Shown here: positions 1 through 28,444 of the stretch, piece after piece
Position numbering within the stretch: position 1 is the first letter of the stretch
How the letters are laid out: each line of letters starts with the position of its first letter
Source of the DNA: a virus
DNA length: 28,444 bases
Virus record (IMG/VR): IMGVR_UViG_3300021139_000100
Coordinates: 1 to 28,444 of that record
Reading direction: 5' to 3' (one strand)
Position numbers and translations under genes: made by a program
Notes under the pieces: model-generated
The model's database searches: none
What the model was told of the DNA's origin: nothing
Seen by the model: only the letters and a program-made list of their open reading frames with translations

Positions 1-72
1 GTCGGTGGCCGTGACCCTGGCGGAGTCGGTGGCCGTGACCGTGGCGGAGCCGGTGGCCCTGACCGTGGCGGA
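1..72. repeat. 24-bp tandem repeat, three copies
   Basis: Units 1-24, 25-48 and 49-72 differ from one another at only one to three positions. A fourth, degenerate unit may begin at 73 but diverges after about four bases. The period is a multiple of three, so the repeat is also an 8-residue protein repeat in the overlapping minus-strand gene. The array may continue beyond the window. Confidence 0.85.
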
Positions 73-174
73 GCCGCTCACTTCCCAATAGCCCTCACGG
101 ACTACGGGAATGTCACCGTCCTTGATGGCTTTGTCGAATTCCTTTTGAGTCTTGCACTCAACGTACTTGTTCAT
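1..174 (-). CDS. Octapeptide-repeat protein, C-terminus cut off by the window edge
   Basis: The frame opens at ATG 174, behind a GGAG-type ribosome binding site, and runs off the left edge without a stop (58 codons seen). About 32 non-repetitive residues (MNKYVECKTQKEFDKAI...) are followed by an 8-residue repeat of the form S-A-T-V-x-A-T-G/D. It is encoded by 24-bp DNA repeats at 1-24, 25-48 and 49-72. Alternating small and beta-branched residues with this period suggest a repetitive beta structure such as a beta-helix. I do not know the function; repeats of this style occur in small phage proteins of unknown role. It is the last gene seen of the minus-strand operon starting near 1205. Confidence 0.6.
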   Translation of the reverse strand, partial: MNKYVECKTQKEFDKAIKDGDIPVVREGYWEVSGSATVRATGSATVTATDSARVTATD

Positions 175-186
175 TCTCTGCTCCCT

Positions 187-285
187 TTAGTACGCCCGAC
201 AGAATTTCTGATCGGGCCATCCGTAGCGATTGGCAAATTTCCACATCGCTCGTGCTTGTTGTTCTAAGGAAGATATTAACCCCAC
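187..285 (-). CDS. Possible 32-residue ORF (weak)
   Basis: A GTG-initiated frame of 32 codons overlaps the end of the upstream gene by 10 bases and fills the gap to the gene starting at 174. It ends in a composition typical of protein (AMWKFANRYGWPDQKF) and has an AGGG about 9 bases upstream of the GTG. The operon is otherwise tightly packed with overlaps, which is the main argument for it. It resembles no family known to me and could be chance. Confidence 0.25.
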   Translation of the reverse strand: MGLISSLEQQARAMWKFANRYGWPDQKFCRAY

Positions 286-521
286 AAGCGCATAGCCCTT
301 TCTTCGCAATCACGATGGTTGCGGAGTGGGGTCAAGTCGTTGAGACTCTGAACGTCTTCGAAAGGAGACGGGCAAGAGCAACCGCAGTCGTACGCCCAGT
401 ATAGGGTTCCGTCTTGGTGTTTCCACACTCGCGTAATGTCGAACGAGTAACAAGCATCGACGTCGTCGATGTCCCAGAACTCGGTAAGGCCCAACTTTTC
501 TTCGTCCATTCCCCAACTCAT
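276..521 (-). CDS. Conserved small phage protein, DUF7574-like
   Basis: This is an 81-residue acidic protein. ATG 521 follows GAGGGG by about 7 bases and overlaps the previous stop by one base (TAATG). The body carries the signature F-W-D-I-D-D...C-Y-S-F-D...V-W...G-T-L-Y-W-A, then G-C-S-C-P-S-P-F-E. I recognise this as a small protein common in actinobacteriophages (DUF7574-type, from memory). Three closely spaced cysteines in the C-terminal half could bind a metal, but this is not shown. The function is unknown. It is co-transcribed with the three overlapping genes upstream. Confidence 0.7.
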   Translation of the reverse strand: MSWGMDEEKLGLTEFWDIDDVDACYSFDITRVWKHQDGTLYWAYDCGCSCPSPFEDVQSLNDLTPLRNHRDCEERAMRLWG

Positions 522-694
522 TACAGTTTCCCCTCTTCGATTAACTCCACAACTCGCAAGACTCTCTGGTACGCTACTACCCGGTCAGCCGATCCTGGGG
601 ACGGACTCCCCTCGGCGGCAGAACAAAGCGCCAAAACTCGTTCTTTCAATTTCGTCAATTGCCCCGACGACTTCTTCTTAAATGGATTGTTCAT
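521..694 (-). CDS. Small basic protein of unknown function (57 aa)
   Basis: It starts at ATG 694, overlapping the previous stop (ATGA), and its TAA shares one base with the next ATG. The predicted protein begins MNNPFKKKSSGQLTKLKERV and is mostly helical in composition, with a lysine-rich N-terminus that could touch nucleic acid. It has no recognisable motif. The coupling on both sides is the best evidence that it is a real gene. Confidence 0.65.
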   Translation of the reverse strand: MNNPFKKKSSGQLTKLKERVLALCSAAEGSPSPGSADRVVAYQRVLRVVELIEEGKL

Positions 695-873
695 GCTGCC
701 ACCTTACTACGTAACGGCTGGCTTGTCAAGTGAAATCCCAGACATTTTTGGCACCAGTACACCCGGCGCTCGTATCTTTCCGAACCCTCGGCGCGTCGGC
801 GATCTTTGGCGCTCTCGAGCGCGCGCAGGGCTTCCGTGCGGCCGCGATATGTTAACTTGCCGCAGCCCTTCAT
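691..873 (-). CDS. Small zinc-finger-like phage protein (60 aa)
   Basis: This short basic protein has the layout C-G-K-x-x-Y-x-x-R-x-E-A...R-R-V-Y-W-C-Q-K-C-L-G-F-H-L-T-S-Q. The C-x2-C...H-L-T-S ending is shared by many small actinobacteriophage proteins and probably forms a zinc-binding knuckle together with Cys4 or His48. The role is unknown. It starts at 873 inside the end of the upstream gene (ATGA overlap) and stops in the start of the next one, so the three genes are translationally coupled. Confidence 0.7.
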   Translation of the reverse strand: MKGCGKLTYRGRTEALRALESAKDRRRAEGSERYERRVYWCQKCLGFHLTSQPLRSKVAA

Positions 874-1205
874 CGTTTTGCCACCAGAGTGGCGACTGAA
901 TCCGGGAAAACATATCCGGTGATGTAGTCGAGCACGTCTTCCGCTGAAATTGCATCAGCATTTATAAAGTCAACGATGTTGTCATAGAAATCAACAAAGG
1001 CATCCTCTAGGTCGGCGACCTCGTTCTCGAGTTCGGATACGTAGCGGGGATCGACCCGCTCACTTTTTAAGCGGTCGATTTCGTCCAGAAGGCTACCGTT
1101 CTTTTCGGCTGCCACTTCGAGGTTGCGCCCCTGCTCCTCGATTTGTTGTTCGGTCGGCGGCTTGTCGAGGCCTAGGGCGTCGCCGATGGTTTTTGTTGAT
1201 GACAT
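870..1205 (-). CDS. Coiled-coil acidic protein of unknown function (111 aa)
   Basis: The start is placed at ATG 1205 because GAGAGG lies about 7 bases upstream. A longer frame to 1247 would overlap the -10 element of the promoter at 1236-1264. Residues about 18-65 are rich in E, K, L and R in a heptad-like pattern (two coiled-coil stretches, EEQGRNLEVAAEK and YVSELENEVADLEDAF). The C-terminus (DFINADAISAEDVLDYITGY) looks like a small helical domain. I recognise no family. It is the first gene of the leftmost operon. Confidence 0.75.
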   Translation of the reverse strand: MSSTKTIGDALGLDKPPTEQQIEEQGRNLEVAAEKNGSLLDEIDRLKSERVDPRYVSELENEVADLEDAFVDFYDNIVDFINADAISAEDVLDYITGYVFPDSVATLVAKR

Positions 1206-1235
1206 TATTTTCCTCTCGCTGTTTGCTTGGGTACC

Positions 1236-1264
1236 ACTGTACACCATGCCAAAGCAAAAGTCAA
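1236..1264 (-). promoter_or_regulatory. Sigma70-like promoter for the leftmost operon
   Basis: On the minus strand, TTGACT (1259-1264), a 17-bp spacer and TACAGT (1236-1241). A leader of about 25-30 bases with GAGAGG precedes ATG 1205. Confidence 0.75.
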
Positions 1265-1274
1265 TAGGAAATTT

Positions 1275-1739
1275 TTAGATCGACAAAATCTTGTAGGGCG
1301 CTCTGCTTAAAAAAGTGTGAGCCCTGGACGCCTCGAGCGCCGCCTTAACCGAATCCCTTGGAGCCAGGCTTTTGGTTGCCCACAGAGCGCCGAGAGCGAC
1401 CTCCGAAGATCCCAGGGCCACATACCTAGCGGCGTATTCCACAATGCCGAAGTCACCATCAATCACGTAGATTGCATTCTTGGTGGCTACGGCAACCTCC
1501 CATTCTCCAGTGTCAGATACCGACTCCCGCAAAGCGTCGCGTATGCGCTCTGGGTTGGACGAAGCGCAATTGCGCGCCACCTCAATGACCCTCCACGAAC
1601 CGGCGCTGCCGATGAGAGAGTCGTCGACGCGCCACACCTTGCTGGTCTTGACGCCTTCCGCCGAGGAAGAACCAAAAGAGCCGGTGTCGGCCCCCATGGC
1701 TACCGAGCGCCCGTTGCGCGCTACGGCCACTACGGTCAC
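1275..1739 (-). CDS. HslV/proteasome-like N-terminal nucleophile hydrolase
   Basis: This 154-residue protein starts MTVVAVARNGRSVAMGAD. If the initiator Met is removed, Thr1 becomes the N-terminal nucleophile, with Asp at 17 and Lys at 33. These are the catalytic positions of HslV and proteasome beta subunits. Further family-like features are S-L-I-G-S-A-G-S near 40-46, a V-A-V-A-T...Y-V-I-D-G-D strand pair at 81-95, and A-L-G-S-S-E-V-A-L-G-A-L near 107-118. The length is short for the family (about 175-230). I infer a threonine peptidase or a related Ntn hydrolase; the substrate is unknown and no unfoldase partner is visible. The GTG start overlaps the upstream stop (GTGA), with only a weak ribosome binding site, so translation is probably coupled. 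It is the last gene of the operon starting at 2350. Confidence 0.7.
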   Translation of the reverse strand: MTVVAVARNGRSVAMGADTGSFGSSSAEGVKTSKVWRVDDSLIGSAGSWRVIEVARNCASSNPERIRDALRESVSDTGEWEVAVATKNAIYVIDGDFGIVEYAARYVALGSSEVALGALWATKSLAPRDSVKAALEASRAHTFLSRAPYKILSI

Positions 1740-1918
1740 AGGAGTTCGCCCAGGTCGTTCGGGATGACCCTACTGAATTCCTTGACCATCGAATCAATCA
1801 TGTGTCCGGGCAGCGGAGTAACGGCCGTGGAGACGGAGCACTCGTGCGGGCTTTCGTCGTCCCAGTCAACAGAAGCCCCGCAAGTGGGGCATATCTCTAA
1901 AAATCCAGCGGGGCTCAT
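1736..1918 (-). CDS. Small protein with a zinc-ribbon-like motif (60 aa)
   Basis: ATG 1918 overlaps the preceding stop (ATGA) and follows a GGA-containing site. The protein opens with F-L-E-I-C-P-T-C-G-A-S-V-D-W and has a further H-E-C near residue 26. This is a short zinc-knuckle arrangement (C-x2-C...H-x-C) followed by a hydrophilic tail. Such proteins in phage operons often bind nucleic acid or other proteins, but nothing here fixes the role. It is directly upstream of, and overlaps, the Ntn hydrolase gene. Confidence 0.7.
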   Translation of the reverse strand: MSPAGFLEICPTCGASVDWDDESPHECSVSTAVTPLPGHMIDSMVKEFSRVIPNDLGELL

Positions 1919-2145
1919 AGGGTTCCGATCTTGATGTCGCGCCCGCAAAAACTGCAATGAACGTGCAAACGCTCGGCCAATATTGGCTCAAGCCTAGACC
2001 ATCCGGCGTAGCCGCGCGCCATCATGTTGCCCGAGTCATGGGCGCAAATTGAACACATGTAGTCCCAGGTCAGGGAAGTCTCAAACGTCTCTGACGGACG
2101 AGAGCGGCGAAAACCGTCGGCTAGTATTTCCATGTTAATTTCCAT
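1915..2145 (-). CDS. Small double C-x2-C protein (76 aa)
   Basis: Two C-x2-C pairs (Y-M-C-S-I-C-A-H near 30-36 and H-V-H-C-S-F-C-G-R near 61-69) frame a helical segment. This is the layout of a rubredoxin- or treble-clef-like zinc site. It may start at ATG 2145 or at an in-frame ATG at 2133, since the first twelve bases are nearly duplicated. It overlaps the upstream gene by about 11 bases and the downstream one by 4. The function is unknown; a structural zinc protein is likely. Confidence 0.7.
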   Translation of the reverse strand: MEINMEILADGFRRSRPSETFETSLTWDYMCSICAHDSGNMMARGYAGWSRLEPILAERLHVHCSFCGRDIKIGTL

Positions 2146-2350
2146 GTTGTTCTTTGCCTTTCTCGTGGCCGCTATTCACAAAAAATGGGCGGCAAGCGTG
2201 CCAAAATCGTGAGTACAGGCCGCCGAGTTCCTCGGCCATCTCAATAAATCCGCCGGCGATGGCGGTCTCGATGGCAAGATCCACGCATTCCAATAGTGCA
2301 ACGGCGTCTGGCTCCATCACAATAATGTAGGCATCTTTTTGCAAAGGCAT
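2135..2350 (-). CDS. Small protein of unknown function (71 aa)
   Basis: I place the start at ATG 2350, which follows GGAG by 6-7 bases and lies downstream of the promoter at 2374-2402. An upstream extension would run through the -10 element. The sequence (MPLQKDAYIIVMEPDAVALL...) is an alpha/beta-like stretch with a helical middle (LLECVDLAIETAIAGGF) and no catalytic motif that I recognise. It is the first gene of a four-gene overlapping operon ending with the Ntn hydrolase. Confidence 0.7.
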   Translation of the reverse strand: MPLQKDAYIIVMEPDAVALLECVDLAIETAIAGGFIEMAEELGGLYSRFWHACRPFFVNSGHEKGKEQHGN

Positions 2351-2373
2351 TCTCACTCCAAGTGTTTTGTTGG

Positions 2374-2402
2374 ACCATAGCACATCCGTCGACAAAAGTC
2401 AA
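2374..2402 (-). promoter_or_regulatory. Sigma70-like promoter, minus arm of a divergent pair
   Basis: TTGACT (2397-2402), a 17-bp spacer and TATGGT (2374-2379) on the minus strand. It drives the operon starting at 2350. Its -35 is 13 bp from the -35 of the plus-strand promoter at 2416. Confidence 0.8.
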
Positions 2403-2415
2403 ATCAATTATTGTG

Positions 2416-2445
2416 TTGACACGAGCGGCATTGATGTGGTAAGGT
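2416..2445 (+). promoter_or_regulatory. Sigma70-like promoter predicted to give a leaderless mRNA
   Basis: TTGACA (2416-2421), an 18-bp spacer and TAAGGT (2440-2445), then only six bases before ATG 2452. Transcription would start at about the A of the start codon. No ribosome binding site fits in between. Confidence 0.75.
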
Positions 2446-2451
2446 TTCTCC

Positions 2452-2928
2452 ATGCAAACAAACGAAAAAACACCTGACCTACTAGACGCAGAGAAAGATC
2501 AGTGGGATCTCACCCTCTACGTCAAGCGAGGTTATTCCTGGGAAAAGGCCGTCAGCATTTACAACGGGGAGGCCACTGCGGCCGAGGCGTACGAGACGTT
2601 CGGAAGTCTTGCCGGCAGCGCCCTTCCGCCATGGGCGGCCGTAGTCCACTCACGGGACGAGGGGGTCGGGGACTACGAGTTGAGACTGAGTAGTGGTAGC
2701 CGGAAGAGGCTTATGGCCTCCGCAACATGGCCCGCAGACGTCGTGAGTTATTGCGTTGAAGACCTTGCCTCACTGGCGTCTAAGACCTTTTTGCTCGAAG
2801 TGTCCGTCGACGCCCCCATGGAAATGTTGGAGTCGATAGAAAATGCAGAAGAAGTAGATTGGTTGGAGTTAATGGAAACGGGAGCGCTAGAAGTTCTCTC
2901 AGCGAAGGAGAAGGTAAATGAAAACTAA
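2452..2928 (+). CDS. Unknown phage protein (158 aa), leaderless start
   Basis: The frame begins at ATG 2452, six bases downstream of the -10 element, and ends 11 bases inside the next gene. The protein is acidic. Around residues 18-50 it reads W-D-L-T-L-Y-V-K-R-G-Y-S-W-E-K-A-V-S-I-Y, followed by helices and a long acidic C-terminus (EMLESIENAEEVDWLELMET). No conserved domain is recognisable to me. Being first in a two-gene early-type operon next to a DNA-binding-like protein suggests a regulatory or accessory function. That is only inference from position. Confidence 0.75.
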   Translation: MQTNEKTPDLLDAEKDQWDLTLYVKRGYSWEKAVSIYNGEATAAEAYETFGSLAGSALPPWAAVVHSRDEGVGDYELRLSSGSRKRLMASATWPADVVSYCVEDLASLASKTFLLEVSVDAPMEMLESIENAEEVDWLELMETGALEVLSAKEKVNEN

Positions 2929-3364
2929 CAAAGGACCATGGGCTCCCGAAGAGGTGGCCAAGAGAATGGAAGAGTCGGAGGCTTACCGAGCAAATGCCAT
3001 CGCTGCTGTAGCGGCGCGGGAAGGGCGAAGCCAGTCGGAGACAATTGCCATCATGGTTTCCATGAGCGTTGCCGACAGTCTTATCGCAGATGTCGTCGGC
3101 GAAGGCCCCTCCATGGAGTTCAAGCCACGAGTCAGTAAGGAGAGGGTCCTGTCGGAATGGATATCTTCCAACTCCGGACGAGAGATCACCGCACCCGTTC
3201 TGGCGGAGGAAATCGGTGTTTCGGTTTCCACTGCAACCGCGCGCATCAAGGATGCCCCGACGTGTTTCAAGTGGGTTCGCCGGGGCGTTTATTTAGTCAA
3301 TGATGCCGTCGCGGAGCGCAAGGCGGCGCTGGAGGAAGCGCGGGCGGCTAAGTCAAAGGCTTGA
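2918..3364 (+). CDS. Winged-helix-like DNA-binding protein (148 aa)
   Basis: ATG 2918 follows GGAGAAGG by 4 bases, within the end of the upstream gene. The N-terminal third (EEVAKRMEESEAYRANAIAA) is helical. Residues about 72-125 have the look of a winged helix-turn-helix: K-E-R-V-L-S-E-W-I, then I-T-A-P-V-L-A-E-E-I-G-V-S-V-S-T-A-T-A-R-I-K-D, then a wing ending W-V-R-R-G-V-Y-L-V. The C-terminus is a basic Ala/Lys tail. I infer a phage transcription regulator or DNA-binding accessory protein; no target is known. Its stop codon (3362-3364) lies inside the -35 of the promoter of the downstream RNA gene, so reading through the gene could affect that promoter. Confidence 0.65.
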   Translation: MKTNKGPWAPEEVAKRMEESEAYRANAIAAVAAREGRSQSETIAIMVSMSVADSLIADVVGEGPSMEFKPRVSKERVLSEWISSNSGREITAPVLAEEIGVSVSTATARIKDAPTCFKWVRRGVYLVNDAVAERKAALEEARAAKSKA

Positions 3365-3390
3365 CACTGCGTTGTGTACTGGTGTACAGT
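3361..3390 (+). promoter_or_regulatory. Sigma70-like promoter of a non-coding RNA
   Basis: TTGACA (3361-3366), an 18-bp spacer and TACAGT (3385-3390). The -10 matches the promoters at 1236 and 13487. No gene follows it, only a structured region and a terminator. Confidence 0.8.
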
Positions 3391-3396
3391 TCACAC

Positions 3397-3513
3397 AGGT
3401 TAAGTCACGCCGTTTCGCATCCGGTAGTGACGGCTGTACGGGCCTCTCGCCTCGCTTTTCCGTACAGCCCCAGGGGGGCGTGTTGATTGGAACGGTCAGC
3501 ACGCCCCCTTTTT
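3397..3513 (+). ncRNA. Predicted structured small RNA, about 117 nt
   Basis: A consensus promoter (3361-3390) is followed by no convincing ORF; the longest small frame is a 19-codon GTG frame without a ribosome binding site. The region can fold into three stems: GTCAC/GTGAC (3404-3408 with 3427-3431), a perfect 10-bp stem (3432-3441 with 3460-3469, loop 18 nt), and a terminator stem (3474-3482 with 3500-3508) followed by five T. The 5' end is placed about 7 bases after the -10. This has the architecture of a phage-encoded small RNA. It is not 6S RNA, tRNA or tmRNA as far as I can tell. It lies in antisense orientation to any read-through from the terminase-side operon. Confidence 0.6.
3474..3513 (+). 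terminator. Rho-independent terminator of the small RNA
   Basis: A perfect 9-bp GC-rich stem (GGGGGCGTG / CACGCCCCC; loop 17 nt) is followed directly by TTTTT at 3509-3513. The T tract is only on the plus-strand side, so it serves plus-strand transcripts. Confidence 0.85.
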
Positions 3514-3517
3514 ACGT

Positions 3518-4237
3518 CTATTCCACCAACTCTGCTTCCTGTATATCTTCTAATTCAAGATTGTCAAGCGACCACGTTGGGGACAAATTAGGTCCCATCT
3601 CGCTCATTTTAAAGGCAAAAGTGTTGCGTGCGAGATCAATCTGCGCTTCAGACAATTTCATCTTGGGGTCCAGGATGATGCTGTAGAAGGCTGCGCCGAT
3701 CAACTGGGCCTGGTGTTCCTCCAATTCGACCACACGCTTCTTGAGGTCGTGTTTCATCATAAACTCCAGAACGCGCTGTAGGCGGTCCCAGGCTCTTTCA
3801 AGCATCTCCACCACGGCTCGAGCGTGCTCGACGCCAGCCTGGTCTTCAAGGTAGAAGTCGTTGAGTTCAGCGACTCGTTCTTCCAGGATCAAAGACCACT
3901 GCTGCATCTTGCTCGCCAACTTAAAGGCCTCAAGTTCCGGCGGCCCTAGCGGCTCCGGCTCGCCAAGGCGGTTGGCCACGGTCGCCAGTTCCTTGGTGAC
4001 CACCTTCTGAATGGCGCCTTTAGAGTGTTTTTTGGTTGCGCCCAGGTGCCACTTGCACGTTCCCTCGCCCAAATGCTGGGTACCCATGCCGGCTTTCTTG
4101 GTGCAGTAACGCGTCATCCCCAATTCTTTGAGGCCGCTGTTCCGGAGTTTAGCGCCGCACTTGCCGTCAACGGGTTGGGCGCTTCCTGGAATCTTTTCGT
4201 CGGGGAAGTGCTGCTTCCAGAGTTCTTCTTCGGTCAC
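3518..4237 (-). CDS. Probable terminase small subunit
   Basis: I choose GTG 4237, which shares a base with the stop of the WhiB-like gene (TAGTG); a TTG extension to 4318 is possible. The N-terminal region has a Cys/His cluster typical of actinobacteriophage small terminases: C-G-A-K-L-R-N near 27, R-Y-C-T-K-K-A-G-M-G-T-Q-H near 43-55, and G-T-C-K-W-H-L-G. A long helical region follows (residues about 100-190), then D-L-A-R-N-T-F-A-F near the end. In the family it recognises phage DNA and brings it to the large subunit. The large subunit is not in the window. The call rests on resemblance to that arrangement; a generic zinc-containing DNA-binding protein is the alternative. It is the last gene of the rtcB operon, facing the small RNA terminator. 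Confidence 0.6.
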   Translation of the reverse strand: MTEEELWKQHFPDEKIPGSAQPVDGKCGAKLRNSGLKELGMTRYCTKKAGMGTQHLGEGTCKWHLGATKKHSKGAIQKVVTKELATVANRLGEPEPLGPPELEAFKLASKMQQWSLILEERVAELNDFYLEDQAGVEHARAVVEMLERAWDRLQRVLEFMMKHDLKKRVVELEEHQAQLIGAAFYSIILDPKMKLSEAQIDLARNTFAFKMSEMGPNLSPTWSLDNLELEDIQEAELVE

Positions 4238-4644
4238 TAGGCTGCCATAGCCCTTTCTCTTGCCGCTTCCCTTAATTCGGCGGATCTTTCTGCGTTGGTT
4301 TTTTTGCAAGCGGCGCAATGCTCCATGCCGTAGTAAGTTTCTGCTCGGTAGCCTTCAATTTTGCCGTGAAGGATTACTGGGTTCTCTTTGCGTTTGCGGT
4401 CCATGGGCTCGTTTCGTCTCTTGTTGACGATAATTTTTCTGTTCTTGCGGGCGTTGGCGAGTTCTTCCTCGCTCTTCCCACCCCAAATTCCGTACTCCTC
4501 GTTTTGGATTCCGTGCTCTTCACACTCTTCTCGAATCGGACAGGCGTTGCATAGGTTCAGGATTTCGTCAGTTAAAACCCCAAAAAAATCAAGATCCCCG
4601 TGCCTCCCCAAACATAAGCCCAAAGAGTTATCAAACAATTTCAA
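4237..4644 (-). CDS. WhiB-family iron-sulfur regulator with C-terminal extension
   Basis: Four cysteines in WhiB order: G-L-C-L-G-R-H-G-D-L-D-F-F, then L-C-N-A-C-P-I-R-E-E-C (C-x2-C-x5-C), followed by the turn G-I-W-G-G-K. WhiB proteins bind a 4Fe-4S cluster and contact the host sigma factor. Unusually, a basic stretch (ARKNRKIIVNKRRN) and a further C-x2-C (M-E-H-C-A-A-C-K-K) extend the C-terminus to about 135 residues. No ATG exists near the N-terminus. I take TTG 4644, which has GGGGG about 5 bases upstream, but the frame stays open to a TTG at 4722, which would put a hydrophobic leader in front. A 7-bp inverted repeat (4636-4642 / 4661-4667) brackets this start region. Downstream of rtcB and overlapping the probable terminase gene. 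Confidence 0.75.
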   Translation of the reverse strand: MKLFDNSLGLCLGRHGDLDFFGVLTDEILNLCNACPIREECEEHGIQNEEYGIWGGKSEEELANARKNRKIIVNKRRNEPMDRKRKENPVILHGKIEGYRAETYYGMEHCAACKKTNAERSAELREAARERAMAA

Positions 4645-4739
4645 AACGCCCCCTTTTTGGGAAATTGGTCTTCGTGCTCGACAACCAAATAGATGAATAA
4701 AGACGCAAAAAACACCAGCCAAAATGCTTCAAACAAGGC

Positions 4740-5897
4740 TCAAACTCCCTTGTAGTTTAAAATTTGGTGAAGGGTGTGTACGATTTTGGCCAGATCGGTT
4801 TGGTTTGCCATCACCTGGTCGATATTTTTGTAAGCCCCCGGGTGTTCGTCGAGAAGTTTGACTGCGTCGTCCTTGTTCCAAGAGGTGGACCCCATGGCAC
4901 CGCGCAAATCGTCGACTGAGAACGTTGAGCGTGCCTTGTTACGACTTATGCGGCGCCCAGCGCCGTGCGAACAGGAGTTATACGAGGACGGGTTGCCCAA
5001 GCCTTTGGTGATGTAAGAGGCGGCCCCCATCGATCCCGGGATGACCCCCTTGTCCCCGGCGGCGGCCTTGATGGCGCCCTTGCGAGTAACCCACACGTTC
5101 TTTCCGTGATGGTGCTCGAGTTGGGCAAAATTGTGATGGCAATTTACTGAGTCCATCACCTTGACGGGATAGCCCATAAACCGATTGACGGCCTTGATGG
5201 CTGCTGACATCATGACTGAGCGGTTGGCAAAAGCGTACGCTTGGCCCCACAATAGGTCATCGATGTAGTTCTTGAATGCCGGGTCGCACTCGGGAATGTA
5301 GGCAAGATCTGGGTTAGGCGTTGTAATGAGCCAGTCCTTCATGAGGCCCTTGGCTTTTTCAATGTGCATCTTGGCCAACTGGTTGCCGATGCCGCGCGAA
5401 CCGGAATGCAACACAATCCAAACTCGGTCCTTTTCATCAAGACACACCTCGACGAAGTGATTTCCAGACCCTAGGGTGCCCATTTGTGTGCGCGCGGTTT
5501 TTTCTTGCTTGTGCGTAAGTTCTGCGTGCGCGTACAGAGGAACCGAAGACGCGTTGTTTGCCTGATCGAAGCCCTTGCCAACCCCCGAAGGAATGGCAGC
5601 CGAAATGAGGGAGTGCAAAGCATCGAGGTTGTCGGGTAGATCAGCAGAGGTCAACTTGAGCCTGACTGCGACCATGCCGCAGCCCACATCGACTCCGACG
5701 GCCGCCGGTAAAATGGCGCCCTGGGTGGCGACAACGGACCCGACCGTAGCGCCAAGGCCAAAATGGGCGTCGGGCATCAGGGCGATTGGCTTCACAACAA
5801 ATGGCATAGACGCCGTTTCGATGGCCTGCTGGCGAGCCTCCGGCTCCAAGTCGCTGGCCCAACTAAGGACGTCGCTGAACGATTCAATAACTGGCAT
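4740..5897 (-). CDS. rtcB: RtcB-type RNA-splicing ligase
   Basis: RtcB joins 3'-phosphate or 2',3'-cyclic phosphate RNA ends to 5'-OH ends using GTP and Mn. At 385 residues it is slightly shorter than the bacterial enzyme. All signature blocks are present in order: M-P-D-A-H-F-G-L-G (41-49), G-V-D-V-G-C-G with the metal Cys near 73, G-S-G-N-H-F (143-148), L-H-S-G-S-R-G-I-G (163-171), N-C-H-H-N (252-256), and C-S-H-G-A-G-R with the guanylylated His near 311. ATG 5897 follows GAAGGAAG and a promoter at 5922-5950. A phage role could be repair of tRNAs cut by host anticodon nucleases, but this is inference; no tRNA is seen here. It heads the operon with the WhiB-like and terminase-like genes. Confidence 0.95.
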   Translation of the reverse strand: MPVIESFSDVLSWASDLEPEARQQAIETASMPFVVKPIALMPDAHFGLGATVGSVVATQGAILPAAVGVDVGCGMVAVRLKLTSADLPDNLDALHSLISAAIPSGVGKGFDQANNASSVPLYAHAELTHKQEKTARTQMGTLGSGNHFVEVCLDEKDRVWIVLHSGSRGIGNQLAKMHIEKAKGLMKDWLITTPNPDLAYIPECDPAFKNYIDDLLWGQAYAFANRSVMMSAAIKAVNRFMGYPVKVMDSVNCHHNFAQLEHHHGKNVWVTRKGAIKAAAGDKGVIPGSMGAASYITKGLGNPSSYNSCSHGAGRRISRNKARSTFSVDDLRGAMGSTSWNKDDAVKLLDEHPGAYKNIDQVMANQTDLAKIVHTLHQILNYKGV

Positions 5898-5921
5898 TTC
5901 TTCCTTCGAGTATTTTTGAAC

Positions 5922-5950
5922 ACACTAGCACAGCAACACACGAAAGTCAA
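5922..5950 (-). promoter_or_regulatory. Sigma70-like promoter of rtcB
   Basis: TTGACT (5945-5950), a 17-bp spacer and TAGTGT (5922-5927). The -35 overlaps the stop codon of the upstream Rpf-like gene. A short leader with GAAGGA precedes the start. Confidence 0.8.
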
Positions 5951-6354
5951 TACCCAGTTCCGCAATTTTGCGGATAGCCCTGGTGAGGCATTGGGGCGTG
6001 GTTGGCGGCCAGAAGGCGAGAATCAATTTCGATCTGTTCCCTGGGGGTCGCTTCGCCGGCGGTTTTTCCGTATTTTAACCCGCCGTATTGGACCCAAGAA
6101 CTTGCCGCAATTCCCAATCCACCCCACGGCTCGACGTGCCATCCTCGAGATCCCTCTTCGCACGCATGCACTTTGTACCACGCAAGGGGGATGGCCCAGG
6201 GCCTAGGGGTAATTTTGTGAGGGATAACTTTCACCACAGCCACCGTCGTCGTGGTAGTGGTCGTTGTAGTGCCCACTGGAGATCCGGCGACCCCGGGACT
6301 TCCAAACAAAACAGTAATGACAAAAACAAAAGAAACCAGAATGCCACGAAACAT
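5947..6354 (-). CDS. Secreted Rpf-like (resuscitation-promoting factor) muralytic protein
   Basis: The N-terminus MFRGILVSFVFVITVLFG...VAG is a signal peptide. A run of nine threonines encoded by mixed codons follows (about residues 29-37), then a Pro-rich segment. Residues about 56-135 match the Rpf/lysozyme-like fold: W-Y-K-V-H-A-C-E-E-G with the catalytic Glu at 66 or 67, G-W-H-V-E-P-W-G-G-L-G-I, W-V-Q-Y-G-G-L-K-Y, E-A-T-P-R-E-Q-I, and a closing P-Q-N-C that could disulfide-bond to Cys65. Rpf proteins are lytic transglycosylases of actinobacterial peptidoglycan. It has its own promoter about 107 bases upstream and lies far from the endolysin gene. It may aid cell-wall lysis or act on neighbouring cells; both are inference. 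Confidence 0.8.
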   Translation of the reverse strand: MFRGILVSFVFVITVLFGSPGVAGSPVGTTTTTTTTTVAVVKVIPHKITPRPWAIPLAWYKVHACEEGSRGWHVEPWGGLGIAASSWVQYGGLKYGKTAGEATPREQIEIDSRLLAANHAPMPHQGYPQNCGTGY

Positions 6355-6460
6355 GGTCTATCCAATCTTCGCGCTAAACGCACCTTCGCATAAGGTCGCT
6401 TGCCGAGAAATCAAAATATGGCGGTCTTTCCACCTTGACCCATTCACGAGGGTTGGACAC
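6355..6460 (-). other. Leader region (about 100 nt) of the Rpf-like gene
   Basis: Between the -10 at 6461 and ATG 6354 I see no ORF longer than a few codons. A small hairpin is possible (ACCTT, five-base loop, AAGGT). No riboswitch consensus was recognised. Confidence 0.4.
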
Positions 6461-6489
6461 ACCTTAGCACGGCGGAGCCCAAAAGTCAA
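6461..6489 (-). promoter_or_regulatory. Sigma70-like promoter of the Rpf-like gene
   Basis: TTGACT (6484-6489), a 17-bp spacer and TAAGGT (6461-6466) on the minus strand, just after the helicase stop codon. Confidence 0.8.
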
Positions 6490-6509
6490 GGGAGCGGCAT
6501 ATTACCTGG

Positions 6510-7757
6510 TCAGTCCAGGTAATGACCTTGAGCGCCCGGAACGCCGGAGTCCCAAATACCGTTGACCAAGAACTCCCTATTGTGAATGATTTTGTCGGGC
6601 CAATTGACGCCAGCAAGACGGTCTCCTCGGTATCTCTTTACGTGAGAAACGGTCGGATCGTTCTCGTCCTTGTACAAGGAAATTCCAATCTCGGGCCACG
6701 CCATCCATCGCTGCGATCCCATGGGCGTCATTTCTCGCTTCTGGCCCTGGCCGCCCTTCGCGGCGTGGTGCTCCAAGACAAGGGCAAATCCGTACTTGAT
6801 TCGAAGACGGTCCCACACGGCCATGGCCTCGTCGGCAGAGTCTTCGTAAGACTCGTTCGAATTACGCTGGTAAGATTTGTACACCGGTCCAGCACAGACA
6901 AGTTCAGGGCGCTGGAAGGCGATCTCTCGCTCTAACTCGGCCCTGTCGAGTCGCTTGCGGATATCGATGCCTCCGGGCTTTCGCCAAATCCTAAACCGAT
7001 CAGGGTCGTAGTCGTCAAGAACGGTGTCCATCAGAGTTTCCCTCAAAACCTGTGCTGTCTGCAAGACGGCCACGCGAGGGTTCTCTAGGTCGACGACGAG
7101 TACCCTTACCGGGCCGTCGGGGAGTGGACGGTGGCTAAAGGGGTGGATGCCCTGTGCCGCCTGCATCCCAATAGCGCGCAAGATTGTGCTCTTGCCGGAG
7201 CCTTCGGAGCCAACAATGATGGTTCGAAAGTCTCGGTTCATCAATCCTTCGATGACTACCGGCGCCGCGTTTTCTACGTCTTCGATCAACTCTTCAATCG
7301 TCTGCGACTCTGGCGCGCTCACCTTCGAAGAACCAAGACCGGCGAGGACCCCCTCGATGCGCTCAGCCTGCGCCGCTGCATCGTCTCCTGCAAACAAACA
7401 GTTAACCGCGTCTTGCATCTGCACGATCAACCGGCGCGACTTGGCGTGGCCAGCAACTACGGCAGCATAGTCAGGAGCCGCCTGGCTCGAAGGAACGTTA
7501 AGCAAAACGGGCGCCAACTCAGCAACCAAAGACGGGTCGCCGAGGTAACTGCTGATGGTGACGGCATCGATGTTTCCACCTGATTCGAAGAGCGCCATCG
7601 CCGCCTGGAACACTCGAGAGTTGCGAAGAATGTAAAAATCCTCGGGAGAGACGATCTCCATTGCGGGGACAATCATCGACGGGTCCAAAAGGATGGCGCC
7701 AATTAGGCAGTCCTCGGCCGTGGGGTCGCTCGGTAGAATTCGGTTGGGGCTAGTCAT
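6510..7757 (-). CDS. DnaB-type replicative helicase
   Basis: Residues about 8-100 form a DnaB N-terminal domain (D-P-T-A-E-D-C-L-I-G-A-I-L-L-D-P, then D-F-Y, and a helical hairpin). Residues about 160-370 form a RecA-fold ATPase, with Walker A G-S-E-G-S-G-K-S-T near 183-191 and Walker B V-L-V-V-D-L-E-N near 219-226. It is slightly shorter than cellular DnaB, and its ATPase part resembles RepA/AAA_25 helicases. It should unwind the fork made at the origin by the neighbouring initiator. A longer frame begins at ATG 7769, but that ATG lies within the -10 hexamer TATGAT. The start at 7757, seven bases after the -10, gives a leaderless mRNA. Confidence 0.85.
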   Translation of the reverse strand: MTSPNRILPSDPTAEDCLIGAILLDPSMIVPAMEIVSPEDFYILRNSRVFQAAMALFESGGNIDAVTISSYLGDPSLVAELAPVLLNVPSSQAAPDYAAVVAGHAKSRRLIVQMQDAVNCLFAGDDAAAQAERIEGVLAGLGSSKVSAPESQTIEELIEDVENAAPVVIEGLMNRDFRTIIVGSEGSGKSTILRAIGMQAAQGIHPFSHRPLPDGPVRVLVVDLENPRVAVLQTAQVLRETLMDTVLDDYDPDRFRIWRKPGGIDIRKRLDRAELEREIAFQRPELVCAGPVYKSYQRNSNESYEDSADEAMAVWDRLRIKYGFALVLEHHAAKGGQGQKREMTPMGSQRWMAWPEIGISLYKDENDPTVSHVKRYRGDRLAGVNWPDKIIHNREFLVNGIWDSGVPGAQGHYLD

Positions 7758-7764
7758 GTCGGTT

Positions 7765-7794
7765 ATCATACCTCACACGGGATCTTTTGTCAAG
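7765..7794 (-). promoter_or_regulatory. Consensus promoter of the helicase gene, leaderless
   Basis: TTGACA (7789-7794), an 18-bp spacer and TATGAT (7765-7770), the best -10 in the window. Seven bases separate it from ATG 7757. The -35 overlaps the end of the upstream initiator gene. Confidence 0.85.
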
Positions 7795-8797
7795 AGGCTT
7801 TCCAGAAGTCCGCCCTGCGGCGTACCCCCTGAGCGTCCAGCGAGTAGGGATTCCCAAGAGAGTCCACCAGATCGCCCGACGAATTCACGGGACGAGTGAG
7901 CCCGCGCATCAACGGACTTTCGAAGCACTCCATACCCGAGTCGTCGATCCAAACTCCGTCGGAATCGTAAGCGTCATACGCCATGGCTTTGATGAGTTCG
8001 GTTCCGGTCGGTGGTTTGATCTTCTCTTCTTCGATCAGTTCCAGATAGTCCTTCCATCGTTCCCCGGGACCAAAGAATGTCGAAGCATGCAGGATGAACT
8101 GCTTCTCCTTGCCCTCGACGCTCTCGGCGTATTTGAAAACGCTCGCCAAGAGGTCCTGCTCGTTGACGTTCGGCTCGGCGAGGGTGAGTTGGTAAGCCTT
8201 CGAAGCATCGGCCTTGGCGACGCGGTTCGGGTACGCGGCCCAAACCTCTTCGAAGGACTCCGAGTAAACGATTCGCTTGCGTCGTCGCTTTGGTGGCTTC
8301 GGTTGCTCTTCGTCGTTAGTGCTTAGATTATTACTTAAATTATTAATTAATACGGGTGGCAACTGGCTGCCACCCTGGCAACTGGCTGCCACCCCAAAGT
8401 TTTCGGGTTTTGGCGCATTGGCCATCGACGAGTTCATGGGCCACAGGTAGTAGACGTTACGTCCCTGGCGGCCGTCTTTGAACGCAGCCTGAACACTCAG
8501 AGCGCCCACGTCGCGCAACTGGTACACCGAATCTCTCGCCGTCCTCTCGGAGCACTGCAACAACTCGGCCAGATCGGCCCCTGAGGTTCCGCCTACGGCC
8601 ACAGAACCGTTCAGAGCCCCCCGGAGAAGCCCCCACAGCCTAACGGCCCTGTCAGACAAATCTGGGTGCGTCAGAATCCATGAAGGAATACCGACCTCCC
8701 TCGTCGCGCTGATGTCACCGATCAGAGTGAAGTCAGGGAACTCTATCGTTGCCCTGATTTCCTTGCCGTCTATTGCATACATCGTGTCCTCGCTCAC
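7790..8797 (-). CDS. Replication initiator / replisome organizer-like protein
   Basis: The frame starts at GTG 8797, overlapping the SNF2 stop (GTGA); an ATG at 8782 behind GAGG is an alternative. Residues about 35-115 look like a winged helix (L-S-D-R-A-V-R-L-W-G-L-L, then D-L-A-E-L-L-Q-C-S-E-R-T-A-R-D-S-V). A low-complexity linker (about 122-178) ends in the basic run K-P-P-K-R-R-R-K-R. The C-terminal part begins with F-E-E-V-W-A-A-Y-P-N-R-V-A-K-A-D-A, a motif common in phage replication proteins. The arrangement parallels lambda O: DNA-binding N-terminus, linker whose DNA holds repeats and an A+T-rich block, then a helicase-contacting C-terminus. It sits between the SNF2 and helicase genes. 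The family call is mine from layout and motifs. Confidence 0.7.
   Translation of the reverse strand: MSEDTMYAIDGKEIRATIEFPDFTLIGDISATREVGIPSWILTHPDLSDRAVRLWGLLRGALNGSVAVGGTSGADLAELLQCSERTARDSVYQLRDVGALSVQAAFKDGRQGRNVYYLWPMNSSMANAPKPENFGVAASCQGGSQLPPVLINNLSNNLSTNDEEQPKPPKRRRKRIVYSESFEEVWAAYPNRVAKADASKAYQLTLAEPNVNEQDLLASVFKYAESVEGKEKQFILHASTFFGPGERWKDYLELIEEEKIKPPTGTELIKAMAYDAYDSDGVWIDDSGMECFESPLMRGLTRPVNSSGDLVDSLGNPYSLDAQGVRRRADFWKAS
8323..8393. other. Candidate replication origin inside the initiator gene
   Basis: Two exact 18-bp direct repeats (TGGCAACTGGCTGCCACC at 8357-8374 and 8376-8393) lie beside a 30-bp block (8323-8352) in which 28 bases are A or T. Each repeat contains inverted arms TGGCA/TGCCA. 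The repeat period is 19 bp, so the copies are translated in different frames (VAASCQ and GGSQLP). This points to selection on DNA rather than protein. The position within the initiator gene's linker matches the lambda ori/O arrangement. Confidence 0.6.
8357..8393. repeat. Two 18-bp iteron-like direct repeats
   Basis: Identical 18-mers separated by a single base. No third copy was noticed nearby. Confidence 0.9.
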
Positions 8798-10851
8798 TTC
8801 GCCATCCCCTTGCGCATCAGTGCCGCGACCAGGTCATTTGCAATACTGGGCGCGTTCTTCCCTTCCGGGTCAACTCCGTCGACCACTGCCGCCACGGTCT
8901 TGGCCTTGGCGTCCAGCAAGTCAAACATCATGCTGTCTATCGTATCATGTACCATCAAGTAGTGCGCCGTGGCGCCGTGGGGGTCGTTGGTCCTGCCGTA
9001 GCAACGAGAAGCGCACTGCTCGTGACGCGTTGGGGTCCAAAACGGTTCAAAAAAGGCAAGGTTGTACGCCGCCGTGAGGGTCAGGGCTTCCGAAGCGGAC
9101 TCCACGTTGGCCACAAACAGCCGGCATGATGGATCATTCTGGAACCTGTCGACCGCCGCCGACCTTCCCTTGTCGCTCACGCCGCCGCGAATCTTCACGG
9201 CCATGTCCCCAAAGTGCTCCCACACTCCGTCGACGAGTTCGATGTGCTCTCCGAAGCCGAGCATTTTGCCCTCTTCGCCGAGTTCCTCCATGAATGCTTC
9301 CATCCATTCGATCACGGCGGGGAGTTTGATTTTAGAAACCGCATCCCGAAGGGCGGTTATCTTAATCATGTTTTCGTGCGGCTCGAGTTGGGCCGCTTTT
9401 TCCATAAACGCCATGTTGCCATCTTCGCCGGCGGCACGCGCGGCGTCGGCGGCTTTGTTGGCAAAAAACCCGACTACGTCATCCTCGACTTCGCAATACC
9501 ACTTGAGCAACTTGGGGTCGACTTCGAGGGGAACGTACGCAGATACCAGCATGGGCTCCTCGTCATAAACGTCGCGCCTTGTTCGTCTCACCATGCAAGT
9601 TTCGCGCAGTTTATTGTGCAACTCCACAGTATTTTGCGCGCGCCCTCGTTCGGGTTCGTACCTGTCGATGAATTTCCACTTGCCGCCAAAAGCCTTCAAC
9701 TGTCCGACGGCTTCGAGTTGCGGAATGAGTTGTGAAGGTCTGCTGGTAATTGGATTTCCCGTCAACAGCATGACCATTCCGTCGGCATCGAGTCCTTCAA
9801 TAAGACCCATGACCGAGTTGACCCGCTTGACACCCCAGTCGTTCAAAACACTTTCAATACGCTGCTTGCACGATGGACAATTTTTTGCATTTGACCGCAC
9901 CCGGCTCTTGCAATGCGGGCATTTGCTCTTCTTGTCACCGTTTTGCAGGGCGTGTGATTCGTCGCAGATGACCGAGCAATACCCATGGGCAATAATGTCG
10001 GGGACGCGGCCAGAAAGTGTGTCGTAACTAACAATGATAAAATCTGATTGCTCGATGTCCTTTTGTGCCTTCCCAACAAGAACCGTAGCCTTTTTGCCGG
10101 GAAAGAAGTGGCCGATCTGGTACTGCCACACCAACTTGGCGGTTTTGCCGCACACAATAACTGTCGGCGTGGCGTCGTTCAGAATGGCCGCTGATAGTGC
10201 TTGCAAAGTCTTGCCGACACCCGGTGCATCAGCAATGAACCCTCTCCGAACTTTCGAGATGTATGCAACGCCAGCCTTTTGGTAGGGATGCAATTCTCCG
10301 ACAAGGCCGGGAATTTCAATGTTAGCGTCAACCGCCCTCGAAGCCTCAATCATCTTCGCGGTTTCTTCCTGAGCCTTTCGACCTTCCTCCGCCAGATCGG
10401 GAGCCATAATGAAGTGGTTGCGTGACCCAAATTTTGCTATCTCGGTCAAGTTCTTCAGTGGGGATTTGTACGCTCGTTTGACGTCATCCCACACTGTTCC
10501 CGGAGCGCAGTTCTTCAACTCCGTTTGATACTTTTCGTTGAAGTCAAAAACAATCCAAACGTTTTTGTCCTTCACATAGATCTGGTAAGGATGCTTGGAC
10601 AGCGTGAAGTACAGGCCGTCACCGTCAGCGCGCTGCACCTCGTCCTGCATGGGAATGTTCCACTTTTTGCAAAGGACCTTGATGTCGGGCGCGGCGGAAA
10701 GTGGAAAAATGTTTGTTTTATCGGAATTCCTGTAGCGCCTGCCCTCAATGGCGCGGCAATCTTGAACGTACGCTTCGCTATACTTTGCCGACACCACAAC
10801 CTCATCCCCTTCGATCCAAGACCGATTAGGGGTAGAAAAGTTTCGTTTCAT
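8794..10851 (-). CDS. SNF2-family DNA helicase/translocase with zinc-ribbon insertion
   Basis: This is a 685-residue superfamily 2 protein. A divergent N-terminal region (1-180) is followed by L-H-P-Y-Q-K-A-G-V (about 187-195), motif I A-P-G-V-G-K-T (209-215), motif Ia-like strands, D-E-S-H (297-300) and L-L-T-G-N-P (362-367). The C-terminal RecA domain has V-K-I-R-G-G, E-A-L-T-L-T-A-A-Y and H-E-Q-C-A-S-R-C-Y-G-R-T-N-D, equivalent to motifs IV-VI. Between motifs II and III two C-x2-C pairs (C311, C314, C325, C328) form a probable zinc ribbon. Relatives include SMARCAL1/HARP-like annealing helicases common in phages, which remodel forks or recombination intermediates. ATG 10851 lies six bases from the -10, so the mRNA should be leaderless. 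It overlaps the initiator gene by 4 bases. Confidence 0.9.
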   Translation of the reverse strand: MKRNFSTPNRSWIEGDEVVVSAKYSEAYVQDCRAIEGRRYRNSDKTNIFPLSAAPDIKVLCKKWNIPMQDEVQRADGDGLYFTLSKHPYQIYVKDKNVWIVFDFNEKYQTELKNCAPGTVWDDVKRAYKSPLKNLTEIAKFGSRNHFIMAPDLAEEGRKAQEETAKMIEASRAVDANIEIPGLVGELHPYQKAGVAYISKVRRGFIADAPGVGKTLQALSAAILNDATPTVIVCGKTAKLVWQYQIGHFFPGKKATVLVGKAQKDIEQSDFIIVSYDTLSGRVPDIIAHGYCSVICDESHALQNGDKKSKCPHCKSRVRSNAKNCPSCKQRIESVLNDWGVKRVNSVMGLIEGLDADGMVMLLTGNPITSRPSQLIPQLEAVGQLKAFGGKWKFIDRYEPERGRAQNTVELHNKLRETCMVRRTRRDVYDEEPMLVSAYVPLEVDPKLLKWYCEVEDDVVGFFANKAADAARAAGEDGNMAFMEKAAQLEPHENMIKITALRDAVSKIKLPAVIEWMEAFMEELGEEGKMLGFGEHIELVDGVWEHFGDMAVKIRGGVSDKGRSAAVDRFQNDPSCRLFVANVESASEALTLTAAYNLAFFEPFWTPTRHEQCASRCYGRTNDPHGATAHYLMVHDTIDSMMFDLLDAKAKTVAAVVDGVDPEGKNAPSIANDLVAALMRKGMAK

Positions 10852-10857
10852 GGCGAC

Positions 10858-10886
10858 AGCCTATCACAGTTGTCAAGTGAAGTCAA
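10858..10886 (-). promoter_or_regulatory. Sigma70-like promoter of the SNF2 gene, leaderless
   Basis: TTGACT (10881-10886), a 17-bp spacer and TAGGCT (10858-10863); six bases separate it from ATG 10851. It is divergent from the recA promoter, 20 bp from the SOS box. Confidence 0.75.
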
Positions 10887-10906
10887 GGTGCAAATTTTAG
10901 AGTACG

Positions 10907-10918
10907 GAACAAATGTTC
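10907..10918. promoter_or_regulatory. LexA-type SOS box at the recA promoter
   Basis: GAAC-AAAT-GTTC is a perfect match to the actinobacterial/Gram-positive core GAAC-N4-GTTC. It lies immediately upstream of TATAGT (10922-10927), a position where bound LexA would block RNA polymerase. Confidence 0.75.
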
Positions 10919-10921
10919 TGC

Positions 10922-10927
10922 TATAGT
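10922..10927 (+). promoter_or_regulatory. -10 element of the recA promoter
   Basis: TATAGT, with no convincing TTGACA at the expected distance. The -35 is weak and the region is instead occupied by the SOS box. The mRNA would have a short leader before ATG 10947. Confidence 0.6.
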
Positions 10928-10946
10928 GGATGCCGGAAAGGTTGAA

Positions 10947-11978
10947 ATGTCAAACACACTCTCAACGGTCGAAGAGGCCATCGCTCACATCAACAAGAAC
11001 TACGGCACCGGCTCCATTGTGCGCTTGGGCGACCACAAGATCTCGCCAACTCCCGTCACTTCGACTGGCATCCTGCCGCTGGATTTGGCTTTGGGAGTCG
11101 GCGGCCTGCCTCGAGGAAAAATCATTGAAGCCTACGGTCCCGAGTCGTCGGGTAAATCTACTCTAGCGCTGCACTTCATTGCCGAGGCCCAGCGTTCGGG
11201 CCAAGCGTGCGTTTACATTGACGCCGAAAACACTTTTGACGACGTCTACGCAGTGGCGCTCGGCGTTGACAGGGATTCTTTGCTTCTCAGCATGCCCGAT
11301 AGCATGGAAGACGCCCTGTCAATTCTCATTGATCTTGTTAAGACGGGACTTTTTGGTTTGATAGTGGTCGATTCAGTGGCGGCACTTGTTCCCCGCGCCG
11401 AACTTGAGGGAGAGATGGGCGACGCCAACGTCGGTCTGCGAGCCCGCCTCATGGGCCAGGCAATCCGCAAGGCAACGCGCGATGCAAACGCCAACAAAAC
11501 GACCCTGTTTTTCATCAACCAATTGCGCAGCAAAGTCGGAGTGATTTACGGTTCTCCGGAGACAACGCCCGGCGGCCGAGCCCTTGCCTACGCTGCCTCG
11601 GTTCGCCTAGACATTCGACGCATTGAGACGATTAAGGGCAAGGACAAGCAGGCTGTCGCAAACCGAACGCGCGTCAAGGTCGTCAAAAACAAAGTTGGGA
11701 TTCCGTACCGACAGGCAGAATTCGACATTGAGTTCGGCGTCGGCGTTCCCAAAGAGGGCGCCCTCCTGGACTGCGCCGTGGACTTTGGCTTTATCAAGAA
11801 GGCGGGATCTTGGTACACCTACGAAGGCGAACAGATTGGCCAGGGGCGCGAAAGAGCCTCCAACTGGTTGGTCGAGCACCCCGATGTTTACGAAGAGATT
11901 CACTCCCTTATCCTCAACCAGTCCGTTGTCGGACAGGTTCCGAACGCCATTGGCCTCATCAAGGAGGAAGATGAGTAG
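10947..11978 (+). CDS. recA: RecA recombinase
   Basis: A full-length RecA (343 residues) from ATG 10947, preceded by GGAAAGG. The GTG at 10926 is rejected because it overlaps the -10. Visible features: Walker A G-P-E-S-S-G-K-S-T (64-72), D-A-E-N-T-F-D (92-98), Walker B L-I-V-V-D-S-V-A-A-L (118-127), the loop-1 region E-L-E-G-E-M-G-D, and N-Q-L-R-S-K-V-G-V-I-Y-G-S-P-E-T-T-P-G-G (loop-2 region). The C-terminal domain is retained. RecA forms filaments on ssDNA for strand exchange and triggers LexA self-cleavage. It leads an operon running to the YqaJ nuclease, and its promoter carries a LexA-type box. Full-length RecA in a phage alongside an ERF annealing protein is notable. Confidence 0.97.
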   Translation: MSNTLSTVEEAIAHINKNYGTGSIVRLGDHKISPTPVTSTGILPLDLALGVGGLPRGKIIEAYGPESSGKSTLALHFIAEAQRSGQACVYIDAENTFDDVYAVALGVDRDSLLLSMPDSMEDALSILIDLVKTGLFGLIVVDSVAALVPRAELEGEMGDANVGLRARLMGQAIRKATRDANANKTTLFFINQLRSKVGVIYGSPETTPGGRALAYAASVRLDIRRIETIKGKDKQAVANRTRVKVVKNKVGIPYRQAEFDIEFGVGVPKEGALLDCAVDFGFIKKAGSWYTYEGEQIGQGRERASNWLVEHPDVYEEIHSLILNQSVVGQVPNAIGLIKEEDE

Positions 11979-12198
11979 GAAGAGCAAACTCGAGGGCAAC
12001 AAAAGGCTCGTCCTGGAGGCCATCCAATACTGGCACAACACTCGCACTTATTGGCCCAGTTTTCGAGACATTGAAAAAATCACTTGCATTTCTCTCGGAA
12101 GTGTGTATACTGTTTGCAAGGCCTTGCGCGAAGAGGGACAAATCGACTTCCAAGATGGGGTCGCCAGGACATTGGAGATTGTCAAAAAAGATGCCTAA
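11971..12198 (+). CDS. LexA DNA-binding-domain-like winged helix, no protease domain (75 aa)
   Basis: ATG 11971 overlaps the recA stop by 8 bases, with AAGGAGGAAG just upstream. The sequence aligns by eye with the N-terminal winged helix of LexA: a first helix (N-K-R-L-V-L-E-A-I-Q-Y-W), then W-P-S-F-R-D-I-E-K-I, the recognition helix region S-L-G-S-V-Y-T-V-C-K-A-L-R-E-E-G-Q-I, and the wing with A-R-T-L-E-I-V, equivalent to the R-x-I-x-L ending of LexA. There is no Ala-Gly cleavage site or Ser-Lys dyad, so RecA could not inactivate it by self-cleavage. I infer a stand-alone repressor or competitor for LexA-like sites. A generic phage winged helix is the alternative. Confidence 0.65.
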   Translation: MSRKSKLEGNKRLVLEAIQYWHNTRTYWPSFRDIEKITCISLGSVYTVCKALREEGQIDFQDGVARTLEIVKKDA

Positions 12199-12382
12199 CA
12201 ACGAGACTAAAGCAGAAGAACTATACCGGGAGGCTACGGGGCTGTACATGGACGAACGAGTCAAGGCTCGAGCAGACATGTCGCTACCCATGTTTACGAT
12301 GCAGGCCGCGGTAGCGTCGGCGCTCATTGACATTTCAGCGACCTTGCGCGAAATTAGCACGGCAGTAATGATGGGACTATAA
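12191..12382 (+). CDS. Small helical protein of unknown function (63 aa)
   Basis: The frame starts at ATG 12191, eight bases inside the preceding gene, and its TAA shares a base with the next ATG. The protein (MPNNETKAEELYREATG...) has one long amphipathic helical segment ending in S-A-T-L-R-E-I-S-T-A-V. No domain is recognisable. Tight coupling between the LexA-like and exonuclease genes supports that it is real and belongs to the recombination operon. Confidence 0.7.
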   Translation: MPNNETKAEELYREATGLYMDERVKARADMSLPMFTMQAAVASALIDISATLREISTAVMMGL

Positions 12383-13458
12383 TGAAGGATTGCAAAGTTG
12401 TCCCCGTTTGGGACTTGGACCACAACAACCCGGAGCAGAAAGCGCAGTGGCTTTCGCTGCGCCTCGACGGGCTCGGAGGAAGCGACGCAGGCGCCGTTTT
12501 AGGCGTCAACAAGTATCAGTCCCCCTACTCTTTGTGGAGCGAAAAGACGCGCCGTTCGGAATCCAAGGAAGCGGGTTCGGCGGCAAAGTGGGGTAAGCGC
12601 CTAGAGGACGTTGTCCTCGCGGCTTACGCAGAGGACTATCACAAGGCCATTGTGAAATGGGACGTCATCTTGTGGTCCAACGACCCCGACAAGTATTTCA
12701 TGTTTGCAAGCATCGACGGTCTAGAAGTGGAGCCGAGCGAGGATTTCCCGGCCGGGTCCGTCACCATTTGGCAGGAACTTTCGCCGCCGCCAGGAGTTCT
12801 TGGCATTGTCGAGAGCAAGACGTCTGGCATGGATAGCCCCGGAACTGCCCACCTGTGGGATGGCGATGCAATCCCCATGTCCTACGAAGCCCAGACCTAC
12901 CACTACGGCATCGTCACCGGAATCCACAAGATTGTCTTTGCTGCTCTGCTGCCACCGAATGGGTTGCAAGTCCGCGAAGTTGAGTGGTCGGACAAACTGG
13001 CTGAAGACCTTGTCATCATTGAGTCAGAATTCTGGAACAACTACGTCCTGATGGATTCTCCCCCTCCAATTGATGGTTCCAAGGCAACGGAGGAAGCCCA
13101 GAAGTCCCGCTGGCCGGTGAGCAAGCCGATGAAGACTGTCGAGGGCGGTCCGGCCCTGGCTGCCCTTTGGCCGCAATACGTGGAACTCTCTCGCAGAGAA
13201 AAAGAGATCGAGAAGTCCAAGGGCGAAGTTCGTGCCCAGGTAATGGAAATTGTTGGAGACGCAGAGGTCGCCACCGTTGACGGCGTCCCCGTTTTGACGT
13301 ACAAGTCCTCCGCCGACGGCACCACTTTCGACAAGGACGCCTTCCAAAAGGCTCACCCAGACCTCTACGCTCAGTTCCAGAAAAAGACATTTGGAAGCCG
13401 ACGTCTTCTGGACAAGACGACTCCAGCAAAGCCGCGCGCCAAAAAAACCGATGCGTAA
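12382..13458 (+). CDS. YqaJ/lambda-exonuclease-family nuclease
   Basis: This 358-residue protein has the YqaJ-type PD-(D/E)xK core: L-G-G-S-D-A-G-A-V-L-G (31-41), W-G-K-R-L-E-D-V-V (70-78), an Asp near 112 (F-A-S-I-D-G), the metal/catalytic G-I-V-E-S-K-T (141-147), and a Gln-Tyr helix Q-T-Y-H-Y-G-I-V-T-G near 171-180. Such enzymes resect dsDNA 5'-3' to make ssDNA for an annealing protein. The ERF gene lies immediately downstream under its own promoter, which fits. A C-terminal extension (about 240-358) is helical and basic. ATG 12382 overlaps the upstream stop (TAATG). Confidence 0.9.
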   Translation: MKDCKVVPVWDLDHNNPEQKAQWLSLRLDGLGGSDAGAVLGVNKYQSPYSLWSEKTRRSESKEAGSAAKWGKRLEDVVLAAYAEDYHKAIVKWDVILWSNDPDKYFMFASIDGLEVEPSEDFPAGSVTIWQELSPPPGVLGIVESKTSGMDSPGTAHLWDGDAIPMSYEAQTYHYGIVTGIHKIVFAALLPPNGLQVREVEWSDKLAEDLVIIESEFWNNYVLMDSPPPIDGSKATEEAQKSRWPVSKPMKTVEGGPALAALWPQYVELSRREKEIEKSKGEVRAQVMEIVGDAEVATVDGVPVLTYKSSADGTTFDKDAFQKAHPDLYAQFQKKTFGSRRLLDKTTPAKPRAKKTDA

Positions 13459-13462
13459 TTAC

Positions 13463-13492
13463 TTGACAAACGATTCGGGCGTGTGCTACAGT
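13463..13492 (+). promoter_or_regulatory. Sigma70-like promoter of the ERF operon
   Basis: TTGACA (13463-13468), an 18-bp spacer and TACAGT (13487-13492), followed by a leader with AGAGGAGG. It drives the run of genes to about 16514. Confidence 0.85.
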
Positions 13493-13513
13493 GTGTAATC
13501 CTAAGAGAGGAGG

Positions 13514-14314
13514 ATGATGCCAACTCAGGCAGACATTAAGAAGAAGACGGTGCATGAGGCAATTGTTGACCTCATGGCAAACATCGGCAAGGTCGCCAAG
13601 GACGGCGTCAACGCCCAGCAAGGTTACCGCTTTGTCGGTATCGATCAGATTACGGAACTGGTACAGCCCAAGTTGGCCGAGTTCGGTCTGACGGTAGTGA
13701 CGCGCGTCGTTGATTACGACATTCGTGACCGAGAGGGCGTCAACTCCGCCAACAAGCCAACCTTTTTGCAGTTCGCTACGGCCACCGTTCAGTACACGAT
13801 TACCGGCCCCGACGGGTCGAGCATCGATTCTGTCGTAGTCGGTCACGCGAGCGACTACGCTGACAAGGCGATGAACAAGGCCCTTGCGGCGGCGGCCAAG
13901 TATTTCTTTAAGCAGAATTTCTGGATTGTCACCGGCGACAACGAAGACGCCGACAACATTACTTACGATCAGGCGCCGCCGCAGCGTGCCCAGCAGGGCG
14001 CTCCTCGACAGGCTCAGGCCCAGAGCAACTTTGGTGCCGCGGTAGAGGCTCGTGCTGCTACCGTTAAGAACCAGGCCGCGCCAGCCAGCGCCCCAGCCCA
14101 GCAGACCGGAGAAGTCAAGCCGGCTAGCGGTGCACAGATCAAGGCGATCAACGCAACACGCAACAACCCGGCGGTCGAGTGGGCCGAGCAGCAAGTCTTC
14201 GACTATGTTAGTACCAGTCTTGGGCGCCAGATTGGCTCCTTGGAAGAACTGACCATGTCGGAAGCATCAGAAGTCATCAAACATCTCAACAAAATTGTCA
14301 AGGGAGTCAATTAA
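13514..14314 (+). CDS. ERF-family single-strand annealing protein
   Basis: The N-terminal half has the ERF signature: V-H-E-A-I-V-D-L-M, then G-Y-R-F-V-G-I-D-Q-I-T-E (36-47) with a following P-K-L-A-E-F-G-L, and G-H-A-S-D-Y-A-D-K-A-M-N-K-A-L-A-A-A-A-K-Y near 115-135. ERF proteins anneal complementary ssDNA during phage recombination and genome circularisation. The C-terminal 100 residues are Ala/Gln/Pro-rich with a last helical segment. Translation may start at ATG 13514 or at the adjacent ATG 13517; AGGAGG directly abuts the first, favouring the second. It pairs with the YqaJ exonuclease upstream and SSB downstream. Confidence 0.88.
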   Translation: MMPTQADIKKKTVHEAIVDLMANIGKVAKDGVNAQQGYRFVGIDQITELVQPKLAEFGLTVVTRVVDYDIRDREGVNSANKPTFLQFATATVQYTITGPDGSSIDSVVVGHASDYADKAMNKALAAAAKYFFKQNFWIVTGDNEDADNITYDQAPPQRAQQGAPRQAQAQSNFGAAVEARAATVKNQAAPASAPAQQTGEVKPASGAQIKAINATRNNPAVEWAEQQVFDYVSTSLGRQIGSLEELTMSEASEVIKHLNKIVKGVN

Positions 14315-14316
14315 TC

Positions 14317-14754
14317 ATGGCAGACAACACAATCACGGTGGCGGGCAACGTCACCCGCGACCCGGAACTTAAGTTCCTCAACAACGGCCAGGCTTCCGTT
14401 CGGCTCTCCATTGCGGTGAACCGACGCTGGCAGAACCGTCAGACCCAGGAATGGGAAGAGCGCGTGTCATACTTCGAAGTGACGGGTTACGGCCCTCTTG
14501 CGGAGAACGTCGTCAACTCCATCCCCAAGGGAGCGCGAGTGCTGGTGACCGGCCGTCTCGAGCAGCGCAGTTGGGAAACCCCCGAAGGGGACAAGCGTTC
14601 GATCATTGAGATCAACGCGGACGAAATCGCTCCGTCACTCAAGTGGGCCACGGCGGTTGTCGACAAGACTCCCCGCCCCGAAGGCGGAAACCAGTACGGT
14701 GGACAGCGTCAATCCGCTCAGAGCGGCTACGCGTTTGACGAGGAGCCTTTCTAA
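14317..14754 (+). CDS. ssb: Single-stranded DNA-binding protein
   Basis: A 145-residue SSB begins two bases after the ERF stop. The OB fold is complete (I-T-V-A-G-N-V-T-R-D-P-E-L-K-F near 6-20, S-Y-F-E-V-T-G-Y-G-P-L-A-E-N-V, G-A-R-V-L-V-T-G-R-L). The tail is disordered and Gly/Gln-rich and ends in the acidic tip D-E-E-P-F, close to the bacterial D-D-D-I-P-F that recruits replication and repair partners. It should coat ssDNA for the annealing protein, RecA and the replisome. The family is unambiguous. Confidence 0.95.
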   Translation: MADNTITVAGNVTRDPELKFLNNGQASVRLSIAVNRRWQNRQTQEWEERVSYFEVTGYGPLAENVVNSIPKGARVLVTGRLEQRSWETPEGDKRSIIEINADEIAPSLKWATAVVDKTPRPEGGNQYGGQRQSAQSGYAFDEEPF

Positions 14755-14756
14755 CG

Positions 14757-15086
14757 ATGATTCAGGAAATTGATTTTCAAAATTTCGAAGACGACAACGG
14801 CAACCCCGCCGGCGGATACGCCAAGGGGCTGGGGTTTGAGATCTACTACCAGGATGGACCCCTGGCCGTAGATGGTACTCGACTGGAGCCCAACGGTGCA
14901 TTTGTTGAGACGGTCTTGCTGGCTCTTATCAAGCGCCTTAACTACTACCAGACTGCTTCGGGTGGCAAGTTTGCTTGCCGTGAGAACGCTTTGGCAATCA
15001 CCCGCCTCGAAGAGGGCTTGCATTGGCTCAAGGAGCGCACTCGGGATCGTGAACGTCGCGGTGTCGAGGGAACCCACCAAGCCTGA
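14757..15086 (+). CDS. Acb2/Tad1-like protein, candidate cyclic-nucleotide sponge
   Basis: This is a 109-residue protein. After an acidic N-terminus comes I-Y-Y-Q-D-G-P-L, then E-P-N-G-A-F-V-E-T-V-L-L-A-L-I-K-R-L-N-Y-Y-Q, and the helical hairpin F-A-C-R-E-N-A-L-A-I-T-R-L-E-E-G-L-H-W-L, ending in R-T-R-D-R-E-R-R-G-V-E-G-T-H. From memory this hairpin and the R-G-V-E-G-T tail belong to the Acb2/Tad1 hairpin-domain family. Members bind and sequester cyclic oligonucleotides or cyclic ADP-ribose signals and so block CBASS or Thoeris immunity. Not every relative has a shown sponge activity. GAGGAG lies about 10 bases upstream within ssb; the gene starts two bases after its stop. Confidence 0.55.
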   Translation: MIQEIDFQNFEDDNGNPAGGYAKGLGFEIYYQDGPLAVDGTRLEPNGAFVETVLLALIKRLNYYQTASGGKFACRENALAITRLEEGLHWLKERTRDRERRGVEGTHQA

Positions 15087-15097
15087 TCGGTTAAATA

Positions 15098-15499
15098 ATG
15101 ACCGTAGAAAACGGCGAACCACTCAGTTATCACCATGTGGAAAACGCCATGCGCGCTTCTATCAACTGGGTAAGGGAATACACCCGCCAATTCAGTGAAG
15201 CCTGCGACGCCTATGCCGAAGCAAACGCCGATTATGAAGTTGGATTTGCTTCGACTAGGCTGCGCGTCAAGGCTTACGGGTACGCCACCGTCGATCCCTC
15301 GACCGGGGAAGAAAAGTTCTTCCCAAAGCCCAGCGACGACATGGCTAAAGACGTTGCCATCACAGAAAACAAGGAACTCCTGAGAGCCTCACTTGTTAAA
15401 AAGGCGGTGCTTGACGCAGCGCGCCAAAGGATGCTCTCAGAACGAGAAAAACTCGAAGGGCTTAGAAGCCTCATGTCATCCTACAGGGGGATAGAGTAA
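15098..15499 (+). CDS. Helical protein of unknown function (133 aa)
   Basis: The frame starts at ATG 15098 with a weak ribosome binding site, and its stop shares a base with the next start (TAATG). The first half is helical (W-V-R-E-Y-T-R-Q-F-S-E-A-C-D-A-Y-A-E-A-N). A short beta-like insert follows (K-A-Y-G-Y-A-T-V-D-P-S-T-G-E-E), then a second long helix rich in Lys, Arg and Leu. This helix-insert-helix layout is common in uncharacterised actinobacteriophage proteins next to recombination genes. The function is unknown. Confidence 0.7.
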   Translation: MTVENGEPLSYHHVENAMRASINWVREYTRQFSEACDAYAEANADYEVGFASTRLRVKAYGYATVDPSTGEEKFFPKPSDDMAKDVAITENKELLRASLVKKAVLDAARQRMLSEREKLEGLRSLMSSYRGIE

Positions 15500-15666
15500 T
15501 GCCAGAAATGCCCGAAGAACTCTCCATGGATCTGTTGAGCGAAGAGGCGAAGTCGGCTTACAGAAACGCCCTTGTCGCCTACAGCCATGATCTTCGTAGA
15601 AAGCGTGACGAACTGGATCTCGAAATCCTCTTGGTCGAGGAAGAATTGCTGTCAACCTACCTGTAA
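15499..15666 (+). CDS. Small acidic helical protein (55 aa)
   Basis: It is linked by TAATG overlaps on both sides. The protein is almost entirely helical and charged (MPEMPEELSMDLLSEEAKSA; then D-L-R-R-K-R-D-E-L-D-L-E-I-L-L-V-E-E-E-L-L), consistent with a coiled coil. No family is recognised. Its reality rests on translational coupling and the clean fit between its neighbours. Confidence 0.65.
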   Translation: MPEMPEELSMDLLSEEAKSAYRNALVAYSHDLRRKRDELDLEILLVEEELLSTYL

Positions 15667-16055
15667 TGCAGACCCGCAAACCGCTTCGATCCATTACGCC
15701 GTTAAAAGCGGAAAAGGGGCTCCAGACGAATAAATCGCTGAAGCCCCGGTCGAAGCGTACGGATAGGTTGTACAGGACTAAGAGAATCCCGTTTGTAAAA
15801 GCACTTTTGGCGGAGTTCCCGCATTGCATGGCGGTGTGGGACGAGACGTGCTTTGGCCTTTCGGTCGACGTCAACGAGATCGTTTCTCGCGGCGCCGGGG
15901 GTGGACTTGTCCCTGAGGATTGGGATGGCCGGACAATCAAATCAGAGTACCTGGAACAGTACATGACAGTTTGTCGGAACTGCCATTCAAACATCACACA
16001 AAATCCGCCGGAAGCGGAAAAAAGAGGATTCAGAAAATGGTATCGCGAAAGGTAG
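15666..16055 (+). CDS. HNH-like phage protein with Asn in place of the catalytic His
   Basis: A 129-residue basic protein. After a Lys/Arg-rich N-terminus come Cys54 and Cys62, then D-V-N-E-I-V-S-R-G-A-G-G-G (68-80) and Y-M-T-V-C-R-N-C-H-S-N-I (99-110). This is the layout of phage HNH proteins whose first motif is usually D-x-H-E-I-x-x-R-G. Here the His is Asn70, while the zinc-binding C-x2-C-H remains. It may therefore be a non-catalytic DNA-binding relative, or use another residue. It overlaps genes on both sides. Confidence 0.6.
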   Translation: MQTRKPLRSITPLKAEKGLQTNKSLKPRSKRTDRLYRTKRIPFVKALLAEFPHCMAVWDETCFGLSVDVNEIVSRGAGGGLVPEDWDGRTIKSEYLEQYMTVCRNCHSNITQNPPEAEKRGFRKWYRER

Positions 16056-16210
16056 ACCGACACAACGTTGAGTTTGTCAGTTCCGGAGGGAACTGTCGCC
16101 TGGTGTGTTCATGCCTGTGGAGTAGCCAGGCAAAGAACCGGCACGAAGCAGTGGGCTTGGCTCACTTGCACATCGCAGAAAAGGCCGCCGGTGCCGGACG
16201 AGACCTTTAG
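16037..16210 (+). CDS. Small Cys-rich protein (57 aa)
   Basis: ATG 16037 follows AGAGG by about 9 bases and lies inside the end of the HNH-like gene. The sequence has V-E-F-V-S-S-G-G-N-C-R-L-V-C-S-C-L-W-S-S, then H-E-A-V-G-L-A-H-L-H. The C-x3-C-x-C...H-x-H layout is compatible with a small metal site. I recall similar small proteins (G-x-C-x-L-x-C-x-C-x-W) in actinobacteriophages but know no function. The end overlaps the start of the WhiB-like gene. Confidence 0.6.
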   Translation: MVSRKVDRHNVEFVSSGGNCRLVCSCLWSSQAKNRHEAVGLAHLHIAEKAAGAGRDL

Positions 16211-16514
16211 TTTTACCGAGTACGAAATCCTGGAGTTTGTTCAGGCGCTCCGTGAAAGCCTTCCTGGCTGGTTCACGCGCAAATCCTGCACGCGCGAGGA
16301 CGGACATTTGTTCTTCCCCGAGCGGAATCAGGCCTGGAAAGTGGCAAAGGCCAAGGCGATATGCCGTGAGTGCCCTGTGCGTCGGCAATGTCTCGAATAT
16401 TCGTTCGAAAACGATTTTGAGTTTGGGACCTTCGGCGGGGTTTCCACCAAGGAACGCCAGAAATTCAAGCAAGAGGGCTTGAGCGCCCAAGGGGTTTTTG
16501 ACCTAGGAGAATAG
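16191..16514 (+). CDS. WhiB-family iron-sulfur regulator (second copy)
   Basis: The start is assigned to GTG 16191 with AAAGG about 6 bases upstream; the frame is open further left but there it lies in another gene. Four WhiB cysteines are present: R-K-S-C-T-R-E-D-G-H-L-F-F-P, then A-I-C-R-E-C-P-V-R-R-Q-C (C-x2-C-x5-C). The usual G-(V/I)-W-G-G turn is altered to G-T-F-G-G-V, with Phe for Trp. At about 107 residues it is a compact member, unlike the extended copy at 4237-4644. WhiB proteins act with the primary sigma factor. It could redirect host or late phage transcription, as it closes the recombination operon. It converges with, and overlaps, the minus gene at 16503 by 12 bases. Confidence 0.85.
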   Translation: MPDETFSFTEYEILEFVQALRESLPGWFTRKSCTREDGHLFFPERNQAWKVAKAKAICRECPVRRQCLEYSFENDFEFGTFGGVSTKERQKFKQEGLSAQGVFDLGE

Positions 16515-16739
16515 GGTGGCGGCAGTATTGGGAGCGTTTCTGCGCTCCTTGGCTTTGATGCGGCGCCACTTGTCGGTACCGACGCAGTCTTTGTGGTAGG
16601 GCTCGCCATCTTCCCACAAAACGCAAAGAAGGTCGCAAACACCACACACTGCGTAATCCCAGTGAGGGTACTTTGCGACCATTTGCTCTAGAAGGGATCG
16701 GTTGTACGCTTGGCGTTCACCCTTCGACATTTTTTCCAT
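16503..16739 (-). CDS. Small zinc-binding-like protein (78 aa), leaderless start
   Basis: ATG 16739 lies six bases from the -10 of its promoter; an in-frame ATG at 16730 is an alternative. The middle has V-C-G-V-C-D-L-L-C-V-L-W, then E-P-Y-H-K-D-C-V-G-T-D-K-W. This is a C-x2-C...H-x3-C pattern of a zinc finger, in a basic protein. The function is unknown. It has its own promoter between two operons. Confidence 0.7.
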   Translation of the reverse strand: MEKMSKGERQAYNRSLLEQMVAKYPHWDYAVCGVCDLLCVLWEDGEPYHKDCVGTDKWRRIKAKERRNAPNTAATLFS

Positions 16740-16745
16740 TGAAAC

Positions 16746-16774
16746 ACGCTACCACATGGTACGCTTGTTGTCAA
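16746..16774 (-). promoter_or_regulatory. Sigma70-like promoter, leaderless
   Basis: TTGACA (16769-16774), a 17-bp spacer and TAGCGT (16746-16751); six bases to ATG 16739. It is the fourth promoter in the window with this spacing. Confidence 0.75.
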
Positions 16775-16781
16775 GTGTCTT

Positions 16782-17240
16782 TTACTGCGACTTCTCCAAG
16801 CGGTCCAGGATGGCCAGGATCTTGTCGTCCTGTTCTTGCAGGTGACGTTGAATCTCAGAAGCCTCGTGGAGCACCGCCTCGGCGTCGTTGTACGTTTGCT
16901 CCGCTCGTTTGTCGGCGGCTCGAGCCTGGACGTTTTGCCCCACAATGATGATGGGCAACAAGACCAGTTGCAAAAAACTGCTCGAGATCCATACAACCAT
17001 TTCGAACAGCGAGCCCGACGCTATGGTGGACGGTAGACTGAACAAAGCAATGACGGCAAAGATGTACGCGCACCACATGGTGCCCACTGCAACGGTGATT
17101 TTCAGTCCGACCTTGGCATTAAACCTGTGCAGGAAGGAGTCACCGGCGGGGCGATGGTCGTCCGTTTTTACGGGACCCTCCACCGCCCTGGCGGCTACGT
17201 GCGGGTGCACATCCTGTACGAAACGAAGACTATTCGCCAT
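16782..17240 (-). CDS. Two-helix membrane protein with coiled-coil tail (152 aa)
   Basis: Two hydrophobic segments (about residues 44-69 and 80-101) separated by a short polar turn are followed by a charged coiled-coil stretch (A-A-D-K-R-A-E-Q-T-Y...Q-E-Q-D-D-K-I-L-A-I-L). The N-terminal 40 residues are soluble and carry several His and Arg. It resembles small two-TM proteins of actinobacteria and their phages (I-I-V-G-Q-N-V-Q motif after TM2). It could be a holin-like or superinfection-exclusion factor, but neither is shown. ATG 17240 lies 11 bases inside the metallophosphoesterase gene, so the two are co-expressed. Confidence 0.7.
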   Translation of the reverse strand: MANSLRFVQDVHPHVAARAVEGPVKTDDHRPAGDSFLHRFNAKVGLKITVAVGTMWCAYIFAVIALFSLPSTIASGSLFEMVVWISSSFLQLVLLPIIIVGQNVQARAADKRAEQTYNDAEAVLHEASEIQRHLQEQDDKILAILDRLEKSQ

Positions 17241-18417
17241 GGGCCTCTATAGCCTCTTGACTGGCCTTGTAGTGCTTCCCATGGTAAATGGTCCAGCCGT
17301 CCCAGATCGGCACCTGCTCCACAAGGAACCTGCCGTTGCCGTCTTCGTACCTGACAACAGCGATTCCCTGCTGCCAGTCTTCGGCAACCGGGATCGGCGT
17401 GCCGTCCAGGTCATTGCCACCCTTGGTCGACGGAACTTTGCCGTCTACTCGCGCCAGACATCCCGGTGACATTGCCATAACCGTCTGGGAGCCGCTGTAG
17501 GAAGAGCGCGTGCGCTCCGCCCATTCTCGGCGGTGAATGTGGCCGTAGATCGTGGAGACCCTGTCGTTGCTCAGGTAACGTTGCGCGGTGGAGCCGTTGG
17601 ATACGACGTGCGTGCCGTGGATGACGCGCACGCGCTCGTTAATCCAGACCTCTGTTGCGGGGTAGCCTGGGCGGTATCGAATGTTGTGCTCGTCCATTCG
17701 GGTGAGGAACGGAACAGAGAGGACGGGCCAACCCTTGGCATCGTTCGAACGCTTCAAGCCAAAGGCTGCCTTAGCGTTGTCGAGGATGTAGTTGGAGATG
17801 CGCGCCTCGTGGTTTCCCTCGATCCAGTCGATTTCCGCCGACGGACCGGCCGCCTGCCGCAACTGAGCGTTGAGTAAGCCGGTTCTTTCGATGGTCGCCT
17901 GGGTAGTCCGTTCGAAAGCGCGGGCAAGCCTGTACTTGCTCAGTTCTGGAAAGTCCATGTTGTCGCCAACGCAAATGACCCGGTCGGGCTTGATGGCAGC
18001 AACGATCATGAGGGCGACGTCGATTGCGCGCTCGTCGTGAGTCGGGACCAGGATTCCGTTAGCCAAGTAGTAGCCGATCTGCATGTCCGGCAAAACAACG
18101 GCCGTCTTGAAGCCGTCGGCGTCTCTCTTTTCGGCAGTCGACTTGGGGGCCTTGACGACAAATGGCTTGCACTGCTGCACGACGGGCCACTCGGGTCCAG
18201 TCTCCCATTTGGGGGACAACTTAATCCCCGCCATGTCAACGGTATGGGCTTCGCCATCTTCGTCTTTGTAGAAGCCCTGCCAAAGGTTGATGTTCTCGAC
18301 ACGGCCGACATCGTCGACGCTAATGCCATTGCGGTCCAACAGGTCGGCAATCTTTCCGAGGACAGCCTTCGTGGCTACGGCGGGTTCCATGAACTCCGTG
18401 ATGTCGGCGTTACTCAC
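17230..18417 (-). CDS. Calcineurin-like metallophosphoesterase
   Basis: This 395-residue protein starts at GTG 18417, overlapping the previous stop by 8 bases; a longer frame to ATG 18504 would overlap the upstream gene by 95 bases. Metal-binding motifs in order: L-P-D-M-Q-I-G (109-115, with Gln replacing the usual His of D-x-H), V-G-D-N-M-D (150-155), E-G-N-H-E (200-204), H-G-T-H, and Y-G-H-I-H-R. These enzymes cleave phosphodiesters such as nucleic acid ends or cyclic nucleotides. The N-terminal 90 residues are a separate domain beginning D-I-T-E-F-M-E-P, a motif repeated in the neighbouring small protein. The substrate is unknown. Confidence 0.85.
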   Translation of the reverse strand: MSNADITEFMEPAVATKAVLGKIADLLDRNGISVDDVGRVENINLWQGFYKDEDGEAHTVDMAGIKLSPKWETGPEWPVVQQCKPFVVKAPKSTAEKRDADGFKTAVVLPDMQIGYYLANGILVPTHDERAIDVALMIVAAIKPDRVICVGDNMDFPELSKYRLARAFERTTQATIERTGLLNAQLRQAAGPSAEIDWIEGNHEARISNYILDNAKAAFGLKRSNDAKGWPVLSVPFLTRMDEHNIRYRPGYPATEVWINERVRVIHGTHVVSNGSTAQRYLSNDRVSTIYGHIHRREWAERTRSSYSGSQTVMAMSPGCLARVDGKVPSTKGGNDLDGTPIPVAEDWQQGIAVVRYEDGNGRFLVEQVPIWDGWTIYHGKHYKASQEAIEAHGE

Positions 18418-18631
18418 AGCCGCACCGGTGGTTTCGGTGTTGGCCGATGGTGCTGGCCGCGGCGTAGAAGCCCCACGACTCGATGACGTCCTTGATTCTG
18501 GCATTCGTTACCAAGTCCTTGCTTGCCTTAAGGGCGCTTTCAAGTTTGGCCCGCTGTTCTTCGCTTAGGGGCAGTGCCCCGATTTTGCATCTCTTCGGGT
18601 TCATGAACTCCGAAATGTCGACAGTATCCAT
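18410..18631 (-). CDS. Small helical protein ending H-R-x-x-x-C-x-C (73 aa)
   Basis: ATG 18631 follows GAGAGG by about 9 bases. The protein opens D-I-S-E-F-M-N-P, then has two helices (L-S-E-E-Q-R-A-K-L-E-S-A-L and I-K-D-V-I-E-S-W-G) and the ending T-I-G-Q-H-R-N-H-R-C-G-C-E. The W-G...H-R...C-x-C ending occurs in small actinobacteriophage proteins that look like helix-turn-helix or zinc-tipped DNA-binding factors. It is first in an operon with the metallophosphoesterase and the membrane protein. It probably acts with the enzyme (inference from the shared N-terminal motif and coupling). Confidence 0.7.
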   Translation of the reverse strand: MDTVDISEFMNPKRCKIGALPLSEEQRAKLESALKASKDLVTNARIKDVIESWGFYAAASTIGQHRNHRCGCE

Positions 18632-18656
18632 CGATTACACCTCTCTCGTCAAAACG

Positions 18657-18686
18657 AGCATATCAAAAAACACAATACAGAGTCAA
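18657..18686 (-). promoter_or_regulatory. Sigma70-like promoter of the metallophosphoesterase operon
   Basis: TTGACT (18681-18686), an 18-bp spacer and TATGCT (18657-18662); a leader of about 25 bases with GAGAGG follows. Confidence 0.8.
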
Positions 18687-18693
18687 TAAATGA

Positions 18694-19086
18694 CTAGGAA
18701 ATTGTGAATCTGGCCGGGATGACCATGAGTTGTTTGTCTTTGCGCACTTCAGTTTGAGTGGAATCAGAAGCGTTTGTTCCCGAGCGTCCAATAATGGAAT
18801 AATCCCAAGTTCCAACCGCCACCGAAGGGTCCAATAGGCGCGTCTTTACTTCGAGGTAATAGGAGCCGACAGCGGTCCTCACAATGGAACCAGTCGGGTC
18901 TGGCGGCGTGTTCCCGTGAGTGTAGGTGTAGGTCACCTGGGTGGTCGGGTCGCCGCCGATTTGGTACCCGATGATGACAACGTCGGGGTCAACGGGCGAT
19001 CCATCGATGGACGTGAAGGGAGTCGAAGTCGTCAGGCGAATCTTGTCCCCGTAGACATACTCGTTGGGTATGTACATGTCGCGCAT
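18694..19086 (-). CDS. Predicted beta-rich structural protein (130 aa)
   Basis: ATG 19086 follows AGGAG, which overlaps the upstream stop; a longer frame to 19134 is unlikely. After Y-V-Y-G-D-K-I-R-L the protein is beta-rich: D-G-S-P-V-D-P-D-V-V-I-I-G-Y, Y-T-Y-T-H-G, then G-S-Y-Y-L-E-V-K-T and G-T-W-D-Y-S-I-I-G. This is the pattern of small Ig-like minor structural proteins in phages (pre- and post-strand G-x-Y and G-x-W-x-Y). It is the last gene of the late block. A virion decoration or tail-associated role is inferred. Confidence 0.65.
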   Translation of the reverse strand: MRDMYIPNEYVYGDKIRLTTSTPFTSIDGSPVDPDVVIIGYQIGGDPTTQVTYTYTHGNTPPDPTGSIVRTAVGSYYLEVKTRLLDPSVAVGTWDYSIIGRSGTNASDSTQTEVRKDKQLMVIPARFTIS

Positions 19087-19094
19087 GGTTGCTC

Positions 19095-19232
19095 CTAGTA
19101 GGAAGGGAGATCGTTGATCTCGAGTGTGGGACACATGTCAGCGATGGAAAGCATGGCCGTCTTGTCGAAAGACTCGACAAAAGGGCTTTCATCGAGGATG
19201 GTCAATTCTTGGAATTCGTAGAGGTTTCCCAT
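19095..19232 (-). CDS. Small protein (45 aa)
   Basis: The start shares a base with the upstream stop (TAATG) and the TAG stop overlaps the next ribosome binding site. The sequence (MGNLYEFQELTILDESPFVE...) is acidic and short, with no motif. Coupling on both sides is the evidence for it. Confidence 0.6.
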   Translation of the reverse strand: MGNLYEFQELTILDESPFVESFDKTAMLSIADMCPTLEINDLPSY

Positions 19233-19681
19233 TAGATGTGACCGATCAGGTGGCTCACGTATTTCTCTGCCTCAAAATCGGAGGCGGCCGCGGTGTGGAT
19301 TCCGCCAGGCCCACGGTGGTGGAAAACGCACAGAACCTCCAGGTTGTCCGCGCTTTCAACCCATGCTCCGACCGCGTTGGGGTCAGAGATTCCTGGGTAG
19401 TCCACCTCAAGCCACGACAACTTCACGCCGTTTTGCAGAGAGAACTCTACGTGCGAGTGGTGGAGTTCTAGGGGTTTGTCCAGCGAACACTCGCTGAAGT
19501 CCTTCCTGTGCTTTCCGATGGCGCACTGCCATTTCTCTGGGTCCTTTTTCCATTCGCGGTGGATGTGGTCGAAGTCCCTGTAGTGGGGGTCGCTCGTGCG
19601 CGCCGGATGTTCCGGGAAGTGCACCACATAGCGGCGCGTTTCGACCTGATCGTGTGCCTCTACGGCTTTGTCATCACTCAT
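19232..19681 (-). CDS. HNH-like endonuclease domain protein (149 aa)
   Basis: I place the start at ATG 19681. The fold has C53 (W-Q-C-A-I-G) and C65, L-E-L-H-H-S-H-V-E-F (71-80), N113 (A-D-N-L), and V-L-C-V-F-H-H-R-G-P-G-G-I-H (116-129). This pattern of a H-H motif, N-L, then C-x2-H-H is an HNH (beta-beta-alpha metal) arrangement. In phages such proteins cut DNA, often in packaging or as homing enzymes. It sits in a late structural block, not beside the terminase gene, and no intron is visible. The alternative is a structural zinc protein. It is co-translated with its neighbours. Confidence 0.65.
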   Translation of the reverse strand: MSDDKAVEAHDQVETRRYVVHFPEHPARTSDPHYRDFDHIHREWKKDPEKWQCAIGKHRKDFSECSLDKPLELHHSHVEFSLQNGVKLSWLEVDYPGISDPNAVGAWVESADNLEVLCVFHHRGPGGIHTAAASDFEAEKYVSHLIGHI

Positions 19682-19682
19682 C

Positions 19683-20114
19683 CTAGAAGGCCTGAGTGAT
19701 GACAACAGTGTTGGCGTTGATGGTGGCAACCGATGTCGTTACTTTGACGTACCAGCCGGCGGGAACGTGGAGCGGCAATGGGTAACTCGAAACGGCGTTT
19801 CCGGCGGCGGCCAGGATTACCGTGATGGCGCATGCTGAGGTTGGACCCATTTCAACTTTGACGGTGCCGGAAGTTCCGCCCGTGATGCCCACGTAGTAAG
19901 TGGCGGCGGCGGCGGCAGAGTTCTGAACCGCAGTTCCCGAAGTGAGGGTCACCGTCGAGTTGGCCGTGGGGCTGACGAGAACCGACAGGGGGACGGGAAC
20001 CGACGCCGTGCCAGTAAAGTGGCTCAAAGTTCCGGTGACGGAATCGTAGAAAACGGGGAACGGGATGACGGGGTGCGTCGTTGGCGAACTGTATACAACG
20101 TTTTGGGCGGTCAT
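19683..20114 (-). CDS. Predicted structural protein, Ala/Thr/Val-rich (143 aa)
   Basis: ATG 20114 follows AAAGGA by 5 bases. The sequence is low in charged residues and rich in T, S, V and A (T-A-N-S-T-V-T-L-T-S-G-T-A, then Y-Y-V-G-I-T-G-G). A later G-W-Y-V-K-V-T-T is typical of beta-sandwich virion proteins. It is probably a minor tail or head decoration protein; the exact role is unknown. Confidence 0.6.
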   Translation of the reverse strand: MTAQNVVYSSPTTHPVIPFPVFYDSVTGTLSHFTGTASVPVPLSVLVSPTANSTVTLTSGTAVQNSAAAAATYYVGITGGTSGTVKVEMGPTSACAITVILAAAGNAVSSYPLPLHVPAGWYVKVTTSVATINANTVVITQAF

Positions 20115-20130
20115 GGTTTTCCTTTGTTGG

Positions 20131-20715
20131 TTATTTGCCCGGCCAGCGGGCGTTAGTGTACTTTGCTAGATGTGCGGGCATTACTGATTGAGCCAGGCGC
20201 CCCGGGAAAAACCCCATCGGCGCCGAGACGGTCGTTACGTGGGTGGAGCAGATGACGGAATTTCCGCACGAAAGATCGATGCTGATGGCCAGGGTCCCGT
20301 TGATGAGAAGTGCCAGGTATTGAAGGTATCCGTACTCGGCATCCCACATCGCTCTGTCGAACTTCAGCGCAAGCGCTCGCGCTTCGTCCGAAACATCGAA
20401 ATGGACGACCGCGTACCGCTTTGCTTTGTACGCCGAGAGCGGCCTCAATTCGTGGCCTCTCGGTCCCATTTCGCTCACAAGAATCTGCCCGTTGTCTTCG
20501 GTTACGAACGCCGAATGGTCGGGCCAGGTGAAGTCGCGGAGATCTTTTTGAGTGGTTGCAGCGATGATAGACTGGCCGATTTCAATGCCCTTGGAGACCC
20601 CGGTGCCGTGGTCAACTAAAAGCCAGTCGCCAGGAGCGGCGTCGACGCAGGCAACGTCGTAGTCAAAAAACCTTACTGAATGGGGTGGTACTATGTGACC
20701 GAACTCCTTGCTCAT
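20131..20715 (-). CDS. Permuted NlpC/P60-like (YiiX-type) enzyme (194 aa)
   Basis: ATG 20715 overlaps the preceding stop (ATGA). The fold follows the permuted papain-like (YiiX/YebB) order: G-D-W-L-L-V-D-H near 29-36, W-P-D-H-S-A-F-V with His67, S-E-M-G with Glu82, then, after a helical segment, the nucleophile in V-I-C-S-T-H (Cys156). Family members hydrolyse amide bonds (peptides or lipids). It lies next to a papain-like protein and the lysis genes. Its target (cell wall, virion or host protein) is not evident from the sequence. Confidence 0.65.
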   Translation of the reverse strand: MSKEFGHIVPPHSVRFFDYDVACVDAAPGDWLLVDHGTGVSKGIEIGQSIIAATTQKDLRDFTWPDHSAFVTEDNGQILVSEMGPRGHELRPLSAYKAKRYAVVHFDVSDEARALALKFDRAMWDAEYGYLQYLALLINGTLAISIDLSCGNSVICSTHVTTVSAPMGFFPGRLAQSVMPAHLAKYTNARWPGK

Positions 20716-21437
20716 AGCGCTGCTAGATCTTTCTCGAGGCCGACAACGTCGATGCTGTAGATGGGGCCATGGTTCGCTTCGACGTAAACTTCGGGTATGA
20801 GGACCCATGTTTCTTCTGCGTACTTCGCCCACCAGTCCCATTTAATTAAGACTTCGTTGCCCCAGGTGATGGCGTTGATCCCGTCAGGTCCCATTCCACT
20901 GACAATGATGCAGTGGCCGCCAACCAGCCCGTCGTTGTTGGGGTCGACGCTCCAGGGTAGGTGGTCATTGAATTGGGTGATGGCGTTAGCGGGCATGTGA
21001 ACCCCGGTGTAGATGCCACCAAAGGCGTAGCACGCCTGCGTCAGGGTTTTGGTGTCCTGTGGGTCTATCTCGACGAATGCGGTGAGTTTGTTACCGAACA
21101 TCCCCGAGTTGCGCCACGACTGTAGAACGTCGGCGACCACGAGGCCGGTCTGGTCAGTACCTCCCAGGCTTTCGAACTGCGCCTTGACGGCTTCGTCACC
21201 TGGGTATGTGAATGTCTCGCCGACCTCCGCGTAGCACAATTGAAGGAAGTGCACGGCGCCGGCGATGGTGCAGTCGGAGATGGCATCGTTTAAAGCCATG
21301 GGGTAAGAACTAACGTTTTTGGCGTAGTCAAAGGCCTCCGGGGGGACGGGCATCCCGGATTTGACATAGTCGCCATAACGAGTTCCCAGCAGGTGGCGCG
21401 CTTTTTCTCTTCCTAGTTTTCCAGCCTGTCGTTCCAT
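20712..21437 (-). CDS. Papain-like cysteine peptidase (241 aa)
   Basis: The start is ATG 21437, behind GGGGGGA; an ATG at 21449 has no ribosome binding site. The catalytic set is visible: S-D-C-T-I-A-G-A with Cys56 at the head of a helix, V-G-G-H-C-I-I-V with His175, and T-W-G-N-E with Asn near 194. These follow the Cys-His-Asn order of papain-fold peptidases. The N-terminal region (G-K-L-G-R-E-K-A-R-H) is basic. I know such proteins from actinobacteriophage late regions without an established role. It is adjacent to the YiiX-like enzyme and the holin/endolysin genes, so it might process a virion protein or act in lysis. Confidence 0.7.
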   Translation of the reverse strand: MERQAGKLGREKARHLLGTRYGDYVKSGMPVPPEAFDYAKNVSSYPMALNDAISDCTIAGAVHFLQLCYAEVGETFTYPGDEAVKAQFESLGGTDQTGLVVADVLQSWRNSGMFGNKLTAFVEIDPQDTKTLTQACYAFGGIYTGVHMPANAITQFNDHLPWSVDPNNDGLVGGHCIIVSGMGPDGINAITWGNEVLIKWDWWAKYAEETWVLIPEVYVEANHGPIYSIDVVGLEKDLAAL

Positions 21438-21449
21438 CGATCCCCCCAT

Positions 21450-21890
21450 TTAGATGTTGCTGTAAATTTGGATTCCGTCGGCGCCGCTCAAGTAGCCCTT
21501 GACCGCTGCTATCTCGATGGCGCCCCTTGTGACATCTTCGCCGAGTTTGGCTACGGACTGGTCAACCCTATCGACCGTCTCGGCCAAGGAATTAACCATG
21601 CGCTCTACGCGGTCCCACTGGTCTTTGGCTGTGGAACCAGCGTTGTTCTTGCTCAGCGTGTAGGCGATTCCATCAACAGTGTTGACAAGTTTCTTGACAA
21701 CGGGACCAAGTTTTGCCACCTCGGCGGATGCCGCTAAAGCCTTATTGTGGGCGTCTGCTTCAAACTCTTTGCGAACTCGGCGCGACTCCCATTTGATGCG
21801 GCCCCACTTGAACCACGCTTTGACGCTGCCCAAGCCCAGGATAGCAAACAGAGCGGCCGAGATGGCGGTATAACTGTACCATGAACTCAT
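21450..21890 (-). CDS. Single-TM coiled-coil protein, holin candidate (146 aa)
   Basis: ATG 21890 follows AGGAG by 3-4 bases. Residues about 5-25 (S-Y-T-A-I-S-A-A-L-F-A-I-L-G-L-G) form a transmembrane helix. A basic stretch (K-W-E-S-R-R-V-R-K) follows, then a long charged coiled coil (E-V-A-K-L-G-P-V-V-K-K-L, then R-V-E-R-M-V-N-S-L-A). It lies directly after the endolysin gene in transcription order. One-TM proteins with a cytoplasmic coiled coil (DUF2746-like) are often placed beside actinobacteriophage lysins as holins or holin partners. The role is inferred from context only. Confidence 0.6.
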   Translation of the reverse strand: MSSWYSYTAISAALFAILGLGSVKAWFKWGRIKWESRRVRKEFEADAHNKALAASAEVAKLGPVVKKLVNTVDGIAYTLSKNNAGSTAKDQWDRVERMVNSLAETVDRVDQSVAKLGEDVTRGAIEIAAVKGYLSGADGIQIYSNI

Positions 21891-21907
21891 GTCTCCTAAC
21901 ATCCCCT

Positions 21908-22801
21908 CTATCCGATTTTTGCCCAGGTGGTTGGACCACAGACTCCGTCCACCTTCAACCCGTGCGCCTTCTGGAATGCCATGACGGCTTTGGCGGTTTG
22001 CGGGCCATACTGGCCATCGGCAGTGATGTGGAGTTTCTGCTGCAAGTATTTGACGTTGGGGCCAACGGACTTGACGCGCAGCGTTGGTCTGGCCGGTTTG
22101 GCTGGCACCGCGGGCTTCACGGGGGCAACGGGCTTGGGGGCCGGCTTGGCGGGAACGGGTGGTTTTGCAGGCGCGGGCGTGACCACCGTAGGAGGCTTGG
22201 GGGCAGGGGTAACTGGCACCTTGGGGACAGCGTAGCCCGGAGGGGTGAGCACGGTCCCGACGGCAGTGTAATTGGGGCGCAGGAAAGTCCGAGGAGTCCT
22301 CGTGTCGATTCCGTGATTGCTGACGGGCTGTGTGACGGGGGTGCCAGACCAGCAATAGTTGGGGTCGCCCTCTTGGCCCATGGAAACGCAGAGAATGTCT
22401 GGTCCCCAAACTCCAACAACAAAAGCGACATGCTGCCCGGGGTACGCGCCGTAGACAACAAGGTCGCCCGGCTGTACTTGCTCAACCTCCACGCCCTTGG
22501 CGTTCTTGGCCCATTGGGTGAGGTGCCTCTCGTGAGAGAGTTCGGTCCCCGTGTACCCTTGGTGGTCGAAGAGGAGCCCGTTGGGGTCTTCGGCGCCGGA
22601 GAGCCAAAGCACAAAAGTGGTGAAAGCAGAGCAGTCACAGTAGACCGGGAACTTGATGGGCCACACACCGATGGCCGACATGCGGTTGGCCCCCTCGGAA
22701 TAGTGGAAGTCAGCGCGCTGGCCCACAAAGTAATGAGCCCATGCACAGGCAATGGTTCTCACCTCGCTGGGCGAGTGGGTTGGGACTGGCAGATTTGGCA
22801 T
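21908..22801 (-). CDS. Endolysin: papain-like peptidase plus peptidoglycan-binding domain
   Basis: This 297-residue modular lysin starts at ATG 22801 behind GGAAGAGGAAG. The N-terminal domain (about 1-170) is NlpC/P60/CHAP-like: Y-C-D-C-S-A-F (54-60; Cys55 or Cys57 nucleophile) and G-Q-H-V-A-F-V-V-G with His124. A long Pro/Ala/Lys-rich linker follows (about 190-245). The C-terminal domain is a PG_binding_1 fold with L-R-V-K-S-V-G-P-N-V-K-Y-L-Q, D-G-Q-Y-G-P-Q-T-A-K-A-V and V-D-G-V-C-G-P-T-T-W. It should degrade actinobacterial peptidoglycan at the end of infection, released by the holin gene just downstream. Confidence 0.88.
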   Translation of the reverse strand: MPNLPVPTHSPSEVRTIACAWAHYFVGQRADFHYSEGANRMSAIGVWPIKFPVYCDCSAFTTFVLWLSGAEDPNGLLFDHQGYTGTELSHERHLTQWAKNAKGVEVEQVQPGDLVVYGAYPGQHVAFVVGVWGPDILCVSMGQEGDPNYCWSGTPVTQPVSNHGIDTRTPRTFLRPNYTAVGTVLTPPGYAVPKVPVTPAPKPPTVVTPAPAKPPVPAKPAPKPVAPVKPAVPAKPARPTLRVKSVGPNVKYLQQKLHITADGQYGPQTAKAVMAFQKAHGLKVDGVCGPTTWAKIG

Positions 22802-22813
22802 GCTTCCTCTTCC

Positions 22814-23650
22814 TTACAAGATGCCGATAACAGAGAACGACGAGTACGAGATGGTAGGCGAACCGCCGCACTGAATCTGTGGCTGGATCGAGTAGGTCTG
22901 GGTGGGGTCGCAACCGGAAATCACGAAAGACGTTCCAACGGGGTTGTACGTCCCCTGGGTTGAGTTATTGAAATATCCCACGCCAGCGTTGCTCACCGTG
23001 ATGGTCGAACCGCTTCCGGGTGTAGCCACAACGCGCATTTGAACAATCTGGCTGGCGCCTCCAGTGCAGTACCCGGACTGAACGGTGTTGCAGACGACCA
23101 AGTATTTTATGTACCCGGAGATGCTGACGGTTCCGAAGTTGGCGTTGCCAAAGGAACTGGCGACCGTGGCGCTTGAGTTGGTATTGCTAGCGCCCGCGCT
23201 CGGAGCAGAAAACGCGGCAGTCCCACCGGACGTTTTCAAGGCGTAGCCATTGTTGGAGGACGTCGTGTAGAGTTGTCCTACGGGAATTGCAAGCGTGGCC
23301 CAGGCAAGGCCAGTCGTGTAATACTGGATGGATGGCGTCGAGGGGTTGTACCAGACAAGCCCAGGAAACAGAACCGACGGCGCGGTAGTGCCAACGTAGA
23401 TGTTCTGCTTGTTGACTTGCCACCACGCGGTCCCGTTGTACCAGTTGAGGCCGTAACTGTTGCTTGTCGCATCAGTGCACCACCAGAAATTGCCCACGAT
23501 GGGCGTACCGCTGAAACTGGCCCCCTGGTAGAAGACGGAAACAATGGGGTCGATAAATTCGGCAATGCCCGCCATGTCGGATGAGATGTTGGCAACATCG
23601 CTCGAGACTGGGTAAGGAATGCCAAGCCGTGTAGTAGAACCGCTAGCCAT
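22814..23650 (-). CDS. Tail fibre / minor tail protein (278 aa)
   Basis: The start overlaps the previous stop (TAATG). The N-terminus T-T-R-L-G-I-P-Y-P-V-S-S-D, followed by D-M-A-G-I-A-E-F-I-D, is a common opening of phage tail fibres that attaches them to the baseplate. The rest is Ser/Thr/Gly/Asn-rich beta sequence (W-Y-N-G-T-A-W-W, Y-N-P-S-T). Three Cys in the C-terminal half (G-Y-C-T-G-G, S-G-C-D-P, I-Q-C-G-G) may stabilise a receptor-binding domain. Its place after the gpI-like gene matches the P2-like order J-I-H. Confidence 0.7.
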   Translation of the reverse strand: MASGSTTRLGIPYPVSSDVANISSDMAGIAEFIDPIVSVFYQGASFSGTPIVGNFWWCTDATSNSYGLNWYNGTAWWQVNKQNIYVGTTAPSVLFPGLVWYNPSTPSIQYYTTGLAWATLAIPVGQLYTTSSNNGYALKTSGGTAAFSAPSAGASNTNSSATVASSFGNANFGTVSISGYIKYLVVCNTVQSGYCTGGASQIVQMRVVATPGSGSTITVSNAGVGYFNNSTQGTYNPVGTSFVISGCDPTQTYSIQPQIQCGGSPTISYSSFSVIGIL

Positions 23651-24417
23651 TAGTATCCTCCGATGTAAACCTGCAACCCAGCAGGGCGGTATTTGTAGAT
23701 GATGCTTGTGTAAGAAGAGAGAAGGCTGGGCGCCGAGGAGCCGACAAGACCCGAGTAGTAGTGCCCAGTGGTGAGACTTTTGACGTACGCCTCAGTGGTT
23801 GCGTACGTTGCGGTCAACCCTTCCTGGTTCTGCAAACTTGCGTAGGTGAACAAGGAAAAGTATGAACCTGGTATCAGGATGACAACGGCGTAATCGTTCT
23901 TGGAATAGGAGCCAGAAACGTACTGGGTGTTCTCCATGACGATGACCTGATCGGCCGACAGTGGTGTCCTGCTCGGTGGCAGTGATCCATTGATGGAAGC
24001 CACCAAAACATTGACGATGGAAGACGGTGTGCCTCGCTGAAACAACGAACGCGTTGAGATCTTTTCGACGGCCGCGGTTCTTTCGCCGGGGTTAGTGGGA
24101 ACGGACACGAGGCGAACGCCAAGAAACTGCGCCAGCCACGGGAGGGCATACGCCGGGCATCGGTTAATGTCAATCATTTGTGACCAACCCGGAGCACCGC
24201 CGTAGTTGACGGTGTCGATGGTTCCGTCCGCTCCCATTCCAGAAACGCCGGCGCCCATATTGTCGCGCGCGGGTACGTTGACCCCTGCGTCGAGTTGGAG
24301 CCCCACGCTTTGAAGGAGTTGGTACAGAGCGTTGCCGTTTTGGGCGTCTTGCGTGCGGATGAAGTCCGGCACCATTGCATAGATGGAGTCAGCGGTGTAT
24401 GTCGCTACCGTAGCCAT
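23650..24417 (-). CDS. Tail protein I-like baseplate protein (255 aa)
   Basis: The opening M-V-P-D-F-I-R-T-Q-D, then L-L-Q-S-V-G-L-Q-L-D-A-G, then I-D-I-N-R-C-P-A-Y-A-L-P-W-L-A-Q-F-L-G-V is the signature of P2 gpI-type proteins. The R-G-T motif follows (F-Q-R-G-T-P-S-S-I). These sit at the baseplate between J and the fibre. Adjacent genes are J-like upstream and fibre downstream, supporting the call. The C-terminus is Ser/Tyr-rich. Confidence 0.75.
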   Translation of the reverse strand: MATVATYTADSIYAMVPDFIRTQDAQNGNALYQLLQSVGLQLDAGVNVPARDNMGAGVSGMGADGTIDTVNYGGAPGWSQMIDINRCPAYALPWLAQFLGVRLVSVPTNPGERTAAVEKISTRSLFQRGTPSSIVNVLVASINGSLPPSRTPLSADQVIVMENTQYVSGSYSKNDYAVVILIPGSYFSLFTYASLQNQEGLTATYATTEAYVKSLTTGHYYSGLVGSSAPSLLSSYTSIIYKYRPAGLQVYIGGY

Positions 24418-24418
24418 G

Positions 24419-27007
24419 TTACACCGACCCGATCACGGAGTCGTTGGTGTTGGGGAACACGGAACCATTGACGCTGTTAGCGAGAGCAAGGGGCGCCAGC
24501 CCCGGAAGGACCAGGTCCGTCGCGGTGTAGGAAGACGAAGTGGAAATCTTGGTCGTGACAGAAGTAACGTTGGAAATCCCCGGGGTCGACGAAATGATCC
24601 CCGCAATGTCAAAAATTCTGACAGCGGTCTGCGTGTTGTCCCACGTCGGGGGCGACGCGTTTCCGGAAGCCCAGTTGGCTGGCGACAGCGCGGAGTACAG
24701 AGCGGAATTAACCGCCGCTTGTACGGTCACGGTGTTGTAGCCGGGGAGGGCAATGGCGGACCAGAGGATGTCAATTGGCACGTAGTTCGGCTTGATGATG
24801 TTGACATCGAAGTTGATTTCTCGGTAGGCTTCGAGGTAGTCTTCCAGTGAGTCAGCGATGGTGCTGGACACGGCAAGGCCATTGGAGTCGACGGGGGCCA
24901 CCACAACATTCCGGGGCGAAATGTATGCGTTGGGAACGAAGTAGCCGCCCGGGGTCCACGAGTAGCCCGTGTAGTATTCGTATGGCGTCGTGTTGGGGTT
25001 GAATGACCCCGCCAAAACCTGAATCTGCGAAACAACAACGCTTGCGCCGATGGGGACCCCTAGGCCGGAGGCAAATACCACTTTCACCTGAACGTCGGTC
25101 ATAGACGCGCACGCGAATGAGGCGTAGACGTAAGCGGGGATCGCGCTTGACGGCGACGCTGTAGCAAGAACCGTCCCTGCTGCATTAACAACCTGGATTG
25201 AGATGTCGGCAAATGAAGCGCTCGTGTTGGACGCATCGACGAATGCCGCGACCGTGTACGTCCCCGCCGCCCCGTTGAGGGAGAACATGGGGCTGCTGGC
25301 GGTCAGTGAGGACCCCAGAGTGGCAGCGGCACTTTGATATTGGATGCCGAACCCCGGCAGGCCGGTCAACCCCGATGGCAGAGACCATGAAGAGAGGGCT
25401 GCGTTGGGAAACGCGTACGAATCCAGGGCGGCGTCTGGTACCCAGTTGTACCCCGAAGTCGGGCTGGTAGGGGAGTCGGCGCCGGAGAAATCGAAGTTAG
25501 CCAAGTTAAGCGAGGTGTACAGAACGCGGTGCACTTTGCTGGTTCCAGCCGTAGACCACACAATGTAGGGAGTAACCGAGGTGACTTGCTGGAAGATTGA
25601 ATCGTACAAACCCCCAAAGGCAGAGGAGGAAGCCGTGGCGATACTGGTCGATTGACTGTTGTTGGTGGCGATGTTGGCAGTGACAAGTTTGGTCGAGTTG
25701 ATGTAGTCCGGGAGAGACGCCGCCGTTGACAGGAGCGATGAAAAAACGCGCACGCTCTGATCGTCGTATGTAGCGACGGCCACCAGGTACGGGACGGCGG
25801 AAGTCTCACCAGCAGCCGGCACCTGGACAATGGAAGCCAGTTGCAGCCACCCTGAGTTGGCGTGAAGAGACCCAACCTGCGGCATGGCGGCACCCTGAAG
25901 GATGGTAACCGTTGCGCTTGAGGTGTGGCTGTATTGCAACTCTCCAGAGATGGTGACAGTTTGCGGGCTGCTGCCGGAGACGCCCGTCGCGACGACAATT
26001 TCGTACGCGCCAGTTTCGGCAATGAGGAGAAGCGTCGGGTGGCTCGAGGACGTGGTGCCGCTGATGGTGTTTCCAGAAACCTGGAAGGTACCGGAGCCGG
26101 ACGCCGGGGTTCCCACGATGTTGACGGACGCCGGAATAGCGGTCGACGAAGTTGTGACCTGAAGGGCACCGCTCGAGATTGCGACACTTGCCGCTGTAGT
26201 GCCGTTGCCGACGCCCGTCCAAGTAGTGGAGGCCGCGGTGGTCAGGTTGTCGTTGCCGACGGAGACCTGGTTTGTAAAAGGGTCCAGGCCGTCCAGGGAG
26301 AGGGAGCGGTAGACCCCAGGAACGTTTTGTGAAATCCTCGCGTAGTCACTTACCGTAATGGGGCGCGGCGAGAGTAGTTCAAGTTCTGCCGATAACCGGT
26401 CCATGTACGCTGAGTCGGTTTCGGGGTCAGTGCCGAAAGCAAGCGTGTCGTTCGTTGCGTAGGTGTCCGTGACGATAACGTTGGAGACGTTGGGGTCGGA
26501 GTTTAGGACGGAGAGGTAGGTGCCAATCGGCGAAAAACCATTGTCGAGATTGTAGATGTTGTACTCCACACCGGGCTCGACTGCTTGCATCAATACGTTG
26601 GTGGCCGTTTGGGCGCCGGAAGCGAAATTGAGGTCGTTAACGGTTGCGAAGTTGTACGAAACTCCCTGGTAGTAAAAACCAGCAATCGTTCCGGCGGGGA
26701 TCTGGTATCCGCTAACTCCCGCGGGGTTGATGAGTGTCCAGGTTGTGTAGATCTGCGCCTCGACGCCGGCACTGGGGGTGATGCCTACCAATGACCCGAA
26801 GTTACTGAAAATTGCTCCAGGGACGTCCGAGGCCACGGTCGCGGCTTCTGCCGCCATGGTTGCAAAAAGTTCGATCAGCAAAACTTCGAGGTTGCCCTCG
26901 CTGGGGCGCCACCCAGGGATAGACGTAGCCAGGGAGGTGAAGGCATTCTGCGCCATCACCGTCGGGTCGGTGACCACAGGAATTTCAATGTATCCATTTG
27001 TGGCCAT
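24419..27007 (-). CDS. Baseplate J-like protein with a large central insertion (862 aa)
   Basis: The N-terminal 240 residues are J-like: G-W-R-P-S-E-G-N-L near 32-40, E-L-F-A-T-M-A-A-E-A, G-F-S-P-I-G-T-Y near 157, then G-T-D-P-E-T-D-S-A-Y-M-D-R-L and P-R-P-I-T-V-S-D-Y. From about 685 the J core resumes (P-V-D-S-N-G, D-Y-L-E-A-Y-R-E-I-N-F-D-V, then P-I-D-I). The stretch 243-684 is inserted between the two. It is rich in Ser, Thr, Ala and Gly and contains a jelly-roll-like carbohydrate-binding part (about 550-655). J forms the baseplate wedge. The insertion could present a sugar-binding surface on the baseplate (inference). ATG 27007 is two bases after the previous stop. Confidence 0.82.
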   Translation of the reverse strand: MATNGYIEIPVVTDPTVMAQNAFTSLATSIPGWRPSEGNLEVLLIELFATMAAEAATVASDVPGAIFSNFGSLVGITPSAGVEAQIYTTWTLINPAGVSGYQIPAGTIAGFYYQGVSYNFATVNDLNFASGAQTATNVLMQAVEPGVEYNIYNLDNGFSPIGTYLSVLNSDPNVSNVIVTDTYATNDTLAFGTDPETDSAYMDRLSAELELLSPRPITVSDYARISQNVPGVYRSLSLDGLDPFTNQVSVGNDNLTTAASTTWTGVGNGTTAASVAISSGALQVTTSSTAIPASVNIVGTPASGSGTFQVSGNTISGTTSSSHPTLLLIAETGAYEIVVATGVSGSSPQTVTISGELQYSHTSSATVTILQGAAMPQVGSLHANSGWLQLASIVQVPAAGETSAVPYLVAVATYDDQSVRVFSSLLSTAASLPDYINSTKLVTANIATNNSQSTSIATASSSAFGGLYDSIFQQVTSVTPYIVWSTAGTSKVHRVLYTSLNLANFDFSGADSPTSPTSGYNWVPDAALDSYAFPNAALSSWSLPSGLTGLPGFGIQYQSAAATLGSSLTASSPMFSLNGAAGTYTVAAFVDASNTSASFADISIQVVNAAGTVLATASPSSAIPAYVYASFACASMTDVQVKVVFASGLGVPIGASVVVSQIQVLAGSFNPNTTPYEYYTGYSWTPGGYFVPNAYISPRNVVVAPVDSNGLAVSSTIADSLEDYLEAYREINFDVNIIKPNYVPIDILWSAIALPGYNTVTVQAAVNSALYSALSPANWASGNASPPTWDNTQTAVRIFDIAGIISSTPGISNVTSVTTKISTSSSYTATDLVLPGLAPLALANSVNGSVFPNTNDSVIGSV

Positions 27008-27009
27008 GT

Positions 27010-27687
27010 CTATGCCCCTCCGGTTTGTGTCTTAACGGTGATGTCTAGTGACGCGTCTCCTGCGTCGTCGTACTGAATTTGAACATCCACCTGGGCTCGA
27101 GGCTCCCATTGTTCAATGATGTTCTTGATGTCGCCGGCGTTGATGGGCGCCAACGGAAGTTCTGGCACTCCGTAGGACGGAGCACCGGTTCTTGAGCCCT
27201 CGACTGTTCCAACGATCATCTCAACGCTGCTTGCAATTTCGTCAAATGAATCTTGAGCAAAAGTTAAGAAGCCACCGGCGGCGGTGATGTTGATGAAATT
27301 GGGTAGGTGTTGCGCTCCATACAAAGGGCGAATTTGCGGCGGCATGGCTACCACTGAAACGGGGGTGCTGTATGAGCCGTACTGGTCTAAGTGCACGATC
27401 TGGAAGGCTATGGAGTTTGGGGCCGTGTCGCTTCCCCCGCTGAGCGACAACACCGAAGCCCACGGGTACGTGTAGAAAGTGCGCGGGGGCGAAAGGGACA
27501 GACTGCCCGTTCCCAGAGTTTTGACGGCGACTGGGCCAAGAACTCCGAACTGCAACCAAACGCCGTCAACAAGCGTACTCATTAGATAGCGGGATTCGCT
27601 CCCCACATCTGTTGCTGCGTCGAAGGACAGTTGAACCCCGGTGCCGACGATCCAGTCAAACGCAAGATTAGAAATTGGTTCTGACAT
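27010..27687 (-). CDS. Baseplate protein with C-terminal gp25/W-like domain (225 aa)
   Basis: ATG 27687 follows AAAGGA by about 5 bases; the 24 bases of frame upstream are probably not translated. Residues about 130-225 look like the gp25/gpW wedge family: F-L-T-F-A-Q-D-S, then P-S-Y-G-V-P-E-L, I-N-A-G-D-I-K-N-I-I-E-Q-W-E-P-R and V-D-V-Q-I-Q. The first 130 residues (V-G-T-G-V-Q-L-S-F-D, S-R-Y-L-M-S-T) are an unknown, beta-rich addition. In myoviruses this protein precedes J, as here. The family call is from the W-E-P-R block and gene order. Confidence 0.65.
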   Translation of the reverse strand: MSEPISNLAFDWIVGTGVQLSFDAATDVGSESRYLMSTLVDGVWLQFGVLGPVAVKTLGTGSLSLSPPRTFYTYPWASVLSLSGGSDTAPNSIAFQIVHLDQYGSYSTPVSVVAMPPQIRPLYGAQHLPNFINITAAGGFLTFAQDSFDEIASSVEMIVGTVEGSRTGAPSYGVPELPLAPINAGDIKNIIEQWEPRAQVDVQIQYDDAGDASLDITVKTQTGGA

Positions 27688-27723
27688 TTTTTCCTTTGTC
27701 GAACGGCTCACGCCTGCTGGTGG

Positions 27724-27912
27724 TTATAGTAAGGCCGACCACGAACCGGCCGCTTTGACGTACAGTCTTTGGTTTGACGTTGACGGCGTTTCTGTTTTGA
27801 AGTAAAAGTCGCCGTTGGCGCCGTAAGAGTTACTGGGTGCGCCCGAGCCCGACCCAAACGCGGCGGCTCCTGTCGAGTGGGCGAATCCAAGATCTCCGGG
27901 CTGGTAGGTCAT
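27724..27912 (-). CDS. Small minor structural protein (62 aa)
   Basis: ATG 27912 follows GAGGAG by 3-4 bases. The sequence is G-S-G-S-G-A-P-S-N-S-Y-G-A-N-G-D-F-Y-F-K-T, then L-Y-V-K-A-A-G-S-W-S. This is a short tail-fibre-type module of the G-x-x-G-D-F-Y form. It is probably a virion-associated fibre or spike component; no further function is visible. It lies between the gp25-like gene and the next small gene. Confidence 0.6.
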   Translation of the reverse strand: MTYQPGDLGFAHSTGAAAFGSGSGAPSNSYGANGDFYFKTETPSTSNQRLYVKAAGSWSALL

Positions 27913-27919
27913 GGTCTCC

Positions 27920-28192
27920 TCAGTCTGCCTCGTACATAAAGTACCCGTTGATGGTGTCGTACTGGTTGCCCCATGTCCACGGCGCACAAGGCTGGACAAT
28001 GTTGAAGCCCGAGGTCTCCATCGTCAGTTTCCAGTACCACGTGCCGGTGACCCTCGACGGGAAGTTAACGGTAAAGTCAGTGGTGCTGATGCCGGTGCCG
28101 CTGATCCACCATTGCTGCGTTGTGCCGTTTACCGCGCTGACCTGAATGTCGGCTGCGTTCGGCGCTGAAGGAAGGGGAGTGGAAAGACTCAC
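27920..28192 (-). CDS. Predicted structural protein (90 aa)
   Basis: The start is GTG 28192, overlapping the upstream stop (GTGA); a longer frame to 28240 is less likely. The protein is beta-rich (Q-Q-W-W-I-S-G-T-G-I, R-V-T-G-T-W-Y-W-K-L-T). It has W-T-W-G-N-Q-Y near the end and ends E-A-D. It is probably a virion protein of unknown role, in the late transcription direction. Confidence 0.6.
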   Translation of the reverse strand: MSLSTPLPSAPNAADIQVSAVNGTTQQWWISGTGISTTDFTVNFPSRVTGTWYWKLTMETSGFNIVQPCAPWTWGNQYDTINGYFMYEAD

Positions 28193-28425
28193 GGCGTTAC
28201 TTGACTCATTGAATAAGGTAAACGAACCACCGAGTTCCACGCGAGGTGCAAAGGCTTGCCCATACCACTCGCGTCCGTCACCGCCGCAGCCACCTGAGGG
28301 GCCGCGCTCGTCACGTCTGCGAGAACCTTTGAGACATTTCCCTTGCGCACCGCGTAAACAATCTCCACACCAAGGGCGATGAGTCCGAACACCACGGGGA
28401 TAAGAACGTCCACCGAGGACGCCAC
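28189..28425 (-). CDS. Small membrane-anchored protein at the right edge (at least 78 aa)
   Basis: A GTG at 28425 is the first start in view, but the frame stays open to the window edge (28444), so the true start may be further right. A hydrophobic segment (L-I-P-V-V-F-G-L-I-A-L-G-V-E-I-V-Y-A-V) is followed by R-K-G and a soluble helical part. It could be a small holin-like or virion membrane protein; the function is unknown. The end overlaps the next gene by 4 bases (GTGA). Confidence 0.55.
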   Translation of the reverse strand: MASSVDVLIPVVFGLIALGVEIVYAVRKGNVSKVLADVTSAAPQVAAAVTDASGMGKPLHLAWNSVVRLPYSMSQVTP

Positions 28426-28444
28426 GGTTGTAGCTTTGCTGCCC

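What the first reader, a model, noticed from the sequence alone, without database searches (positions are those of the whole stretch)
3361..3513. Stand-alone small RNA gene: promoter, hairpins, terminator, no ORF
Seen: TTGACA-18-TACAGT, then a 10-bp perfect stem (3432-3441/3460-3469), then a 9-bp GC stem with TTTTT. Nothing in between looks like a gene. In this window such a compact unit occurs once, between a DNA-binding-like gene and the end of a convergent operon. A phage-encoded regulatory RNA is the simplest reading; function unknown.
Basis: partly seen in the sequence, partly recalled or inferred. Interest (0 to 1): 0.75.

Follow-up and report, generated by a model that had tools for sequence, protein, structure and literature searches.

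The report
New conserved small RNA of phages
A phage from the environment carries a short stand-alone gene for a folded RNA that makes no protein, and distant relatives of the phage keep the same three-hairpin shape at the same place although its letters have changed, so the RNA itself is under selection and belongs to a previously unlisted family whose job is not yet known.

Summary
It is the most stable fold of 978 windows scanned. The promoter belongs to a class with 13 copies in the window (0.37 expected), most of them just before an ORF.

Related phage contigs carry the element at the same syntenic spot, convergent to a TerS-like gene. A covariance model built WITHOUT the window finds it as best hit in 72 kb (E=1.5e-4). 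In the model-guided alignment 26 of 34 base pairs have changes on both sides; a purely sequence-based alignment of the closest members also covaries (10 pairs). Shared features: TTGAC[AT]-17/18-TAnnnT, a bulged first hairpin, a mostly pyrimidine-rich second loop, and GGAAC in the third loop. No Rfam family matches.

The family is new and most likely a trans-acting sRNA: several lineages have no gene downstream, and in one near-identical pair a gene is inserted exactly upstream of the promoter. Base-pairing to ribosome-binding sites is my preferred mechanism, but support is weak (one of five genomes beyond base composition). Transcription itself is unproven.

The parts
3361..3390 (+). promoter, TTGACA-18-TACAGT (-35 3361-3366, -10 3385-3390); inferred start of transcription about 3397
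   Evidence: the relatives with the full three-hairpin RNA and readable upstream DNA have TTGAC[AT]-17/18-TAnnnT at the same place
3375..3388 (+). perfect dyad TGTAC-TGGT-GTACA overlapping the -10; possible operator (unproven). One- and two-mismatch copies overlap the -10 boxes of two other promoters (1264-, 2402-)
   Evidence: (only exact copy; the total number of near matches is as expected by chance)
3404..3431 (+). hairpin 1: GTCAC-GCCG / CGGT-(A bulge)-GTGAC, loop TTTCGCATC
   Evidence: 8 of 10 pairs with change on both sides
3432..3469 (+). hairpin 2: perfect 10-bp stem, pyrimidine-rich 18-nt loop 3442-3459
3474..3508 (+). hairpin 3: 15-bp stem with GGAAC (3489-3493) in the apical loop; also the terminator stem in this phage
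3509..3513 (+). T5 tract completing an intrinsic terminator
2918..3364 (+). upstream gene, winged-helix-like DNA-binding protein (weak match to a phage repressor family, phrog_19097); present next to the RNA in several relatives but not in L020 and L079, so not an obligate partner
3518..4318 (-). convergent gene next door in every member found; weak TerS-like match (phrog_9231)

Best explanation
The element is a self-contained gene for a roughly 115-nt structured non-coding RNA, a member of an unlisted RNA family of one phage group. RNA polymerase starts at a house-keeping-type promoter (TTGACA-18-TACAGT, start about 3397), makes three adjacent hairpins and stops at the third, which doubles as an intrinsic terminator (about 3513). 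I infer that it acts in trans, because several lineages have no gene downstream to control. Most likely it works as a base-pairing sRNA that presents a pyrimidine-rich loop (hairpin 2) and the invariant GGAAC loop (hairpin 3) to other RNAs, in the manner of the C-rich-loop 6C/B11 sRNAs of mycobacteria. Directly supported by sequence: promoter, fold, covariation, conserved motif, terminator, absence of an ORF. Inferred: transcription, trans action. Weakly supported: pairing to ribosome-binding sites. My split: real conserved ncRNA gene 0.93; trans-acting 0.75; base-pairing antisense mechanism about 0.45.
For: Fold outlier. Model R1, built without the window, finds window 3395-3509 as best hit (31.7 bits, E=1.5e-4) and L008 (E=0.0015). 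Covariation: MAFFT-only alignment, 10 pairs and 17 cells changed on both sides, slid versions 0-4 cells, 0/500 shuffles for cells; six-member model alignment, 26 of 34 pairs, 48 cells against 13.7 shuffled and at most 5 slid. The structure is independently strong in L079 (z -7.3), L020-type (z -5.3) and L008 (z -6.2). Same synteny across contigs whose main proteins are only about 45-60% identical. L009 against L008: an extra ORF sits exactly upstream of the promoter, leaving the unit intact. No A7 gene anywhere in the W, L008-group or L020 contigs, so the RNA is kept without it. In L062 a terminator-like hairpin lies between the RNA and the next gene. Hairpin-2 loop 78-100% pyrimidine in 6 of 7 lineages. 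Precedent: B11/6C loops bind RBSs (PMC10470900).
Against: No expression data. Complementarity of loop 2 to start regions exceeds composition-matched shuffles only in L058 (p about 0.01), not in W, L008, L020 or L062; similarity of loop 2 to the 16S tail is not beyond composition (Fisher p 0.12). L025's loop 2 is not pyrimidine-rich. An apparent shared target of loop 3 turned out to be Pro-Arg-Ser codons in an HNH gene. Some relatives (L002, L006, L013, L117, L040) lack the RNA at this spot, so it is not essential to the group.
Confidence: 0.6

Rival explanations
1. Cis-acting leader or attenuator: the RNA evolved as the 5' leader of the about 107-aa gene (A7) that follows it in L025, L058, L062 and L004, and senses something to control that gene; the window's copy is a leftover leader whose gene was lost.
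For: In four lineages the A7 gene follows directly; loop 2 of L058 and L062 is complementary to 7 nt of A7's own ribosome-binding site (AGAAAGG); a terminator-like hairpin between RNA and A7 in L062 would suit an attenuator.
Against: W, L008, L020 and L079 have no A7 gene downstream, and none elsewhere in the W, L008 and L020 contigs, yet keep promoter, three hairpins and GGAAC; A7 exists without the RNA in L002, L006, L013, L040. A leftover should decay.
Confidence: 0.15
2. A protein-binding RNA: the invariant GGAAC apical loop on a long stem, and the bulged hairpin 1, are docking sites for a host or phage protein (sponge, RNA-polymerase modifier of the HK022 put kind, or packaging cofactor given the constant TerS-like neighbour).
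For: GGAAC is kept in the apical loop of hairpin 3 in all eight lineages examined, although stem sequences have diverged; 1-nt 3' bulge in hairpin 1 in all but L020; the ten contigs of a collection-wide RNA pattern scan not using the TerS-like gene are the ones already known to carry it next door.
Against: No Rfam match to pRNA or any other family; the TerS label itself is weak (E about 5e-4); a put-like antiterminator should not sit directly before terminators. Motif conservation alone does not tell protein from RNA partner.
Confidence: 0.2
3. No separate gene: a 3' UTR with a strong terminator for the rightward operon 2452-3364.
For: It lies directly after that operon, and the third hairpin is a good terminator.
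Against: Its own promoter is conserved across lineages with different upstream genes (wHTH or zinc ribbon); hairpins 1 and 2 covary and are not needed for termination; L009 has an ORF inserted between operon and promoter; several members carry a separate terminator-like hairpin after hairpin 3.
Confidence: 0.05

Closest known systems
6C / B11 sRNA of mycobacteria (PMC10470900)
   Same: Small, stand-alone sRNA with hairpin loops rich in C (here C and U) able in principle to pair with ribosome-binding sites; both in an actinobacterial setting (host here inferred).
   Different: B11 has two unstructured loops of cytosines and is chromosomal; here three hairpins, a mixed pyrimidine loop 2 and an invariant purine-rich GGAAC loop 3; no Rfam match; RBS pairing not demonstrated.
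Abundant small non-coding RNAs of mycobacteriophages L5/D29/StarStuff (PMC5712189)
   Same: Phage-encoded non-coding transcripts of actinobacteriophages without conserved ORFs, function unknown.
   Different: Those come from the genome's right end (about 500 bp, from Pleft) or the D29 63-64 intergenic region; no similar DNA found in 50,697 phage records; no covariation-based family described for them in the passages read.
Phage antisense RNAs such as c4 (RF01695) and other phage-derived sRNAs reviewed in PMC12197685
   Same: Phage-encoded, non-coding, presumed antisense regulators.
   Different: No covariance-model match; c4 has a known target (own knowledge), none is known here.

Membership tests
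Stand-alone phage small RNA gene (general kind) | own promoter, structured non-coding transcript, terminator | tested here: met
   sequence-level only:
Stand-alone phage small RNA gene (general kind) | demonstrated transcript | not testable with these tools
   no RNA data available
The RNA family defined here (models R1/R2) | window scored by a model built without it | tested here: met
   31.7 bits, E=1.5e-4, best of 72 kb
The RNA family defined here (models R1/R2) | syntenic position and GGAAC apical loop of hairpin 3 | tested here: met
6C / B11 sRNA | covariance-model match | tested here: not met
   no match at gathering nor at E up to 10 in five loci with the element
6C / B11 sRNA | two loops of cytosines | tested here: not met
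   three hairpins, mixed loops
6C / B11 sRNA | loops pair with ribosome-binding sites | tested here: inconclusive
   only L058 beyond composition
phi29-type packaging RNA | Rfam covariance-model match | tested here: not met
cis-regulatory leader of the A7 gene | always upstream of the gene it controls | tested here: not met
   no A7 gene downstream in W, L008, L020, L079; none elsewhere in W, L008, L020 contigs

The most novel reading that the evidence does not exclude
A phage RNA whose invariant GGAAC hairpin (with the bulged first hairpin) docks on a host or phage protein, or on another conserved RNA, as an RNA take-over or packaging-related factor of a kind not yet described, rather than an ordinary antisense sRNA.
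Probability: 0.2. Interest if true: 0.8.

Novelty: new member of a known kind. Interest (0 to 1): 0.6.

Why it matters
Structured RNAs of phages are poorly catalogued, and few families rest on covariation. This one is conserved in shape across phages whose main proteins are about half identical, has its own promoter and a short invariant loop motif, and has no counterpart in Rfam. It gives a concrete, compact object (about 115 nt, three hairpins, one five-letter motif) for expression and pull-down tests in actinobacterial phages.

Tried and rejected
(1) Rfam at gathering threshold and, for five loci, up to E=10: only weak chance matches, none on the element. (2) Cultured phages: no DNA or protein relatives of this region; only the helicase is found, at about 27%. 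(3) Bacterial genomes: no relatives of the neighbour gene. (4) Loop 3 as antisense to an HNH-gene start (CCCCGTTCT, recurring in L020, L058, L062): rejected, the letters are Pro-Arg-Ser codons. (5) Loop 2 as a general anti-Shine-Dalgarno: pyrimidine-rich, but not beyond composition except in L058. (6) Small ORFs: MTY... frames in L008 and L079 look alike only because hairpin 1 is conserved; loops and continuations differ. An ATG frame at the start of L058 has no start codon in L062 and is shifted by an indel. (7) Pseudoknot between a 5' GUU(C) and GGAAC: possible in several members but invariant, hence no covariation, and absent in L020 and L079. (8) DNA-level hairpin (origin or packaging site): not tested directly; G-U pairs in the stems and the upstream promoter favour RNA. 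(9) A shared operator dyad at the -10: near-matches no more frequent than chance. (10) A first fold scan timed out and was repeated.

Full report
WHAT IS THERE. Every letter-level claim of the finding holds: TTGACA (3361-3366), 18 nt, TACAGT (3385-3390), a perfect 10-bp stem (3432-3441/3460-3469) and a GC-rich stem with T5 (3509-3513). Energy is -60.5 kcal/mol, z = -5.8 against dinucleotide shuffles; in a scan of 978 windows on both strands nothing else folds as well by energy or z.

THE PROMOTER IS ONE OF A REAL CLASS. TTGAC[AT]-17/18-TAnnnT occurs 13 times in the window against 0.37 in shuffles. Most copies stand 6-30 nt before an ORF start, several so close that the mRNA must be leaderless. 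With the WhiB-like and Rpf/transglycosylase-like genes this points to an actinobacterial host (inference). The copy at 3361 is followed by the structured stretch and no plausible ORF, and the next genes to the right are on the other strand. Two other copies (6489-, 24801+) also lack an ORF of 60 codons or more nearby; the latter lies inside a gene.

RELATIVES. The window is an IMG/VR fragment. Cultured phages hold no relative of this region. Using the convergent TerS-like neighbour (phrog_9231 match weak), the upstream winged-helix-like gene and the A7 gene (an about 107-aa gene of unknown function) as baits, IMG/VR gave about twenty distinct related contigs. Those examined share genes and order with the window (helicase, DnaD-like, DnaB-like, Rpf-like, TerS-like, then this spot) at about 45-60% protein identity for the main genes. 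At the same spot, on the strand convergent to the TerS-like gene, eight lineages (W, L008, L020, L025/L024, L058/L056, L062, L079, and reduced in L004) have a hairpin series with GGAAC in the apical loop of the last hairpin; all but L004 have the full three hairpins and, where readable, a TTGAC[AT]-17/18-TAnnnT promoter (L024's contig starts at the RNA). L018 has only a GGAAC hairpin. L002, L006, L013, L040 and L117 have none there; L026 and L070 have other or degenerate leaders.

BLIND TEST AND COVARIATION. Model R1 was built from six sequences of the L025/L058/L062 subfamily only. Searched with filters off over 72 kb, its best hit is window 3395-3509 (31.7 bits, E=1.5e-4) and the second is L008 (E=0.0015); weaker hits in L070, L096 (=L004), L105 (=L018), L079 and L111 (=L020) fall on the same spot. 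On the purely sequence-based alignment A10, 10 of 34 pairs change on both sides, 17 cells against 6.8 in shuffles and 0-4 when partners are slid. On the model-guided alignment A17 with the window and L008, 26 of 34 pairs change on both sides, score 0.76 against 0.28 shuffled and at most 0.17 slid; that alignment leans towards the structure by construction, which is why A10 and the blind hit matter. Model R2 then finds L079 at E=0.037 and L004 at E=0.12; these two and L020 rest on synteny, fold strength (z -7.3 for L079, -5.3 for the L020 type) and the GGAAC motif more than on the model score, since some opposite-strand matches score similarly. A hand-made structural alignment of nine sequences agrees but was built to do so and is not counted as evidence.

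IT IS A SEPARABLE UNIT. L008 and L009 are otherwise the same here, but L009 carries an extra ORF between the winged-helix gene and the promoter, joining exactly before CCAGACTAAATGCTTGACA. In L020 and L079 the upstream gene is a zinc-ribbon protein instead of the winged-helix one. In L025, L058, L062 and L004 the A7 gene follows; in L062 a terminator-like hairpin with T5 lies between. In W, L008, L020 and L079 no A7 gene follows, and none is found in the W, L008-group and L020 contigs, which are however fragments. RNA, upstream gene and A7 are thus separate modules.

HOW IT PROBABLY WORKS. Trans action follows from the absence of a downstream gene in four lineages (inference). Loop 2 is 78-100% pyrimidine in six of seven lineages, as expected of sRNAs that pair with purine-rich ribosome-binding sites; B11/6C of mycobacteria does this with C-rich loops (PMC10470900). 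Tests of such pairing here were mostly negative beyond composition: only L058 exceeds shuffled loops, and resemblance to the 16S tail is not significant. In W one of the two best cases is 8 nt (CCUCUCGC) against the start region of the gene at 1205-, and W as a whole does not exceed shuffles. The invariant GGAAC has no partner identified; the one recurring match was coding sequence. Base-pairing is therefore the preferred but unproven mechanism, protein docking the main rival.

VERDICT. A real, conserved, unlisted structured RNA gene of a phage group; ordinary in kind (phage sRNA), new as a family; function open. 'No match in Rfam' and 'not found in the papers searched' do not exclude a description elsewhere.

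Noticed in passing
window, e.g. 2416+, 10886-, 7793-, 16774-, 729-: Thirteen TTGAC[AT]-17/18-TAnnnT promoters (0.37 expected); at several the ATG lies 6-7 nt after the -10, so the phage probably makes leaderless mRNAs.
   Followed up: partly
L009 4915-5331 (reverse strand) compared with L008: Near-identical contigs differ by a cleanly inserted ORF (cysteine-rich small protein) just before the RNA's promoter: a recent gene gain or loss at the RNA boundary.
   Followed up: partly
window about 15676-16055 (+), and HNH genes in L020, L058, L062 contigs: A hairpin near the start of an HNH-type gene (AAGGGGCT...AGCCCC) recurs in four phages; it lies in coding sequence (Lys-Gly-Leu...Pro-Arg-Ser) but also gives one of the strongest folds of the window.
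   Followed up: no
window 15371-15487 (+) and 16438-16554 (-): Further windows with fold z near -6; not examined further.
   Followed up: no
window 4740-5897 (-): RtcB RNA ligase gene in the window, not found in the related contigs examined.
   Followed up: partly
window 1230-1243 and 2371-2384: Near copies of the dyad TGTAC-N4-GTACA overlap the -10 boxes of two other promoters, as at 3375-3388; number of copies not above chance.
   Followed up: partly
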